Assembly (NCBI RefSeq): GCF_016406325.1
Contig: NZ_CP066370.1
Coordinates: 2,728,001 to 2,792,000 of the forward strand
Reading direction: 5' to 3'
Source: Shewanella putrefaciens
Lineage (GTDB): Bacteria; Pseudomonadota; Gammaproteobacteria; Enterobacterales; Shewanellaceae
Length of the DNA: 64,000 nucleotides
In this document: piece by piece, positions 1-64,000 of the stretch
Layout of the letters: each line of letters starts with the position of its first letter
Position numbering within the stretch: the first letter of the stretch is position 1
The notes under the pieces: model-generated
Seen by the model: the letters and a program-made list of their open reading frames with translations, nothing else
What the model was told of the DNA's origin: nothing
The model's database searches: none
Program-made: the position numbers and the translations under genes

Positions 1-565
1 CATACTGCACTGCGACATGCAGGTTACCGAAAGTATTACGGTATTGTAGCGCAGCATCGGCACGTCCAGCTCCTGTTAAACCACCGTCACCGAAGGTATA
101 AGCCCCCACAGACCAACCTGTGAAAGCATTGAGCACATCAGTTGTGTAAGCAACATCATAGTAAGCCCCCCATTGCTTACCAAAGCTGATCTTTCCCCAT
201 TTCTCATGGGACATCCCAACATAACCCAGTCGATTGAATAGAAAATCTGAATTTTTGGATGCCGATAACTGACCACCACCTTGGCCTTGCGTGTATATAA
301 GGCCGTCATCGCTGGTCACCATATTGATACCCCATTCCGTATGGGCAAAGGAGCTCCAGCCATTTTTCTCTTGACGGTCGAAACGAAACCCAACGCGAGA
401 AAAATTATCTATAACAGAAGTTTCATGACCATCATTTAACGCGGTAAATCCTAACCAACCGATCATGTTAACGCTATTAGTTTGGTCATTATACAGTTCA
501 ACGGCTTGAGATGTTCCCGTTAACAATAAGCTTGGAATAATCAAAGCGAGCAATGTCTTTTTCAT
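1..565 (-). CDS. Outer-membrane porin, N-terminal part (runs off window)
   Basis: Gram-negative trimeric porin that would form a general diffusion channel in the outer membrane. Translation on the minus strand from 565 is open to base 1, giving the first 188 residues. It begins with a signal peptide (MKKTLLALIIPSLLLTG...SQA, then VELYND). Typical porin strands follow, with the motifs VGFRFDRQEKNGW, LGYVGMSHEKWGKISFG and GAYTFGDGGLTGAGRADAALQYR. The GKISFGKQWG turn and the alternating aromatic/glycine pattern are characteristic of the family. The C-terminal strands lie outside the window. It sits alone, with about 250 bp before topB, and no operator was recognised in front of it. The family is secure; substrate preference cannot be told. 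Confidence 0.9.
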   Translation of the reverse strand, partial: MKKTLLALIIPSLLLTGTSQAVELYNDQTNSVNMIGWLGFTALNDGHETSVIDNFSRVGFRFDRQEKNGWSSFAHTEWGINMVTSDDGLIYTQGQGGGQLSASKNSDFLFNRLGYVGMSHEKWGKISFGKQWGAYYDVAYTTDVLNAFTGWSVGAYTFGDGGLTGAGRADAALQYRNTFGNLHVAVQY

Positions 566-760
566 TTTATCTACCTTAAAATTCAGCAAAATCACATATA
601 ATCACATGATTTATTTAATATATTATTTTCCCCAATCAATACTAAGCAGGTTATGTGCCATAGGTAGGGAAAGCTGAAAATCAAGGTGTTTTTTAGATAC
701 GGATCAGGCAATCTCGAAATATCGTGATTATCGGTTGTTAAATACCGTTAGATAAATTAA

Positions 761-794
761 ATGTCGTTATTACATCAAAAGACAATAACGACAT
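761..794 (-). terminator. Probable topB terminator hairpin
   Basis: Perfect 11-bp arms at 761-771 and 784-794 (atgtcgttatt / aataacgacat) with a 12-base loop, 20 bases past the topB stop. The downstream T-tract on the minus strand is weak (tttaattt), so termination may be inefficient. Confidence 0.5.
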
Positions 795-813
795 GTATGC
801 AACAAGTGTGTCA

Positions 814-2940
814 TTACACTGCTGTTGTAGATTTACGGCTATTAGAAGCTGAACGACTGGTTGATCGAGTTACCGAACTTTTAGAACTAGTATTTTTGGA
901 ACCATATTTGTTGGAAACATCGTTTTTTGTTGTACCTATGCCTTTCGCTGAACTTGATTTTTTAGAATACGACTTACGATAACCGGATTTATGACTTGCC
1001 GTTTTACGATAACCTTGCCCTTTTAATCCATTAAGCGCCGTTGGCAACTGTGCTCCCGCATTTTGGATAAGTGTGGATAAGGTGCCAAGCAACGGCTGCA
1101 TAAATCCTTGATAGGAGGTTTCTTTATGACAAATGCCGTTCAAGCTCGCTTCCCAAAGCGCCGTCATATCCGGCGTAGTGGCGCTCAAAGGCAAGCTGTT
1201 AATCAATCCTTTCCCCACGTCTGTCGAGACAATGGATTTACCTAAGCGTTGTAAAAAACCGCGTTTGAATAGCAATTCGATAATACCTGCACGGGTGGCC
1301 TCAGTACCTAATCCATCGGTTTCTTTAAGAATTTTACGGATCTCAGGGTCAGTGACATAACGACTAATGCCCGTCATCGCACTGAGTAAGGTCGCATCGG
1401 TAAAGGCCTTTGGTGGCTGAGTATTTTTTTCAAGCAATTCGCCTCGAGTACAATGCAAAGCTTGCCCCAATTTCAAAGGCGGTAATTGGCCGATAAACTC
1501 GTCATTCTCCTCATCGTCCTTACCCATGCTTTCTTCCGTCGACTTGTTGCCACTCGCCTTACTGCCATTTGGCTCTTGGCGGGCAAAGAGTTGCTTCCAG
1601 CCGAGGGATTTATCCTGACGCGCCTTGGTATTAAATAAGCCACCTTCAATCGTCACTTGCACTGTGGTTTCACAGTAACAATAAGCCAGATAAAACTGGG
1701 CTAAGTACTGGCGGGCAATATGAAGATATAACTGCCTCTCACGCTGACTCAAGCTAGATAAGTTAGCCGTCTTCTCTGTTGGAACGATTGCGTGGTGGGT
1801 GTCCACTTTTTTATCATCCCATGCTTTAGATTTAAGACGGGGATCGGGTGCATCAGCACCTTGCAATAACTCAGCAGCACCGTCACTTATCGCCTTAAGT
1901 ACCGAAGGCGCAAGATTATGTTGCTCAACGGGTAAATAACGACTGTCGGAGCGTGGGTAAGTAATGAGTTTATGACGTTCATACAAACTTTGGCAGGTAT
2001 CGAGCACATCCTTAGCACTCATACCAAACCGTTTAGCCGCATCAATCTGCAACGCTGATAAACTGTAAGGTAAAGGCGGATGCTGTTTCTTATCCTTAGC
2101 CACTAATTGAGTGACTAAGGCGGGTTTATCGCTGATGCGACTCACCACATTTTGCGCTAACCCTCTCGCTAACACTCGTCCTTCTTCATCCATATAAGGC
2201 TGACAAGCTTCACTCGGTTGCCACTTGGCGCTGAAGGTTTCTTGCTTGTCCGTTGCCAAATGTGCCAGTACTTCATAAAAAGGCTTAGACTGAAAATTAG
2301 CAATTTCTTTATCACGGCGCACCACTAGCCCAAGCAATGGCGTTTGTACTCGGCCGACTGATAACACGCCTTGATAACCGACCTTTTTACCTTGGATGGT
2401 GTACGCACGCGTCATATTCATACCATAGAGCCAATCGGCACGGCTACGGGCTAAAGCAGAGGTAGATAATGGGATAAATTCGCGATTACTGCGTAGCTGC
2501 GTTAGAGCCCGTTTTACAGCTTGTGGGTTTAAGTCACTGATCAGTAAACGCTGGGTTTGATGTAGCTTGTCCCCCGTCACACCAAGATAGGCAATCACTT
2601 CATCCACGAGTAACTGCCCTTCACGGTCGGGATCGCCCGCATTAACCAGCATACTCGCTTGTTTAACTAATCGTTTAAGCACAGTGAGTTGACTGCGGGT
2701 TGCTGCCTTAGGTGTCAGTTGCCACTTGTCTGGCACTATCGGTAAGTGCTCAAATTTCCATGCTTTAAATTCAGGATTATAGGCATCAGGTTCTGCTTGT
2801 TCGAGCAAGTGACCGACACACCAAGACACGCAATCGCCATTAGCGGCTTCGATAAATCCATCGCCTTTTTTATGGGGTTTAGGCAATACATCGGCAATGG
2901 CCCGCCCTAGGCTAGGTTTTTCTGCGATATAGAGGATCAT
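814..2940 (-). CDS. topB: DNA topoisomerase III
   Basis: Type IA topoisomerase that passes single strands to decatenate replication intermediates in the cytoplasm. The protein starts [20 protein letters not shown], the Toprim beginning of the TopB family. The upstream in-frame ATG would add only five unrelated residues, so 2940 is chosen (708 aa). The Toprim acidic motif [16 protein letters not shown] is near residue 105. The catalytic tyrosine lies in [13 protein letters not shown] near residue 330, and [15 protein letters not shown] follows near 545. The C-terminal tail from about residue 645 is rich in Ser, Lys and Thr ([15 protein letters not shown]) and has no zinc ribbon. It looks like a basic DNA-binding tail rather than a folded domain. 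The gene is monocistronic and divergent from the small membrane protein at 3103. Confidence 0.95.
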
Positions 2941-3048
2941 ACAAACACCAAACACTGGATATAATTACAGTACAATTTAGCTCAAAGTCCTTCTAAGTGC
3001 AAATCACAGCAAGCCTGACAGGAAAGCAATTATTAAATTGTAAATTCA

Positions 3049-3067
3049 ATTGAGAATTATTCTCAAT
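3049..3067. promoter_or_regulatory. Fur-box-like palindrome
   Basis: The 19-bp sequence attgagaattattctcaat is a palindrome around its central base. It resembles the Fur consensus (gataatgataatcattatc type, with inverted GAGAAT hexamers). It ends 35 bp before the ATG of the small membrane protein at 3103 and lies about 110 bp from the topB start. Iron-dependent repression of the plus-strand gene is inferred, not shown. Confidence 0.6.
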
Positions 3068-3102
3068 AAAGTATAGAGTGAGCACATTGACAAGGAGGAT
3101 TT

Positions 3103-3402
3103 ATGAACCGATTAGCAAAAAAATTAATCCACAACATACACAACACTCATGCAGAAAAAACAGCATTAGTCCTAAGATTTAATCAGTTACTTATATTTCA
3201 TACCCTATTACTACTTGCTATTAGTTTACTTACGAGTTCATGGCTAGGACAGCTTAGCTTAATTGATATACCACTGATTGGATGGGTTATTCTATTGATT
3301 CCTATTGCGGTGAGTCTATCACTATTACTACGCCACCAAGTGACTCGCCATAGCTTAAGCAGTCTATTTAGCGTTTGGATGTTGCTTTGGATCTGGGGAT
3401 AA
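3103..3402 (+). CDS. Small predicted three-helix inner-membrane protein, unknown function
   Basis: A 99-residue protein not recognised as a named family. A strong ribosome-binding site (aaggagg) lies 7 bases before the ATG, which supports it as a real gene. The first 25 residues are basic and polar. Hydrophobic segments follow at about 28-48 (LLIFHTLLLLAISLLTSSWLG), 53-76 (LIDIPLIGWVILLIPIAVSLSLLL) and 86-99 (LFSVWMLLWIWG), so it is probably an integral membrane protein. The Fur-like palindrome just upstream suggests expression under iron limitation. No transport or enzymatic motif is visible. The next gene, purF, is convergent and has its own terminator, so this gene is probably a single transcription unit. 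Confidence 0.7.
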   Translation: MNRLAKKLIHNIHNTHAEKTALVLRFNQLLIFHTLLLLAISLLTSSWLGQLSLIDIPLIGWVILLIPIAVSLSLLLRHQVTRHSLSSLFSVWMLLWIWG

Positions 3403-3451
3403 ATCACCGGTTTTTAATACGATTGGTATAATCAATATGCTTAAAGAACCA

Positions 3452-3480
3452 TAAAAAAAGCCAGTGATATCATCACTGGC
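3452..3480 (-). terminator. purF rho-independent terminator
   Basis: Inverted repeat gccagtgat-atc-atcactggc, followed on the minus strand by seven T (aaaaaaa at 3453-3459). It is 25 bases past the purF stop, and could also serve the convergent gene ending at 3402. Confidence 0.85.
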
Positions 3481-3504
3481 CCATGATCTGCCTAACACTT
3501 GCCG

Positions 3505-5019
3505 TTAAGGGTGACAGACGTTATGCAACTCTAAGTTAGTACCAATATCTTTATTACGATCCGCTTTTGCATCATCGTTACGCAGTTGCGTTAAGTGATC
3601 TAAATACGCTTGATCAACGTCATTGGTAATATAGTGACCATCGAATACTGAGGTCTCGAAGCGTTTAATCTCAGGGTTTTCCATTCTCACCGCTTCAACT
3701 AGATCAGACAGATTTTGGAAAATAATACCATCTGCACCAATCAGTTTAGCGATTTCATCGGCATCACGTCCATGGGCGATCAGCTCATTCGAGGTCGGCA
3801 TGTCGATACCATACACGTTCGGGAAACGAATCTCTGGCGCAGCAGAAGCAAAATACACTTTCTTAGCACCCGCTTCACGAGCCATTTCGATGATCTGCTC
3901 AGAGGTCGTCCCGCGAACGATAGAGTCATCCACTAACAGTACATTTTTACCTTTAAACTCAGTGTTGATTGCATTGAGTTTACGGCGCACTGATTTCTTA
4001 CGTTCCTGTTGACCAGGCATAATGAAGGTACGGCCAATATAACGGTTTTTCACAAAACCTTGGCGGTACGGTAAGTCCATGCAACGGGCAATTTCCAGCG
4101 CGATATCGCAGGAGGTTTCAGGAATAGGGATCACCACATCGATATCGTGATCGTACCATTCCTTCTTAATCTTCTCGCCAAGCTTAGCGCCCATGTTGAC
4201 GCGACTTGCATACACAGACACTTTGTCGATAGTCGAATCTGGACGGGCAAAATAAACGAATTCGAAGATACAAGGCGCATAGCTCGGTTCTGCCGCGCAT
4301 TGACGGGTATACAGCTGGCCGTCAATTGACACATAAATCGCTTCACCCGGCGCGACATCACGCATCACTTCAAAGCCAACGGCATCGAGTGCCACACTTT
4401 CTGAAGCGACCATGTATTCAGTGCCAGTAGCAGTTTCGTGCTTACCTAACACCAAAGGACGAATACCAAATGGATCACGAAACGCGACTAAGCCTTGGCC
4501 AATAATCATGGCAACCACAGCGTAGGCACCACGGGCTTGCTGGTGCACATTCGCGACCGCATCGAACACTTCTTCCGACGTCAGAGTCAAACTCGTGGTT
4601 TTTTGCAGCTCATCCGCCAAGAGATTTAATAACACTTCAGAATCTGAGGTGGTATTCACATGACGACGTTTTTTAATCAGCCCTTCGGCTAATTCGACTG
4701 TGTTGGTTAAGTTACCGTTGTGGGCTAATGAAATCCCAAATGGCGAGTTAACATAGAAAGGCTGCGCTTCTGATGCGCTTGAACTGCCCGCAGTTGGATA
4801 ACGTACATGGCCAATCCCTGCATTGCCCTGTAAGCGCTGCATATGCTTGACTTCAAATACATCTTTTACCAGACCGTTGGCTTTACGTAGTCTGAAAGCA
4901 CCACGATCAACGGTCACAATACCTGCCGCATCCTGACCTCTGTGCTGAAGCACGGTCAGTGCATCATAAATGGTCTGATTAACCGATGATTGGCCAACTA
5001 TTCCGACGATACCACACAT
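3505..5019 (-). CDS. purF: Amidophosphoribosyltransferase
   Basis: First committed step of purine synthesis: PRPP plus glutamine gives 5-phosphoribosylamine. Length is 504 aa, as in E. coli. After removal of the initiator Met, the N-terminal Cys (MCGIVGIVG) is the glutaminase nucleophile, and [11 protein letters not shown] and AHNGNLTN belong to the Ntn glutaminase domain. The C-terminal half carries the PRPP-binding loop [13 protein letters not shown] near residue 365 and the PRTase motif preceding it ([13 protein letters not shown]). It is the last gene of a minus-strand row dedD-cvpA-purF, 131 bp after cvpA. A PurR operator resembling the E. coli one was looked for in that gap and not seen. 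It ends at a clear terminator. Confidence 0.97.
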
Positions 5020-5150
5020 GGGTAAGCTTCCTCATTGTAAGATGTTCTATGTCCTTTCATGTTGAAATATAAGCAAAAAGATAAATGACGTTGAATAGAC
5101 ATTTTGACTTAGGTTTATATTCATCAATTAGGATAAATTTATTGTCTTTT

Positions 5151-5639
5151 TTATATTTTGGGTACAAAGCTGGAGGTGTTTTCCAAATAGTTAAAAAACC
5201 ATTGAATAACAACGCCAAATTCGGGCACTAGCACAGAATCCTTCCACCATTGGGCGTTGGGAGAACCTGTGAAAGCATCCATAAAAAACAACAAGGCGCT
5301 AACAATAAGCGCACCTCTAATGGCACCGAAACACAGACCTAAGAGTCTGTCAGTGCCAGATAATCCTGTTTTAACAACTAGTTGCCCAAGGATGTAATTG
5401 ACTAAGGCGCCGAGTATCAAGGTGGTAATAAAGAGGATGGCAATGGATACACCATTACGCAGCATTTCATCGTTCATTTGGGTTAAATGAACGGCAAGAT
5501 CTTGATAAAACTGGCTGGCAACAAAGAAAGCCGCAAACCATACCACTAAGGACATGGCTTCTTTGGCAAATCCACGGATCAGACTGATAAGAGTCGATAA
5601 TCCGATGACGAATATGATAGCGTAATCAATCCAAACCAT
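5151..5639 (-). CDS. cvpA: CvpA family membrane protein
   Basis: Inner-membrane protein of the CvpA (colicin V production) family, 162 aa, the family's usual length. Four hydrophobic segments are visible, at about 5-22, 28-48, 65-88 and 102-121. The conserved start [30 protein letters not shown] and the [24 protein letters not shown] block near residue 95-115 identify it. In E. coli it is co-transcribed with purF and is linked to colicin V export and envelope stress tolerance; the molecular function is unsettled. Here it keeps the same place upstream of purF and follows dedD after a 114-bp gap that holds a stem-loop. Confidence 0.92.
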
Positions 5640-5685
5640 TGAGATGGCTTTCCGACATGGGCTTTAAGACGGCGCGATTCTACCA

Positions 5686-5737
5686 GAGACTGAAATGATT
5701 CTCACCCCTAGAGGGTAAATAAATTATTTTCAGTCTC
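5686..5737. other. Stem-loop between dedD and cvpA
   Basis: Perfect 10-bp arms gagactgaaa (5686-5695) and tttcagtctc (5728-5737) enclose a loop that holds a smaller ccccta/gaggg pairing. No strong T-tract follows on either strand, so it may be an mRNA processing or stability element, or a weak terminator. Confidence 0.4.
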
Positions 5738-5753
5738 AAGGGGGTTATCGCCA

Positions 5754-6533
5754 TTAAGATTCCAGAGGATTAAAAGGGACAATCCGCCCTTTTAAGCCAG
5801 TAAGGCTTTCAATATCTTCTAACATTTTCTTCAATTTGGCTTCAGAGACATCGGGACCAACAAAGACTTTGGTTAATACGCCATCCCTTGGAGTGTCTGG
5901 AATAGTGTACGCTTTAAAACCATTTTTACGTAGCTGTGCAACCAATGCTTTGACGTTAGCGGCATTGCTAAAAGCGCCCAATTGTAAGGTTAGCCCTGGT
6001 TTAATCGAGTCGCGGCTCACGACTTTAATACCATCATCTTTAGTGGTTTTTGCCGTTTCAGCTTTAGGCTTTTCTGTCTTTGCAACTGTGGTCGATTTGA
6101 CCTCAGGCTTTTTCACGGGTTCAGACTTAGCCACAGCCGATTTAGCAGGCTCTTTCTTAGGCTCGGATTTCGTTGGCTCAGGCTTATTTTCCGGTTTAGA
6201 CGTGTCTTGTTTAACAACCTCCTTAGCAGGAACAGATGTTGCGGGTTCTGTTTTAACCGCTTGCGCTAACAAAGCTTCGTCACTGCTTGAATGAGTACCA
6301 ACAGCGTCTTCCCCTTCAAGTGCCACGACCTCCTTGGTCGATAGCACCTCAAACATATCATCGGCATTTTTCCGCTGCTCAACGAGAGGGGGACGCAAAG
6401 GGATTTCTGCAAACTGCTCTTCTTGACGCTCTTTTTTGCCGTCCAAAATATCCGGTAAAAATATCACCCCGAGGGCGACCAGCACTACAGTGCCGACTAA
6501 ACGATTATGAAACTGGCTAGACAAAACTGACAT
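5754..6533 (-). CDS. dedD: DedD-like SPOR-domain cell-division protein
   Basis: Inner-membrane protein with a periplasmic SPOR domain, expected to bind denuded peptidoglycan at the septum. The start MSVLSSQFHNRLVGTVVLV at 6533 is preferred over an in-frame ATG 18 codons upstream, because the product then opens with the short cytoplasmic segment and membrane anchor (about residues 11-29) usual for DedD. The start overlaps the end of folC by 17 bp, implying translational coupling. Residues about 90-175 are a Lys/Pro/Glu/Ala-rich periplasmic linker. The SPOR domain occupies about 180-255 (LTLQLGAFSNAANVKALVAQL, GVLTKVFVGPDVS). Position between folC and cvpA matches E. coli dedD. Confidence 0.9.
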   Translation of the reverse strand: MSVLSSQFHNRLVGTVVLVALGVIFLPDILDGKKERQEEQFAEIPLRPPLVEQRKNADDMFEVLSTKEVVALEGEDAVGTHSSSDEALLAQAVKTEPATSVPAKEVVKQDTSKPENKPEPTKSEPKKEPAKSAVAKSEPVKKPEVKSTTVAKTEKPKAETAKTTKDDGIKVVSRDSIKPGLTLQLGAFSNAANVKALVAQLRKNGFKAYTIPDTPRDGVLTKVFVGPDVSEAKLKKMLEDIESLTGLKGRIVPFNPLES

Positions 6534-7788
6534 CCTGCTTAAATAGAGATTTAAATCCTGCCACAGTGTAAAAGGAGCCAAACACAATTACCACATCATC
6601 AGGGCTAATTTGCGCTTTTAATGCCGACCAAGCGGCATCTATTCCCTCAAATTCAAACGCATTAGCCTCTGCGGCTAAGGTTTTACGTAATTGGCTTGCA
6701 CTCGCCCCACGTTCACCATGCAAGCTGACTAAATACCAAGTATCCACTAAAGGATCAACCACAGGTAATACACCCGCGATATCTTTATCCTTCAACATAC
6801 CGCAAAGGGCAAAGACGCGCTTACCCACAACCATTGATGCTAACTGTTGTACCAAAAACCGCGCCGCATGGGGATTATGAGCCACATCGAGTAGCACTAA
6901 CGGTTGCTCACTCACCCGTTCCAGTCGACCCGTTAAGCGAGCCGAGTTAATCCCCTCTGCAATAACAGCAGGCGCGATATTCGGCCACCCCTGTTCAATC
7001 ACAGCCAATACAGTCGCCGCATTAGGTAATGGCAAAGCGGGTAACGCTAAATCGTGCAGTTTGAGTACTTGGCCTTTAAAATCCCACAGCTTGCCATGGA
7101 CTTGATAACTGAACTCGTTGCCAACGCGATATAAGATTGCGCCCACCTCATTGGCGACTTCATTAACTGTGTGTGGCAAGTTAGGCTCCCCCACAATCGC
7201 AGGTTTACCACAGCGGAAAATACCTGCCTTTTCACGGCCCACAAGCTCACGGGTATTACCTAAATAACTTTCATGATCTAAGTCGACTGACGTGACCACA
7301 CTGATATCGGCATCGATAATATTAGTGGCATCTAAACGCCCACCTAAACCGACCTCTAAAATAACCACGTCAAGCTTTGCCGCTTTAAAGAGTATCAAGC
7401 CTGCAAGCGTAGCGTATTCAAAAAAGGTCAGAGAAATATCGCCGCGTGCGGCTTCAATTTGCTCAAATGCCGCAACAAAAGCACCGTCACTGGCATCGCT
7501 ACCATTGATTCGCACTCGTTCATTGTACTTCAGCATGTGCGGCGAGCTATATACACCGACGGTTAAGCCAGATAAACGCAGAATATTTTCGAGCATGGCA
7601 CAAGTGGTGCCTTTACCGTTCGTTCCCGCCACTGTCACTATTTTGGTTTGACCTAAATCCAAAAGATTGAGAATTTGCGCGACCTTAGCGACACGGGTTA
7701 ACCCCATATCGATTTCACTTGGATGAATGGACAACAAATAATCCAACCACTGTTCCAGTGCTGCATTTGACGCGGGGGCTGTTAGCAT
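6517..7788 (-). CDS. folC: Dihydrofolate synthase / folylpolyglutamate synthase
   Basis: Cytoplasmic ATP-dependent ligase that adds glutamate to dihydropteroate and then to folates. Length is 423 aa, normal for FolC. The P-loop TVAGTNGKGTTCAML is at residues 52-66, and the Mur-ligase-type motifs EVGLGGRLDATNI and SVDLDHESYLGNT follow near 148 and 170. LDVAHNPHAARFL near residue 302 is the C-terminal domain signature. It is followed immediately by dedD, whose start lies inside the end of folC. In E. coli accD lies just upstream of folC; here only 63-69 bp separate truA and folC, and accD is not in the window. Confidence 0.96.
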   Translation of the reverse strand: MLTAPASNAALEQWLDYLLSIHPSEIDMGLTRVAKVAQILNLLDLGQTKIVTVAGTNGKGTTCAMLENILRLSGLTVGVYSSPHMLKYNERVRINGSDASDGAFVAAFEQIEAARGDISLTFFEYATLAGLILFKAAKLDVVILEVGLGGRLDATNIIDADISVVTSVDLDHESYLGNTRELVGREKAGIFRCGKPAIVGEPNLPHTVNEVANEVGAILYRVGNEFSYQVHGKLWDFKGQVLKLHDLALPALPLPNAATVLAVIEQGWPNIAPAVIAEGINSARLTGRLERVSEQPLVLLDVAHNPHAARFLVQQLASMVVGKRVFALCGMLKDKDIAGVLPVVDPLVDTWYLVSLHGERGASASQLRKTLAAEANAFEFEGIDAAWSALKAQISPDDVVIVFGSFYTVAGFKSLFKQDVSFV

Positions 7789-7857
7789 CTGTTATTTCCT
7801 TCCTTTAATCACGCTCGATAATCATATTCAGATATTGGTCTAATTATCCCAACGACA

Positions 7858-8643
7858 TTAATCCAACATAAATAATGGCCCAAGCGCGAGCTTAGGCAAT
7901 TGATATTGTTCTGGATAAGTCACATCAACTAGATAGAGTCCATGAGGTTTAGCCGTTGCTGCGGCTTGGTTTCTATCTTTTAACGCGAGCAAATCACCCA
8001 TCCAAGTCAGTGGCTGATTACCTAGACCGATTTCTAACAATGAACCGACGATATTACGCACCATATGATGCAAGAAAGCATTGGCGGCGATATCGACAAT
8101 CACATACATGCCTTGGCGCGTAACATTGACGCAATGCACATTACGAAACGGTGTTTTCGACTGACACTGCACCGCGCGAAAACTGGTAAAATCCTGCTCA
8201 CCCAAAAGTACCTGCGCCGCTTGGTGCATTTTGTCGGCATCAATATTACCGTGATAATGGCTTACACCATGGCGTAAAATCCCAGGGCGAAAACTGTGAT
8301 TATAAATCACATAACGGTAGCGTCTGGCGGTGGCCGAAAAGCGCGCATGAAAACTGTCGTCGACTTCCTTGACCCAACGTACGGCAATATTATCAGGTAA
8401 ATTAGCATTTACCCCTAAAGTCCAAGCGCCTTCATTTCGGATTGCATTCGTATCAAAATGCACCACTTGGCCTGTGGCATGCACACCCGCATCAGTACGT
8501 CCGGCACAAAATAACCCTATAGGTTCATTTGCCACTATCGATAAAGCACGCTCTAATTGCCCTTGTACTGAATCGACTTCGGCCTGACGTTGCCAACCAA
8601 AATAACCACTGCCATCATATTCAATACCTAATGCAATTCGCAT
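7858..8643 (-). CDS. truA: tRNA pseudouridine(38-40) synthase
   Basis: Isomerises uridines 38, 39 and 40 of the tRNA anticodon arm. The start [18 protein letters not shown] at 8643 is preferred over a GTG two codons upstream, because a gagg sequence sits 8 bases before this ATG. Length is 261 aa. The catalytic aspartate is D51 in [16 protein letters not shown]. The conserved RYRYVIYN and [19 protein letters not shown] motifs follow at about residues 111 and 190. It lies between fimV and folC, as in several gammaproteobacteria. Confidence 0.96.
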
Positions 8644-8694
8644 CCACACACCCTCACAATGAATTTAGCGGCGCATTTTATCACAGCATCCCTT

Positions 8695-8721
8695 AAAAAA
8701 AACGGCGCCCGAAGCGCCGTT
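8695..8721 (-). terminator. fimV rho-independent terminator
   Basis: Arms aacggcgc (8701-8708) and gcgccgtt (8714-8721), with a run of T on the minus strand (aaaaaaaa at 8695-8702). It lies 25 bases past the fimV stop. Confidence 0.85.
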
Positions 8722-8745
8722 AGATTGAAACTCGGTTAATCGAGA

Positions 8746-11700
8746 TTAACTAATCTCTTTTAGTAAACGTCCGGCCTCATCCTGTTGGTGTTCATTACCA
8801 TCTATTTGCACTTCTTTGAGCAATGCTTTTGCACTATCACTGTCGTCAATTTCAATATAAGCACGGGCTAAATCCAGTTTGGCACTGACCGAGTTTTCTT
8901 CATCATCGACATCAATCATAGCGGCATCGCCAAGTAAGGCACCAACGTCACTCATCTCAATGTCAACTTCAGGATAGAGATCTATATCGGAGCGATCTTG
9001 CTCCGCATCGTTAAGTAATTTATCGATATCAATAAAACCATTTTCATTCTGGAAGTTGGTCAAATCGTGCTCTGGCACTAATTTTTTTGATTGACGGGAT
9101 TCCTGCGCATCCAATGCGGCTAAGGCTTCATCGACCGTCAGAGTATGTTCATCATCGAGGGCAAAGCTATCTTCGGTCGTTAATATATCATCGTCATCAA
9201 AATCGGTATTTGCGGTAAATGCCGCAAGAACACTGTCATCACTCAGATCAAGATCTGTGCTTAAATCGAGATCATCATCAAGATTAAAGTCAATTTTAGG
9301 CTCAGCCCTAGTGGTTTCTGATGGAAAATCAAGCGCGCTCGACTTAGCAATCACTGGTGCATCTAAACTCGCATCCATCGACTCATCGAGGGTTGGTGTG
9401 ATATTAACCTTAGGCTCTGGGGATGTAGACGCAAAATCAAGCTCTGTATCCCAATCCAGCACGTGGGGTTCTTTACTCTTATTTGCTTTTAAATCATTGA
9501 AGAAAGAGGATTCTTTTTCCTTAGCACTCGCTGCTGCAGCAACAGTAGCGGCCAGCGCCGCTGTAGTCAGAGCATCGGAATTAACATCATCACTATTGAA
9601 ACCGGTGAATTTTGCGTCTTCGGCAGTCGCATCGATATTATCACTGAGGTCTTCTACTAAGGTAAAAGTATCATCAGTGCCGTCAAGCGCGTGGCTAGCT
9701 CCAATCCCTTTGAGTAAATTATCTTCATCTGTAGGACTTTCTTGAGTATCAAGCGGCGTCGTTTCTATATCAAAGTTGAAATCATCACTGTCAGCTTCTC
9801 CCTGTTCTGGAACATCAAACTCAGCTAAAAGTGCATCAAGATCATCTTCTGAATCTGAAAGATCTTCGGGTAATGATGCTTCGAGTTCTTCGGCAATCTC
9901 ATCATGCATGCCGCGATTATCGGCAATACTTGGTGTATCGACTGTTCCCGTTTCTGAAAATATATCGCTGTGGGGAGCAATATCGTCTTCATCTTGCATA
10001 TCAAATTCGGCAAGAAGCTGTTCAAGATCATCATCGGTGGCTGACAAATTGGTATCGAGTTCATCTTCGAGCTCAGCAGCGATTTCTTGGGCAACGTCAT
10101 CATCCACAGATACAGCAGCACTGGCTGGCTCATCAAACCCAGCAAGTAAGGTATCAATATCCTCGGTATCGGCTACTGCAATATCATTCAGTTCTTCATC
10201 TAATTCAGCAGCAATTTCATCGCGTAAATCGGGTTCAGGGGCGGTAGGCTTATCAAAATCCGCCAATAAGGCATCAATATCATCAATCTCTTCTACCCCC
10301 AAAGACTCAAGATCACTGTCGAGTTCTGCGGCAATTTCCTCACCAAGATCAGCAGCCTGTTCTGAAGGTGTAAGTTTATCGAAATCGGCAAGTAACGCAT
10401 CGATATCATCATTGTTATCGATATCAAGATCATCTAACTCAGCATCCAGTTCTGCGGCAATTTCAGCGCCTAAATCAATGCTTGCATCATTGTTCTCCGG
10501 AGTTTCAATATCCGTAAAATCATCAGTATCAACCGACGCTTCAGCAACATTCGCTAAGGTATCAACATCATCAGGGGCTTGATTGGCTGAGTCTTCCGTG
10601 CCAAGTCCCGCCAACAGAGCATCGAGATCTTCCTCCTCAAGAATGTTCCCTGATTTAGGTTTATCCTCAACGGATTCCTCCTCTTGATCGCCCATAGCCT
10701 CAGCCCAAAGGTCATCAAGTGATTGACCTTCGTCTTCTTCAAATTGTGGTTCTGCTTGCGTACTGCCTGTATCGATAAACATTTCAGAGGCGATGTTCAT
10801 CTGTTCATCACTATCAACCATACCTTGTTCAGGTTGCAGGCTTACACTGCCAACATCTAATAAGCTATCTATAGAATCAGCATGATCCGTATCTAAATGA
10901 ATGGCCATATCATGGAGGTCATCCTCATCCATCGATAAGATACTGGCTCCTGTCGCCATACCTGCGCCAGCGGCAGCCATAGCGGCTTGTTGCGCCGCTA
11001 ACTCACGGCGCTCTTTATTACGTTTACGACGAAGCATCATAAATACAAGTAATAAAATCAGTAGCGCAGGTATTACTGCGGCTGCAATTAACATTGCAGG
11101 ATTATTGATAATCTTCCGCCATAAGTCATCTGGCTCTATTGGCATATCGGGTTCAGAAACGGAAACAACATCAGCGGATTGTGCCGCTTCCACTTCTGCT
11201 TTTAACGCTTGGTTCTGCTGCTTACTAGCAAGAAGCGTTTCTTCAAGTACCGCAATTTGTTGATTTAATTCTTCAACCTTAGCTTTTAATGCTTCAACAT
11301 CCGAGTTACGAACTGAGAGTTGATCTTGGGTTCGAGCTAATTCATCGGTCAAAGAGAGGGTTTTCCGCTCCGCAGCCTCTAGGCGTGCATTGACATCCGA
11401 ACTCAACATTTTAGGTTCAGACTTAACCACAGTGGCTGTTTTTGCCACAGCATCCTGTTTAGATTCAACAGGTTCAGACTTTGGCTCAACTTTAGGTTCA
11501 ACCTTAAGCTCAGTTTTAGGTTCAACCTTAACAACAGGAGCAACGACAGGTGATGTCTGCGCAATGGCTTTCGTGGTGTTAGGTTCTTTAGCGCGAGGAG
11601 TGGTTGTCTTAGCTGGAGATTTTACGCCTGCACGCGCTAACTTATCATCACGTTCAGCACGAGCAATTGCCACACTATTGGGAATGGCAAGCATGACTTC

Positions 11701-12039
11701 TTTCGAAGGAATAAGCAAAATCATGCCACGCTCAAGGCTGTTGTAATTATCAGAGTTAAAGGCGTGGGGGTTGGCTTCAAATAAAGCAGCCATAACTTGA
11801 TAGACACTCACACTCGCATCGGGGCGGACTTTTTGTGCAATACTCCAAAAAGTGTCTTTTGAGGTCGTTGGACCATATTGTTGATTAACTTGACGGATCT
11901 GTCCGTCTGGCCCCATGATTTTTAAAGGTTTTACTTTAGGCGTATCTGCAGCAACAGCGGGATCAATAAAATAAGCAGTAGAAGAAACAGCTAAAACAGT
12001 GGCCATTAGACCGACAAGATACGAAGTGCGAAATTTCAT
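8746..12039 (-). CDS. fimV: FimV/HubP-like polar landmark protein
   Basis: Large inner-membrane protein of the FimV/HubP family, which organises the cell pole (type IV pili, chemoreceptors, chromosome origin) in Pseudomonas, Vibrio and Shewanella. The start MKFRTSYLVG at 12039 is chosen because ggaagg lies just before it and a signal peptide follows (to about residue 30); 1097 aa. A LysM-like segment lies at about 52-115, then a Lys/Pro/Glu linker, a coiled coil at about 217-290 and one membrane span at about 315-336. The long cytoplasmic part is very acidic, with tandem repeats. The C-terminal FimV domain (SAKLDLARAYIEIDDSDSA) fills the last 50 residues. Order asd-fimV-truA is the same as in Pseudomonas aeruginosa. 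Confidence 0.93.
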   Translation of the reverse strand: MKFRTSYLVGLMATVLAVSSTAYFIDPAVAADTPKVKPLKIMGPDGQIRQVNQQYGPTTSKDTFWSIAQKVRPDASVSVYQVMAALFEANPHAFNSDNYNSLERGMILLIPSKEVMLAIPNSVAIARAERDDKLARAGVKSPAKTTTPRAKEPNTTKAIAQTSPVVAPVVKVEPKTELKVEPKVEPKSEPVESKQDAVAKTATVVKSEPKMLSSDVNARLEAAERKTLSLTDELARTQDQLSVRNSDVEALKAKVEELNQQIAVLEETLLASKQQNQALKAEVEAAQSADVVSVSEPDMPIEPDDLWRKIINNPAMLIAAAVIPALLILLLVFMMLRRKRNKERRELAAQQAAMAAAGAGMATGASILSMDEDDLHDMAIHLDTDHADSIDSLLDVGSVSLQPEQGMVDSDEQMNIASEMFIDTGSTQAEPQFEEDEGQSLDDLWAEAMGDQEEESVEDKPKSGNILEEEDLDALLAGLGTEDSANQAPDDVDTLANVAEASVDTDDFTDIETPENNDASIDLGAEIAAELDAELDDLDIDNNDDIDALLADFDKLTPSEQAADLGEEIAAELDSDLESLGVEEIDDIDALLADFDKPTAPEPDLRDEIAAELDEELNDIAVADTEDIDTLLAGFDEPASAAVSVDDDVAQEIAAELEDELDTNLSATDDDLEQLLAEFDMQDEDDIAPHSDIFSETGTVDTPSIADNRGMHDEIAEELEASLPEDLSDSEDDLDALLAEFDVPEQGEADSDDFNFDIETTPLDTQESPTDEDNLLKGIGASHALDGTDDTFTLVEDLSDNIDATAEDAKFTGFNSDDVNSDALTTAALAATVAAAASAKEKESSFFNDLKANKSKEPHVLDWDTELDFASTSPEPKVNITPTLDESMDASLDAPVIAKSSALDFPSETTRAEPKIDFNLDDDLDLSTDLDLSDDSVLAAFTANTDFDDDDILTTEDSFALDDEHTLTVDEALAALDAQESRQSKKLVPEHDLTNFQNENGFIDIDKLLNDAEQDRSDIDLYPEVDIEMSDVGALLGDAAMIDVDDEENSVSAKLDLARAYIEIDDSDSAKALLKEVQIDGNEHQQDEAGRLLKEIS
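9810..10480 (-). repeat. Acidic tandem repeats inside fimV
   Basis: The cytoplasmic region of FimV holds five or six copies of a unit of roughly 40-45 residues. Each pairs an EIAAELDxELxxL segment with a DDIDALLADFD segment (variants EDIDTLLAGFD, DDLEQLLAEFD, DDLDALLAEFD). Copies are diverged at the DNA level, so this is an old expansion. HubP of Vibrio and Shewanella has comparable repeats. Boundaries are approximate. Confidence 0.75.
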
Positions 12040-12161
12040 CAATCCTTCCCTTTGAAGCGCTGTAAAGTTATCTCGCTGATAACAGGCTTTAGGCAATTGT
12101 ATTTATTGAGATTACTATAAACTAGAAATCCCCGCCCTGCTACTGTTCACAATTGTAAAAC

Positions 12162-12190
12162 AAAAAAAGCCCGCTGACAGCAGGCTTTTT
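12162..12190 (-). terminator. asd rho-independent terminator (bidirectional shape)
   Basis: On the minus strand agcctgct / agcgggct arms (one G-U pair) are followed by seven T (aaaaaaa at 12162-12168). A T-run also flanks the other side. It lies 27 bases past the asd stop. Confidence 0.8.
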
Positions 12191-12216
12191 CAATGGCATC
12201 AAATGCACGTTAATAC

Positions 12217-13233
12217 TTAGTAATAATCTCTCACTAAGATCTCGGCAATTTGCACACTATTTAAGGCTGCACCTTTACGAATATTGTCAGACACGACCCA
12301 CAGATTAATGCCGTGAGAATGAGAAATATCCTTACGAATGCGACCCACATAAACCGGATCGGTTCCTGCGGCATCGGTCACTGCTGTTGGATAATCCTCA
12401 TCGGATTCAAACAATACCACTCCTTCGGCATTACGCAGTAAAGCTTTAACGTCTTCGGCATCAACAGGCTGACGGGTTTCGATATTAATGGCTTCCGAGT
12501 GACCATAAAACACAGGCACACGTACAGCTGTCGCATTCACTAAAATCTCATCGTCACCGAAAATCTTCTGGGTTTCCCAGACCATTTTCATTTCTTCTTT
12601 GGTATAGCCGTTATCCATAAATTTATCGATTTGTGGCAATACGTTAAAAGCGATTTGCTTCGGATAGACTTCAGCGTCAGCGGGTAAACCTTGCAGTAAT
12701 TTAGTGCACTGATGCGCTAACTCTTCAATGGCTTTTTTACCTGTACCCGATACTGACTGATAAGTCGCGACATTAATACGGCTGATCCCATAGGCATCAT
12801 AAATAGGCTTAAGTGCCACCAACATTTGAATCGTTGAGCAATTTGGGTTAGCGATGATATTGCGATTGCGAAAATCCGCGATAGCATGCGGATTCACTTC
12901 AGGTACAACCAAAGGAATATCGATGTCGTATCTAAAGTGAGAGGTGTTATCAATCACAACACAACCTGCTTCAGCGGCAATCGGTGCCCATATGGCAGAA
13001 ACATCACCACCAGCAGAGAAGAAACCGATTTGGGCTTGACTCCAATCGAAGGTCTCTACGTCCAGAATGGTAATTTGTTTGCCATGAAAGCTGACCGTTT
13101 CACCGGCGCTGCGGCTACTGGCTAAAGGGTACAAATTGGCAACCGGGAAATTACGCTCTTCAAGGATCTCAATCATAGTTTGACCCACTGCGCCCGACGC
13201 ACCTAAAACGACAACATTAAATTCCTGTGACAT
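12217..13233 (-). CDS. asd: Aspartate-semialdehyde dehydrogenase
   Basis: Reduces aspartyl phosphate to aspartate semialdehyde, the branch point to lysine/diaminopimelate, threonine and methionine. The start MSQEFNVVVLGASGAVGQ at 13233 is preferred: it is 2 bp past the pdxB stop, an aggag sequence lies in the end of pdxB, and the NADP-binding GxSGxVG then falls at residues 11-17. Length is 338 aa. The nucleophile is C132 in ANPNCSTIQM, so this is a catalytic Asd and not the cysteine-less Usg paralogue. The histidine motif is in VPVFYGHSEAINIE. Tight spacing with pdxB implies an operon. Confidence 0.95.
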   Translation of the reverse strand: MSQEFNVVVLGASGAVGQTMIEILEERNFPVANLYPLASSRSAGETVSFHGKQITILDVETFDWSQAQIGFFSAGGDVSAIWAPIAAEAGCVVIDNTSHFRYDIDIPLVVPEVNPHAIADFRNRNIIANPNCSTIQMLVALKPIYDAYGISRINVATYQSVSGTGKKAIEELAHQCTKLLQGLPADAEVYPKQIAFNVLPQIDKFMDNGYTKEEMKMVWETQKIFGDDEILVNATAVRVPVFYGHSEAINIETRQPVDAEDVKALLRNAEGVVLFESDEDYPTAVTDAAGTDPVYVGRIRKDISHSHGINLWVVSDNIRKGAALNSVQIAEILVRDYY

Positions 13234-13235
13234 AG

Positions 13236-14366
13236 CTACTGACCGACTCCTGAAAACCCTAAATTGGATAACCAATCTACCTCAAGTTGACCGTCATACG
13301 CCAGCGCCAATGCACTAAATTCGCGTCGATGTCGGTGATTTTTTCTCATAGTGTCAAAGCCATTCTCATTTAAGAATATATTTCGGAACATCTTGTCATC
13401 ATCGCGCAAATCATAAACAAAACGTGCCAACTGTAAGAGTGCCTTTTCGTCAGGTGCTGTCGCCAGTTCAACTGCCTTAATATTAAAGCTTGGCAAGAGA
13501 TCCAGCAGGCTTTTATCGGCAGCAATATTAAGTAACTGACACAGTTTTTGATAGAGCATAAAAGTGCCGCGCGCCTTACCTTCTAGGCTGTAACCTGCAA
13601 TGTGCGGCGTGGCAAATTCAGCCAGTGGCACGAGTTCTGGCATAGGTGTTGGCTCGCCTTCCCACACATCGAGTACAAGTTTGAGATCATCACGCTGGCG
13701 TTTAACTCTGACAAGTGCTTTGTTATCTATCACATCGCCACGACAGCAATTCACTAACCATATATTGGGTTTGAGCGCTTTTAAGCGCGCCTCATCGAAT
13801 AAATGTTTGGTTTTATGCTCGCCCGTGCGCGTGATGGGCACATGCAAACTGATGATATCGGCCTGTGCCATGATAGTCTCTAAGCTCACAAAACTGCGCG
13901 GATCGCCCTGTTTCTCTTTGATGGGATCATTAAGCAACACCTTAATACCATAGGCTTGCAAACATTTTGCTGTTGCAGTACCAGTATTGCCCGCGCCCAC
14001 TATGCCGACGACCTTGCCCTTAAGCGGCGAATTAAAGCGCTGTGCTAGCTCCAGCATAGCGATAAAAGCAAATTCCCCCACCGCAGTCGCATTGCAACCT
14101 GGCGCATTAGAGAAGGGGATATTACGCTCGCCAAGGTAGGCTAAATCCACATGATCTGTGCCTATAGTGGCACTGCCGACAAACTTCAGTTGATGATTGT
14201 CCGAGAGCAACTCGGCATTCACTTTGGTGACTGAGCGCACTAATAACACATCGGCATCGCGCACTTGCGCTGCGGTTAACGTGCGGCCATTAACAGGAAT
14301 AATTTCCCCGAGATCACCAAATAGCGGTTCAACAAAGGGCATATTTTCATCGACTAAAATCTTCAT
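13236..14366 (-). CDS. pdxB: Erythronate-4-phosphate dehydrogenase
   Basis: NAD-dependent 2-hydroxyacid dehydrogenase of the DXP-dependent pyridoxal 5'-phosphate pathway. The start [20 protein letters not shown] at 14366 matches the family; the longer frame adds 13 unrelated residues. Length is 376 aa. The NAD-binding motif [17 protein letters not shown] is near residue 118. The catalytic triad is expected in [13 protein letters not shown] (Arg), VWEGEPTP (Glu) and [17 protein letters not shown] (His). The C-terminal PdxB dimerisation segment ends in FRREFSAL-type sequence near residue 350. Located between fabB and asd, probably in one transcription unit with asd. Confidence 0.95.
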
Positions 14367-14476
14367 GGGCACCTGATTTGAAAAAATGGGAATGGAAGGC
14401 ATCAAGATGCTCGGTATTCTAACAAGACTAATGGGATAAATCCTTGTTGATGCAACAGGTTTACAAAAATGCTCAT

Positions 14477-14502
14477 AAAAAAGGGAAGCCTAAGCTTCCC
14501 TT
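14477..14502 (-). terminator. fabB rho-independent terminator
   Basis: Perfect 9-bp arms aagggaagc (14481-14489) and gcttccctt (14494-14502) with a 4-base loop. They are followed on the minus strand by a T-tract (aaaaaa at 14477-14482). It lies 22 bases past the fabB stop. Confidence 0.85.
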
Positions 14503-14524
14503 CTATCGTATCTGATAAACAAAC

Positions 14525-15736
14525 TTATTTGAATTTACGCATCACTAGCGTGGCGTTTGTACCACCAAAACCAAAGCTGTTACTCATGACTGTATTCAGC
14601 TCAACATCGCGATATTCACGCACGATAGGCATATCTTTCGCCGCTTCGTCCAGATTATCGATATTGATGCTTGGGGCAATAAAGCTGTTTTCCATCATGA
14701 TTAAGCTGTAAATCGCTTCATGTACGCCTGCGGCGCCTAATGCATGACCTGTCATAGACTTAGTCGATGCAATCGGTGGGCACTTGTCTTTAAAGACTTC
14801 ACGTAGCGCTTCTAATTCACGCACGTCGCCCACTGGCGTTGAAGTGCCGTGAGTATTGATGTAATCGATTGGGGTATCGACATCCATCATCGCCATTTGC
14901 ATACAACGCACAGCGCCTTCACCCGATGGAGCCACCATGTCATAACCGTCTGAAGACGCGCCATAACCAATGACTTCAGCGTAAATTTTTGCGCCGCGAG
15001 CCAGAGCATGCTCTAACTCCTCAACCACTAAAATACCGCCGCCGCCAGAAATCACAAAACCATCACGGTCAGCATCATAGGTACGAGAGGCTTTTTCGGG
15101 TGTGGCATTGTACTTAGTTGACAGTGCGCCCATAGCATCGAAGCCCATGGTCAGTGTCCAATCCACTTCTTCAGCACCACCGGCAAACACCATGTCTTGC
15201 TTACCCATTTGGATAAGTTCAACGGCGTGACCAATACAGTGGGCGCTAGTTGCACAGGCTGAACTGATAGAATAATTCATGCCTTTAATTTTAAATGGCG
15301 TGGCTAAACAGGCGCTGGCCGTGCTCGACATGATGCGAGGCACAATATACGGACCAACACGTTTAACGCCTTTTTCACGCAGTGTATCGGCAGATTGTAC
15401 TTGGTTAGACGATGATGCGCCGCCTGTACCCACAATCAGCCCTACGCGCGGATCTGAATACTGCTCTTCAGTTAAATTGGCATCGGCAACCGCTTCTTGC
15501 ATAGCAATGTAGGCATAAGCTGCCGCATCACCCATAAAACGCAATGCCTTACGATCGATATGCTCAGCAGGGTTTAACTTGATGTCACCCCATACATGGC
15601 TACGTAATTGCATCTCTTCAAACTGAGCTGAATGCGTAATACCACTGCGGCCCGCTTTCAGTGACTCGGTCACTTCTTGCTTGTTATTACCGATACTTGA
15701 AACAACACCCATTCCGGTGATCACGACTCTTTTCAT
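14525..15736 (-). CDS. fabB: Beta-ketoacyl-ACP synthase I
   Basis: Elongating condensing enzyme of fatty-acid synthesis, needed for the unsaturated branch. The start [18 protein letters not shown] at 15736 fits E. coli FabB (403 aa here). An ATG eight codons upstream (15760) has a better ribosome site (gtagg, 7 bases), so the true protein may carry an extra MYTMDSNK. The catalytic Cys is C161 in [15 protein letters not shown]. The two histidines are in [11 protein letters not shown] and [15 protein letters not shown], and the C-terminal [14 protein letters not shown] loop is complete. It is divergent from mnmC, the same arrangement as in E. coli. Confidence 0.95.
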
Positions 15737-15874
15737 TTTATTGCTATCCATTGTGTACATGTCAGTACCTACTTTTCGCTGAGCCAATAGTATCTGTTTT
15801 GACTCAATTAAGTGGTCAGCTTTCCATAAAGGCGAGTAAAATAATGCCAATTATGAGACCGAGAGTAAATTTCT

Positions 15875-17917
15875 TTGACTGCAGAGCCCAATAAACCTTG
15901 CCAAATTAAGCGCGATTACCTGCAATTAATCAACCTTTATCCCGCAACAGCTCACACTGATGCACACTATCTCAGCAAGTTGAGCATTTATCAGCAGCGG
16001 GTATTTGAGGCTCATTCACAGCAAAAACTCTTAGTATTAGGCCAAATGGGTTTAGGCAACGGGCTTGAACTCTTATCTTGGTGGCGCACTCAGACGAATC
16101 CTAACCAACGATTACTCCTTAAAGTCTTCGAACCCCATCCGATTAATGCGTACGAACTTAAATTACTTTGGGATCAATCCGCCAGTTTAACCAAAGTGCC
16201 TGAACTTGAGCCACTTGCCCAACGCTTACTTCATACAGAGCCGACGGCTATTATAGGTTGTCAGAGATTAATTTTTGATGACGGTCGTACCACAATCGAT
16301 CTGCACTTTGGTGATATTCAATCCCAACTCAGTTCACTCATCAATTCTCCGCTGCACCCCGTTCAGCACTGGCTGGTATTGCCCCATCTACAAAATGGGT
16401 TACATCAGCAGATCCATTGGCAGATGGCAAAACTCAGTGACGATGGCGCCACTGTTGCAACGATTGGATTAAACGAATCAAGCGGATTAAGCGAAACAAC
16501 AGTCAATCGTTTCCAAGCCTGTGGCTTTGAGGTGAGGGATTTTACCTGCGCTGAAATACAGACAAACCCTCAGCCTGATGCCATTTTGTTACACGAGCGC
16601 CACGTCTTACGCCAGCAAGACGCTAAAGCCTATGCCTTTAATCCTATGGCTGCAATCTTACCCTCGGTGCCGCCCAGCTCGATTGCCATCATAGGCGGCG
16701 GGTTAGCCTCGGCGCATTTGGCGCTGTCTTTGGCGGAGCGTGGCCAAAGCACGCAGATCTTTTGTAAAGATGCCAAGCTTGGCCAAGGCGCTTCGGGCAA
16801 CCGCCAAGGAGCGATTTATCCACTGCTGACCCCAGAAAATGATGAATTAAGCCGCTTCTTCCAGCAGGCATTCTTATTTAGCCGCCGTAGAGTACAGGCG
16901 CTGACATCTGTCCCCGCCCCAAATCAAACGCCGATTTCCCATAATTTTTGCGGGGTATTGCAAACCGCCCACGATGAACGCAGCCAATTACGACTCGATA
17001 AAATTATTCAAAGCCAGAACTGGCCAAGTGAAATCGCTTATCGAGTCGATGCGCAGCAGGCCAATTCTCTTGCGAACATTAATATTGACAAATCAGGCTT
17101 TTTCTATCCGCTGGCTGGCTGGGTTTGTCCCTACGAATATGCCGAAGCCGCACTACAAAAAGCGCAGCAGCTTACCGAGGTCAAACTCCATTTGGAGACT
17201 GAGATCCTTGAAATTGAGCATCAAAGTGAAGGTTGGTATTTAATCACCGCTAAGCATCGCTTTGGCCCCTTTGCGCAAGTTGTGCTCGCCAATGGCGCAG
17301 CACTCACGCAATTTGATGCCAGTAACAAATTACAAATTAGCCCTTTTCGCGGCCAAGTCAGCCATGTGCCCACTCAATTTCAATTGAGTCAGCTCGCGAC
17401 TGTGCTGTGCGCCAACGGTTATTTAACCCCAAGTCACCAAGGACTCCACTGTCTTGGCGCGAGTTACGTTAAAGAACCTAAGCATTTAGATTTTTGCCCG
17501 CAGGAGCAGCAAGAAAATCTCGCCAAAATGCATGAAAGTTATCCTGACCAAGGCTGGCTTGATGATATCGACATGAGTGGCAACAATGCTCGCGTTGGCG
17601 TGCGTATGGTGACGCGGGATCATTTCCCTATGATGGGCTGCGCGCCCGATGTGGCGAAAATCCTTGAGGATTATGAGCAACATCAACTCACTAAAGAGAG
17701 TCGCCACTACTGGCAAACCACGCCAGCGCCGGTGCATCAAGGGCTGTATATTCTTGGTGGGTTAGGCTCACGGGGACTCAGTTCTGGGCCACTTGCCGCC
17801 GAATGTCTCGCGGCGCAGCTTTGCGGCGAACCAATACCACTCGATAAAGCAACCCTGTGTAAACTCAACCCTAATCGTATGTGGTTGCGAAAGTTACTCA
17901 AGGGAAAATCCCTCTAG
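15875..17917 (+). CDS. mnmC: MnmC-like tRNA wobble-uridine modification protein (oxidoreductase plus diverged methyltransferase domain)
   Basis: MnmC finishes mnm5s2U34 in tRNA: an FAD oxidoreductase domain removes the carboxymethyl group, and an N-terminal SAM domain methylates the amine. The 680-aa protein starts at a TTG (15875) with gagag upstream; no nearer ATG fits. The oxidoreductase half is intact: FAD motif AIIGGGLASAHLALSLAERG (271-290), GASGNRQGAIYPLL (about 308) and the C-terminal LGSRGLSSGPLAAE and NPNRMWLRKLLKGK. The methyltransferase half is degenerate. The SAM loop reads LGQMGLGNGLELL (55-67) instead of FGTGLN, and the DGFAPAKNPDMW block of E. coli is replaced by VLPHLQNGLHQQIHW (168-182). 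Methylation may be lost or altered. Confidence 0.88.
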   Translation: MTAEPNKPCQIKRDYLQLINLYPATAHTDAHYLSKLSIYQQRVFEAHSQQKLLVLGQMGLGNGLELLSWWRTQTNPNQRLLLKVFEPHPINAYELKLLWDQSASLTKVPELEPLAQRLLHTEPTAIIGCQRLIFDDGRTTIDLHFGDIQSQLSSLINSPLHPVQHWLVLPHLQNGLHQQIHWQMAKLSDDGATVATIGLNESSGLSETTVNRFQACGFEVRDFTCAEIQTNPQPDAILLHERHVLRQQDAKAYAFNPMAAILPSVPPSSIAIIGGGLASAHLALSLAERGQSTQIFCKDAKLGQGASGNRQGAIYPLLTPENDELSRFFQQAFLFSRRRVQALTSVPAPNQTPISHNFCGVLQTAHDERSQLRLDKIIQSQNWPSEIAYRVDAQQANSLANINIDKSGFFYPLAGWVCPYEYAEAALQKAQQLTEVKLHLETEILEIEHQSEGWYLITAKHRFGPFAQVVLANGAALTQFDASNKLQISPFRGQVSHVPTQFQLSQLATVLCANGYLTPSHQGLHCLGASYVKEPKHLDFCPQEQQENLAKMHESYPDQGWLDDIDMSGNNARVGVRMVTRDHFPMMGCAPDVAKILEDYEQHQLTKESRHYWQTTPAPVHQGLYILGGLGSRGLSSGPLAAECLAAQLCGEPIPLDKATLCKLNPNRMWLRKLLKGKSL

Positions 17918-17941
17918 CTTTGCCATCGCCTGTACAAATAA

Positions 17942-17973
17942 AAAAGGGATTAAGCCAAGGCTTAATCCCTTTT
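17942..17973. terminator. Bidirectional terminator between mnmC and the RNA methyltransferase gene
   Basis: Inverted repeat aaagggattaagcc-aa-ggcttaatccctttt with A-run before and T-run after. It lies between two convergent stop codons and probably serves both genes. Confidence 0.85.
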
Positions 17974-17992
17974 ATTATTTTCTGTAAACCAC

Positions 17993-18766
17993 TTAAGCGG
18001 CAGTAACAACAATAGTGTTATCACTGCTGCTAGGTTCAAGACAGCTAGGCTCTACACAACTAGCCTCAATATGTCGGGGCTTTCTCGATTCTCTTGCCAC
18101 TTTTACCCGAGTACGATTGTTGTTATCGCGACTCTGACGAATAAGCGCATCGCCACTTAGGTTCGAAGGTAGACCAGATGCTAGGCTCGATGTCAGGCTT
18201 GCAGCAACGCGATGGGATTTGGCCAATCTGTCGTATAGCAACACATTGACCGAAGCCGCAAGATTCATACAACCGACCGTAGGCACATACACTACGGCGT
18301 CGGCTTTATCGATAATCTCTTGGCCAATGGTGCCATCTTCAGGACCAAACACATAAAAGGCTTTCGCGGGATGAACAAAATCCGGCAGCGGCGTTGCGCC
18401 CACCACCAAATCGACACAAATAAGCTGAGTGTCCGCCGGAATCGCGGCTAACAATGAAGTGACGCCCGTGAGCGGAATGCGCTCGCCAGCATCTTTAGTA
18501 TCGACATGGTATTGCACAGCCCCCGAACGCGCGGCTAACTCGTAGCGCCTGCCGGTATAAAATACGCCATTGACGCCATAACAACCTGATGCGCGCATAA
18601 TGCCACCGACGTTAACGGGCGTTTTAGGATTCACTAAACCAATAAATACCGCGCTAGCATCGAGCGTTTGCTCACAGGCTAATTCAGCACTCGGCATTTC
18701 TACACTCGTTACTTCGGTATTAGTCACTTGCTCGTTGTCAGTCATCGGCTGGGAGCTAGGCAACAT
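17993..18766 (-). CDS. TrmH/SpoU-family (SPOUT) RNA methyltransferase
   Basis: Predicted SAM-dependent RNA 2'-O-methyltransferase; the target RNA cannot be told. The SPOUT motifs are present: NPKTPVNVGGIMRASGCYGV (about 46-65), AFYVFGPEDGTIGQEII (about 133-150) and VYVPTVGCMNLAASVNVLLYDR (about 157-178), which builds the trefoil knot. The C-terminal 60 residues are Ser/Arg-rich and poorly structured (SRDNNNRTRVKVARESRK). The ATG at 18766 overlaps the end of yfcL by 11 bp, implying coupling; an alternative ATG seven codons in (18745) would give MTDNEQ. It closes the minus-strand run of the NAD-kinase-like gene, yfcL and this gene. Confidence 0.85.
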   Translation of the reverse strand: MLPSSQPMTDNEQVTNTEVTSVEMPSAELACEQTLDASAVFIGLVNPKTPVNVGGIMRASGCYGVNGVFYTGRRYELAARSGAVQYHVDTKDAGERIPLTGVTSLLAAIPADTQLICVDLVVGATPLPDFVHPAKAFYVFGPEDGTIGQEIIDKADAVVYVPTVGCMNLAASVNVLLYDRLAKSHRVAASLTSSLASGLPSNLSGDALIRQSRDNNNRTRVKVARESRKPRHIEASCVEPSCLEPSSSDNTIVVTAA

Positions 18767-19040
18767 CCAATTCGCCTATAATCTTTGCCTGCAGCTGTGC
18801 CCATGCCTGTTCAACCAAGGCATAATCGGCATCGTTTAATTCTTGGCGCGCGAGTGCTAGACAGTCGGTCATTTTTAGCATTAACGCATCAAGATCCGTT
18901 TCACCCTGTGCTTCCAATTGGGATAACACTACGGCCACATGGCCCTGTAAGTAGCCACAGGCAAACAAAGCATCGTCATCACCATGGCTGACTACACTGG
19001 CGATCCACTGTTCTAATGCGTCTTCGTAATGCTCTAACAT
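18756..19040 (-). CDS. yfcL: YfcL family protein
   Basis: A 94-residue acidic, mainly helical protein of the YfcL family (function unknown), recognised by MLEHYEDALEQWIASVVSHGDDD, the YLQGHVAVVLSQLE segment and its position. In E. coli yfcL sits next to mnmC and fabB, and here it lies one gene away from mnmC. It starts 4 bp after the stop of the ATP-NAD kinase-like gene and overlaps the RNA methyltransferase gene, so the three are probably one operon. No signal peptide, membrane segment or catalytic motif is visible. Confidence 0.85.
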   Translation of the reverse strand: MLEHYEDALEQWIASVVSHGDDDALFACGYLQGHVAVVLSQLEAQGETDLDALMLKMTDCLALARQELNDADYALVEQAWAQLQAKIIGELDVA

Positions 19041-19044
19041 GGGT

Positions 19045-20223
19045 CTAACTCTCCATTAATACTGGATTGGCCGACACATCTGCTGCGACCAATAAATCTG
19101 GATTGGCCACCTGATACATAACGTAATCATGGTAGCCCGTCGTCACTTTGTAATAGCCGCCAAGCTCGCTATCTAATTTAGGGTCGCCACTATCCACAAT
19201 TAGTGGTCGTCCATCAAGTGCTTTTAGCTTAGTTTTTGTGGCGAGGATAATAATATTGTCTTTTCCGATGCGGCGAATGAGCTCGGGCGATAACTGTTGA
19301 TTACCGCGCCCTAAGATATGGCCTTGGCCACCAATTAAGGTAATCACCAACTTCGTCGGCTTATCTTGGGTCAGTTCGAGTAATTCATTGGCGGTTAAAT
19401 CACTGCCGACAAGGTTTTTATTTTGAATAAGATCAACACCGAGCAGGGTATTATCCAGAGCTAACTCTTCCATCACAAAGGCAACCGTACTGCCAGAGCC
19501 CATGATGTACAGTTCATCTTCCATTTGATTGATCACATCGGCGGCGATATCGGCCAGCACAAGTTCATCGACTTCCTTGCCGCCCATCTTCACCGCTTGT
19601 ACATAACGCGGCTCGGCGGGCACTAAAAGCTCGCCAAATCGTTTAGCACGCACTGTGCCTTGGCGAAAGGCCACTTCGTCAATATCCATCACATCGGCGG
19701 ACATTAAACTGACGAGCTCACCATCGAGTAACATTTTGACCACCATGCCAGACGCATGGGGCGTAATCCCATAAACGCCGGAATGAATTTTCACCCCAGC
19801 GGGAACGCCGAGCACAGGGAGTTTGTCGTCGATAGTAGCTTGTTCAAATACGGAGTAAACATCGCGGGCCGTACCATCGCCACCGGCAAAAAGGAGTAAA
19901 TCCAGCGGTTCATCCAGCAGCGCACGCACAACGGCCTGCGTATCCAGTGCCTGAGTTTTATCCGGAGTTTGATACACCACTCGCGTGGTAAAACCGAGTG
20001 TTTTAGCGGCGTCTTCACCCATGATGCCTGAAGCGGTAATGACTTCAATGTCATCACTATAATCGCGGATAACCTCGAGGGCCTGCATCATACGCAAGGC
20101 GGCTTTGGGTTCAGCGCCTAAGGCGAGCGCTTCTTCCGCAACGCCATCGCTGCCCTTAAGACCAACACTGCCACCTAAGCCAGCCAACGGATTGACAACT
20201 AACCCTAAACGAAACCGAATCAC
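19045..20223 (-). CDS. ATP-NAD kinase family protein
   Basis: Member of the diacylglycerol/NAD kinase fold family, about 390 aa, longer than the classical NadK (about 290-300). The start is GTG with tgaggtaaagg just before it. The N-terminal motif LGLVVNPLAGLGGSVGLKGSDG (6-28) and the nucleotide-binding LLLFAGGDGTARDVYSV (about 110-126) are the family signatures. A PAGVKIHSGVYGITP segment follows near 140. The catalytic GGDG is complete. The substrate is unknown. Some members act on NAD or on acetoin-type substrates (AcoX-like), so NAD is not certain. First gene of a run with yfcL and the RNA methyltransferase. Confidence 0.8.
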   Translation of the reverse strand: MIRFRLGLVVNPLAGLGGSVGLKGSDGVAEEALALGAEPKAALRMMQALEVIRDYSDDIEVITASGIMGEDAAKTLGFTTRVVYQTPDKTQALDTQAVVRALLDEPLDLLLFAGGDGTARDVYSVFEQATIDDKLPVLGVPAGVKIHSGVYGITPHASGMVVKMLLDGELVSLMSADVMDIDEVAFRQGTVRAKRFGELLVPAEPRYVQAVKMGGKEVDELVLADIAADVINQMEDELYIMGSGSTVAFVMEELALDNTLLGVDLIQNKNLVGSDLTANELLELTQDKPTKLVITLIGGQGHILGRGNQQLSPELIRRIGKDNIIILATKTKLKALDGRPLIVDSGDPKLDSELGGYYKVTTGYHDYVMYQVANPDLLVAADVSANPVLMES

Positions 20224-20273
20224 CCTTTACCTCACTTAACGCAATCTTTTGATTTTTATCTTAATGGATATGA

Positions 20274-21449
20274 CTAGGCCGTATGGGCTGCAACACCCGG
20301 TTTATCCTTAGGGATAAAGAATACCGCCAGCATAGCGGCAAAGGCGCATACTGCGGCAAATACCCAAGACCAAACCGCCCCGCTACCATCGCCCCAAATA
20401 TAGCCACAGATCCAAGTACCGAGCGCGCCGCCAACCCCAAAACTTAAACTGGCGTATAGGGCTTGACCTTGGCTTCTGTGACTCGCATCGAAATGTTTAT
20501 GCACAAATTGAATCGATGCGGCGTGGGTTAAGCCAAAGGTAAAGGCATGTAATAATTGGCTAAAACCTAGCCACAATACGCTATCTACCCCAAAGGCAAC
20601 CAATAACCAACGTAGACAAGTCATGCCAATGCTGACAATCAATAAGGTATTCACGCCATAGCGGCCGAGTAAACGCGGCGCGAACATAAACATCACAATT
20701 TCAGCCATAGCGCCAAGGGCGACAAATATGCCCGCCGAGGATTCCGAGTAACCTGCTTGCTTTAAATATAAGACGAAGAAGCCGTAGAAAGGCCCTGCGC
20801 TCATTTGCAACAACATAGCGGAAATCATGAACCACACAATTGGCTTAGTCCATTTAAGGCGGTGCCGCTCCTGCCCCGCGGGGCGCACCGCTCGATTGGC
20901 GGGTAGCGGCAACGCGCTAAGCAGCATCCCGGTAAATAACGTCAAGCCGATATAAGGCAACACTTCGGTGCCCCACTGGCCGATAGCAAAGCCCGCACCC
21001 ACCACAAGGCAGATAAAACCTATACTGCCAAAACTGCGTATTTGACCGTAGCGACTGGCATTCTCGCCTAAGGTTTCTAAGGTGATCACTTCAAGCTGAG
21101 CGAGGATCGCATTCCAAAAGAAAGTATAGAGGGCCAAACTCAGCGCCATATACACAAAACCGCCATGATAGAAGAAACTCAAATACGCCAGCGCGGCGGC
21201 TCCCGCGCCCATTTTGATCAGCTCGGCGCGCATCCCCGTTCGGTCAGCCACTTTAGCCCACACATTCGGCGCAACGATGCGCGTCGCCATCAGGATAGCG
21301 AGTAGAAAGCCAATTTCTTGAGGATTAAAACCGCGGTTCTCGAAGAAGACCCCAAGGTAAGGGACCATAGTACCGAGAATAGAAAAGAAGAAAAAATAGC
21401 AGGCACAAAGCCAGCGCAATTGCTGGCTTGTGCTAGAAGAAGTTGACAT
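20274..21449 (-). CDS. MFS transporter, HcaT / nucleoside:H+ symporter-like
   Basis: Twelve-helix inner-membrane permease of the major facilitator superfamily, 391 aa. The opening LRWLCACYFFFFSILGTMVPYLGVFFENRGFNPQEIGFLLA and the loop VWAKVADRTGMRA match the MFS_1-like group that includes E. coli HcaT (putative 3-phenylpropionate permease) and NupG-like symporters. A central basic loop (RPAGQERHRLKW, near residue 195) separates two six-helix halves. HFDASHRSQGQALYASLSFGVGGALG is near residue 325. The substrate cannot be assigned: no phenylpropionate or nucleoside catabolic genes are nearby. Located between the NAD-kinase-like gene and aroC. Confidence 0.8.
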   Translation of the reverse strand: MSTSSSTSQQLRWLCACYFFFFSILGTMVPYLGVFFENRGFNPQEIGFLLAILMATRIVAPNVWAKVADRTGMRAELIKMGAGAAALAYLSFFYHGGFVYMALSLALYTFFWNAILAQLEVITLETLGENASRYGQIRSFGSIGFICLVVGAGFAIGQWGTEVLPYIGLTLFTGMLLSALPLPANRAVRPAGQERHRLKWTKPIVWFMISAMLLQMSAGPFYGFFVLYLKQAGYSESSAGIFVALGAMAEIVMFMFAPRLLGRYGVNTLLIVSIGMTCLRWLLVAFGVDSVLWLGFSQLLHAFTFGLTHAASIQFVHKHFDASHRSQGQALYASLSFGVGGALGTWICGYIWGDGSGAVWSWVFAAVCAFAAMLAVFFIPKDKPGVAAHTA

Positions 21450-21516
21450 TAACGCATTCCATTTATCTCATGCCACGCATCGAATTCATAATTGCATACC
21501 GCCTATCTCATACCAC

Positions 21517-22611
21517 TTATCGCATACCAAGCACGGGTGTGAGACTGCGTACATCTTGATTTTGCGCTCTGTGTCTTAACAAGTGATCCATCAGCACAAT
21601 GGCAAGCATAGCTTCGGCAATCGGTACCGCGCGGATCCCAACGCAAGGATCGTGACGACCTTTAGTGACCACTTCGGCCATTTCACCCTGCGCCGTCATA
21701 CTTTGACCAGGCACGCTGATACTTGATGTGGGTTTGAGCGCAATATGGGCAATTATCGGCTGACCAGATGAAATCCCACCGAGCACACCGCCCGCATGAT
21801 TAGATTCAAAGCCTTGCGGCGACATTAAGTCACGCCCTTCGGAGCCCTTTTGCGTCACCACACCAAAACCATCACCAATCTCAACACCTTTGACGGCATT
21901 AATACCCATCAAAGCGTGGGCGATATCGGCATCGAGTCTATCAAATACGGGTTCACCTAAACCCACTGGCACACCTGTCGCGATAACGGAGATTTTCGCG
22001 CCAATGGAGTCACCGGATTTTTTCAGCTCACGCATGTATTCATCTAGCGCTTCAAGCTTGCTAGCATCGGGGAAGAAAAAGGCATTTTGCTCGATTTGGT
22101 CAAGATCAATAGTCTCAGCACAAATAGGACCCAGCTGCGACATATAGCCGTAGATCTCGATACCGTGAACTTGCTTTAAATACTTTTTCGCCACCGCACC
22201 CGCCGCAACGCGCATCGCGGTTTCACGGGCTGATGAGCGGCCACCACCGCGGTAGTCACGCATACCGTACTTTTGCTGGTAGGTATAATCGGCGTGCCCA
22301 GGGCGAAATAAATCTTTGATATTTGAGTAATCTTGACTGCGTTGATCGGTATTTTCGATCAAGAGTCCAATTGAGGTGCCCGTGGTTTTACCTTCGAAAA
22401 CGCCGGATAAAATCCGCACTTCGTCGGGCTCACGACGGGCCGTGGTATATCGGGATGTCCCAGGACGACGGCGGTCAAGATCATGCTGCATATCGGCTTC
22501 GGTTAATTCAAGCCCAGGTGGGCAACCATCAATAATGCAACCGAGTGCTACACCGTGACTCTCACCAAACGTCGTCACTACAAAATTTTGACCAATACTG
22601 TTTCCAGACAT
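21517..22611 (-). CDS. aroC: Chorismate synthase
   Basis: Last step of the shikimate pathway: EPSP to chorismate, FMN-dependent. The 364-aa length is standard. The start [33 protein letters not shown] carries the family signature GESHG with the catalytic His (H19 region). [43 protein letters not shown] (about 102-145) and the third signature [17 protein letters not shown] near residue 318 are complete. It lies downstream of prmB in the same direction, with 124 bp holding two hairpins between them. Confidence 0.97.
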
Positions 22612-22649
22612 CCGCTTTGTACACCTTAGAATATTTGTTCATCGCTCCG

Positions 22650-22709
22650 TGTCCAGCGACCACTGGACAATTTATTTTCCCGCTGCAAGCCTAACTGGCA
22701 GCGGGAAAA
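22650..22709. other. Two hairpins between prmB and aroC
   Basis: Hairpin one: arms tgtccag (22650-22656) and ctggaca (22663-22669). Hairpin two: perfect 12-bp arms ttttcccgctgc (22675-22686) and gcagcgggaaaa (22698-22709). Neither is followed by a T-tract on the minus strand. They may be an mRNA stability or attenuation element in a prmB-aroC transcript rather than a standard terminator. Confidence 0.45.
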
Positions 22710-22735
22710 GTCTCAACCTAATTTGCTATTTTAGG

Positions 22736-23680
22736 CTATTGCGCATCGCGATAAATGCCAAATACAGATTGATTTTCAACCAGTTGATCGCGAGTTAACA
22801 CAAATACGCCATCGCCACCATTTTCAAAGTTAATCCAAGTGAATGGCACTTCTGGGAACTGCTCAATCAAATGCACCATAGAATTTCCCACTTCGACCAC
22901 GAGTAAACCCGTTGGCGTGAGGTATTGCGCGGCATTGGCGAGTATACGCTTGGTTAAATCTAACCCGTCGCGACCTGAGGCTAAACCAATAGCCGGCTCA
23001 TGGTGATATTCATCCGGCATGTCGCCAATGTCTTCAGCATCCACATAAGGTGGGTTTGAAACAATCAAATCATACTGAGGCCCTTCTGGGATGGCCGAAA
23101 ACAGATCCGATTGCATCGGGAACACTCTGTCCATCACACCTAAGGTTTCAATATTGATTTGCGCCACATCTAAGGCATCTTCGCTGATATCCAGCGCATC
23201 GACTTCGGCGTCTTCAAATTCATAGGCGCAGGCAATCGCGATACAAGCGCTGCCTGTACATAAATCTAAAATACGTGTGACTGGCTTGTTATATAACCAA
23301 GGGCTAAAACGGTTAGCGATCATTTCGGCAATCGGCGAACGTGGTACTAACACGCGCTCATCGACGTAAAACTCAAGCCCTGCAAAACGGGCCTTGTTGG
23401 TCAGGTAAGGCACAGGCAAGCGTTCTCTCACCCGACGAATAATCAACTCGACAATTTTGTGTTTTTCACTGCTGGTCAAGTTACTTAAAATCACTTGCTG
23501 GCCGATTTCTTCTGGTAAGTGTAAAGCGTGGAAAACTAAGGCGATGGCTTCATCCCACGCGTTATCAGTACCATGACCATAGTAAACATTGGCATCGTTA
23601 AAACGGCTCACGGCCCAACGTAACATATCGCCAATGGTACGTAATTCTGTCACAGCTTCATCTACAAAGATCTTATCCAA
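22736..23680 (-). CDS. prmB: 50S ribosomal protein L3 glutamine methyltransferase
   Basis: N5-glutamine methyltransferase of the HemK/PrmB family, acting on ribosomal protein L3. The 314-aa protein starts at TTG (23680), preceded by aggag at about 6 bases; no ATG is available nearby. The SAM-binding motif [16 protein letters not shown] is at 137-152. The catalytic NPPY is N209-Y212 in [26 protein letters not shown]. The N-terminal helical domain ([23 protein letters not shown]) is typical of PrmB and separates it from PrmC. It is divergent from smrB, as in E. coli. Confidence 0.95.
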
Positions 23681-23761
23681 AACGTGCTCCTGCTAGTTTG
23701 TTCGCCAAACATTGTAACTGAACTCTATTCAGAAACCATAGGATTCAATAGAATACCCGCC

Positions 23762-24292
23762 ATGAATAAAGACGATGACAAAGAAGGCTTGGCGATGTTC
23801 TCAGCGCTTATCGATGGTATTAAGCCCATCACTCAGGATAAGCGGCACTTTCGCACGCCCTTAAAAACCAAACAGGAAATAGCACTGAAAGAGCAGCAAC
23901 TGCATGCAAACAGCTATTTCTCAGATACTTATCAGCCACTACTGCCTATACAAGGACCGATGCGTTGGTTAGATGATGGCGTGGATAGCTTAGAGTTAAA
24001 ACGACTCAGACGCGGCGATTACCAACCCGATTTACTGTTGGATTTGCATGGCTATCGTCAGTCAGAAGCCAAACTCGAGTTAGCGGCGCTCATTCAGGCC
24101 TGCGTTAAACAACAGAGCCAATGTTGCTGTGTAATGCACGGCTACGGCAGTGGCATATTGAAACAACAAGTTCCCATGTGGCTAGTACAGCATCCTATGG
24201 TGAAAGCCTTCCATCAGGCGCCAAAAGAATGGGGTGGCGATGCCGCGCTTTTAGTCTTAATCGACCTTGGTGAGCTCCCGCATAGACGTTAG
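23762..24292 (+). CDS. smrB: Smr-domain ribosome rescue endonuclease SmrB
   Basis: In E. coli, SmrB cuts mRNA at collided ribosomes so that stalled translation can be rescued. The start MNKDDDKEGLAMFSALIDGI at 23762 is chosen; 26 extra upstream in-frame residues do not look like SmrB. Length is 176 aa. The N-terminal helix is the ribosome-hook region. The Smr domain covers about 90-170, with the DLHG motif at 94-97 and HGYGSGILKQQ at 126-136. The tail AFHQAPKEWGGDAALLVLID is almost identical in wording to the E. coli protein. It shares a short intergenic region with the divergent prmB. Confidence 0.93.
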   Translation: MNKDDDKEGLAMFSALIDGIKPITQDKRHFRTPLKTKQEIALKEQQLHANSYFSDTYQPLLPIQGPMRWLDDGVDSLELKRLRRGDYQPDLLLDLHGYRQSEAKLELAALIQACVKQQSQCCCVMHGYGSGILKQQVPMWLVQHPMVKAFHQAPKEWGGDAALLVLIDLGELPHRR

Positions 24293-24304
24293 TTAGCTTC
24301 AAGC

Positions 24305-24353
24305 TTTTACAAAACAAACGGCCCACTTAATGTGGGCCGTTTGTTTTGTAAAA
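24305..24353. terminator. Long bidirectional terminator between smrB and sixA
   Basis: Perfect 22-bp arms (24305-24326 and 24332-24353) with a 5-base loop ttaat. The stem core is gcccac/gtgggc, and the arms begin and end in tttt/aaaa. It lies between two convergent stop codons. Confidence 0.9.
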
Positions 24354-24369
24354 GAGATATAAATCTAAA

Positions 24370-24840
24370 TTAGCTAATACTATGGGGAGCGTGCTGCCAC
24401 ACAATCGACGCTTGCTCGGCATGTTTATCGACCAAGGTAATTCCAGAGGTGGCAAACAGTGGCGGTTCAACCCCTGCAACCAATTCACTCACTAAGTATC
24501 CCAATAATGGCATGTGAGAAATGACTAACACTCTATCTGCCTTGTATAACTCAGCATAAGCAACAATTAAAGCGGCAACATTAGCAGGATCGCCAGAAGG
24601 CACAAGATCATCGGCAACAAGCCACTTACGTGGCTCAGGAAAGTGTTGGCTCAGTTCCTGCCACGTTTGCTGTGCACGTAAGTAAGGGCTAACCAAGACA
24701 AGATCAAAATCTGTGATACTTCGAGCTAACCAGTTGCTCATCACAACGGTATGGTGCCTTCCTAAATCGGTTAGGGTTCTATCCCTATCGGATTGAGCAT
24801 CAAATCCTGCGTCACCATGTCGCATCAAAAATAGCTGCAT
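24370..24840 (-). CDS. sixA: Phosphohistidine phosphatase SixA
   Basis: Histidine-phosphatase-superfamily enzyme. In E. coli SixA removes phosphate from histidine phosphocarrier domains (reported for ArcB and for the nitrogen PTS protein NPr). The start MQLFLMRHGDAGF at 24840 gives 156 aa and puts the RHG motif at residues 7-9 (nucleophile H8). The first Arg partner is in SPYLRAQQTWQE (about 54-65). The second catalytic His is in VLVISHMPLLGYL near residue 105. The five extra upstream residues in the longer frame are not conserved. It is a single gene, convergent with smrB. Confidence 0.93.
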   Translation of the reverse strand: MQLFLMRHGDAGFDAQSDRDRTLTDLGRHHTVVMSNWLARSITDFDLVLVSPYLRAQQTWQELSQHFPEPRKWLVADDLVPSGDPANVAALIVAYAELYKADRVLVISHMPLLGYLVSELVAGVEPPLFATSGITLVDKHAEQASIVWQHAPHSIS

Positions 24841-24911
24841 ACTTCTCTCGCTACCCACACTTGTTTTTGTTTTATCCCAATTGTAGCCCTAAAATTCGTT
24901 TCGACAAACCT

Positions 24912-25178
24912 GTATACCCAAGCGACCTCAAAATACGAGTTTCAGAGCACCTAGGGTGCTTCAATTCAAGGCGCATCAATGACAGAATGTCGGCTACCTT
25001 TTGAATTGATGCAACACGGAATTGGAGTGCCCTAGGCGCTCCGTCCCGGCGGCTTTTAACGCACTTTATGCTGTGTTGGTTATTTTTAACTTAGCCCACT
25101 AGGTTCGCAAATAACCGCCTTGCCTAAAGTGCGTTAAATTCCCGCTGAATCCTGCATTTTGAGGTGGTTTGGGTATAC
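24912..25178. repeat. 267-bp MITE-like structured element with terminal inverted repeats
   Basis: The ends are inverted repeats of about 23 bp, gtatacccaagcgacctcaaaat on the left and its near-complement on the right (two mismatches). Inside are ordered hairpins: agcacc/ggtgct (24946-24960); tcaattcaa/ttgaattga (24961-24969, 25001-25009) around gaca/tgtc; ggagtgcc/ggcgctcc (25024-25042); and a 14-bp perfect stem tttaacgcacttta/taaagtgcgttaaa (25055-25068, 25125-25138) that encloses ggttattt/aaataacc. No coding potential and no clear target duplication are seen. It fills the 431-bp gap between sixA and the M16 protease. The structure suggests a non-autonomous dispersed element. Copy number in the genome cannot be seen from here. 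Confidence 0.75.
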
Positions 25179-25271
25179 GACTTAATCTTTAGTCGATAAA
25201 CACAAGAGATATTTGCTAAAAACCATTAAGACTATCAATATATAACAAGCTATCGTTATCGGAGTGTCTCT

Positions 25272-28061
25272 TTGCAAGCCTCTCAGTCTATTTATAAAAG
25301 CCCAAACGACCATCGCCAGTATCGTTATCTTGTTTTAGATAACGCGCTCAGGGTGCTATTGGTTGAAGATCTAGATGCCAGCCAAGCGGCTGCATCGATG
25401 GCTGTTGGTGTAGGTCATTTTGATGATCCCACAGATAGACCTGGCATGGCACACTTTTTAGAGCATATGCTCTTCCTTGGTACAGAAAAATTCCCCGATT
25501 CAGGCGAGTATCACGCCTTTATCAATCAACATGGCGGCAGCAATAACGCTTGGACAGGCACTGAGCACACTAATTTCTTTTTCACCATCAATGAAGACGT
25601 ATTTGCCGATTCCTTAGACAGATTCAGCCAATTTTTTATCGCACCTAAATTTGACTTAGACTTAGTCGATAGAGAGCGCCAAGCCATTGAATCTGAATTT
25701 AGTTTAAAGCTGAAGGATGATATCCGCCGAATATACCAAGTGCTGAAAGAAACCGTTAATCCACAGCATCCTTTCTCGAAGTTTTCCGTGGGTAATTTAG
25801 TCACATTAGGAGGGGAGCAAGCGCAGATCCGTGGGGAATTATTGGATTTTTATCAGCGTCATTACAGTGCCAACCTAATGACCTTGTGCTTAGTTGCACC
25901 ATTTCCCCTTGATGAATTAGCACACTTAGCCCGTTATTATTTCAGTGGGATCCGTAACTTAAATTTAGTGAAAAACTATCCTCAAGTACCGCTTTTTTCA
26001 CCAAAAGAATTACTAACTCAAGTTGATATAGTGCCGCTTAAAGATCAAAAACGCCTAAGTATCAGCTTTAATTTCCCCGGCATTGATCACTATTACAAAC
26101 GTAAACCTCTGACTTATATAAGCCATATTCTAGGTAATGAGAGTAAAGGCAGCTTATTATCTTATCTTAAAGAGCAAGGGCTGGTGAATAACTTGTCTGC
26201 TGGTGGCGGTGTTAATGGATATAATTTTAAAGATTACAGTATTGGATTGCAGCTAACAGATAAAGGGCTGGCCAATCTTGATGACATTATTTGCAGTTGT
26301 TTTGAGTATATCGAACTCATCAAAACCCAAGGTTTAGATGAGTGGCGTTATTTAGAAAGAGCAAACCTACTCAAAATGGCGTTTCGGTACCAAGAGCAAG
26401 TTAAATCCCTCGATTTAGCCAGCCATCTCAGCATCAATATGCATCATTATGAGGTTGAAGACTTAGTCTTTGGTGACTATCGCATGGATGGACTGGATAT
26501 TGCGGAGACCATCGAGCTACTTGAATTGATGGTGCCACAAAATATGCGCTTACAGCTTGTTGCACAGTCCGTGAAAACAGATCGTCAGGCTAATTGGTAT
26601 CATACACCTTACAAAGTTAGCTCTATCCCTCCAGAATCTATTGCACGCTGGCAAGTAAAGCATATCCGTCCCGAGTTACAATTACCCACAGCGAACCCTT
26701 TTATTGTCGCCGACTCGATTGCTCGTCCAGATAAAAGCCTAGTCGCTGTGCCTGTGATAGTTGCAGAATCATCGGGATACCGAATTTGGCACAAGAAAGA
26801 CGATGAGTTCAATGTGCCAAAGGGCCATATGTATTTATCGCTTGATTCAGAGCAAGCAAGTAAAACCCCAAAACATGCCGCCCTCACCCGCTTGTATGTT
26901 GAGATGCTACTCGATTATCTGACCGAGCCCACCTATCAGGCCGAAGTTGCGGGCTTAAGCTACAATATTTACCCGCATCAAGGGGGGATTACTCTGCACT
27001 TATCAGGTTTTACCGGTAATCAAGAAGCCCTATTAGCATTGTTGATCCACAAAGCGAGGGAGCGCAATTTTACCGAAGAGCGTTTTGCACTGATTAAATC
27101 CCAACTGCTACGTAGTTGGCAGAATTTGGCACAAGCTAAGCCTATTACACAACTATTTACTAGCCTTACCGTCACTCTGCAAAAACGCAGTTATGAACCG
27201 GCGCGCATGGCCCAAATGCTAGAAAATATCACCCTAGAGGATTTACATAACCATGTGCGTGCCTTCTACGAAAAAATCTATCTTGAAGGATTAGTCTACG
27301 GGGATTGGTTAGTCTCTGAAGCACAAGCACTTGGCAAGCGTTTAGAACATATTTTATCCTTAGTCTCGACGCCAAGTGCCGAATCAACTAGAGAATTAGT
27401 CAATCTAACAGGTCAAGGCACACTACTGCGCGAACTCGCCATAAACCACCAAGACAGCGCTATTATCGTTTATTATCAATCAGCTGTTGCAACGCCAGAA
27501 AAAATGGCACTATTCAGCTTGTTGAATCACACTATGTCATCAACCTTCTTCCATGAACTGCGCACCGAAAAGCAATTGGGTTATATGGTAGGCACAGGTT
27601 ATCTACCACTCAATCGTCATCCAGGGCTTATTTTCTATATCCAATCCCCCACCACTGGACCATTGCATCTATTAGAGGCCATAGACGAATTTATTGCCGA
27701 CTTTAACTATGCAGTCATGCAGATCACCAACGAAGAATGGGAAAGCACTAAACTCGGCCTGATTAATCAAGTGATGGAACATGATGCGAACCTAAAAACC
27801 CGCAGTCAACGTTATTGGGTGAGTGTGGGCAATCGGGATTATCAATTCAATCAAAGAGAATTGGTCGTAGAAGAAATCACTAAGCTCACGCGTACAGATT
27901 TACTCAAATTTATGATGCGTAAAATGCGTACAAAACACAGTGATCGTTTAGTGCTATTTAGTACTGGCGAGCAGCACAGAGCTCAGGCAGCACTGAAGTC
28001 AGAGAAAATGATAAACGATTTAAAAATATTTAAACAAAATGCCGATAAGTTTAATTTTTGA
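25272..28061 (+). CDS. M16 (insulinase/pitrilysin-family) metalloprotease
   Basis: Large zinc peptidase of the pitrilysin/insulysin type, 929 aa, close to the length of E. coli protease III without its signal peptide. The start is TTG (25272), with ggag 7 bases upstream. No signal peptide is visible, so it is probably cytoplasmic. The inverted zinc motif HFLEH is at 61-65 (ligands H61 and H65, base E64). The third ligand is E142 in RERQAIESEF. GGSNNAWTGTEHTNFFFTI (88-106) and the C-terminal TEKQLGYMVGTGYLPLNRHPGLIFYIQSP block (the Arg/Tyr substrate-binding region, near residue 770) are typical of the family. It is a single gene between the structured repeat element and the large sensor gene. 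Confidence 0.92.
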   Translation: MQASQSIYKSPNDHRQYRYLVLDNALRVLLVEDLDASQAAASMAVGVGHFDDPTDRPGMAHFLEHMLFLGTEKFPDSGEYHAFINQHGGSNNAWTGTEHTNFFFTINEDVFADSLDRFSQFFIAPKFDLDLVDRERQAIESEFSLKLKDDIRRIYQVLKETVNPQHPFSKFSVGNLVTLGGEQAQIRGELLDFYQRHYSANLMTLCLVAPFPLDELAHLARYYFSGIRNLNLVKNYPQVPLFSPKELLTQVDIVPLKDQKRLSISFNFPGIDHYYKRKPLTYISHILGNESKGSLLSYLKEQGLVNNLSAGGGVNGYNFKDYSIGLQLTDKGLANLDDIICSCFEYIELIKTQGLDEWRYLERANLLKMAFRYQEQVKSLDLASHLSINMHHYEVEDLVFGDYRMDGLDIAETIELLELMVPQNMRLQLVAQSVKTDRQANWYHTPYKVSSIPPESIARWQVKHIRPELQLPTANPFIVADSIARPDKSLVAVPVIVAESSGYRIWHKKDDEFNVPKGHMYLSLDSEQASKTPKHAALTRLYVEMLLDYLTEPTYQAEVAGLSYNIYPHQGGITLHLSGFTGNQEALLALLIHKARERNFTEERFALIKSQLLRSWQNLAQAKPITQLFTSLTVTLQKRSYEPARMAQMLENITLEDLHNHVRAFYEKIYLEGLVYGDWLVSEAQALGKRLEHILSLVSTPSAESTRELVNLTGQGTLLRELAINHQDSAIIVYYQSAVATPEKMALFSLLNHTMSSTFFHELRTEKQLGYMVGTGYLPLNRHPGLIFYIQSPTTGPLHLLEAIDEFIADFNYAVMQITNEEWESTKLGLINQVMEHDANLKTRSQRYWVSVGNRDYQFNQRELVVEEITKLTRTDLLKFMMRKMRTKHSDRLVLFSTGEQHRAQAALKSEKMINDLKIFKQNADKFNF

Positions 28062-28345
28062 GCATGAACTGCAAATAATAATGAAACAGCATCATTTTTG
28101 ACGAACAAACAAAATCCCTGTCATAACGTCATACTACAGTAGTATCTTCCACGCCTATGCGTTATCTCAATGGAAAACATGGTTGGATGCCATCTTACCC
28201 TACAAATAGCGCTCAAATTTACCTCATCTACATGCTACTAAAAGGATTTTTTACAAAGTCAGTTTTGACAAACCCATCACTTTCTGGAAAAGTGATGTAA
28301 CATAATTGTTTCATGGCATCATCGGATAATATTAAGAACAATACT

Positions 28346-31300
28346 ATGCCTAACATTCTCTTGAAAATCGTCTTGCTCGCTATTTTATGCTTGTACACAT
28401 TAAAAGACGTAAATGCATCTCTCTTTTCTGATAAGTCACCAATAGTTCTACAATCGCAATCTTTCGGCGTTCCGCAAGGGCTTTCACAGAGTACAGTTAC
28501 CTCTATCGTTCAAGACAAAGATGGTTATATTTGGATTGGCACACTTAACGGACTAAATCGTTTTGATGGTAAAGAATTTAGACATTTTTATGCTGATGAT
28601 AGTGCTTCTGGTTTACCAAGCTCATTCATTCGAAGCCTACTTATCACAAATGAAAATGAACTCTTAATCGGCACTGACAAAGGACTTGTCTTATATAATA
28701 AAAATGATGAGTCGTTTAACACTCTCGATATCAAGAGCGAATATCTGGATGGTGAGATATGGAGTTTATCCAACAATGACTTTAATAATGAAATTCTAGT
28801 TGGGATAAATAAAGGCATAGTCAGCCTTGACTTAAAGAATAACAATATTAGAAATGATTATATAGGGAAAGATTATCTTGAAGTAAAGAAAAGTTTAAAT
28901 GTTGACAATGAAATATTTATAAAAAGTTATGATGGTAAATTATTCGAAATTAAAAATAACAATAAAAAAATGTTAATGACAGACGTTTTGGATATAGGGA
29001 GTTACGAAGGAAATCTTTTTATTTCGACAAATAATGGCTTATATAAATACAGAAAAGGAAATTTAAAAAAATCATCCTCTATAATCTATGACTTCCTAAG
29101 TGAAACAGAAGGAGAATTATACGGAATAAATAAAAATAAAATTTACAACATAAAAAGAAACATTCTTATCGGTCAAATATCAAATAGAAAAGAAAAAATA
29201 GAGCAAACCTATTTTATTGCATACCAAAATTCTTTAATTATCGGACTAAATAATCAAGGTTTTGAACTAATAAAGAAATCAAATAACCTAGTGTATCATA
29301 CAGATCTACTGGATGAAAATGTTTGGCATATCAGTCTTAGTTTTGATGGAAACATATTAATATCCTCAGATAGTCCACTGTTACATTATTATGACAAAAA
29401 TCTTAATCTTAAAAAAAGCTATGACAGCAACGTATATGGCTATAAGAATTCTGTTATGACAAAAGAAGGTGTTTTTATTGGCAGTTCAAATGGAGTTAAA
29501 TTAATAAATAACTTAGATGTAGAAGAAAATATAACATCTGAAAAAGTCACTACTTTAAATAAAATAAACTCGAATAATATCATTGCTGGCACTTCAGATG
29601 GGAAAGTTTTTTTCATAGAAGACCGTGAGATCTATCACATATTAAGTCTGGAAAAGGAAGATCCTATTTTTGAGGTATTATATATTTCAAAGGACAATAT
29701 TTTTATAGCAAGCCAAAATGGTATGTACCATTATAAAAATGGTAAATTGAATAAAATCCATAACGAATTAACGTATAGTATCAAAGAGTTTAATAACAAC
29801 ATTTTATTTGGAACTTCATCATCACTGTTCAAGTATGATACTGAAACAAAAACATTAAGCAAGTTATTCTCGAATAACAAGGGGATATACTCAATATTAA
29901 TTCTAGAGAATACGATCTTTGCATCTTCACAAGGTCAAATTATTTTAATCCATGACAACTCCACTTATATTTTATCCACTTCAAATGGAAGTCAATATGA
30001 ATACAACACTCCCAGCGGAGGTGTAATTGATGAGAATCATTTACTATTTGGCGGCATCAACGGATTAAGTATTATATCAAAAAGCAATGTACTAGACTAC
30101 ATTGAAAAACTTCCAGCACCTCGATCTGAACTATCTGAATTGCGCGTATTCAATTCAATAACAAGCAATAACTCAGGATACTTTATTGGTTCATTAAACA
30201 CTGCGGAGAATATTACACTTAAATACTCAGACTATCCATTTTCAATCTCATTCAATTCTCCCACATCAGAATCATTATCCACTTCTTATTATTATAAAAT
30301 GGATGGATTATCTGATGAATGGATAGCATCAAATAACATTAATTCTGCAACCTACACTAACCTATCACCTGGAAAGTATATTTTTAAAGTATATGCAATT
30401 GATTTATTAACTCAAAAAAAAGGTCCCGTTAAAAGTATTGACATAATCATAACACCCCCATGGTGGTTATCAACTGAAGCTAAGTCACTTTATTTTATAC
30501 TTTTAGTGGTATCTCTTTTAATTGTCACAAAGACTATTTTACGCAGAAGAGAAACTCAGCGACAAATAGCTCTAAGTGAAGAAAGATTAAAACTATCCCT
30601 ATGGGGTAGTGGTGATGAAATGTGGGACTGGGATATAGAAACGGGCAATATTTTTCGCTCAAATATTTGGGGTTCCCTTGAATTCCCTCGCGATGGTCAT
30701 CGTTCAGGTAAAAACAACGAGGAAAGTAATATTCACCCAATGGATCAGGAGCGTGTTAGGGAAGCACTTAATAAACACTTTTATGGAGAAACAGATCATT
30801 TTGAGGCAGCTTACAGAGTAAAAGGTAAAGATGAAAACTGGGTCTGGATTTTAGATAGAGCTAAAATTGTAGAACGAGATGATAAAGATAATGCCCTACG
30901 TATGACGGGAACCATTAAAAATATTAGTCAATTTAAACAAAAAGAAGAGCAATTACGACTTTTTGAAAAAGCCATTGAAAATATTTCAGAAGGCATGTTT
31001 ATTCTCGACAGTGAATACCGTTTTGTTGAAGTCAATGAAGCGTGCTGTAAGATTTCATTACGTAACCGAACTGATTTTATTGGCAACTTGCTCACATTTG
31101 ATTTATATCCTGAAAACTTTTCCTCTCAAATAAGAACCATGCTCAAACAACAAGGTCGTTGGGCAAATGAAGTCGAAGCAGTTAGAGGGGATAATCGTCA
31201 CTTTCATATGGAACTCACTATCGATGCTATTTATGATGAATTGGGCGAACTATCCCATTATGTTGGGGTTTTTTCAGATATTTCTCGACGTAAACAGCAG

Positions 31301-32623
31301 GAAGAAGAACTTAGAAAATTAACCAATAATGATCTACTGACTGGACTCCCCAATAGATCGAATCTACAGGTCACGTTAAGTAACTTAGTGAATAAGGAGA
31401 TTGCCCATTCTTTGATGGTACTTGATCTTGATAACTTTAAGCGTATCAATGACTCATTGGGCCACCAAGTGGGGGATCAATTGCTAAAACTTGTTTCTAT
31501 TAGAGTAAAATCTATTCTTCCTAAGAATACGAGTATTTATCGCTTAGGTGGCGATGAGTTTGCAATCGTACTGGATAAAGGTTCTGATATTAGTGCCAGT
31601 GCTGCAATTGCAGGACGAGTAATTGAAGCATTCAAAATGTCCTTTAACATAAATGAAGAACAACTCGTTTTAGGATTAAGTATTGGAATCGTTTTATACC
31701 CTGAAGATGAACAGAACGAGCAGGCCTTGCTCAGAAAAGCTGATATTGCTATGTACCATGCAAAATCGGCAGGAGGAAATTGCTACCAATTCTACTCTGA
31801 ATCGCTCAATCAGCATGCCATTAAACAGTTGGAAATAGAAAATCTTATTCGTGAAGGGCTGAAAGAAGATCTATTTGAAGTCTATTACCAACCTAAAATT
31901 GATCTAAAACGAGGTCGTGTTGCTGGCATGGAAGCTTTAGTGAGGTTAAATCATCCTGTGCAAGGTTTAATTCCTCCTAAGGAATTTATTCCCCTCGCAG
32001 AAGAAAGTGGTTTAATTGTTGAGATTGGTGAAATAGTTTTACGTAAAGCCTGTTTTGCTGCACAGAAATGGCGTGAACAGGGGTTATTTAACGGTAGAGT
32101 CGCTGTCAATTTATCGTCGCGTCAATTTGCACTGCCCGATATCCAGCAACGAATAGAGTCAATTTTAAGACTAACCAAACTCCCCGCTTGTCATCTTGAG
32201 TTAGAAATTACTGAAGGTACCGTCATTAAACAGCCAGAGGCAGCGATTATCGTCATGCAGCAATTGGCTAAAATGGGCGTTAGTTTAGCACTAGATGATT
32301 TCGGCACAGGATACTCATCCCTTTCATACTTAAAACGCTTTCCTATTCATACCTTAAAAATTGACAAAGCCTTTGTTGATGATATTGATAAATCTGATCG
32401 CGATCTCAAAATGGTCGATTCTATTATCACCATCGCCCATAATATGGGGCTTTCTGTGGTTGGTGAAGGCGTCGAACAAACTGCACAATTAAATATTTTG
32501 CGAGCATTGAATTGTGAAGAAATCCAAGGTTATATTTTTAGCAAAGCGATAAAGGAATCCGAGTTTACTCTACTTCTTCAAGCGGACATGGTTAAGGAAA
32601 CCACAAAAAACAACATTATCTGA
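28346..32623 (+). CDS. Two-component-propeller / PAS / GGDEF-EAL sensor (c-di-GMP turnover)
   Basis: Membrane sensor of about 1425 aa. The start at 28346 gives an immediate signal peptide (MPNILLKIVLLAILCLYTLKDVNA). An ATG at 28313 is also possible; neither has a good ribosome site. A periplasmic two-component-type beta propeller covers about 30-620 (GLSQSTVTSIVQDKDGYIWIGTLNGLNRFDG). A Y_Y_Y domain lies at about 635-705, one membrane span at about 713-731, then two PAS/PAC modules. GGDEF is intact near residue 1070 (YRLGGDEFAIVL) with no RxxD inhibitory site five residues before it. EAL is intact near 1195 (GMEALVRLNHP) and retains LDDFGTGYSSLSYLKRF. Both cyclase and phosphodiesterase activity are possible. 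The propeller part is strikingly A+T-rich compared with the catalytic part. Confidence 0.9.
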   Translation: MPNILLKIVLLAILCLYTLKDVNASLFSDKSPIVLQSQSFGVPQGLSQSTVTSIVQDKDGYIWIGTLNGLNRFDGKEFRHFYADDSASGLPSSFIRSLLITNENELLIGTDKGLVLYNKNDESFNTLDIKSEYLDGEIWSLSNNDFNNEILVGINKGIVSLDLKNNNIRNDYIGKDYLEVKKSLNVDNEIFIKSYDGKLFEIKNNNKKMLMTDVLDIGSYEGNLFISTNNGLYKYRKGNLKKSSSIIYDFLSETEGELYGINKNKIYNIKRNILIGQISNRKEKIEQTYFIAYQNSLIIGLNNQGFELIKKSNNLVYHTDLLDENVWHISLSFDGNILISSDSPLLHYYDKNLNLKKSYDSNVYGYKNSVMTKEGVFIGSSNGVKLINNLDVEENITSEKVTTLNKINSNNIIAGTSDGKVFFIEDREIYHILSLEKEDPIFEVLYISKDNIFIASQNGMYHYKNGKLNKIHNELTYSIKEFNNNILFGTSSSLFKYDTETKTLSKLFSNNKGIYSILILENTIFASSQGQIILIHDNSTYILSTSNGSQYEYNTPSGGVIDENHLLFGGINGLSIISKSNVLDYIEKLPAPRSELSELRVFNSITSNNSGYFIGSLNTAENITLKYSDYPFSISFNSPTSESLSTSYYYKMDGLSDEWIASNNINSATYTNLSPGKYIFKVYAIDLLTQKKGPVKSIDIIITPPWWLSTEAKSLYFILLVVSLLIVTKTILRRRETQRQIALSEERLKLSLWGSGDEMWDWDIETGNIFRSNIWGSLEFPRDGHRSGKNNEESNIHPMDQERVREALNKHFYGETDHFEAAYRVKGKDENWVWILDRAKIVERDDKDNALRMTGTIKNISQFKQKEEQLRLFEKAIENISEGMFILDSEYRFVEVNEACCKISLRNRTDFIGNLLTFDLYPENFSSQIRTMLKQQGRWANEVEAVRGDNRHFHMELTIDAIYDELGELSHYVGVFSDISRRKQQEEELRKLTNNDLLTGLPNRSNLQVTLSNLVNKEIAHSLMVLDLDNFKRINDSLGHQVGDQLLKLVSIRVKSILPKNTSIYRLGGDEFAIVLDKGSDISASAAIAGRVIEAFKMSFNINEEQLVLGLSIGIVLYPEDEQNEQALLRKADIAMYHAKSAGGNCYQFYSESLNQHAIKQLEIENLIREGLKEDLFEVYYQPKIDLKRGRVAGMEALVRLNHPVQGLIPPKEFIPLAEESGLIVEIGEIVLRKACFAAQKWREQGLFNGRVAVNLSSRQFALPDIQQRIESILRLTKLPACHLELEITEGTVIKQPEAAIIVMQQLAKMGVSLALDDFGTGYSSLSYLKRFPIHTLKIDKAFVDDIDKSDRDLKMVDSIITIAHNMGLSVVGEGVEQTAQLNILRALNCEEIQGYIFSKAIKESEFTLLLQADMVKETTKNNII

Positions 32624-32658
32624 TCGTTTTAATATCATAAATGCAAGTTTGACAACAT

Positions 32659-32674
32659 TGGCACGGCAGATGCA
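32659..32674 (+). promoter_or_regulatory. Probable sigma-54 (RpoN) -24/-12 promoter
   Basis: tggcacggcagatgca matches the RpoN consensus TGGCACG-N4-TTGCW at all but one fixed position. The invariant GG and GC dinucleotides have the required spacing. Transcription would start near 32686, about 47 bases before the ATG of the repeat-protein gene. It needs an enhancer-binding activator, whose site would fall in or near the end of the sensor gene. Confidence 0.65.
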
Positions 32675-32732
32675 ACAGCATAAACAGTGTCAATAATAAA
32701 TCAATATCAACTTGCCCTGAGAGAATATTAGA

Positions 32733-33431
32733 ATGATTAAAGAAATCCTGACTGTCGTTACTTTGCTATCTTCAATTGGTTATGCTGCAAACTTTGCTCT
32801 TGAAGGTTCTCCAAACGTTAAATTCAAGCCATTGGAAGTTGCTGGCTCTCCAAACGTTAAATTCAAACCATTAGAAGTTGCTGGCTCTCCAAACGTTAAA
32901 TTCAAACCATTAGAAGTTGCTGGCTCTCCAAACGTTAAATTCAAGCCATTGGAAGTTGCTGGCTCTCCAAACGTTAAATTCAAGCCATTGGAAGTTGCTG
33001 GCTCTCCAAACGTTAAATTCAAGTCATTAGAAGTTGCTGGAGCTCCAAACGTTAAATTCAAACCATTAGAAGTTGCTGGCTCTCCAAACGTTAAATTCAA
33101 GCCATTGGAAGTTGCTGGCTCTCCAAACGTTAAATTCAAGCCATTGGAAGTTGCTGGCTCTCCAAACGTTAAATTCAAGCCATTAGAAGTTGCTGGCTCT
33201 CCAAACGTTAAATTCAAGCCATTAGAAGTTGCTGGCTCTCCAAACGTTAAATTCAAGCCATTAGAAGTTGCTGGCTCTCCAAACGTTAAATTCAAGCCAT
33301 TAGAAGTTGCTGGCTCTCCAAACGTTAAATTCAAGCCATTAGAAGTTGCTGGCTCTCCAAACGTTAAATTCAAGCCATTAGAAGTTGCAGGTTCTCCAAA
33401 CGTTAAATTCAAATCGTTTGAACTGGTATAA
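32733..33431 (+). CDS. Secreted protein of sixteen 13-residue repeats, unknown function
   Basis: Not a recognised family. The 232-aa product opens with a Sec-type signal peptide (MIKEILTVVTLLSSIGYAA), probably cleaved after GYA or YAA. The mature part is four or five residues (NFALE) and then sixteen tandem copies of GSPNVKFKPLEVA. Variants are repeat 6 (S for P), repeat 7 (A for S) and the last copy (GSPNVKFKSFELV). Val/Phe and Leu/Val alternate with polar residues between Pro and Gly turns. This would suit short beta strands, as in a beta-solenoid, or a linear precursor cut into identical peptides. A weak ribosome site (gagaat) precedes the ATG. A 38-aa peptide gene follows 24 bp after the stop. 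Function is unknown. Confidence 0.8.
   Translation: MIKEILTVVTLLSSIGYAANFALEGSPNVKFKPLEVAGSPNVKFKPLEVAGSPNVKFKPLEVAGSPNVKFKPLEVAGSPNVKFKPLEVAGSPNVKFKSLEVAGAPNVKFKPLEVAGSPNVKFKPLEVAGSPNVKFKPLEVAGSPNVKFKPLEVAGSPNVKFKPLEVAGSPNVKFKPLEVAGSPNVKFKPLEVAGSPNVKFKPLEVAGSPNVKFKPLEVAGSPNVKFKSFELV
32805..33428 (+). repeat. Sixteen tandem 39-bp repeats
   Basis: Sixteen head-to-tail 39-bp units with no spacer, all in frame. Most differences are synonymous (aag/aaa, ttg/tta). Copies 10-14 are identical and copy 15 differs by one base, so this block is the youngest. The 39-bp length keeps any open frame open, which is why the reverse strand also lacks stops here. Confidence 0.97.
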
Positions 33432-33455
33432 CATATATTTGTTAAGGAGATAACT

Positions 33456-33572
33456 ATGCTAAATTCAATCAAAAAAGCACTCGGTTTATCCAAGCCTGTG
33501 CGTAAAAAAGTCAAGTTGCCTGAAGGCTTGAATCGTCTTGAAGTGATTTCTGCAAAAGGTTGGTGGAACTAA
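33456..33572 (+). CDS. 38-residue basic peptide downstream of the repeat protein
   Basis: Short ORF with a strong ribosome site (aaggag, 6 bases before the ATG). It encodes 38 residues: MLNSIKKALGLSKPVRKK, then VKLPEGLNRLEVISAKGWWN. No signal peptide or membrane span is visible. The N-terminal half is basic and could form an amphipathic helix. The second half has a VKL...LEV pattern that faintly echoes VKFKPLEV of the neighbouring repeats, and the chain ends in GWWN. It lies 24 bp after the repeat-protein stop and before a terminator, so the two are probably co-transcribed. It could be a partner, an immunity or anchor peptide, or a precursor peptide; none of these is shown. It is not a known family to me. 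Confidence 0.65.
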   Translation: MLNSIKKALGLSKPVRKKVKLPEGLNRLEVISAKGWWN

Positions 33573-33645
33573 TTTAAGTTCTGTACCGATGAATCTCACT
33601 CATGCACAGTGATAGTTAATTAAGCTAGCGCAGCTTAGAAACAAT

Positions 33646-33671
33646 AAAGGGAGCAAAAGCTCCCTTTAGTT
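33646..33671 (+). terminator. Terminator of the repeat-protein operon
   Basis: Perfect arms aaagggagc (33646-33654) and gctcccttt (33659-33667) with loop aaaa, followed by agtttt. It lies 74 bases after the 38-aa ORF. A second small hairpin, taagct/agctta, lies at 33621-33637. Confidence 0.75.
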
Positions 33672-33727
33672 TTAAGTGAATTTAAAAAAGTGTTAAAAAC
33701 ATAAGTATTGCATAACCAATTGATTTG

Positions 33728-33928
33728 TTAGCTATTAAATATCCCTTCCTCACTGCAACGGATTTTCCTCAACGCTAAATGGCTGTGTGTCATAAAGAGT
33801 GGATAGGCCAGCGGCCCAAGCATTAAACCCAGCAACACCCATAGCTTAACTGAAAGACCCACAGTAAAAGCCGCTAAACCGAAGTATAAAGCCGAGAATA
33901 AGGCTATAAAGATAATCAGAAAAACCAC
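33728..33928 (-). CDS. Small two-helix membrane protein, unknown function
   Basis: A 66-residue protein starting at GTG (33928), with gaggtga about 5 bases before it, which supports it as a gene. Two hydrophobic segments are seen at about 2-24 (VFLIIFIALFSALYFGLAAFTVG) and 28-46 (LWVLLGLMLGPLAYPLFMT), followed by a short basic/cysteine-containing tail (LRKIRCSEEGIFNS). No motif identifies a function. It is on the opposite strand to the repeat-peptide operon and converges with it, so it is probably independent of that locus. Confidence 0.55.
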   Translation of the reverse strand: MVFLIIFIALFSALYFGLAAFTVGLSVKLWVLLGLMLGPLAYPLFMTHSHLALRKIRCSEEGIFNS

Positions 33929-34256
33929 AAATCACCTCAAAATGCTAACAGTACAATTTAAATTTCCATCGAAACAATCGTGCTTCTTGAGAGCCTCATT
34001 CATTAGCGCGCATTTTTAAGACCGCTTTTTTTAAAGGTTAGATAATATTTTCTGCCTCCCATAAAGCGAGTAATACCCATTGCGGACATCTCAACTATGA
34101 GCAACACATTTTCCGTTTAAGGAAGCGGATAATACAAGATCTATCGTAAAAATGTGAACATTTTTTAGGCAACAACTATCCTCAAGGCAATAAAAAAGCG
34201 GCAATCAATTGCCGCTTTTTTATACAACAAAGTGCACTATAAACATTTATCCATTG
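33929..34256. other. Gene-free stretch before fadJ
   Basis: No ORF with a convincing start was found. It holds the fadJ terminator (34192-34221), the upstream region of the small membrane protein at 33928, and a short palindrome aatgtgaacatt near 34152 of unclear meaning. Nothing else could be supported. Confidence 0.5.
34192..34221 (-). terminator. fadJ rho-independent terminator
   Basis: Perfect 13-bp arms aaaaaagcggcaa / ttgccgctttttt with loop tcaa. The T-run on both strands means it can act in either direction. It lies 36 bases past the fadJ stop. Confidence 0.88.
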
Positions 34257-36377
34257 TTAGAAAAAGCTAACATTCTCTCTAGCCATGGTTTTTAAGCGCT
34301 CACAAGGTTCGAATCTGTTACCGAATTGACTTTGATAACTTTCAAGGATCTTCACTAAGTTCGCGGCGCCTAAAGTGTCAATATAATGGAATGGACCACC
34401 GAGAAATGGCGGGAAGCCAATACCGAAAATAGCGCCAATATCACCGTCTCTTGGCGATGCAATAATACCATCATCTAAACAACGCACCGCTTCATTGAGC
34501 ATTTGTACAACACAACGCTCAGCAAGTGCTTTTGCGTCTTTATTGGTGCCAGGCTTAATGCCTAATACGCCATACACAGTTTCATCGACAGCTTTAGTTT
34601 TCTTGCTCGATGCGCCGTATTGATAAAAGCCTTTGCCATTTTTACGGCCTTTACGATCGTCACCTAAAAGCTTGTCAAATGCGGCTGGCGCTTTAAAACG
34701 TTCACCCAATTCTTTCTCAAGGATCGGTGAAATTTTTGCGCCCACGTCGATACCCACTTCGTCGAGCAAAGTAATTGGTCCCACAGGGAAGCCAAATTTC
34801 ACTAAAGCTTTATCCAAATGCTCAACACTTTGGCCTTCGAGTAGTAATTGCGCGGCCTCATTCATGTAGAGTGCCAGAATACGGTTCACGTAGAAACCCG
34901 CGCCATCCTGTACCACTATCGGTGTTTTACCTTGCTTACGGGCAAATGCGACAGTAGTCGCAATGGTTTCTGGCGACGTTTTAGCATGGGCAATCACTTC
35001 CACCAGCGGCATTTTTTCCACTGGCGAGAAATAATGTAGACCAATTACATTCTCAGGACGCGTCGACGCCTCGGCGATTTGGCTAATAGGCAAAGATGAG
35101 GTGTTTGACGCAAAAATAGTGTGCTCACCACACTCACGCTCAATGTCTTTCACCATTTGATGCTTAAGCGCTAAGTCTTCAAATACCGCTTCCACTACGA
35201 TGTCGGCATCTTTAACGCCTTTATACTCAGTGGTTGTAGTCATCAGCGCCATTAAGTTGTCACGGGCAGCAGGCGTCATATGGCGGCGCTTTACCCCTTT
35301 ATCTAACAACTTATAGGCATAAGATAAGGCATTGCTTAAACCCTTTTCGCTGATGTCTTTTACCCGAACAGGGATTTTAGCCTTAGTGGTGGTCACAGAG
35401 GCGATACCGCCGCCCATTAAACCGCCGCCTAAGATCACCGCTTTATTCACTTTGCGCGGTGTTGCACCCTCTGCGCCAGTTTCTTTCTTCATTTCAGTGG
35501 TGGCGAAAAAAATACTGCGCAGCGCTTCAGATTCTTTTGATACCACTAATTCGGCAAAATGACTCGCTTCGACTTCTAACCCTTTTTGCATCCCCTTCGC
35601 AATCCCTTGACGCACGCAGTCAATAATCTTGGCTGGTGCTGGATAATTACCTTGGGTTTTCTTTTCGACTTGTTTAGTCGCTTGATCGAAAATAATGTTA
35701 CGGCCAAAGCTCGTGCCTTCAAGCACTTGATTAACGAGTGACTTTTTAATAGGTTTCGGTGCACGTTTACCAGCAAGCGCCATCTCAACGGCGGTTTGCA
35801 GCAAAATGGTCTGCGGTACAACATCATTCACTAAGCCCATTTTCAAGGCTTGTTTAGGACGGATTTGTTTACCGGTGAGCATCATATCTAAGGCAGTGGT
35901 AATGCCGACTAAACGAGGCAAACGTTGCGTCCCACCGCCGCCAGGCAATAGGCCAAGTTGAACTTCCGGTACGCCGAGCATGGTTTTACCATCGTCGCTA
36001 CATACCCTTTGATGACAGGCTAAGGCTAACTCTAAGCCACCACCTAAACAGGCACCATGGATTGCCGCAACCACAGGAATTTTTAATGCTTCTAACTCAT
36101 TAAAAACCACATGCCCTTGCTGGGATAAGGCTTTGGCATCGCCCACCGTTTTACAGGCATCGAGCATGGAAATATCCGCGCCCGCAACGAAAGAGTCTTT
36201 TTTGCCAGAGATCAGCACGAGTCCACGAATATGAGGATCGCTTTTAATCTCAGCAAGGATCTCACTGATTTCAGGGCCAAACTGTGCTTTTAGGGTGTTC
36301 ATGGTTTCGCCAGGAACATCCATAGTCAAAATGGCAATGCCGTCGTCGCGGCGGGTCAAATTAAAGGTCTTTTCCAT
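34257..36377 (-). CDS. fadJ: Fatty-acid oxidation complex alpha subunit FadJ
   Basis: Multifunctional beta-oxidation enzyme with enoyl-CoA hydratase and 3-hydroxyacyl-CoA dehydrogenase activities. Length is 706 aa, as for FadJ. The hydratase/isomerase domain fills about 1-190, with [20 protein letters not shown] and [19 protein letters not shown] giving the oxyanion hole and Glu region. [22 protein letters not shown] carries the second catalytic Glu. The dehydrogenase NAD motif [17 protein letters not shown] is near residue 310, and [20 protein letters not shown] holds the catalytic His near 445. It starts 5 bp after fadI and forms the fadIJ operon. Confidence 0.96.
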
Positions 36378-36382
36378 GCCAA

Positions 36383-37693
36383 TTACTCCACTTCCACTAT
36401 CATAGCCACGCCCAAACCACCGGCCGCACAGGCCGTCGTTAAGCCAGTTCCACCACCACGGCGCTTAAGCTCACGACACACTTGGGTTATTAAACGGGTT
36501 CCCGTTGCCGCAAAAGGATGACCATAAGCGAGCGAGCCACCGAGCACGTTAAACTTACTCATGTCGATTTCGCCAATCGCGCGGTTGCGGCCGAGTTTTT
36601 CTTCGGCAAATTTTTTCGAAGCAAACATCTGCATGTTCGCTAATGTCTGCGCAGCAAAGGCTTCGTGCATTTCAATCAGGGTAAGATCTTCTAATTCCAT
36701 TCCAGCACGTTTTAACGCCAGTGGCGTCGCGTAGGATGGCCCCATCAGCATATCTTGCCACACATCAATGGCGCTAAAGGCGTAGCTCTTAATATAACCA
36801 ATCGGTTGATAACCTAAGGCTTTAGCTCGACCTTCGCTCATCAGAATAATCGCAGACGCACCGTCCGTCAGTGGCGTACTATTGGCCGCCGTCACAGTAC
36901 CATGTTGTTTGTCGAATGCAGGGCGCAACTTAGCATATGACTCCAATACCGAGTTTTCGCGGATATTGTTATCACGATCGATAAACTGCTTATACGGCGG
37001 TATATGCGCGACCATCACTTCGTCACGCAAATGGCCAGAAGCCCAAGTTTCACTCGCTAAGGTGTGTGAACGGTGCGCTAAGGCATCTTGATCGGCACGG
37101 CTAATATTGTAGGTTTTTGCCATCTGCTCGGCGGTTTGTCCCATAGACAAGCCCGTTGAGTACTCTGCCACTGCAGGCGGCACAGGTAATAAATCCTTTA
37201 AACCTAAACGGCGGAAAATTTGTAACTTTTGCCCAAAACTACGGGCTTTATTCAAATCGACTAACGCATGAGCTAATTTTTTCGACACACCGATAGGCAA
37301 TACAGAGGAAGAGTCGGCGCCGCCCGCAATACCGATGTCGATATTGCCCGTCATAATAGATTCGGCCACGTTGACAGTAGATTGGAAGCTAGTCGCACAG
37401 GCGCGAGTGACACTATAGGCATCGGTCGACACATTCATGCCAGTACCGAGCACGATTTCCCGGGCTATATTCGGTGCAGCCGGCATTTGCACGACTTGTC
37501 CATAGACTAATTGCTCAATCAGCTTAGGATCGAGTTCAGAGCGCGCCAATAATTCATTGACCACCATTTTGCCCATATCTAATGCCGATACACCGTGGAA
37601 TGCCGTGGCTTGTTTCGCAAATGGCGTTCTTAAACCCGCTACAATGGCGATACGTTCACCCTTGGCGTTCGTAACCTGTTGTCTATCACTCAT
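36383..37693 (-). CDS. fadI: 3-ketoacyl-CoA thiolase FadI
   Basis: Thiolase that cleaves 3-ketoacyl-CoA in the last beta-oxidation step, as the beta subunit of the FadIJ complex. Length is 436 aa, matching FadI rather than the shorter FadA (about 387). The nucleophilic Cys is in [18 protein letters not shown] near residue 98. The His/Cys pair lies in [20 protein letters not shown] and [22 protein letters not shown] at the C-terminus. The ATG follows gggtga. FadR- and PsrA-like sites lie 98-165 bp upstream, between fadI and the divergent MoxR gene. Confidence 0.96.
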
Positions 37694-37790
37694 TTGTCAC
37701 CCTCTTTATGTGCGCTATCGCTGAGAGATTTCAGGCGGCGCTATCGATTTCCATGTTTGACCCATTGTTTTACGGCGAAAAACGCCCAAT

Positions 37791-37807
37791 AACAGGTCTG
37801 ACCATTA
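37791..37807 (-). promoter_or_regulatory. FadR-like operator upstream of fadIJ
   Basis: On the minus strand the sequence taatggtcagacctgtt keeps the core TGGTCNGAC-CTGTT of the E. coli FadR consensus (agctggtccgacntgtt). It lies 98-114 bp before the fadI start. Repression relieved by long-chain acyl-CoA is inferred. Confidence 0.6.
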
Positions 37808-37845
37808 AAGTGTGATCTGATTCTAACTTCTTGTCAGCAAGTTTT

Positions 37846-37858
37846 AAACACCTGTTTG
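37846..37858. promoter_or_regulatory. PsrA-like operator upstream of fadIJ
   Basis: aaacacctgtttg fits the Pseudomonas PsrA pattern AAAC-N4-GTTTG. PsrA-type TetR regulators control beta-oxidation genes in several gammaproteobacteria, so the position between fadI and the MoxR operon is sensible. Confidence 0.4.
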
Positions 37859-37955
37859 TTTTTTTAACACTAGCCAAACCCTAAGGGAATTCTTTACCAT
37901 ATCCATGGTCTATAGCCCACACACGCATTTTCAACATAATAAAACGAGTAGCATC

Positions 37956-38912
37956 ATGCCTTTGAGTCGCTTCCACGCATTACGCACTTACCTAAATAAG
38001 GTTGTTTTAGGGCAGCCAGTATTGACCGAAAATCTGCTCATTGCACTAATTGCCAATGGCCACTTATTAGTTGAAGGCCCACCGGGACTGGCAAAGACCC
38101 GTGCAGTGAAAGCCTTATGTGACGGGGTTGAGGGCGATTTCCACCGCATTCAATTTACCCCAGATCTGCTGCCCGCCGACTTAACTGGCACAGATATCTA
38201 TCGCTCGCAAACTGGCACCTTCGAATTTGAAGCCGGGCCGATTTTCCACAATTTAATCTTGGCGGACGAAATTAACCGTGCACCAGCCAAAGTTCAGTCA
38301 GCCTTATTAGAAGCCATGGCCGAAGGTCAAGTTACAGTTGGTAAGCACAGTTATAAACTTCCACCGCTGTTTTTAGTGATGGCTACCCAAAACCCATTAG
38401 AGAATGAAGGCACTTATCCCCTGCCCGAAGCACAACTTGACCGTTTTCTGATGCACTTAAACCTTGATTACCCAAGCGGCGAGACTGAGCTCGAAATTCT
38501 GCGTCAATCTCGCAAAGAAGCGCTCACCCACGAATTGCCAACCACTGAGCCGATTGCTCAGGCGGATGTGTTTGCCGCCCGTGACGAAGCCATGGAAATC
38601 TATCTCGCCGAGCCGCTTGAAAAGTACATAGTTGAAATCGTGATGGCGACCCGTGAGCCTTTACGTTACAGCGAAGACTTAGCTAAGTGGCTTGAGTACG
38701 GCGTCAGCCCGCGCGCAACTATTTCGTTAGAACGCTGCGCCCGCGCCCGTGCGTGGCTGCACGAGCGAGACTTTGTTTCACCGGAAGACATTCAAGCCGT
38801 CGCACCGAACGTGTTAAGACACAGATTGCTACTCAGCTACCAAGCACAAGCCGAGGGTGTCAGCCGCGATCAGGTCATCGACCACATCTTGAGTCAAGTT
38901 GCAGTACCTTAA
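37956..38912 (+). CDS. MoxR-family AAA+ ATPase
   Basis: First gene of a MoxR/DUF58/VWA (Bat-type) operon. MoxR ATPases are chaperone-like and work with von Willebrand factor A proteins. The start MPLSRFHALRTYLNKVVLGQ at 37956 (gag about 8 bases upstream) gives 318 aa, the family norm; an ATG at 37905 would add 17 residues. Walker A is VEGPPGLAKTRAVKAL (about 41-56), Walker B is LILADEINRAPAKVQSALLEAM (about 101-122), and sensor 1 is MATQNPLENEGTYPLPEAQLDRF (about 140-162). The C-terminal lid carries VSPRATISLERCARARAWL. The DUF58 gene follows after 24 bp. Confidence 0.93.
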   Translation: MPLSRFHALRTYLNKVVLGQPVLTENLLIALIANGHLLVEGPPGLAKTRAVKALCDGVEGDFHRIQFTPDLLPADLTGTDIYRSQTGTFEFEAGPIFHNLILADEINRAPAKVQSALLEAMAEGQVTVGKHSYKLPPLFLVMATQNPLENEGTYPLPEAQLDRFLMHLNLDYPSGETELEILRQSRKEALTHELPTTEPIAQADVFAARDEAMEIYLAEPLEKYIVEIVMATREPLRYSEDLAKWLEYGVSPRATISLERCARARAWLHERDFVSPEDIQAVAPNVLRHRLLLSYQAQAEGVSRDQVIDHILSQVAVP

Positions 38913-38936
38913 CGGTGAAGATAAAGGTGAAATAAG

Positions 38937-39890
38937 ATGAGTGACACAGCGCGACTCTCAGCCTCGGTCGATGGCTTGCCGCTTTTTGCCGATGGCTTGC
39001 ATTTAACCGAGCAAGAGCTGCTGGCGTGCCAAAATATCGCTCGCGCTATGCCAGAGCGTTATAGCCGTGCCCGCGCTAACTTAGCGGGCCATCGCAGCAG
39101 CTTAATCAAAGGCCGCGGAATGGAGTTTGCCGAGGTGCGCCACTACCAACAGGGCGACGATGTGCGCACCATTGATTGGCGCGTTACCGCTCGTACAGGC
39201 ACAACTCACACTAAGTTATTTGTCGAAGAACGTGAGCGCCCTATTTTATTGTTAATCGACCTGAGCCAAAGCCTCTATTTTGGCTCGAGTTTATTGCTGC
39301 AATCGGTGCAAGCAGGACACCTTGCGACCACCTTAGGTTGGAATGCAATTAACCATGGAGACAAGCTCGGCGCCTTGATCGCCAGCGAATCTGAGCATCT
39401 AGAGCTCAAACCCCGTAGCCGTCGCCAAGGCATATTACAATTGATCTCAGGCCTTTGCCGTGTACACGAAAATCAGCTCAATCATATGGGAAATCATCAG
39501 CGCGATCCTGATCATATCCTGCGTGCCTGTCAGCGATTACAACGTATCGCCAAACCCGGCTCCTTGGTTTGGATAGTGACAGATGGCAGCCATTTTAGCC
39601 CCCAATGTTTAGCCCCCCTAACAGAGCTTAAACGACATTGCGATATGGGTGCCTACCTTATTACCGATCCACTAAGGCAAGGAACCTTGACTTTACCCAA
39701 GCAATTTAGTTTACCGGTACGCGAAGCAAATCAAGATCTTGTGTTAACTCCACATAGCTATCAAGCGTGGCTTTTACAACAACAGCGCCAGCAGGATAAC
39801 TTTATTGCCATGATGCAAAAATTACGAGTACGCACTCAACTTATTGATGCAGCGATTCCCCTCGCTGGTCAATTAACCCTATTGCAATAG
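38937..39890 (+). CDS. DUF58 domain-containing protein
   Basis: Second gene of the MoxR operon, 317 aa. The DUF58 signature RGMEFAEVRHYQQGDDVRTIDWRVTARTGTTHTKLFVEERERPILLLIDLSQS lies at about 59-112. It continues into a von Willebrand-like fold whose metal-site sequence (DLSQS) keeps the first Asp and Ser. In MoxR operons DUF58 proteins are thought to act with the ATPase on envelope or periplasmic targets; the exact role is unknown. No membrane segment is visible, so a cytoplasmic location is likely. The gene is followed by an 80-bp gap and the DUF4381 gene. Confidence 0.9.
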   Translation: MSDTARLSASVDGLPLFADGLHLTEQELLACQNIARAMPERYSRARANLAGHRSSLIKGRGMEFAEVRHYQQGDDVRTIDWRVTARTGTTHTKLFVEERERPILLLIDLSQSLYFGSSLLLQSVQAGHLATTLGWNAINHGDKLGALIASESEHLELKPRSRRQGILQLISGLCRVHENQLNHMGNHQRDPDHILRACQRLQRIAKPGSLVWIVTDGSHFSPQCLAPLTELKRHCDMGAYLITDPLRQGTLTLPKQFSLPVREANQDLVLTPHSYQAWLLQQQRQQDNFIAMMQKLRVRTQLIDAAIPLAGQLTLLQ

Positions 39891-39969
39891 GTCAATTTAG
39901 CGCCAATCAGTCAAGCAAAGACAATATGACAAGTGTAAATTCAAACCATGTAAAAGTGAGTCAGACAGA

Positions 39970-40533
39970 GTGAATACACAAACAGTGAATCCAGCGACCT
40001 TGGATCAAGTCAACCCCACGGTACTCGCGGAGTTGAAAGACATCATAGTCCCCGATCCTATTGGCGCTTGGCCGTGGGCAATCGGTTATTGGCTGGTTTT
40101 AGCACTTGTGATTGCCCTCATTACACTCTTAGCTATCTGGCTAAGAAAACGCGCCCGTGACTTAGCGCCGAAAAAAGCCGCCAAGCAGTTACTGAATAGG
40201 CTTGATAGGCAAGCACCTTCCTATGTCTCTGACGTCAATAGTGTATTAAAACGTACCGCCATGAGTTACCTCAGCAGAGAAGCGATAGCCCCCTTAGATG
40301 GTGAGGCTTGGGCGACTTGGCTAGACAGCTATTTACCCGAGCATAAACGCCAACGGATCGGCCCTTTGCTAGCCAAACGCCATCAGCCAACGCCGTTGAC
40401 CTTAGCTCAAGCTAATGAATTGCATCAACTGGCACAGGCTTGGTTGACATCGAAAACAAAACTGAGTGCGCCTGAGCCGGCTCATGCGCAAATCCAACCA
40501 ACTAACACTCAACAAACGGAGGCACAATGTTAA
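39970..40533 (+). CDS. DUF4381 membrane protein
   Basis: A 187-residue protein with a GTG start and one membrane span at about 35-57 (WAIGYWLVLALVIALITLLAIWLRKRARD). The family signature is the segment just before it (LAELKDIIVPDPIGAWPWAIGYW), which is typical of DUF4381 proteins encoded between DUF58 and BatA-type genes. The C-terminal part (AAKQLLNRLDRQAPSYVSDVNSVLKRTAMSYLSREAIAPLDGEAW) is helical and probably cytoplasmic. Its last codons overlap the next gene by 7 bp. Role in the Bat complex is inferred from context only. Confidence 0.87.
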   Translation: MNTQTVNPATLDQVNPTVLAELKDIIVPDPIGAWPWAIGYWLVLALVIALITLLAIWLRKRARDLAPKKAAKQLLNRLDRQAPSYVSDVNSVLKRTAMSYLSREAIAPLDGEAWATWLDSYLPEHKRQRIGPLLAKRHQPTPLTLAQANELHQLAQAWLTSKTKLSAPEPAHAQIQPTNTQQTEAQC

Positions 40534-41546
40534 CAATTACATGGCCTTGGTTATTGGTGTTATTACCCTTACCTTTGATTTTTTGGAGCCAACACACAGT
40601 ACAAGTGGAGGGTGGCCGTCTGCAATTACCCGGAATAAGCCAAACGGGCAAACAAAGCTTAGCGGCCAACACGCGTCAGAGCCGTAAACGCTATTGGTTG
40701 ATGTGGAGCTTGTTAGTGCTCGCTATCGCTCGTCCTCAATGGCTTGGGGATCCCATAGAACTACCAAGCAAAGGGCGCGATTTGATGATGGCGGTGGATT
40801 TATCTGGCAGTATGCAAATTGAAGATATGGTGGTAAATGGCAAAACTGTCGACCGTTTCACTTTAATCCAACACGTCGTCAGTGACTTTATTGAACGCCG
40901 TAAAGGTGATCGTATCGGCTTGATTTTATTTGCCGATCACGCTTATTTACAGGCGCCGCTCACGCAGGATAGACGTTCAGTGGCACAATTTTTAAAGGAA
41001 GCGCAAATCGGCTTAGTGGGTAAACAAACGGCCATTGGCGAAGCCATCGCTTTAGCCGTTAAGCGTTTCGATAAAATTGATGAGAGTAACAGAGTACTGA
41101 TTTTATTGACCGACGGCTCTAATAACGCGGGTAATATTGAACCTGAACAGGCGGCACAAATTGCCGCAAATCGCAAAGTCACTATTTACACTGTGGGTGT
41201 CGGGGCCGATGTAATGGAGCGCCGTACACTCTTTGGCCGCGAGCGGGTTAACCCTTCGATGGATTTAGATGAGAACCAGCTTAAGCATATCGCCGACGTC
41301 ACCCACGGCCGCTATTTTCGCGCCCGTAACAGCCAAGAGCTAGACCAGATTTACCAAGAAATCGATAAACTCGAACCTGTAAGTCGCGATCAATTAAGCT
41401 ATCGTCCGCAGGTCGAATTATTCTATTGGCCGCTAGCATTAGCACTTCTCACAAGTCTGTGGATTGCCCTTGCTCAATTGCCAATCTTTGCGGTACGCCG
41501 CGTTAAACCCTCTGTCGCCACCACTTCACAGGGGAAAATTAAATAA
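40527..41546 (+). CDS. BatA-like von Willebrand factor A protein
   Basis: Inner-membrane VWA protein, 339 aa. Hydrophobic segments lie at about 3-20 and 55-70, and a C-terminal span lies near 302-322 (FYWPLALALLTSLWIALAQL). The VWA domain between them has a complete metal-ion site: DLSGSM (about 92-97), a Thr in the LVGKQTAIGEAI loop near 167, and LLTDGSNNAGN near 193. It overlaps both neighbours (7 bp with DUF4381, 1 bp with the next gene), indicating translational coupling. BatA/BatB proteins were named for aerotolerance in Bacteroides; in Gram-negatives they are linked to envelope stress. The specific target is unknown. Confidence 0.9.
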   Translation: MLTITWPWLLVLLPLPLIFWSQHTVQVEGGRLQLPGISQTGKQSLAANTRQSRKRYWLMWSLLVLAIARPQWLGDPIELPSKGRDLMMAVDLSGSMQIEDMVVNGKTVDRFTLIQHVVSDFIERRKGDRIGLILFADHAYLQAPLTQDRRSVAQFLKEAQIGLVGKQTAIGEAIALAVKRFDKIDESNRVLILLTDGSNNAGNIEPEQAAQIAANRKVTIYTVGVGADVMERRTLFGRERVNPSMDLDENQLKHIADVTHGRYFRARNSQELDQIYQEIDKLEPVSRDQLSYRPQVELFYWPLALALLTSLWIALAQLPIFAVRRVKPSVATTSQGKIK

Positions 41547-43537
41547 TGAGCCTGCATTTTATTCGTCCCGAATGGCTATTAGCACTATTACCACTGGCCT
41601 TAGTGTTATTGATTTTATGGCGACACCACCAAAACCACAGTGCTTGGAACCGTTATATTGCACCGCACTTAGCCAAAATATTAGTCTCCCAAGGCAGTAA
41701 TAAATCTCGCCATCCATTGTACTTATTAGCCTTCACTTGGTTGATTGCGACGTTGGCACTCGCCGGACCTGCCGTTAATAAGCAATCCTTACCTGTGTTT
41801 GCAGCAGAGCAAGGTCGCGTGTTAGTCATGGACATGTCTGTGTCGATGTTCGCCACCGATCTTGCGCCGAATCGATTAACCCAAGCCAAATTTAGGGCAA
41901 CCGATCTCCTGCGTAATCTTAAAGAAGGTGAAACAGGTTTAGTCGCCTTTGCCGGCGATGCCTTTACTATCAGTCCTTTAACCCGTGATACTGGCACACT
42001 ACTCAATTTACTGCCGACCCTAAGTCCTGAGATCATGCCAGTGCGTGGTTCAAACTTAGCGGCAGGGCTAATCCAAGCCAAAATGCTACTGGCCCAAGGT
42101 GGTCATATCCGTGGTGATATTATCCTAATGACAGATGGTATTACCCCGCACCAATTTAATGAGGCCAACTCGGCATTAAGCGGCACGCAATATCGCCTCG
42201 CGATTATCACTTTTGGAACGAGCCAAGGTGCGCCAATCCGGCTACCTGATGGACAATTACAGCGCGATAGCAGTAATGAAGTCGTGGTAGCCAGCACTGA
42301 CTTTGCCTTATTACAAAAACTGGCAACGAACTATAAAGGCACATTAATCCAAAATCGCACCGATGGTAACGATTTACTCCAATTACAGCAGTGGTTGAGT
42401 GAAACGGGTGATGCTAAAGCCACGGATTTAGATGGCGAAACTTGGCAGGATCTCGGTCCTTACCTCGCCTTATTATTACTGCTACCCGCCCTTTTCAGCT
42501 TTAGACAAGGAATCGTGGCCAATATTGGGTTCGTCACTCTTACAGGCGGCTTACTGCTCGCGGCAGTGCCTCAGCCAGCCCAAGCCAGTCTGTGGAATGA
42601 TTTATGGCAAACCGCAGATCAACAAGCAATGCAGGCCTATCAATCCCAAGATTATGCCAACGCTGCGAAACAATTTGAGTCGCCCCAATGGCGTGGCAGC
42701 GCACAATATAAAGCGGGGGATTATGAGCAAGCATTAAAAACCTTCGAGCAAGATAGCTCAGCCCAAGGCCTTTACAATCAAGGTAATGCATTGATGCAAC
42801 TCGGTAAACCCGATAAAGCTAAGGAACGCTATCAAGCGGCGCTTGAACAACAACCCAACTTTCCCGATGCAAAGGCTAATCTTGCCCTTGCTGAAAAACT
42901 ATTAGAAGAGCAGCAACAGCAAAGTAAAAATGATCAACAGAATAAAAACCAAGGTCAACAAGGGGATCAACAAAACTCGTCAGACAATGGCGAGCAACAA
43001 TCGAATGATCAACAATCAGGCAGTCAAGCATCACAGGAGCAACAGCAGCCTGACCAAGACAAATCTCAGCAAAATAAATCAGAGCAAGCAGAACAAGGAT
43101 CTAAAGAGCAACAGGATAATGCCAACGCGGATCAAAATCTTGAGCAGCAAAAAGAGGATGAACAACCGTCAGAACAAGAGAAGCTGAATGGTCATAATCA
43201 GAGTGATAGCAATGAAGCGCAAGAAAATGCACCTGTAGAGAATGAAGCAAAAATGCAAGCACAGACTACAGCCGATACAGAGCAATCTGCTGAGCAAGAA
43301 AAACAAAACCTTGGTGCCAAGGAAGCTCCTGAAAAAAATACACCAGATAAACAAGACGCAACAATAACTGAATCACTCGAACCGCCCATGAATAGCGAAC
43401 CACTGCCACCAGAAATGCAGCGAGCCCTGCGGGGCGTGAGTGAAGATCCACAAGTGTTATTGCGTAATAAAATGCAATTGGAATACCAAAAACGCCGTCA
43501 AAATGGCCAAATATCAAGGGATAACGAACAGTGGTAA
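41546..43537 (+). CDS. BatB-BatC fusion: VWA plus TPR with Gln-rich tail
   Basis: A 663-aa protein joining two functions that are separate genes in Bacteroides. The N-terminal half has membrane spans near 8-25 and 58-74 and a VWA domain with MDMSVSMFATDLAPNR (about 95-110), LVAFAGDAF and ILMTDGITPHQF. Further spans lie near 303-345. Then come TPR helices (about 360-455: YKAGDYEQALKTFEQD, LYNQGNALMQLGKPDKAKERYQAAL). A long low-complexity stretch rich in Gln, Ser, Asn and Glu follows to about 590. The C-terminus ends in PPEMQRALRGVSEDPQVLLRNKMQLEYQKRR, a BatC-type ending. The start overlaps BatA by one base and the stop overlaps BatD. Confidence 0.9.
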   Translation: MSLHFIRPEWLLALLPLALVLLILWRHHQNHSAWNRYIAPHLAKILVSQGSNKSRHPLYLLAFTWLIATLALAGPAVNKQSLPVFAAEQGRVLVMDMSVSMFATDLAPNRLTQAKFRATDLLRNLKEGETGLVAFAGDAFTISPLTRDTGTLLNLLPTLSPEIMPVRGSNLAAGLIQAKMLLAQGGHIRGDIILMTDGITPHQFNEANSALSGTQYRLAIITFGTSQGAPIRLPDGQLQRDSSNEVVVASTDFALLQKLATNYKGTLIQNRTDGNDLLQLQQWLSETGDAKATDLDGETWQDLGPYLALLLLLPALFSFRQGIVANIGFVTLTGGLLLAAVPQPAQASLWNDLWQTADQQAMQAYQSQDYANAAKQFESPQWRGSAQYKAGDYEQALKTFEQDSSAQGLYNQGNALMQLGKPDKAKERYQAALEQQPNFPDAKANLALAEKLLEEQQQQSKNDQQNKNQGQQGDQQNSSDNGEQQSNDQQSGSQASQEQQQPDQDKSQQNKSEQAEQGSKEQQDNANADQNLEQQKEDEQPSEQEKLNGHNQSDSNEAQENAPVENEAKMQAQTTADTEQSAEQEKQNLGAKEAPEKNTPDKQDATITESLEPPMNSEPLPPEMQRALRGVSEDPQVLLRNKMQLEYQKRRQNGQISRDNEQW

Positions 43538-45174
43538 TCAGACAATTTTTTATCCTCTTACTCCTTATTATTGGAGTAACTCACCCCGTATATGCCATCA
43601 CTAAGCTGGAGGCTTCGGTTGATCGAAACCCCGTGATGGAGGGCGAGTACTTTGTGCTAAATATCAGTGCTGATGATGAAATTGATACGGCTAAGCTCGA
43701 CACATCAGCCCTATTAAAAGACTTTATCGTCGGCCGTACTAGCGTGAGTCGCAGCACCCAGATAATGAATTTTGATGCGGTAAAAGAGACTCGTTGGCAA
43801 GTGCTCCTAGCACCAAAACAAAAGGGACAATTAACGATCCCAGCGTTCAGTATTGATGGTGTAAATTCTGCTCCTATTCCGCTCAAAGTGGTTGATAGCG
43901 GCAGCCAAGTCACACAAACAAACAATCTGTTTATTGATGCTAAAGTCTCAACCAATGAGGCCTATGTCGGCCAATTGATCACTTACAAGGTAAAACTCTA
44001 TCTGGCGGTAGAGTTACAACGGGGGGTATTGAATGCTCCCGTCATTGAAGGCGCACAAATTAAGCAGATTGGTGAAGATAAAGATGGCTCAGAAATTGTT
44101 GATGGTCGTCGTTACCGTGTAATTGAACGCACCTATGGCATTATTCCCGACTTACCCGGTCAAGTGAATATTAAAGGCGCGACCTTCTCGGGTGATGTAT
44201 TAGTCGAATCTCAACGCCGTGGCGGTATGTTTGGCTTTAATGAAAGCCGTCCTATGCAAGCTGGTGCACCGTCATTGACAGTACAAGTAGAACCCGCACC
44301 AGCAAGTTTTCAAGGCCAATGGTTAGTGGCAGATCTTGTCGTACTCAAAGAAAATTTCCCTGAGGAGAGTAAAGAATTTACCCTTGGCAATCCGATTACT
44401 CGAACAATCACGCTGTTAGCGTCAAATGCCGATGAAAATAGTCTGCCAGATGTTATGCAAGATTTACCCGATGAATTAAAGCAATACCCAGAAAAACCTC
44501 AACGCCAAACCTTTGTACGCGATGCACAAATTGTCTCCCAGTACAGTATTACCTCGGCAATAGTGCCAACCCAAGCGGGCACATTCATCTTGCCGGAAGT
44601 TAACGTCCCTTGGTGGAATCCACACCTTAAACGCCAAGAAACCGCTACGCTCCCAGCACGTACCATAGTCGTTAAAGGTGGAGCCGTTCCTGACGCTACA
44701 GTGCAACCTACTTGGCAAGTTGACAGCGATACCGAAAATTATTGGCCTTGGGTGAGTGCTCTTTTTGCCATGTTGTGGCTTGTCACATTCGTGGCATGGC
44801 GCCGCGCGCTGACACATAAAACGACTATCGTTGCAACTCCACGTCCAGAAACTGCACCAATACAAAGTTTAAAAGGCTTAGAGCAAGCCTGCGCTAGCGG
44901 CAATACCAGCGATATTTTATCGCAATTGCAACATCATTTTAGCCACACCACTGGCAATACCATGACATTAGATAAAATTGCGGCGCTTTCTCCCCAACTT
45001 GCGGAGGCGATTAATCGGCTGCAAAGCATCGCCTATAGCGCCAAAGGCAACACAACTGAAAGCCAACATCGCTTAAGTGACGCCGCCAATGCATTGCTTA
45101 ACGCCGTTAAAGCCAGTGAGTTTACTCTGCCCTCGAAAGTCCATGCCCCTTTAAGTCCACTTAATCCAAGGTAG
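43531..45174 (+). CDS. BatD family protein
   Basis: Last gene of the MoxR/Bat operon, 547 aa, GTG start overlapping the previous gene by 7 bp. A signal peptide (VIRQFFILLLLIIGVTHPVYA) leads to tandem periplasmic beta-rich domains (TKLEASVDRNPVMEGEYFVLNISADDE, IDAKVSTNEAYVGQLITYKVKLY). One membrane span follows near residue 405-425 (YWPWVSALFAMLWLVTFVAWRRA) and then a helical cytoplasmic tail. This layout is standard for BatD, which is thought to bring the VWA partners to periplasmic substrates. The stop codon lies inside a 19-bp tandem duplication. Confidence 0.9.
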   Translation: MVIRQFFILLLLIIGVTHPVYAITKLEASVDRNPVMEGEYFVLNISADDEIDTAKLDTSALLKDFIVGRTSVSRSTQIMNFDAVKETRWQVLLAPKQKGQLTIPAFSIDGVNSAPIPLKVVDSGSQVTQTNNLFIDAKVSTNEAYVGQLITYKVKLYLAVELQRGVLNAPVIEGAQIKQIGEDKDGSEIVDGRRYRVIERTYGIIPDLPGQVNIKGATFSGDVLVESQRRGGMFGFNESRPMQAGAPSLTVQVEPAPASFQGQWLVADLVVLKENFPEESKEFTLGNPITRTITLLASNADENSLPDVMQDLPDELKQYPEKPQRQTFVRDAQIVSQYSITSAIVPTQAGTFILPEVNVPWWNPHLKRQETATLPARTIVVKGGAVPDATVQPTWQVDSDTENYWPWVSALFAMLWLVTFVAWRRALTHKTTIVATPRPETAPIQSLKGLEQACASGNTSDILSQLQHHFSHTTGNTMTLDKIAALSPQLAEAINRLQSIAYSAKGNTTESQHRLSDAANALLNAVKASEFTLPSKVHAPLSPLNPR

Positions 45175-45205
45175 ACATAGATAAATAAGGTAGACATAGA
45201 TAAAT
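45168..45205 (+). repeat. Perfect 19-bp tandem duplication across the batD stop
   Basis: The unit aaggtagacatagataaat occurs at 45168-45186 and again, directly abutting, at 45187-45205. The first copy contains the batD stop codon. It is a recent local duplication with no visible function. Confidence 0.85.
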
Positions 45206-45249
45206 GAGCTAGAAATAGTGAATACTAAAATAAAAAACGAAGTATAAAA

Positions 45250-45813
45250 ATGTTTGCTTCTTGGCGAAATAAATCCGCTCAGCCTGCGGTCTCTTCAGAC
45301 ATGATGAGCAAGCAACGACGATACAACAGCCTAGTCAAGGCACTCCATGCCGATATTTTCCGTTATGCCTATTGGCTATGTGGTGATAAACACGTGGCTG
45401 AAGATATTACTCAGGAAACCTTCCTGCGGGCGTGGCGTGCTTTAGATTCACTTAAAGATGATAAAGCTGCAAAGGCGTGGTTAATCACTATCCTTAGACG
45501 AGAAAATGCGCGGCGTTTTGAACGTAAACAATTTGATTATGCTGATATCGAGCAAGACACATTAGAAGATACGCTTGGCAATAGTAGTGAAGAGTTAGTT
45601 GAACAATATTTAATCCGTAGGCACATTGCCAAGTTAGATATGGAATATCGTGAACCGTTGCTATTACAACTCATTGGTGGCTTTAGCGGCGATGAAATAG
45701 CTGAACTGATGGAGCTTAATCGTAATACCGTGATGACGCGCTTATTTAGGGCTAGAAATCAGTTGAAAGAGCTACTTGAAAAAAATGATGTAAGAGGTCA
45801 ATCCAATGGATGA
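45250..45813 (+). CDS. ECF-type RNA polymerase sigma factor
   Basis: Sigma-70-family factor with regions 2 and 4 only, 187 aa. Region 2 is FRYAYWLCGDKHVAEDITQETFLRAWRALDSLKDDKAAKAWLITILRRENARRFER (about 37-93). Region 4 with its helix-turn-helix is LLLQLIGGFSGDEIAELMELNRNTVMTRLFRARNQL (about 138-173). The gene overlaps the next one by 8 bp; that gene encodes a DUF3379 membrane protein, so the pair looks like a sigma factor and its regulator. No recognisable autoregulatory promoter could be read in the 75 bp upstream, which contain a 19-bp duplication. Confidence 0.93.
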   Translation: MFASWRNKSAQPAVSSDMMSKQRRYNSLVKALHADIFRYAYWLCGDKHVAEDITQETFLRAWRALDSLKDDKAAKAWLITILRRENARRFERKQFDYADIEQDTLEDTLGNSSEELVEQYLIRRHIAKLDMEYREPLLLQLIGGFSGDEIAELMELNRNTVMTRLFRARNQLKELLEKNDVRGQSNG

Positions 45814-46510
45814 GCTTAAATTTAGACGTCAAGCTTTTGAAGATCCTCATAATCAAGATCCCGAGTTTCTCGCACAAATGCGTCAGAAGAGTGAACATCT
45901 GGCACTGGTTAATGAGCTAAAGGGCTTAGATGCCAAATTAATGCATGCACTCAAAATCGATGTTCCAGAAGATTTAGCCGACAAACTTATTTTGCGCCAA
46001 CAGTTACAACAACACCATAAACAGCGCCGTCAAACAGGCTTTTTAGTCGCAATGGCTGCCTCTATCGCCTTTGTGGTCGGGGTAAGTTTTAGTTTATTAC
46101 GGTTAGGCCCTGTCGATTTAGCAGCGCATGCTCTGACTCATGTGTACCATGAAAATATTGCGTTACATATCGATCAAAACGTCAATGTTAACCAATTGAA
46201 TGCTCAACTTGCTTCGATAAACAACCTTGGTAGAGTCAAATTCACACAGCAGCCGGGTAAGGTTTATTTCACCTCGTACTGTGATTTTCAAGGGGTGAAA
46301 AGTCTGCATTTAGTCCTGCAAGGGCAGCAAGGAAAAGTCACACTTTTTATTGTGCCTCTTGAGAAACGTATGGTTTTGGATCACACCTTTTCCGACAGTA
46401 AATATCAGGGAATTGGCTTTGAAACTGCAGAGGCATTTATTTTACTTGTAGCTGAAGATCAAGCTGATCTTCGTTTTGTAAAACAAGAAATCCAAAATAT
46501 CTTTATTTAA
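45806..46510 (+). CDS. DUF3379 protein, probable regulator of the ECF sigma factor
   Basis: A 234-aa protein of the DUF3379 family, usually encoded directly after an ECF sigma gene in Shewanella and relatives. Cytoplasmic residues 1-75 (MDELKFRRQAFEDPHNQDPEFLAQM and LKIDVPEDLADKLILRQQL) resemble the N-terminal sigma-contact region of anti-sigma factors. One membrane span is at about 79-99 (FLVAMAASIAFVVGVSFSLLRL). The remainder is periplasmic and beta-rich. Overlap by 8 bp with the sigma gene gives coupled translation. Anti-sigma function is inferred from arrangement and topology; no zinc-binding HxxxCxxC motif is present. Confidence 0.85.
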   Translation: MDELKFRRQAFEDPHNQDPEFLAQMRQKSEHLALVNELKGLDAKLMHALKIDVPEDLADKLILRQQLQQHHKQRRQTGFLVAMAASIAFVVGVSFSLLRLGPVDLAAHALTHVYHENIALHIDQNVNVNQLNAQLASINNLGRVKFTQQPGKVYFTSYCDFQGVKSLHLVLQGQQGKVTLFIVPLEKRMVLDHTFSDSKYQGIGFETAEAFILLVAEDQADLRFVKQEIQNIFI

Positions 46511-46666
46511 CCCTATATTATCTAAATAGTTTTTAAATCGGCCTTAGATATTTATACACATCGCAGGTTAGATTTTGATCACATTTCCATCTACTAATGG
46601 GTTCTTGCTCAAACATCTGGTAGCATGCTTGCCACTTTTAATAATAAAAAGATGGTATGGGCAATT

Positions 46667-48118
46667 ATGGTGATCGAAAACCCAATTTTAATCACATTTG
46701 TAGGTTATTTAGTATTAATGATGGCCATCGGTTTTTGGGCTTACCGCGCCACGGATACTGTTGATGACTATATTTTAGGTGGACGTAAGATGGGGCCCGC
46801 TGTTACGGCACTTAGCGTTGGGGCGTCAGATATGTCAGGCTGGTTATTACTCGGCTTACCCGGCGCTGTATACTTAAGTGGTTTAAGTGCTGCATGGATT
46901 GGGATCGGTCTTATTTTTGGCGCGTGGCTTAACTGGTTATTTGTGGCAAAACGTCTGCGAATTTACACTCAATTGGCCGATAATGCCCTCACCCTTCCGG
47001 ATTTTTTTGAAAAACGCTTCCACGATAATCAAGGCTACCTCAAGCTCGTTTCAGCCGTCACTATCTTAGTCTTTTTTACGTTCTATGCCTCTTCAGGTAT
47101 GGTGGGGGGTGCCATTTTATTTGAAAAGGTCTTTGGTTTAGATTACACCGCAGCCTTAGTGATTGGCTCAGCTATTATTGTTGGCTACACTTTTATTGGC
47201 GGGTTCTTTGCGGTCAGTTGGACTGATTTTTTTCAAGGTTGTCTGATGCTTATCGCATTATTGATTATCCCTTTTGCGATTTTTTCCCACCCAGAAACCC
47301 ATGCGGGAATTGACGCTATTGACCCTGCCATGCTGGCACTCGTCAATGATAAAACGACCACCATAGGTATGATATCGCTCCTTGCTTGGGGACTGGGTTA
47401 TTTTGGTCAACCACATATTCTGTCACGCTTTATGGCGATTGGCAGTGCTAATGCACTACCACTATCTCGCCGTATTGCTATGAGCTGGATGATACTTTCA
47501 CTTATTGGTGCTCTAGCAACAGGCTTGGCGGGTTCGGTATATTTTGCAACAACGCCCTTAGCGAACGCCGAAACGGTTTTTATTCATTTAGCTCAAGCGG
47601 CCTTTAATCCATGGATTGGTGGTCTATTAATCGCCGCTATTTTATCGGCCATTATGAGCACTATTGATTCGCAACTTTTAGTTTGCTCAAGCGTTATTAC
47701 TGAGGATTTTTATCGCAAATGGCTAAGACCGACTGCTGATGATAGAGAGTTAATGATGGTAGGTCGTTTAGGCGTACTCGCTATCGCTGTGATTGCGGGC
47801 ATTATTGCATTAAACCCTGAGAGCAGCGTACTCAGTCTAGTGAGTTATGCTTGGGCGGGCTTTGGGGCCGCCTTTGGTCCCGTTGTCTTGTTATCCCTAT
47901 TTTGGAAGCAATATAGCCGCAATGGTGCTATTGCCACTATTATTGTTGGCGCCTTAACTGTGGTGATCTGGAAACAATTAACGGGGGGAATTTTTGATGT
48001 ATATGAAATTCTACCCGGCTTTATTTTGGCGATAATGACAGGGGTTGTTGTCAGTAAATTGTCTGCACCTAATGCCAAAATCATGGCTGAGTTTGAGCAA
48101 TTTAAGTCCACACTGTAA
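46667..48118 (+). CDS. putP: Sodium/proline symporter
   Basis: SSS-family secondary transporter that imports proline with Na+. The start MVIENPILITFVGYLV at 46667 aligns with the N-terminus of E. coli PutP (483 aa); ATGs at 46625 and 46652 would add 14 or 5 residues, and none has a clear ribosome site. About 13 membrane helices are visible. The sodium-site region ALSVGASDMSGWLLLGLPGAVYLSG (TM2, about 47-71), the TFIGGFFAVSWTDFFQG loop, LLAWGLGYFGQPHILSRFMA and SAIMSTIDSQLLVCSSVITEDFY are all PutP-specific. It is monocistronic, with a terminator 15 bases past the stop. Confidence 0.92.
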   Translation: MVIENPILITFVGYLVLMMAIGFWAYRATDTVDDYILGGRKMGPAVTALSVGASDMSGWLLLGLPGAVYLSGLSAAWIGIGLIFGAWLNWLFVAKRLRIYTQLADNALTLPDFFEKRFHDNQGYLKLVSAVTILVFFTFYASSGMVGGAILFEKVFGLDYTAALVIGSAIIVGYTFIGGFFAVSWTDFFQGCLMLIALLIIPFAIFSHPETHAGIDAIDPAMLALVNDKTTTIGMISLLAWGLGYFGQPHILSRFMAIGSANALPLSRRIAMSWMILSLIGALATGLAGSVYFATTPLANAETVFIHLAQAAFNPWIGGLLIAAILSAIMSTIDSQLLVCSSVITEDFYRKWLRPTADDRELMMVGRLGVLAIAVIAGIIALNPESSVLSLVSYAWAGFGAAFGPVVLLSLFWKQYSRNGAIATIIVGALTVVIWKQLTGGIFDVYEILPGFILAIMTGVVVSKLSAPNAKIMAEFEQFKSTL

Positions 48119-48132
48119 ACCTCTGGTTTGAT

Positions 48133-48158
48133 AAAAAGCGTACACTTGTACGCTTTTT
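48133..48158 (+). terminator. putP rho-independent terminator
   Basis: Perfect 12-bp arms aaaaagcgtaca / tgtacgcttttt with a 2-base centre, ending in a T-run. It lies 15 bases past the putP stop. Confidence 0.88.
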
Positions 48159-48252
48159 ACATTTTGTATCTTTTTTATCAGCAAACCCTTACTTACAAAC
48201 TATTAACCTACATTTAAACCCTATGGTTTTCTCAAACTCCTTCATATCAAGC

Positions 48253-48269
48253 GTCTGGCCAGACCATTT
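48253..48269 (+). promoter_or_regulatory. Second FadR-like operator upstream of fadL
   Basis: gtctggccagaccattt has the inverted TGG(T/C)C-GACCA arms of a FadR site. It lies about 210 bp before the fadL start and 66 bp before a better-matching site. Confidence 0.45.
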
Positions 48270-48335
48270 AATCACACCTAACAAAAAACACAGTCACAAC
48301 ACCATTTAATTAACTGAAAATTAACAAAAACTTAA

Positions 48336-48352
48336 ATCTGGTCGGACTTGTT
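48336..48352 (+). promoter_or_regulatory. FadR-like operator upstream of fadL
   Basis: atctggtcggacttgtt differs from the E. coli FadR consensus agctggtccgacntgtt at two defined positions. It ends 111 bp before the fadL ATG, within the otherwise gene-free stretch 48119-48463. Confidence 0.7.
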
Positions 48353-48463
48353 GAGGTTACATTCGATCCCTAAGATGCCGAAGACTTTAAAAGGATTTGA
48401 CTATTGTTCTGGGGACGAAAGACGAACAAAAATCCAATAATGATAAAAATTGAGAGAATAATA

Positions 48464-49771
48464 ATGAAAACATTCAACAAGACACTCATTGCCGTTTCGG
48501 TCGCATTAGCAAGCACGCAGACCTTGGCAGCGGGTTTCCAGCTCAATAGCCAATCCGCAACCGGCATTGGACGGGCATTTTCTGGTGATGCTGTGATTGC
48601 CGATAACGCTTCTGTTCTGTCACGCAACCCTGCTGCTATGGCATTATTTGATAAAGATGCACTCTCTGTTGGTTTAACCTATGTTGATATTACCGTTGAT
48701 GTAAAAGATGTTAACTTTGCGGGCGGTGCAATCGATCTTGGCAGCATCGATGATGCGGGCAGCACAAAACTTATCCCTAACCTTTTCTATATCCACCCTA
48801 TTAACGATAAATTCGCAGTAGGTTTTGCCGTATTCTCAAATTTCGGTACAGGCACAGATGCCAGTTCTCTGTCTAAAAATGAGCCTTTAGCGCCCTTTGA
48901 CCTTTTAGGTAAAACAGAAGTCACCACAGTTAACTTTAATACCAGTGTTTCATACCGCATAAACGATATGTTCAGTATCGGTGCAGGTCTTGATGGTGTT
49001 TATGGTGAAGGCCGCCTCACTCGCGATGCCGGAACCACGCCTATCGTTGACGTCGATGCCGATGGCTGGGCATTAGGTGGGATTGTAGGGGCAACCATTG
49101 AGCTTAATAAAGAAAACCGTTTTGGTTTAAGTTACCGCTTTAGCCCAACGGTCAATGTTAAAGGTGATGTTAATACCATTTCTACTAAGGATTTATCCGC
49201 ACTAGGACTTGGGGCACAAACCAAACTTGCCACCAGCTTTGATAGCCTTGATGTGCCATTAGCGGATATCTTCCAATTTGCAGGTTTCCATCAACTAACA
49301 CCTAAATTTGCGTTGCACTACACAGCCCAATTCACTAAATGGGGTGACTTTCACCAAATTACAGCGAAAGATGGTGTAGCGACCATTCTCCCTGGTCAAG
49401 CCGGTGCAGGTATGTCAATCAATGCTGGTGATATCGCTCTCAAAGAGTATCAATGGAAGGACTCATGGTTAATGAGTCTGGGTGGTACATACACTATCAA
49501 TGACCAATTTACAGTTCGCGCGGGTTACATGCACGATCAAGGCGTAGTGGATGAAATTAGCTCTATCTCTATTCCAGACTCAGATCGCAATTGGTTTACT
49601 GCAGGTATGAGCTACCATGTAAACTCGCAAAATACGGTTGATTTTGGTATCGCCTATGTTAAAGGTGAAGAAGTTCACTTAATTGAAAATAGCGCTATTA
49701 CAGGTCCCGTCAATGCAATTACGGAATCAAGCGGTATGTACTACTCAGTACAGTACAGTTATCAGTTCTAA
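48464..49771 (+). CDS. fadL: FadL-like outer-membrane fatty-acid transporter
   Basis: Outer-membrane beta-barrel of the FadL/TodX family that lets long-chain fatty acids cross the outer membrane. The start MKTFNKTLIAVSVALASTQTLAA at 48464 has gagag before it and opens with a signal peptide; the longer frame adds 20 residues with no signal. Length is 435 aa. The mature N-terminus GFQLNSQSATGIGRAFSGDAVIADNASVLSRNPAAMALFD contains the NPA motif of the FadL hatch domain. The C-terminus ends in the barrel signature (GMYYSVQYSYQF). Two FadR-like operators upstream support control by fatty acids. Confidence 0.93.
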   Translation: MKTFNKTLIAVSVALASTQTLAAGFQLNSQSATGIGRAFSGDAVIADNASVLSRNPAAMALFDKDALSVGLTYVDITVDVKDVNFAGGAIDLGSIDDAGSTKLIPNLFYIHPINDKFAVGFAVFSNFGTGTDASSLSKNEPLAPFDLLGKTEVTTVNFNTSVSYRINDMFSIGAGLDGVYGEGRLTRDAGTTPIVDVDADGWALGGIVGATIELNKENRFGLSYRFSPTVNVKGDVNTISTKDLSALGLGAQTKLATSFDSLDVPLADIFQFAGFHQLTPKFALHYTAQFTKWGDFHQITAKDGVATILPGQAGAGMSINAGDIALKEYQWKDSWLMSLGGTYTINDQFTVRAGYMHDQGVVDEISSISIPDSDRNWFTAGMSYHVNSQNTVDFGIAYVKGEEVHLIENSAITGPVNAITESSGMYYSVQYSYQF

Positions 49772-49790
49772 TTGAGCATGAATCTACTTT

Positions 49791-49816
49791 AAAGCCGCAT
49801 TTTTTGCGGCTTTTTT
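49791..49816 (+). terminator. fadL rho-independent terminator
   Basis: Arms aaagccgc (49791-49798) and gcggcttt (49806-49813), then a T-run to 49816. It lies 20 bases past the fadL stop. Confidence 0.88.
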
Positions 49817-49875
49817 GTATCTTGTCCATTTATTGCCTACAGTTAATCCACATACACCTTAATGCAGCTACGGCT

Positions 49876-50262
49876 ATGGCTAAAGTCATTGGACTCGGTG
49901 GGATTTTCTTTAAAAGTGTAGACCCTATTGCCTTGGCAACTTGGTATAAAAACCACCTTCAAGTCCCCATTGAAAACTGGGGCGGTGCCGCGTTCTACCA
50001 TAATAATAAACCCACGCCTGGCTATCATGTTTGGACCCCATTAGCTCAAACTACTCACTATTTCTCGCCCTCGGATAAAAACTTTATGTTCAACTTTATC
50101 GTTGACGATCTGGCACAAGCACTCGTGCAGGTGATTGAAGGGGGTGGTCAGCAAGTCGGTATCATCGAAGACTCTGAATTTGGTCGTTTCGGTTGGTTTA
50201 TCGACCCCGATGGTAACAAAGTTGAACTATGGCAGCCCAGTGCCATACCTTTCAAAAACTAA
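49876..50262 (+). CDS. VOC (glyoxalase/bleomycin-resistance) family protein
   Basis: Single-domain vicinal-oxygen-chelate protein, 128 aa. The start MAKVIGLGGIFFKSVDPIALATWYKNHL at 49876 is the usual family beginning; the longer frame would start inside the fadL terminator. The two beta-alpha-beta-beta-beta modules are visible. The terminal FGWFIDPDGNKVELWQP is the typical VOC ending, with the metal-ligand Glu in VELWQP. The first half lacks an obvious His ligand at the very start, so metal binding is uncertain. The substrate is unknown. It may be a single gene; the next gene is 107 bp away. Confidence 0.88.
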   Translation: MAKVIGLGGIFFKSVDPIALATWYKNHLQVPIENWGGAAFYHNNKPTPGYHVWTPLAQTTHYFSPSDKNFMFNFIVDDLAQALVQVIEGGGQQVGIIEDSEFGRFGWFIDPDGNKVELWQPSAIPFKN

Positions 50263-50369
50263 GCTATTGCTAGACCTCATTAAAGCGGCGAACATTCGGA
50301 ATAAACCCAGTGCACCGCCCCTGTTTATTGGGTATCGTAGCTTGAGTTATCTAACGAAGAGATTGCCCC

Positions 50370-51086
50370 ATGGAAAAAACAAACACACTCCCCGCCCTAT
50401 TATTGGGTGGTTTCTTATGTGCAGGACTCATTTATGTGGGTCACAGTGCAAGCTCCGCATTGCTTGAAATGAAAGCCATGGAACGGACTGTCACGGTAAA
50501 AGGGCTGGCTGAAAAAGAAGTCAAAGCCAATGTGGCTATTTGGCCTATCAATTTCACTGAGGTCGATAATAACCTGCCAAAACTCTATGAAACTGTACAA
50601 CAAAAAACCGACCGCGTGGTTAGCTTTTTAAAAGAGCAAGGCTTTAGCGACACAGAAATCACAATCTCACTGCCGTCCATTGAAGATCGTCAAGCTCAAG
50701 GTTATGTCGATCCCAACGTCAGATACCGTTACTCGGCAAAAGTGAATTTATCCATTTACACCCCGCAAATCGATTTAATGTTAAATACCCGCAAACAAAT
50801 GATTAATCTGGCGAAAGAAGGTATTGCTATTGCAAGCCAAGACTATGAGAACCGAACTGAATTCCTCTTTACTGAACTCAATACAGTCAAGCCAACCATG
50901 GTACAAGAGGCTACTCAAAATGCCCGCGAAGTGGCTGAAAAATTTGCTAAAGATTCGGATTCTCGCCTCGGGAAAATTAAAAGCGCGAGTCAAGGCCAGT
51001 TTACGATTTCAGACCGCGACAGCAGCACGCCTTACATTAAACAAATTAGGATTGTTTCAACATTGACCTATTATTTGAATGACTAA
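50370..51086 (+). CDS. SIMPL domain-containing protein (DUF541)
   Basis: A 238-aa exported or membrane-anchored protein of the SIMPL/DUF541 (YggE-like) family. An N-terminal hydrophobic segment at about 6-30 (LPALLLGGFLCAGLIYVGHSASSALLEM) is followed by the SIMPL start RTVTVKGLAEKEVKANVAIWPINFTEV. LPSIEDRQAQ and VRYRYSAKVNLSIYTPQIDLM follow, and NAREVAEKFAKDSDSRLGKIKSASQGQFTI is the C-terminal signature. E. coli YggE has been linked to lowered oxidative damage; the molecular role is unknown. It is followed by a hairpin without T-tract. Confidence 0.9.
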   Translation: MEKTNTLPALLLGGFLCAGLIYVGHSASSALLEMKAMERTVTVKGLAEKEVKANVAIWPINFTEVDNNLPKLYETVQQKTDRVVSFLKEQGFSDTEITISLPSIEDRQAQGYVDPNVRYRYSAKVNLSIYTPQIDLMLNTRKQMINLAKEGIAIASQDYENRTEFLFTELNTVKPTMVQEATQNAREVAEKFAKDSDSRLGKIKSASQGQFTISDRDSSTPYIKQIRIVSTLTYYLND

Positions 51087-51118
51087 ATTTCAGGCTTAAT
51101 CATAACTCATTGAAACAT

Positions 51119-51148
51119 AGGAATAAGACGTTTGTTCGTCTTATTCCT
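51119..51148. other. Hairpin after the SIMPL gene
   Basis: Perfect 12-bp arms aggaataagacg / cgtcttattcct with loop tttgtt, 33 bases past the stop. No T-tract follows, so termination is uncertain. Confidence 0.5.
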
Positions 51149-51256
51149 AAATTAGGGAAACCCATAACATTAAATTTTTCTAATAAATATTGATTGCCTA
51201 TTGAAAACAACTCCATTAGAATTTTCTCATTAACCGTGTATGAGGTGATACTAGTG

Positions 51257-52279
51257 ATGATGCCTACTTCCCGCGCTTTACTCTTAGTTGTCGCTTTATC
51301 AAGCGCACAAATCCAAGCGAATACTATCGAAACCCTTGAAGTATTGAGTAAACCTTATGCCAATTGGGTGACTTTAGATGCCACCATTGAGGCAGTCAAA
51401 GCGGCAACCGTCTCAGCACAAACCTCTGGCCGCATCATTAAGCTCAATTATGATGTCAACGATATCGTCCCCGAGGGGGCTGCACTACTCGAAATGACCA
51501 GTAAAGAACAAGGGGCAGAATTAGCCAGCTTTGAAGCTGAACTTGCCAAAGCCAACGCCTTAAATAACGAGGCCCAAGCCCAATATACTCGCTACAAAGA
51601 GCTCTTTCCAAAAGGCGCTATCTCTAAAGGTGCGATGGATGAAGCCACTGCCAACGCTAAAGCCACTGAGCAAGCAGTTAGGGCAGCACAAGCTAGAGTC
51701 GTTAAAGCGACTGAATCATTAAAATATACCGTAGTATCAGCACCTTTTAGCGGCATAGTGACAGAACGTTTAGTGCAACTCGGTGAATCAATCAGCCCAG
51801 GACAACCGCTACTTTCAGGTTTTTCACAACATCAAATGCGGGCAATAACCCATGTACCACAGCGTTACATCAATCAGCTAAAAGATGCACCGCAATTTCG
51901 AGTGCACTTAAGCGATGGACGCGAATTTACCTCAACGGATCTCACTATCTTTAGCTTTGCCGATCCCGTAAGTCACAGTTATCAAGTGCGAATTAATTTG
52001 CCTAAAGATGAAGCTAATCTCCAGCCAGGTGTGTGGGCAAAAGCAACATTTAAAAATGGTGAGCGGGAAAAAATCCAATTGCCCATATCAGCATTACTGA
52101 CAATGAATGAACTCAGCAGCGTCTATCTCAAACAAGGTAACGAATTTGTACTCACCCAAGTGCGTGTCACCGAACCTGTAGATGGTGAGGTCGAAGTACT
52201 GGCGGGATTAAGATCGGGTGACAAGGTCGCTGTAGATGCTTATCAAGTGCTGCTAAACAAGTCATCTCGCCCTGAGTGA
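51257..52279 (+). CDS. RND efflux periplasmic adaptor (membrane fusion protein)
   Basis: HlyD/AcrA-type adaptor that links an inner-membrane RND pump to an outer-membrane channel. The start MMPTSRALLLVVALSSAQIQA at 51257 is chosen because aggtga lies about 10 bases upstream and a signal peptide follows; 340 aa. The biotinyl-lipoyl halves (ATVSAQTSGRIIKLNYDVNDIVPEGAALLEM and KYTVVSAPFSGIVTERLVQLGESI) flank a short coiled-coil hairpin (about 90-145). A beta-barrel region (VHLSDGREFTSTDLTIFSFADPVSHSYQVRINLP) follows. It sits 25 bp before the pump gene. No outer-membrane channel gene is next to it, so a shared TolC is likely. Confidence 0.92.
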   Translation: MMPTSRALLLVVALSSAQIQANTIETLEVLSKPYANWVTLDATIEAVKAATVSAQTSGRIIKLNYDVNDIVPEGAALLEMTSKEQGAELASFEAELAKANALNNEAQAQYTRYKELFPKGAISKGAMDEATANAKATEQAVRAAQARVVKATESLKYTVVSAPFSGIVTERLVQLGESISPGQPLLSGFSQHQMRAITHVPQRYINQLKDAPQFRVHLSDGREFTSTDLTIFSFADPVSHSYQVRINLPKDEANLQPGVWAKATFKNGEREKIQLPISALLTMNELSSVYLKQGNEFVLTQVRVTEPVDGEVEVLAGLRSGDKVAVDAYQVLLNKSSRPE

Positions 52280-52304
52280 CTTATTGTTTTATTGAGGTTG
52301 TTTT

Positions 52305-55300
52305 ATGAAACAGGAACCGACTTTGCACACCACACTTGGCATTTCCGGCAAAATTGCTGCAGCATTCCAAAATAGTGCGATCACCCCATTATTAGCACTA
52401 CTTGGGCTGCTATTGGGATTGTTCGCTATTCTGGTGACACCAAAGGAAGAAGAACCGCAAATTGATGTCACTTTTGCCGATGTTTTTATTCCCTTTCCCG
52501 GGGCGACGCCAACTGAGGTTGAAAACTTAGTCACTCTCCCTGCCGAGCAAGTGATTTCCGAAATAAAGGGAATAGATACCCTTTATTCTTTTTCCCAACC
52601 CGACGGCGCGTTGATCATTGTGATCTTTAAAGTTGGCGTCGCACGTAACGATGCCATTGTTAGCCTGTATAACCAAATTTATTCCAATATGGATAAATTG
52701 CCCCAAGGTGCAGGTGTGGGAGAACCGCTGATCAAACCACGAGGCATAGATGATGTCCCAATTGTTAGCCTAACCCTCTGGTCGAAGGATAAAAACACAT
52801 CCGCTGAAGAACTGACTCATGTGGCATTAGGATTAGAAACTGAGATTAAACGTATTCCTGGCACTCGCGAAATCTATACTGTTGGTCAACATAATATTGT
52901 GGCCAATGTGCGGATCGATCCAGCCAAAATGAATAGCTATAACCTCACTTACGACACACTCAGGCAAAGTCTTAACGATAATAACCATATTTCGATGCCA
53001 GTCTCGATGGTGCAAGGTAATCAAGAAATTAAAGTTCAAGCGGGTCAATTTTTACAATCGATCGATGATATTAAGCAGTTAGTGGTCAGTGTCTATAAAG
53101 ATAAAAATGGCAAAAGTATCCCCATTTATTTAGCGGACATTGCCGATATTACGTTAAAGAGTGATATCCCCACACAGAACGTCTGGCATGGAAATAAAAC
53201 CGATATTTACCCCGCGGTGACAATCGCTATTGGCAAACAACCGGGACAGAATGCCGTTGATATTGCCGATGCGATATTGGATCGTATCGCCAAGGTCAAC
53301 AATGTGCTGATACCCGCGAATGTGGACGTTACCGTTTCTCGAAACTATGGCGAAACCGCCGCAGATAAATCTAACACACTTATTTTAAAGCTCATTTTTG
53401 CAACAAGTGCGGTGGTGATGCTGGTCTTCTTAACGATGGGCGCCCGTGAGTCCTTAGTGGTAGGCGTGGCCATTATTATCACACTCGCGATCACCCTTTT
53501 CGCATCTTGGGCATGTGGATTTACCTTAAATCGAGTGTCATTATTCGCCTTAATTTTCTCTATTGGGATTTTGGTCGATGATGCCATCGTCGTGGTAGAA
53601 AACATTCACAGGCATATGGCGCTCGGCAAAAAATCCTTTAGTGAGCTTATTCCGATTGCCGTAGATGAGGTCGGCGGCCCAACCATTCTGGCCACTTTTA
53701 CCGTAATAGCCGCATTATTACCGATGGCATTTGTCTCGGGTCTTATGGGCCCTTATATGAGTCCGATACCGATTAATGCCAGTATGGGGATGCTTATCTC
53801 CCTCGTGGTGGCCTTTATTGTCACGCCTTGGCTGAGTCGTAAACTGCTTAAAAGCCATGCGAATCATCCGGCCCAGAATGGTGAAGAAGCTGACAACAAA
53901 ATGGTGCGTTTTTTTACTCATCTTATCAGCCCGTTTTTACTCGGTAAAAATGCACGTAAAGCAAGGATAGGCTTAGCCGCAGGCGTCTTTGTGCTGATTG
54001 GTATTGCCGTCGCGCTGCCCATTGCTCAACTTGTTGTCCTTAAAATGCTGCCCTTTGACAACAAATCTGAATTCCAAGTGATGGTGGATATGCCTGAAGG
54101 TACGCCAGTAGAGCAAACCCAAAGGGTGCTGCAAGATTTGAGTCGCTACCTTACCACTGTGCCTGAAGTTGAACATGTACAATTATATGCTGGCACTAAC
54201 GCACCGATGAATTTCAATGGCTTAGTGCGCCACTACTTCCTGCGTAACAGCCAAGAACTTGGCGATATCCAAGTCAATCTCGTGGATAAAAAACATCGCA
54301 AACGTGATAGTCACAGCATTGCGACATCGGTGAGGGATGAGTTGCAACAAATAGGCAAACCCTATCAAGCCAATATTAAAGTGGTAGAAGTGCCGCCAGG
54401 GCCACCCGTTTGGTCTCCCATAGTGGCAGAAGTGTATGGTCCGAGTGCCGCTATCCGTGAACAGGCAGCCTATGACTTACAAGCACTCTTTCATGAAACC
54501 AAAGATGTTGTAGACATTGATATCTTTTTGCCTGCTGCCCAGCAAAAATGGCAAGTGATGATCGATCGCAGTAAAGCCAGTCTGATGGCGGTTCCCTATA
54601 GCAATATCGTCGATCTTATTGCCACCTCAGTTGGTGGTAAAGACGTGAGTTACTTACATCAAGCCCGACAAAAACAACCTGTTCCAATTCGCTTGCAACT
54701 CAAAGAAGGTGCAAAAGTCGATTTAGAGCAAGTGCTGAATATGAAACTACAGAGCCAAACGGGGCAATCTGTCCCGGTCTCAGAACTTGTCACCATTAAA
54801 CGTGGCAAGATTGATGCGCCTATTATCCACAAAAATATGATCCCTATGGTCATGGTGATTGCAGATATGTCAGGGCCACTAGATAGCCCACTTTACGGTA
54901 TGTTTGATATGGCGGGTAATATTGATAGCGTAGATGGTTTAGGGTTTGCTCAACATTATATCCATCAACCTACGGGGCTAGACTCAATCGCCGTGCTTTG
55001 GGACGGCGAATGGAAAATCACATACGAAACCTTTAGAGATATGGGTATTGCCTATGCCGTTGGCATGATAGCCATTTATTTACTCGTTGTGGCCCAGTTT
55101 AAATCCTATCTTGTGCCACTCGTTATTATGGCCCCTATCCCACTGACCATCATTGGGGTAATGCCAGGACATGCCTTACTCGGAGCACAATTTACGGCAA
55201 CATCCATGATAGGCATGATAGCGCTGGCGGGGATCATTGTGCGTAACTCAATACTATTGGTCGATTTTATCAATCAAGAGACAGCGTCTGGCGTGCCCTT

Positions 55301-55532
55301 TGAGCAAGCGGTTATCCACTCTGGTGCTGTACGAGCAAAACCCATAATGCTGACGGCATTAGCAGCCATGATAGGTGCACTGTTTATTCTTGACGATCCT
55401 ATATTCAACGGACTAGCGATAAGCCTCATCTTTGGTATTTTTATTTCTACCCTATTGACGCTTATTGTGATCCCAGTGCTGTACTACGCAGCAATGAAAA
55501 ATCGAATAAAAAAAATTGAAACAATAGCTTAA
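52305..55532 (+). CDS. RND family efflux transporter permease
   Basis: Proton-driven resistance-nodulation-division pump, 1075 aa, with about 12 membrane helices and two large periplasmic loops. The N-terminal region FQNSAITPLLALLGLLLGLFAILVTPKEEEPQIDVTFADVFIPFPGATPTEVENLVT is typical. The TM4 proton-relay pair is in FSIGILVDDAIVVVENIHRHM (about 422-442). The second half has GIIVRNSILLVDFINQE and AVRAKPIMLTALAAMIGALFILDDPIF. The sequence is closer to the uncharacterised AcrB-like group that is found with one adaptor than to classical AcrB or CusA: no heavy-metal Met motifs were noticed. The substrate is unknown. It is followed by a DUF2892 protein and a rhodanese, probably in one transcript. 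Confidence 0.93.
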   Translation: MKQEPTLHTTLGISGKIAAAFQNSAITPLLALLGLLLGLFAILVTPKEEEPQIDVTFADVFIPFPGATPTEVENLVTLPAEQVISEIKGIDTLYSFSQPDGALIIVIFKVGVARNDAIVSLYNQIYSNMDKLPQGAGVGEPLIKPRGIDDVPIVSLTLWSKDKNTSAEELTHVALGLETEIKRIPGTREIYTVGQHNIVANVRIDPAKMNSYNLTYDTLRQSLNDNNHISMPVSMVQGNQEIKVQAGQFLQSIDDIKQLVVSVYKDKNGKSIPIYLADIADITLKSDIPTQNVWHGNKTDIYPAVTIAIGKQPGQNAVDIADAILDRIAKVNNVLIPANVDVTVSRNYGETAADKSNTLILKLIFATSAVVMLVFLTMGARESLVVGVAIIITLAITLFASWACGFTLNRVSLFALIFSIGILVDDAIVVVENIHRHMALGKKSFSELIPIAVDEVGGPTILATFTVIAALLPMAFVSGLMGPYMSPIPINASMGMLISLVVAFIVTPWLSRKLLKSHANHPAQNGEEADNKMVRFFTHLISPFLLGKNARKARIGLAAGVFVLIGIAVALPIAQLVVLKMLPFDNKSEFQVMVDMPEGTPVEQTQRVLQDLSRYLTTVPEVEHVQLYAGTNAPMNFNGLVRHYFLRNSQELGDIQVNLVDKKHRKRDSHSIATSVRDELQQIGKPYQANIKVVEVPPGPPVWSPIVAEVYGPSAAIREQAAYDLQALFHETKDVVDIDIFLPAAQQKWQVMIDRSKASLMAVPYSNIVDLIATSVGGKDVSYLHQARQKQPVPIRLQLKEGAKVDLEQVLNMKLQSQTGQSVPVSELVTIKRGKIDAPIIHKNMIPMVMVIADMSGPLDSPLYGMFDMAGNIDSVDGLGFAQHYIHQPTGLDSIAVLWDGEWKITYETFRDMGIAYAVGMIAIYLLVVAQFKSYLVPLVIMAPIPLTIIGVMPGHALLGAQFTATSMIGMIALAGIIVRNSILLVDFINQETASGVPFEQAVIHSGAVRAKPIMLTALAAMIGALFILDDPIFNGLAISLIFGIFISTLLTLIVIPVLYYAAMKNRIKKIETIA

Positions 55533-55573
55533 TCACAATACTGGCAGTATAACCCTGCCTCAAGGAGTAAAAT

Positions 55574-55786
55574 ATGTCTTTAGAACGCAGCATAATGGCT
55601 TTTGCCGGATTGATGGTATTACTGTCATTAGTGTTAACCGCCTATGTGCACCACAACTTCCTCTGGTTAACCGCCTTTGTTGGCGCTAATCTATTTCAAA
55701 GTGCTTTCACCGGTTTTTGCCCTGCCGCCATAGTGTTACGTAAATTAGGGGTAAAATCAGAGGCTGAAATCGCTAAACAATCTTAA
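55574..55786 (+). CDS. DUF2892 inner-membrane protein
   Basis: A 70-residue protein with two membrane helices, at about 6-24 and 28-50. The family signature MSLERSIMAFAGLMVLLSL and the second-helix FTGFCPAAIVLRKLGVK include a conserved cysteine-proline (CP) pair. A strong aaggag lies 7 bases before the ATG. The same two-helix unit forms the membrane part of E. coli YgaP, where it is fused to a rhodanese domain. Here the two parts are adjacent genes, with the rhodanese starting 31 bp downstream. Role inferred: a membrane module for handling sulfur species. Confidence 0.88.
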   Translation: MSLERSIMAFAGLMVLLSLVLTAYVHHNFLWLTAFVGANLFQSAFTGFCPAAIVLRKLGVKSEAEIAKQS

Positions 55787-55817
55787 TCAAGATATGATCT
55801 TTCTAGGAGGAGTCGAC

Positions 55818-56198
55818 GTGATCCACAAACTGATGCATCGCGGTCAGGGTCTGCTGTACATGGCATTATTTAGCCTATTTTTAGTACCATTAATGACAAA
55901 GGCCACAGAGCTAGCTCCCACTTTGGCATGGGAGAAAATAGTGGCCGGCGCCATGGTGCTCGATGTGAGAACGCCTGAAGAATTTGCAGAGGGGCATCTC
56001 GCCAATGCCGTTAATATTCCTTTTGAGCAAGTAACACAAGAATTTATGAATCGAGGCATACCTAAAGATACGCCTGTTGTACTGTATTGCCGCAGTGGTC
56101 GGCGAAGTGGTATCGCCGTAGCCGATTTAGTTGCAGCAGGATACACCCAAGCCTTTGATGCTGGTGCCTATCAGAGTTTAATCGAAGCCCGAAGATAG
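55818..56198 (+). CDS. Periplasmic-type rhodanese
   Basis: Single-domain sulfurtransferase, 126 aa. The GTG start at 55818 is chosen because a perfect aggagg lies 7 bases upstream; the longer ATG frame places that site inside the coding region. A hydrophobic signal segment (LLYMALFSLFLVPLMTKATE, about 11-30) suggests export. The rhodanese domain follows, with MVLDVRTPEEFAEGHLANAVNIPF, and the active-site loop VVLYCRSGRRSGIAV carries the catalytic Cys near residue 94. Together with the DUF2892 gene it resembles a split YgaP. It ends at a terminator. Confidence 0.9.
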   Translation: MIHKLMHRGQGLLYMALFSLFLVPLMTKATELAPTLAWEKIVAGAMVLDVRTPEEFAEGHLANAVNIPFEQVTQEFMNRGIPKDTPVVLYCRSGRRSGIAVADLVAAGYTQAFDAGAYQSLIEARR

Positions 56199-56220
56199 TG
56201 GAGAATACTTTTACTGCTTA

Positions 56221-56246
56221 AAAGCGCCTTATGATGGCGCTTTTTT
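56221..56246 (+). terminator. Terminator after the RND/rhodanese operon
   Basis: Arms aaagcgcc (56221-56228) and ggcgcttt (56236-56243), followed by a T-run. It lies 22 bases past the rhodanese stop. Confidence 0.88.
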
Positions 56247-56759
56247 ATCGCGCTGATTTTCCTTACCGTGCAAAATCAGTGACTCCTTTGTCGTGGGCCA
56301 ATAAATTGGCATATGCCACACCATTGACTACAAATTGCAGCAAGAAAGCATAATCAATCACTTACTCCCCGCCCTCATTTTTAATATAACAAAAAAGTAT
56401 AAAAAATAATTTTAAATGGAAAATTAATATATAACTAAATATCAGTGAATTACGATATAGCAGTTACACATCAAAGGCTGAAATAACGCGTAAATTCGCA
56501 TTCACTTATTCATGTAATCCACATAAAAAAACATCTAAAGCCACCTAAAAATCGTTACAACATGTTACATATTGAATTTTTATTCACAAATAACGACTGT
56601 TAAACACGCCTATTGCCCCCTCACTACTAAATATAACAATCAATTTACAAATCTTTTTATCAAAGATAAATTCACTAACCGAGTAGCATCTGTGTCGTAG
56701 TTATTCTTTAAAAACACAAAATAATAATGATTAACACTAAATTAACCATGGACGAAAAT
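56247..56759 (+). other. Long A+T-rich leader region of the subtilase gene
   Basis: About 510 bases with no convincing ORF. The left part has a small stem, ctgatttt/aaaatcag, near 56253-56279. The rest is very A+T-rich (especially 56380-56460 and 56620-56740) and holds the palindrome-like gttacaacatgttac near 56554. It is probably the control region of the secreted protease; no specific operator could be named. Confidence 0.5.
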
Positions 56760-59198
56760 ATGACTAGAAATAAAGGCACAAAAATAGCTTTAGGCCTATC
56801 AAGCTTAACCATTGCTATTTCAGTAGGGATAAATGCTGCGCCACTACCACTTGATTTAGCCGCCGGAATGCAAGCACAAACCTCTCCACTACCTAAACGG
56901 TATATTGTCAAATTCAAAAATGCTGACACAGCAGCGGCCATGTCTGCCAATAATTTACAATCAACCGAGGGTGTCCAAGTTGATGCTCTGCCTACCACAA
57001 TGGACTATCAGCCAATGGTCGCTGAGATCAGTGCTCAACACAGTGCGCTGAATAAAGTCCAAGCGAAAGAAATGAAGCGTATTGGACGCACGAATAGCTA
57101 TTCGGTCAAACTCGATGCCAAAGGGATTAGCGCATTAAAATCCAGACCCGATGTGGAATATGTTGAGGAGGATTTACCGCGTCATTTTCTGAGCGAAACC
57201 ACGCCTTGGGGACAAACCTATGTGGGTGCTACCCAGTTGAGTGATAGCCAAGCGGGTAATCGTACCATTTGTATTATCGATTCAGGCTACGATCGCGGGC
57301 ATAGCGATCTCAATGGTAACAATGTCACAGGTACCAATAACTCAGGCACAGGTAACTGGTTTGAACCGGGTAATAACAACGCCCATGGCACCCACGTTGC
57401 AGGTACCATTGCCGCAATCGCCAACAACGATGGCGTTGTCGGTGTAATGCCAAATCAAAATGCCAATATTCATATCGTTAAAGTATTTAACGAATCAGGC
57501 TGGGGTTACTCCTCATCCCTAGTTTCAGCAATAGATACCTGTGTTACAAACGGAGCCAATGTTGTGACTATGAGCTTAGGTGGCTCAGGTTCGAGTACAA
57601 CTGAACGTAATGCGATGGCAGCCCATTATAATAATGGCGTGCTACTTATTGCCGCGGCAGGAAATGCGGGAAATAGCACCCACAGCTACCCCGCTTCCTA
57701 TGATAGTGTGATGTCAGTGGCTTCAGTCGACAGCAATAAAAACCACTCGGCCTTTTCCCAGTACACAAATCAAGTTGAAATCGCAGGTCCCGGTGAAGCG
57801 GTGCTCTCTACCGTTACCCGTGGTGAAGGACGGCTAGCCGATATCACAATTGGCAGCCAATCGTATTTTGATGCAGGTGTTGTACCCCATAATCGATATG
57901 TTTCATCAGGTAGCAACTACGTACCCGCACCGTTTAATGGCACGGCGACAGCGGCACTAGCAGAATGTACCGTTAGCGGCACAAGTTTTAACTGCGGCAA
58001 CATGACCAATAAAATCTGTTTAGTTGAACGCGTCGGCAATCAGGGCACTAGCTATCCAGAAATTAATGCCGTAAAAGCCTGTAAAAATGCAGGTGCCAGT
58101 GCGGTCATTGTTTTCAGTAACACTAGCTTACCAGGCCTGCAAAACCCCTTCTTAGTGGATGCCAACAACGAAGCTAATTTAGTGTCCGTTTCGGTGGATC
58201 GTGCCACTGGCTTAGCACTACGTAATCAAATTGGTGCAACCGTCACCGTCAGTAACCAAGGCAACAAAGATTATGAGTACTACAACGGCACTTCAATGGC
58301 GACACCCCATGTTTCTGGCGTAGCCACATTAGTATGGAGTTATCACCCAGAATGTAGTGCAGCGCAAGTGCGTAACGCATTGAAAATGACCGCAGAAGAT
58401 CTTGGGACTGCGGGCCGTGATAACTATTACGGCTATGGTCTAGTCAATGCCGTTGCCGCAAAAGCTTATTTGGATGCCTCTTGTAATGGTCCTACCGATC
58501 CTGTTGATCCAACCGAACCGGGCGATAGTGTACTTGTGAACGGTGTGGCTAAAACAGGCTTAAGCGGCAGTGCGAGTGAGGAGTTACACTTCTCCTTTAA
58601 CGTACCACAAGGAGCAACAAACCTAGGCTTTGTGATGAATGGTGGAACAGGCGATGCTGACTTATATGTTCAATACGGCGCAGCACCAACTACCTCCAAC
58701 TACGATTGCCGCCCCTATAAAAGTGGCAATAGTGAATCTTGCTCAATTACCAATATACAATCAGGTACTTACTACGCTATGGTGAAGGGATATTCTGCCT
58801 TCAGCGATGTGTCGTTAACAGCAAGCTATACAGCATCTAATGATGGCGGCGCGCCAACAAGCTATAGCAATACTGATAACTACAACATCCCTGATAATAA
58901 AGCCGCAGGGATCACTAGCCCAATCACAGTGACTCGTACGGGTGACTCAGGCACTGTGACTGTGGTAGTGAACATTGTTCACACTTACATTGGTGACTTG
59001 AAAGTGCAGCTTATCAGCCCTTCAGGTAAAACGGTTACACTGCACAACAATACAGGTGCAGGCACAGACAATATCAACAAAAGCTATACAGCGGATATGG
59101 CAGGGGCAGACTCAAGCGGCATATGGAAGTTAAAAGCCGTAGACAGTTCCCGAGGTGACGTTGGTTATATCGATAGCTGGGAGCTCAGTTTTAACTAA
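56760..59198 (+). CDS. Secreted S8 subtilisin-family serine protease
   Basis: Extracellular alkaline-type subtilase, about 812 aa. The start at 56760 (MTRNKGTKIALGLSS) has ggac upstream and leads into a signal peptide ending near GINA; ATGs at 56748 and 56727 are possible. An inhibitor propeptide (RYIVKFKNADTAA to YVEED) precedes the catalytic domain. The triad is D174 (CIIDSGYDRG), H209 (NAHGTHVAGTIAA) and S512 (NGTSMATPHVSGVA), with the oxyanion Asn in AAAGNAGNS. A PA domain is inserted before the Ser (about 370-480). The C-terminus adds a PPC domain (about 590-690, GGTGDADLYVQYG) and a P-proprotein-like domain (about 700-812). It resembles the cold-active alkaline proteases of Shewanella. 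Confidence 0.94.
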   Translation: MTRNKGTKIALGLSSLTIAISVGINAAPLPLDLAAGMQAQTSPLPKRYIVKFKNADTAAAMSANNLQSTEGVQVDALPTTMDYQPMVAEISAQHSALNKVQAKEMKRIGRTNSYSVKLDAKGISALKSRPDVEYVEEDLPRHFLSETTPWGQTYVGATQLSDSQAGNRTICIIDSGYDRGHSDLNGNNVTGTNNSGTGNWFEPGNNNAHGTHVAGTIAAIANNDGVVGVMPNQNANIHIVKVFNESGWGYSSSLVSAIDTCVTNGANVVTMSLGGSGSSTTERNAMAAHYNNGVLLIAAAGNAGNSTHSYPASYDSVMSVASVDSNKNHSAFSQYTNQVEIAGPGEAVLSTVTRGEGRLADITIGSQSYFDAGVVPHNRYVSSGSNYVPAPFNGTATAALAECTVSGTSFNCGNMTNKICLVERVGNQGTSYPEINAVKACKNAGASAVIVFSNTSLPGLQNPFLVDANNEANLVSVSVDRATGLALRNQIGATVTVSNQGNKDYEYYNGTSMATPHVSGVATLVWSYHPECSAAQVRNALKMTAEDLGTAGRDNYYGYGLVNAVAAKAYLDASCNGPTDPVDPTEPGDSVLVNGVAKTGLSGSASEELHFSFNVPQGATNLGFVMNGGTGDADLYVQYGAAPTTSNYDCRPYKSGNSESCSITNIQSGTYYAMVKGYSAFSDVSLTASYTASNDGGAPTSYSNTDNYNIPDNKAAGITSPITVTRTGDSGTVTVVVNIVHTYIGDLKVQLISPSGKTVTLHNNTGAGTDNINKSYTADMAGADSSGIWKLKAVDSSRGDVGYIDSWELSFN

Positions 59199-59220
59199 CC
59201 ACATATCGGTATCAATGATA

Positions 59221-59247
59221 AGAGCCTGCAATTGCAGGCTCTTTTTT
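59221..59247 (+). terminator. Subtilase gene terminator
   Basis: Perfect palindrome agagcctgcaattgcaggctct followed by six T. It lies 22 bases past the stop and 8 bases from the convergent yaeQ stop. Confidence 0.9.
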
Positions 59248-59254
59248 AGCAGCG

Positions 59255-59800
59255 TTACTGATGATCTTTTAAGATTTCAGGTTCAATGAGGACACTGTTT
59301 TCACTATCGGATAACCAAATCTGCCCTTCACTGATAGAAACTTGTAAGGCTATATTACGCCCAACTAAGGCTTCCATCGCAGTCACTGAGTCTTCAGCAA
59401 TATTCCATACTTTCAAGTTTTGATAGCGTTCTAATGCTTGCTGATTTTGTTTCCACCAAATGGGCACGCTGCGACCACCGTAGGTAAAGAGCTGCACCGC
59501 TTTGGCACGACCACTGGCCTTTCTCAGCCACTTTTCATCTGCCTGACCAAATTCAACCCACAAATTGATCTCACCAGACAAGCTTTTATCCCATAGCTCT
59601 GGCTCATCATCAACACAAAGCCCTTTGCTAAAACTTAAGGTGTCACTGGCATTTATGATAAAAGCCAGTAAACGTACCATCATACGCCCGTCAGTTTCAG
59701 AAGGATGCTGTGCGAGAGTCAGTTGGTGATCTTGATAATAATTCCGATCCATATCGGCAATTTGTAAGTTGACCTTAAATACGGTCGATTTGAGGGCCAT
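59255..59800 (-). CDS. yaeQ: YaeQ family protein
   Basis: A 181-aa cytoplasmic protein of the YaeQ family, which has a variant PD-(D/E)XK nuclease fold. The start MALKSTVFKVNLQIADMDRNYYQDHQLTLAQHPSETDGRMMVRLLAFII is the family signature. LSFSKGLCVDDEPELWDKSLSGEINLWVEFGQADEKWLRKASGRAKAVQLFTYGG contains the nuclease-like Asp/Glu/Lys positions. YaeQ was once proposed to suppress loss of RfaH; the real role is unknown. It is convergent with the protease gene and lies 94 bp after the siroheme-synthase-like gene. Confidence 0.93.
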   Translation of the reverse strand: MALKSTVFKVNLQIADMDRNYYQDHQLTLAQHPSETDGRMMVRLLAFIINASDTLSFSKGLCVDDEPELWDKSLSGEINLWVEFGQADEKWLRKASGRAKAVQLFTYGGRSVPIWWKQNQQALERYQNLKVWNIAEDSVTAMEALVGRNIALQVSISEGQIWLSDSENSVLIEPEILKDHQ

Positions 59801-59894
59801 AGTCTATCCCGATTAAAGAGTGAAATTCAAAATCATATGAAAGGAGCCGAGTCTACCTGAGACTAAGGCATTGCTCAAACGAATACCTATCCGA

Positions 59895-60806
59895 TTAAAT
59901 CGCTCCAGGGCGTAAATGCTTCGCCATTGGGAAATGGGCTTTAAGCTGATTGATTTTCTGTATATCGGCCACCAACAACATCCTTGTGCCCTGCTCATAG
60001 GCTTTACTCAATTCGCTCAGTGCTGGTAACTCGCCCCGACTTGCATCTCGACGTACTAATTCAGCAAGTGCCTCACTTAACGCCCCTTGGGAGTATATCC
60101 AATCCAGTCGCTGCAATAATGGCATCGCTGCAATCGGTAATAAGTCGACTTGTACTACATCTTCTATTAGCAAGATTTCACCGCGACTGAGCAAGTGATT
60201 AAAGGCATTATGGTAGCGTTCAAGCGTCCAACTATCGAAACGATCACCATTAGTCTCGAAAAAACGCTCCCAAAATAAACGTCGTTCAGCTGTCGACTTA
60301 AGCCTATCCTGCACTTCAATACGTCTATCGGCGACAAAATCAAAGAGGGGTTTAAGGGATTGTGGAAGGCTTGCTTCTAAGCGCGAGCGAACGGTACGAG
60401 CAAAAACAGGCGCAGCCCCCGCCGTACTGATGGCCACTACTAAACGACCACGATCAACAATTGATGGTGTGATAAAACGGCAAAACGCAGGATTATCGAC
60501 TGCATTAACCCAGATCCCCCGCGCTGTGGCTAGGGTCGCAAGTTCAGCATTAAGACTGTCATTGGCGGTCGCTAAATAGACTAAATCATAATTTTGAATA
60601 TCAGCGTGAACCACTTCACGCACAGAGAGAAGAATACGGCCTGTCTCAGCGTAACGCTGAACCTCAGTGTTCACTTGTGGCGCAATCACATGAATGTTGG
60701 CTTCAGTTCGGGTTAAAAGCGCTAATTTACGACTTGCGACCTCACCCGCCCCTACTAACAGCACATTTAAGTTAATAGTATCGATAAATAACGGAAAATA
60801 TTGCAT
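59895..60806 (-). CDS. Siroheme synthase N-domain protein (Met8/CysG-N-like)
   Basis: Predicted precorrin-2 dehydrogenase and sirohydrochlorin ferrochelatase, giving siroheme for sulfite and nitrite reductases. The start MQYFPLFIDTINLNVLLVGAGEVASRKLALL at 60806 is preferred by spacing from aggg (9 bases). Length is about 303 aa. The NAD-binding GAGEVASRK is at about 19-27. The catalytic-Asp region WVNAVDNPAFCRFITPSIVDRGRLVVAIST (about 105-134) and GAAPVFARTVRSRLEASLP follow. There is no uroporphyrinogen methyltransferase (CysG-C) domain. The last 90 residues instead form an extra helical segment of unknown function. A separate SUMT gene elsewhere would be required. Confidence 0.88.
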   Translation of the reverse strand: MQYFPLFIDTINLNVLLVGAGEVASRKLALLTRTEANIHVIAPQVNTEVQRYAETGRILLSVREVVHADIQNYDLVYLATANDSLNAELATLATARGIWVNAVDNPAFCRFITPSIVDRGRLVVAISTAGAAPVFARTVRSRLEASLPQSLKPLFDFVADRRIEVQDRLKSTAERRLFWERFFETNGDRFDSWTLERYHNAFNHLLSRGEILLIEDVVQVDLLPIAAMPLLQRLDWIYSQGALSEALAELVRRDASRGELPALSELSKAYEQGTRMLLVADIQKINQLKAHFPMAKHLRPGAI

Positions 60807-60959
60807 TACATTCAACCCTAAGCCTAAATTCTAATCGAGGTATCATGCCTCATAGTACGCATCTTGTGTATATGGGCTGCCATTGGGTAATGATACCCAA
60901 TCAGATGATAACACTGGGTTTTAGCATAGGATATGAAGAAGAAAATATTCGATCACTGA

Positions 60960-61277
60960 CTAATTGTGGCTTTCACTGCGTTCAGAGCTGCATTGCCAAC
61001 ATAATTCAAAATTACCATCGTTTAACTCATGGCATTGCACACACTGCCATTGCGGGCTCACCACATCCAGTGCCGTTAATTGTGCCTTTGCCAGCATATA
61101 TTGGGACTCACCAACCCACAACTCCACATTATGCATATCCGCTGGCAACTCACCGATACCGCCTAATAACGCTTCACCACGTAACTCAACATGGATACCA
61201 CAAGCTTCTAAAAGTCCTTTCCACGTGTGGGCCTGTAACAGATTTCCACCAGCAACTAAACACTTACGTTCTTCCAT
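60960..61277 (-). CDS. DUF2007 protein with C-terminal zinc ribbon
   Basis: A 105-aa protein. The start MEERKCLVAGGNLLQAHTWKGLLEACGI at 61277 has agga about 7 bases upstream. The first 70 residues are a DUF2007 (putative signal-transducing, PII-like fold) domain, with HTWKGLLEACGIHVELRGEALLGGIGELPA and VELWVGESQYMLAKAQL. The C-terminus WQCVQCHELNDGNFELCWQCSSE gives CxxC...CxxC, a rubredoxin-type zinc ribbon. This layout is known in the family; the function is not. It lies 153 bp upstream of the siroheme-synthase-like gene, in the same direction. Confidence 0.85.
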   Translation of the reverse strand: MEERKCLVAGGNLLQAHTWKGLLEACGIHVELRGEALLGGIGELPADMHNVELWVGESQYMLAKAQLTALDVVSPQWQCVQCHELNDGNFELCWQCSSERSESHN

Positions 61278-61465
61278 GCGACATCCTACTGCTACCACTA
61301 TCAAGAATACGGGGTGCCGACATCCTACTGCTAAATAGCCGAGCCTGTCGAGTGCTGTTTTTTACATCAGTTGTTAATGGAATTAACATTTGCTTTTTAC
61401 AGCATTACTGACTATAACGCTGTGAGATAGCTAGCAGAATATTTGCACTCACCGAAAATAAGATA

Positions 61466-61496
61466 AAAAAAACCACCTCAGAAAGGTGGTTTTTAC
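61466..61496 (-). terminator. secDF rho-independent terminator
   Basis: Arms aaaccacct / aggtggttt around cagaa, followed on the minus strand by a long T-run (aaaaaaaa). It lies 15-45 bases past the secF stop. Confidence 0.88.
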
Positions 61497-61510
61497 GCCT
61501 AACATCGCCG

Positions 61511-62458
61511 TTAAGGCATCATAGACGGTTGATCGGCGCCTTCTTTCTCGATCTCAACGGGCATCATATGCTCGCGGCTAATCCCCAATTTAATGGCCAA
61601 GAAACTCGCCACATAAATAGAAGAATAGGTACCTACAAAAATACCCATTAGCAATGCAGTCGCAAACCCATGGATCATAGTGCCACCTTTAAGAAACAGT
61701 GCCACGACAACCACTAAGGTCGTCCCCGTGGTAATAATCGTTCGACTCATGGTTTGAGTGATAGAGATGTTAACGATATCTTCTGGTTCACTCTTACGCA
61801 ACTTGAGGAAGTTTTCACGGATCCGGTCAAATACCACGATAGTATCGTTAAGCGAGTAACCTACCACTGTCAATAAACCTGCCAATACGGTCAAATCGAA
61901 TTCCAATTGGAATAACGAAAATACCCCTAAGGTTACGATAACGTCGTGGGCGAGTGCCGCAACAGAACCAAATGCTAAGCGCCATTCGAAGCGGAAAGAC
62001 ACGTAGATCATAATACAGATCAGCGCTACTAATACTGCCAATCCGCCTTGCTCAGCCAGTTCTTTACCCACTTGTGGGCCAACAAACTCAACACGCTTTT
62101 GCTGAACTTGAGGATCAACTTTCTGTGCGGCGTCCATAACAGATTTAACCTGCACGTCGCTCTTAACGCCTTCTTTTACAGATAAGCGTACTAATACATC
62201 GCGGCTTGATCCGAAATTTTGTACTATCGCGCCTTCGGTATCAGGTGTCGTCAGTTGCACACGCAGCGTATTCAAGTCAACAGGCTGAGTAAACTCCATT
62301 TCAACAACAGTACCGCCAGTGAAATCAAGACCCCAGTTAATACCGTTGATCGCAAGCGACACTAATGAGCCAAGCACAAGAACCGCGGATAAGATACTAA
62401 TCGGCAGCGCATGGCGGAGAAAGTTTACTGTACGTTTTAAGGATAAAATTTCTAGCAT
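61511..62458 (-). CDS. secF: Protein-export membrane protein SecF
   Basis: Part of the SecDF accessory complex, which uses the proton gradient to help pull proteins through SecYEG. Length is 315 aa. Six membrane helices are expected. The start region FLRHALPISILSAVLVLGSLVSLAINGINWGLDFTGGTVVEMEF has the SecF signature LDFTGG. DIVTLGVFSLFQLEFDLTVLAGLLTVVGYSLNDTIVVFDRIREN and SRTIITTGTTLVVVVALFLKGG carry the conserved TM4 region with the proton-relay Asp/Asn. It follows secD after 12 bp. Confidence 0.97.
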   Translation of the reverse strand: MLEILSLKRTVNFLRHALPISILSAVLVLGSLVSLAINGINWGLDFTGGTVVEMEFTQPVDLNTLRVQLTTPDTEGAIVQNFGSSRDVLVRLSVKEGVKSDVQVKSVMDAAQKVDPQVQQKRVEFVGPQVGKELAEQGGLAVLVALICIMIYVSFRFEWRLAFGSVAALAHDVIVTLGVFSLFQLEFDLTVLAGLLTVVGYSLNDTIVVFDRIRENFLKLRKSEPEDIVNISITQTMSRTIITTGTTLVVVVALFLKGGTMIHGFATALLMGIFVGTYSSIYVASFLAIKLGISREHMMPVEIEKEGADQPSMMP

Positions 62459-62470
62459 TATGACTTTTCC

Positions 62471-64000
62471 TTAGATAGACAGTGTCTTCACGCGCTTACC
62501 ACCCCAAATCGCATTAACGATGGAGCGAGTACCCACGATAGAGGTAAACATGGAAGTCGCAATACCTATCATCAAGGTCACCGCGAAGCCTTTAACAGCA
62601 CCAGTCCCCACAGCAAATAAAATTAATGCGGTAAGGAAAGTCGTGATGTTCGCATCGGCAATGGTTGAAAACGCATTACCATAACCTTCATGGATGGCCT
62701 GCTGTACACTACGTCCTGCACGAAGTTCTTCACGAATACGCTCATAAATGAGTACGTTACCATCAACAGCCATCCCCACTGTCAACACCATCCCCGCAAT
62801 ACCGGGAAGGGTCAATACTGCGCCTGGGATCATCGACATCACGCCTACAACCATGACTAAGTTTGCAGTTAACGCGAGGTTAGCGATAAGCCCAAAACCG
62901 CGGTAGTACACCAGCATGAAGATTAAGACGACGGCCATACCCCACACCATGGCTTGAACACCATTCTCAATATTTTCAGCGCCTAAACTTGGACCAATGG
63001 TACGTTCTTCAACAATGGATACAGGTGCAATCAAAGCTCCAGCGCGTAACAGCAAAGCAAGGTTTTGTGCTTCACCGTGGCTTAAACCTGTGATCACAAA
63101 GTTACGACCTAAACGGGCTTGAATGGTTGCCACAGAAATCACTTCTTGGATTTTCTGCATTTTCACGCTGCCATCGGCGTTACGTTCACCACTGTCTTTA
63201 TATTCAATGAATAAGGTCGCCATAGGTTTACCTATGTTGTCCTTCGTCACATTAGAGAAAATGGTACCGCCTTTAGCGTCAAGATTAATGCTCACCTGTG
63301 GGCGACTGTATTGATCAAAGCTAGGTTGGGCGCCGGTGATATGATCTCCCGTTAGCATCACTTCTTTTTTCAATACGACTTGGCCGCCTTCACGACGTTG
63401 ATACACTTCAGAGCCTGCAGAGATACGTCCTGATTGCGCGGCATTAGGATCGGCTTTGTCATCCACCATATGGAATTCAATCGATGCGGTTGCCCCTAAA
63501 ATTTCTTTAGCGCGAGCCGTATCTTGTACACCGGGCAGTTCAACGATAATACGCTCTGCACCTTGGCGCTGTACTACAGGTTCAGCAACACCTAACTCAT
63601 TAACACGGTTACGAATAGTGGTAATGTTTTGTTGCAGTGCTTCTTCTTTAACCTGCTTAAGATAAGCTTCACTCATCACCGCTTGCAGGGCAAAATCTTC
63701 ACCCTTGCTCACATCGGTGAAGACCATATCGTTACTGCGAGATTTAAGGAAACGTTCTGCACTGGCTAAACTTTCAGCATCACGGAATTTAATCTCAATC
63801 CCAGAGGCATTAACACGAATGCCCGCATAACGGATTGTTTCTTCACGTAATTGAGCACGAAAGTCAGCAACCTTGGCCTCTTCCATCTTGCGGATCGCTT
63901 CGCCCATGTCCACTTCCATTAAGAAGTGCACACCGCCGCGAAGATCGAGACCGAGTTTCATTGGGCTGCCGCCCATAGACTCGAGCCATTGCGGTGTTGC
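62471..64000 (-). CDS. secD: Protein-export membrane protein SecD, C-terminal part (runs off window)
   Basis: Partner of SecF. The frame is open through the right edge (the last in-window codons read ATPQWLES before [10 protein letters not shown]), so the N-terminus with the first membrane helix lies outside. Visible are [17 protein letters not shown] (P1 base), the periplasmic domain, and the six-helix RND-like membrane part. The latter has [32 protein letters not shown], which carries the conserved TM4 Asp, and [24 protein letters not shown]. About 510 of the usual 615 residues are present. The ATG at 63976 is an internal Met and not the start. Confidence 0.96.

Follow-up and report, generated by a model that had tools for sequence, protein, structure and literature searches.

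The window analysed here, a stretch of 64,000 nucleotides from Shewanella putrefaciens, contains a three-gene cassette that encodes a sensor, a tandem-repeat protein and a small peptide (the WW peptide) and sits between a gene for an M16 peptidase and the fadJ/fadI genes (Table 1). The domains encoded by the last two genes were tested; fadJ and fadI are the names that we presume for them. The end of the sensor ORF is 109 bases from the repeat ORF, and a gap of 24 nt that contains AAGGAG lies between the repeat ORF and the WW ORF. The WW peptide ends with AKGWWN, and no signal peptide was seen in it; its family has an amphipathic-looking N terminus and a conserved LPxGLxxLxV...A..WW tail. Tandem duplicates of the WW gene occur in several species (e.g., in genomes G004, G053, and G072). 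No exporter gene is among the three genes of the cassette. A role in processing was considered for the M16 peptidase, but it is not counted in the cassette, since it is present, adjoining fadJ, in four genomes that have none of the three cassette genes (G001, G060, G063, and G100).

Table 1. Features of the cassette and its flanks (positions in the window)
Feature	Positions	Strand	Basis
M16 peptidase, left flank	25272..28061	+	
Sensor, 1436 aa: predicted periplasmic double beta-propeller + Y_Y_Y, PAS, PAS, GGDEF, EAL; likely receptor	28313..32623	+	
Sensor ectodomain, residues 1-721, hypervariable between alleles (about residues 120-640)	28313..30475	+	
Sensor cytoplasmic part, PAS-PAS-GGDEF-EAL, conserved between alleles	30575..32620	+	
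Tandem-repeat protein, 232 aa, ATG start, predicted secreted; likely multicopy ligand precursor	32733..33431	+	
Predicted Sec signal peptide, 18 residues, cleavage point by eye	32733..32786	+	
Array of 16 x 13 residues; core A-G-x-P-x-[IV]-[KR]-F and less constrained linker	32805..33428	+	
WW peptide, 38 aa, MLNSIKKALGLSKPVRKKVKLPEGLNRLEVISAKGWWN, conserved partner	33456..33572	+	
Intrinsic-terminator-like hairpin 3' of the WW gene	33645..33668	+	
fadJ-like (enoyl-CoA hydratase + 3-hydroxyacyl-CoA dehydrogenase), right flank, convergent	34257..36377	-	Domain search
fadI-like thiolase, right flank, convergent	36383..37693	-	Domain search

An earlier note on this DNA had described the repeat protein as a secreted protein of sixteen near-identical 13-residue repeats. 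Indeed, 16 units were counted, 13 of which are exactly GSPNVKFKPLEVA; GSPNVKFKSLEVA and GAPNVKFKPLEVA have one change each and the terminal GSPNVKFKSFELV has four. The signal peptide was predicted by eye: MIKEILTVVTLLSSIGYA has a Lys in the n-region, a hydrophobic core and G-Y-A, which are features of Sec-type signal peptides, and six residues (ANFALE) lie between it and unit 1. The C-terminal residue of the protein is Val. The calculated monoisotopic mass of the GSPNVKFKPLEVA 13-mer, 1384.77 Da, falls inside the range of about 1.35 to 1.4 kDa given before, and the unit has no dibasic pair. At the DNA level, the array was detected by TRF as 15.5 copies of 39 bp with 96% matches and a score of 1119; the remaining three tandem arrays in the 64-kb window scored 51 to 81. 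Short tandem repeats are found at positions 11470-11531 (24 bp) and 45168-45218 (19 bp). An ORF antisense to the array (positions 32780-33514) was taken as a by-product of the array.

A search of a protein database with the whole repeat protein gave no relative at an E value of ≤0.001 among the 7993 candidates scored, which presumably reflects the penalty for low complexity. Relatives were collected by genome searches instead, and these yielded proteins with 1 to 34 units (median, 12; 81 loci). Neither the repeat protein nor the WW peptide matched a family above the cutoff in Pfam and NCBIfam, and to that extent the statement that no family is recognised holds; the weak matches of the repeats to JHBP, T2SS_GspN_Lepto and others in these collections were below the cutoff and were rejected as repeat-driven noise. 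In being repetitive and predicted to be secreted, the protein is like known Pfam and NCBIfam repeat families, from which it differs in that none of them was matched above the cutoff. An AlphaFold2 model had two short strands per 13-residue unit with a mean pLDDT of only 49.4, and a Foldseek search with this model gave no match in the PDB at an E value of ≤0.001.

Of the 107 loci with a WW peptide found in the genus (see below), 105 entered a survey of units (those of G101 and G109 were outside the regular expression for WW) and 98 gave repeats; G095, G025, and G031, as well as G101 and G109, were seen separately from this survey. At least two cores of the form P-x-[IVLF]-[KR] were present in 97 of the 98 repeat proteins and a single core in the other one. 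The modal spacing of the cores in the 97 proteins was 13 residues in 89, 9 in 5, and 14, 15, and 17 in one each, and the array of G040 mixes spacings of 11 and 13. Units of 9 to 17 residues have A-G-x-P-x-[IV]-[KR]-Φ in common, and 92 of the 98 proteins end with Ala. Some relatives are repeat proteins of only 3 to 5 units, and in six loci (L125, L126, L142, L143, L164, and L175) unit 1 follows directly after the end of the signal peptide. The 79 arrays of 13-mers had 65 different consensus units, with Ala at position 13 in 78, Gln or Glu at position 11 in 73, and Lys (72) or Arg (7) at position 6, where the search motif constrains the residue; positions 3, 5, and 6 of the 13-mers are all imposed or limited by that motif. 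Identity was 95.0% within these arrays versus 49.3% between their consensus units.

In the window's array, 11 synonymous and 2 nonsynonymous codon differences from the commonest unit were counted with the terminal unit omitted and the motif imposed. Over 80 arrays with 929 units, where the motif was not imposed and 33 out-of-register blocks were dropped, there were 2060 synonymous and 338 nonsynonymous changes, and the ratio of nonsynonymous to synonymous changes was 0.055 of the random expectation, that is, the units are under strong purifying selection. Since the codon changes are mostly synonymous in both the window and the 80 arrays, the array is more than a DNA repeat. Moreover, 238 of the 338 nonsynonymous changes were at positions 9 to 12 of the unit and 61 at positions 1 to 7, a distribution which argues that each unit is made up of a conserved epitope (about Ala-Gly-x-Pro-x-Ile/Val-Lys-Phe) and a looser linker.

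Among 117 genomes of the same genus, the repeat protein was matched in 98 and the WW peptide in 107, and the organism names in 66 related loci were all Shewanella. The ten genomes of the genus without a WW match include the four that have none of the cassette genes (see above) as well as G071 and G078, where the locus ends at contig edges. A sensor is kept in G018, G057, G066 (in two frames), and G088, none of which has a WW match; in G018, G057, and G088 it is followed by a secreted-looking protein of 59 residues with a single C-terminal motif (RIPIVIF, QFPIVVF, or RFPIVIF), and single-motif proteins of this size (59 to 60 residues) thus occur in these three genomes and in G107. An order-wide draw of 394 genomes gave the WW peptide in 35, of which 30 belong to the genus and 5 to two other families. 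In all five loci outside the genus, the WW gene is next to a sensor of this kind and to a short protein that looks secreted; fadJ/fadI lie beside it in four of them, and in the fifth the contig ends there. One of these families, f20, has the WW peptide in 4 of 7 genomes; its units are RIPVRFEPATEM, RVIIRYAQQDEQ, HIPIRFEPVAEQ, and RIQIRISPEQEQE, with no residues after the motif at the C terminus of the proteins. In a third family (L093 in G191), the secreted-looking protein has only 43 residues and the end ETVAIEEGVAI, perhaps with two degenerate motifs. In the sister genus g2, both the repeats (GGIPWIKLSEQQVA) and a peptide that ends with WW were found at contig edges in G482, G466 has repeats but no WW gene, and G145 has a diverged sensor with neither repeat nor WW seen. 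A class-wide draw of 369 genomes gave the WW peptide only in the window's own genome.

The sensor was found by Pfam and NCBIfam searches to contain Reg_prop, Y_Y_Y, PAS, GGDEF, and EAL domains. The model of its ectodomain is a double beta-propeller with Y_Y_Y (mean pLDDT, 90.1) that matched BT4663 (PDB 4a2l) with a TM score of 0.76; identity to the matched structures was 16 to 20%, and the solved ectodomain closest to it has been described as sensing heparin. Since the signature letters of both GGDEF and EAL are present in the sequence, the likely output, as a predicted activity, is c-di-GMP. The DNA upstream of the WW gene extended over 6 kb or more in 83 loci; a full-length sensor ORF was present in 80 of them, pieces of one in two (L114 and L160), and the cytoplasmic part only in one (L167 in G049). 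In L167, neither an ectodomain nor the M16 peptidase was found in the 8.6 kb fetched, and the repeat array and the WW gene are present. These three sensors, which may be incomplete through decay or sequencing error, lie beside intact repeat arrays.

For comparisons between alleles, the sensor was split at a conserved PPWW that precedes the membrane helix, and statistics were based on the 79 loci with a PPWW-type full sensor, a clean unit, and WW. Ectodomains differed by a mean protein distance of 0.649 and cytoplasmic parts by one of 0.199. The 79 loci fell into 60 ectodomain classes at a distance cut of 35%, and 16 of 19 groups with near-identical cytoplasmic parts (cut, 0.05) contained more than one ectodomain class (cut, 0.35). 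Receptors were also compared within species that were chosen by source name among the best 120 of 4682 matches, and two or three ectodomain alleles were present within some named species. Distances between alleles were 0.537 to 0.639 for the ectodomain versus 0.015 to 0.031 for the cytoplasmic part in S. glacialipiscicola, 0.501 to 0.556 versus 0.004 to 0.010 in S. insulae, and 0.601 versus 0.006 in S. colwelliana; S. mangrovisoli and S. oncorhynchi likewise have several ectodomains on nearly one cytoplasmic part. The contrast was less clear in S. putrefaciens (0.603 versus 0.092) and S. waksmanii (0.325 versus 0.048), and ten proteins of S. baltica were alike (0.019 at most) in a list selected by likeness to the query.

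Unit and ectodomain were found to change together between close relatives. L124 and L119 differ by 0.001 in the cytoplasmic part but by 0.527 in the ectodomain, and their units are AGFPHVKV and AGYPHVKF. The same was seen with L186/L185 (0.006 versus 0.709; AGSPHIRY and AGTPNIKF) and L116/L103 (0.006 versus 0.638; AAAPNVRF and AGHPAVKF), whereas pairs with the same unit had ectodomain distances of 0.003 (L126/L125), 0.043 (L155/L154), and 0.075 (L112/L111). Altogether, 26 disjoint pairs had a cytoplasmic distance of ≤0.05. The unit core was identical in 7 of them, with a median ectodomain distance of 0.087, and different in 19, with a median of 0.531 and 18 of the 19 values above 0.25. The two kinds of pairs differed in ectodomain distance (Mann-Whitney P = 7e-5) but not in cytoplasmic distance (P = 0.31). 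The exception among the 19, L161/L159 (different modal core; ectodomain distance, 0.044), was discounted, as the two unit types that alternate are the same in both arrays. Two of the seven same-unit pairs are exceptions, with ectodomain distances of 0.33 to 0.34, and so is a wider pair, L185/L171, which has a common unit at an ectodomain distance of 0.514.

Within clusters of similar cytoplasmic parts, unit and ectodomain distances correlated with a rho of 0.667, compared to 0.177 ± 0.114 in the null distribution and to 0.058 for unit and cytoplasmic distances; at each of three thresholds (observed rho of 0.667, 0.519, and 0.423), none of 2000 shuffles of units within clusters reached the observed value. 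The converse was also found: in 22 of 22 pairs with an ectodomain distance below 0.40 and a cytoplasmic distance above 0.05, the units differ at no more than one of the 8 core residues, and their mean unit difference was 0.08; it was 0.31 in 234 further pairs whose cytoplasmic distances were in this range. Covariation with the unit was everywhere along the ectodomain (rho of 0.26 to 0.47), with no local specificity patch. Over the whole set, partial Mantel correlations were not specific (0.228 for unit and ectodomain given the cytoplasmic part, 0.244 for unit and cytoplasmic part given the ectodomain), and the case for joint switching rests on the close pairs. In another family, a replicate of three pairs had three different units, with ectodomain distances of 0.443 to 0.531 and cytoplasmic distances of 0.033 to 0.104.

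The replacement is confined to two separate segments. For L124/L119, DNA identity was 90.6% in M16, 59.4% in the ectodomain, 96.5% in the cytoplasmic part, 76.1% in the repeat, 98.3% in WW, and 92.2% downstream. Over 23 pairs, the WW gene and downstream DNA were 84.5 to 99.1% identical and the M16 stretch 80.6 to 94.8%; for M16, the values of L102/L101 (50.0) and L152/L141 (43.1) were spoiled by contig ends and not used. In 12 pairs with different units, synonymous differences (pS) were saturated in the ectodomain (0.68 to 0.77), and cytoplasmic pS was 0.05 to 0.6 in 11 of them and 0.77 in the pair of the window and L108. In 8 same-unit pairs, ectodomain pS was below cytoplasmic pS in 6 and above it in 2, L186/L184 and L142/L126, in which the unit was kept though ectodomain pS (0.705 and 0.633, respectively) was far above cytoplasmic pS. 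As a control, six other, orthologous Y_Y_Y sensors were compared in four of the same genome pairs, with the ectodomain boundary set at residue 724 and not taken from a motif. Their ectodomains differed by 0.029 to 0.198 and the rest by 0.011 to 0.145, compared to 0.525 to 0.661 and 0.001 to 0.015 for the cassette sensor; the ectodomain was thus more variable than the rest in all six, but far less than in the cassette sensor. Ectodomain dN/dS was 0.09 to 0.27 and cytoplasmic dN/dS 0.00 to 0.03 in the eight same-unit pairs, so that no average positive selection on the ectodomain was detected in these pairs and the allele classes seem to be old ones that were exchanged and not ones that have recently been driven to diverge.

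Since the unit and the predicted periplasmic domain switch together while the cytoplasmic half and the flanks stay nearly unchanged, the repeat protein is probably a multicopy ligand of the adjacent upstream sensor, a reading drawn from sequence comparisons. The suggestion that the protein is a multicopy peptide precursor thus gains support as far as a multicopy ligand is concerned, because the unit covaries with the adjacent ectodomain in close pairs, independently of phylogeny; cutting into 13-mers is only proposed. That beta-propellers elsewhere bind short linear motifs fits such a ligand. Counted against it are the poor permeability of the outer membrane to peptides of 1.4 kDa together with the lack of an exporter gene in the cassette, the lack of a dibasic site in the window's unit, the heparin sensing ascribed to the nearest solved ectodomain, the spread of covariation over the whole ectodomain, the array of L167 without an ectodomain, the sensor of G145 without a visible repeat, and the repeats of G466 without WW.

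How such a ligand would work can be sketched as follows. The preprotein would be exported by Sec, and the core A-G-x-P-x-[IV]-[KR]-Φ would either be displayed in many copies on the uncut chain or be released by cleavage close to the Ala at the end of the unit. The near-constant Ala at the unit end (78 of 79) and at the C terminus favours cutting; the absence of a known protease site does not. The core would then bind the double beta-propeller of the sensor, and binding would alter the output of the PAS-GGDEF-EAL part and hence c-di-GMP. Many identical copies could give a higher ligand dose or avidity, and unequal crossing-over may keep the array uniform. Each pair of alleles would constitute a private pherotype, with ectodomain and unit swapped jointly by recombination and with the flanks, the WW peptide, and the output half left in place. 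The WW peptide does not follow the allele switches and probably has its role in a step that is independent of the allele, be it processing, export, or relay. In its fullest form, which we put forward tentatively, the units would be pheromones of 9 to 17 residues that are cut from the preprotein, act between cells, and are read in an allele-typed manner by a beta-propeller receptor of the matching type, which would control c-di-GMP directly. It is conceivable, to a similar degree, that such a private peptide language spans Shewanella and members of two neighbouring families, with receptor and peptide swapped jointly by recombination.

An alternative that overlaps with this explanation and differs from it solely on release is that the repeat protein binds the sensor inside the same cell only, as a check of the envelope or of secretion, with no role from cell to cell. 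All covariation data fit it, both partners are predicted to be periplasmic, and only a Sec signal and no exporter were seen. We nevertheless regard it as somewhat unlikely, since 60 ectodomain classes in 79 loci and two or three receptor alleles within a species would be hard to explain unless cells meet the ligand of others.

It is improbable that the repeats fold as a beta-solenoid or matrix fibre and that the sensor merely monitors this scaffold. The two short strands per unit in the AlphaFold2 model and the Pro/Gly turns agree with such a fold, and c-di-GMP proteins often govern the matrix. The low pLDDT and the absence of a PDB match at the above E value argue against it, as does the coil length, which would not be constant (9, 11 and 13 mixed, 13, 14, 15, or 17 residues), and so do the proteins with a single motif or with 3 to 5 units. 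The structural beta-solenoid offered in the earlier note as one of two readings is disfavoured on the same grounds.

A phage, toxin, or competitor might attack the ectodomain, with the repeat protein serving as a matching decoy or shield. This would agree with a hypervariable domain that is predicted to be exposed and is replaced by recombination, but it is very unlikely given dN/dS values well below 1 in the eight same-unit pairs and a GGDEF/EAL protein as the partner. Mere proximity of adjacent genes in a recombination hot spot is hardly credible as the source of the coupling: the replaced segments are separated by about 2 kb of cytoplasmic region left unreplaced, as is the WW gene just downstream, so that one linked block fails to explain the pattern, and similar ectodomains on different backgrounds have similar units (22 of 22 pairs).

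In the agr and the streptococcal comCDE systems, pherotypes are characterised by a ligand gene beside the receptor gene, joint polymorphism of the two, a conserved output, and several alleles per species. The cassette is similar in that the putative ligand gene adjoins the likely receptor gene (80 of 83 cassette loci) and that the unit and the sensor domain vary jointly, with exceptions, next to a conserved output domain; as to alleles within species, several were seen for the receptor. It differs in its parts, which have no homology to those of agr and comCDE: these use a histidine kinase and a cyclised or double-glycine peptide, whereas the cassette, which belongs to a Gram-negative genus, encodes a tandem-repeat protein that carries a predicted Sec signal and a GGDEF/EAL sensor of the double-propeller type. 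The behaviour of the cassette resembles that of pherotype systems (PMC2751782). No com or agr part was recognised in the cassette, and by domain search the receptor is not a histidine kinase of the AgrC/ComD type; therefore, the cassette is likely to be categorically new as a system, though it would work like the known pherotype kind.

Yeast alpha-factor is made from a multicopy pheromone precursor. The repeat protein is like it in that a signal peptide, here assigned by eye, is followed by tandem, near-identical short peptides; it is unlike it in that no dibasic sites lie between the window's units, the types of cell and receptor are different, and cleavage is here a proposal. The ectodomain has the double beta-propeller and Y_Y_Y fold of the Bacteroides hybrid two-component sensors BT4663 (4a2l), BT3049 (3v9f), and BT4673 (3ott). 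In contrast to these, the output is PAS-GGDEF-EAL with no kinase, the ectodomain is hypervariable, and the ligand is likely a peptide and not a glycan. A search of open-access full-text literature, with subscription papers and bioRxiv preprints mostly outside its scope, gave no description of the repeat protein or of such a system. In passages of a 2026 review, the peptide section is headed 'the Gram-positive paradigm and beyond', and Shewanella is mentioned once in the text, among bacteria with acyl-homoserine lactones, and twice in the references (PMC13220807).

If our reading is correct, peptide signalling of the pherotype class would exist in Gram-negative bacteria and be wired directly to c-di-GMP, linking the recognition of self or of other cells to this messenger in a single step. 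Peptide-typed recognition would then be present in most of an environmental genus, given the WW peptide in 107 of 117 genomes, and it would be explained what one class of double-propeller GGDEF/EAL sensors senses. The loci would also be a natural library of matched ligand-receptor pairs for studies of specificity, with ligands that can be synthesised as 13-mers.

The repeat protein is no orphan; the earlier note had overlooked the sensor, the WW peptide, and an allele-typed family across most of the genus. Such a system is easily overlooked, since a protein search with the repeat finds no relative and since, in draft genomes, repeat arrays are often located where a contig ends or where there are runs of N (e.g., L051, L082, and L192). 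In L051, L082, L149, and L177, where no repeats were scored, the WW gene is within 400 bases of a contig end; the repeat family is probably under-assembled in draft genomes. Two further observations concern the arrays themselves. Those of L159 and L161 contain two unit types, ARVPGVKV and ARIPGVRV, in near-equal numbers, which might represent two ligands or a transition. Finally, AGVPHIKF is both the last unit of L094 and the main one of L138, and it may be the trace of a change of allele.
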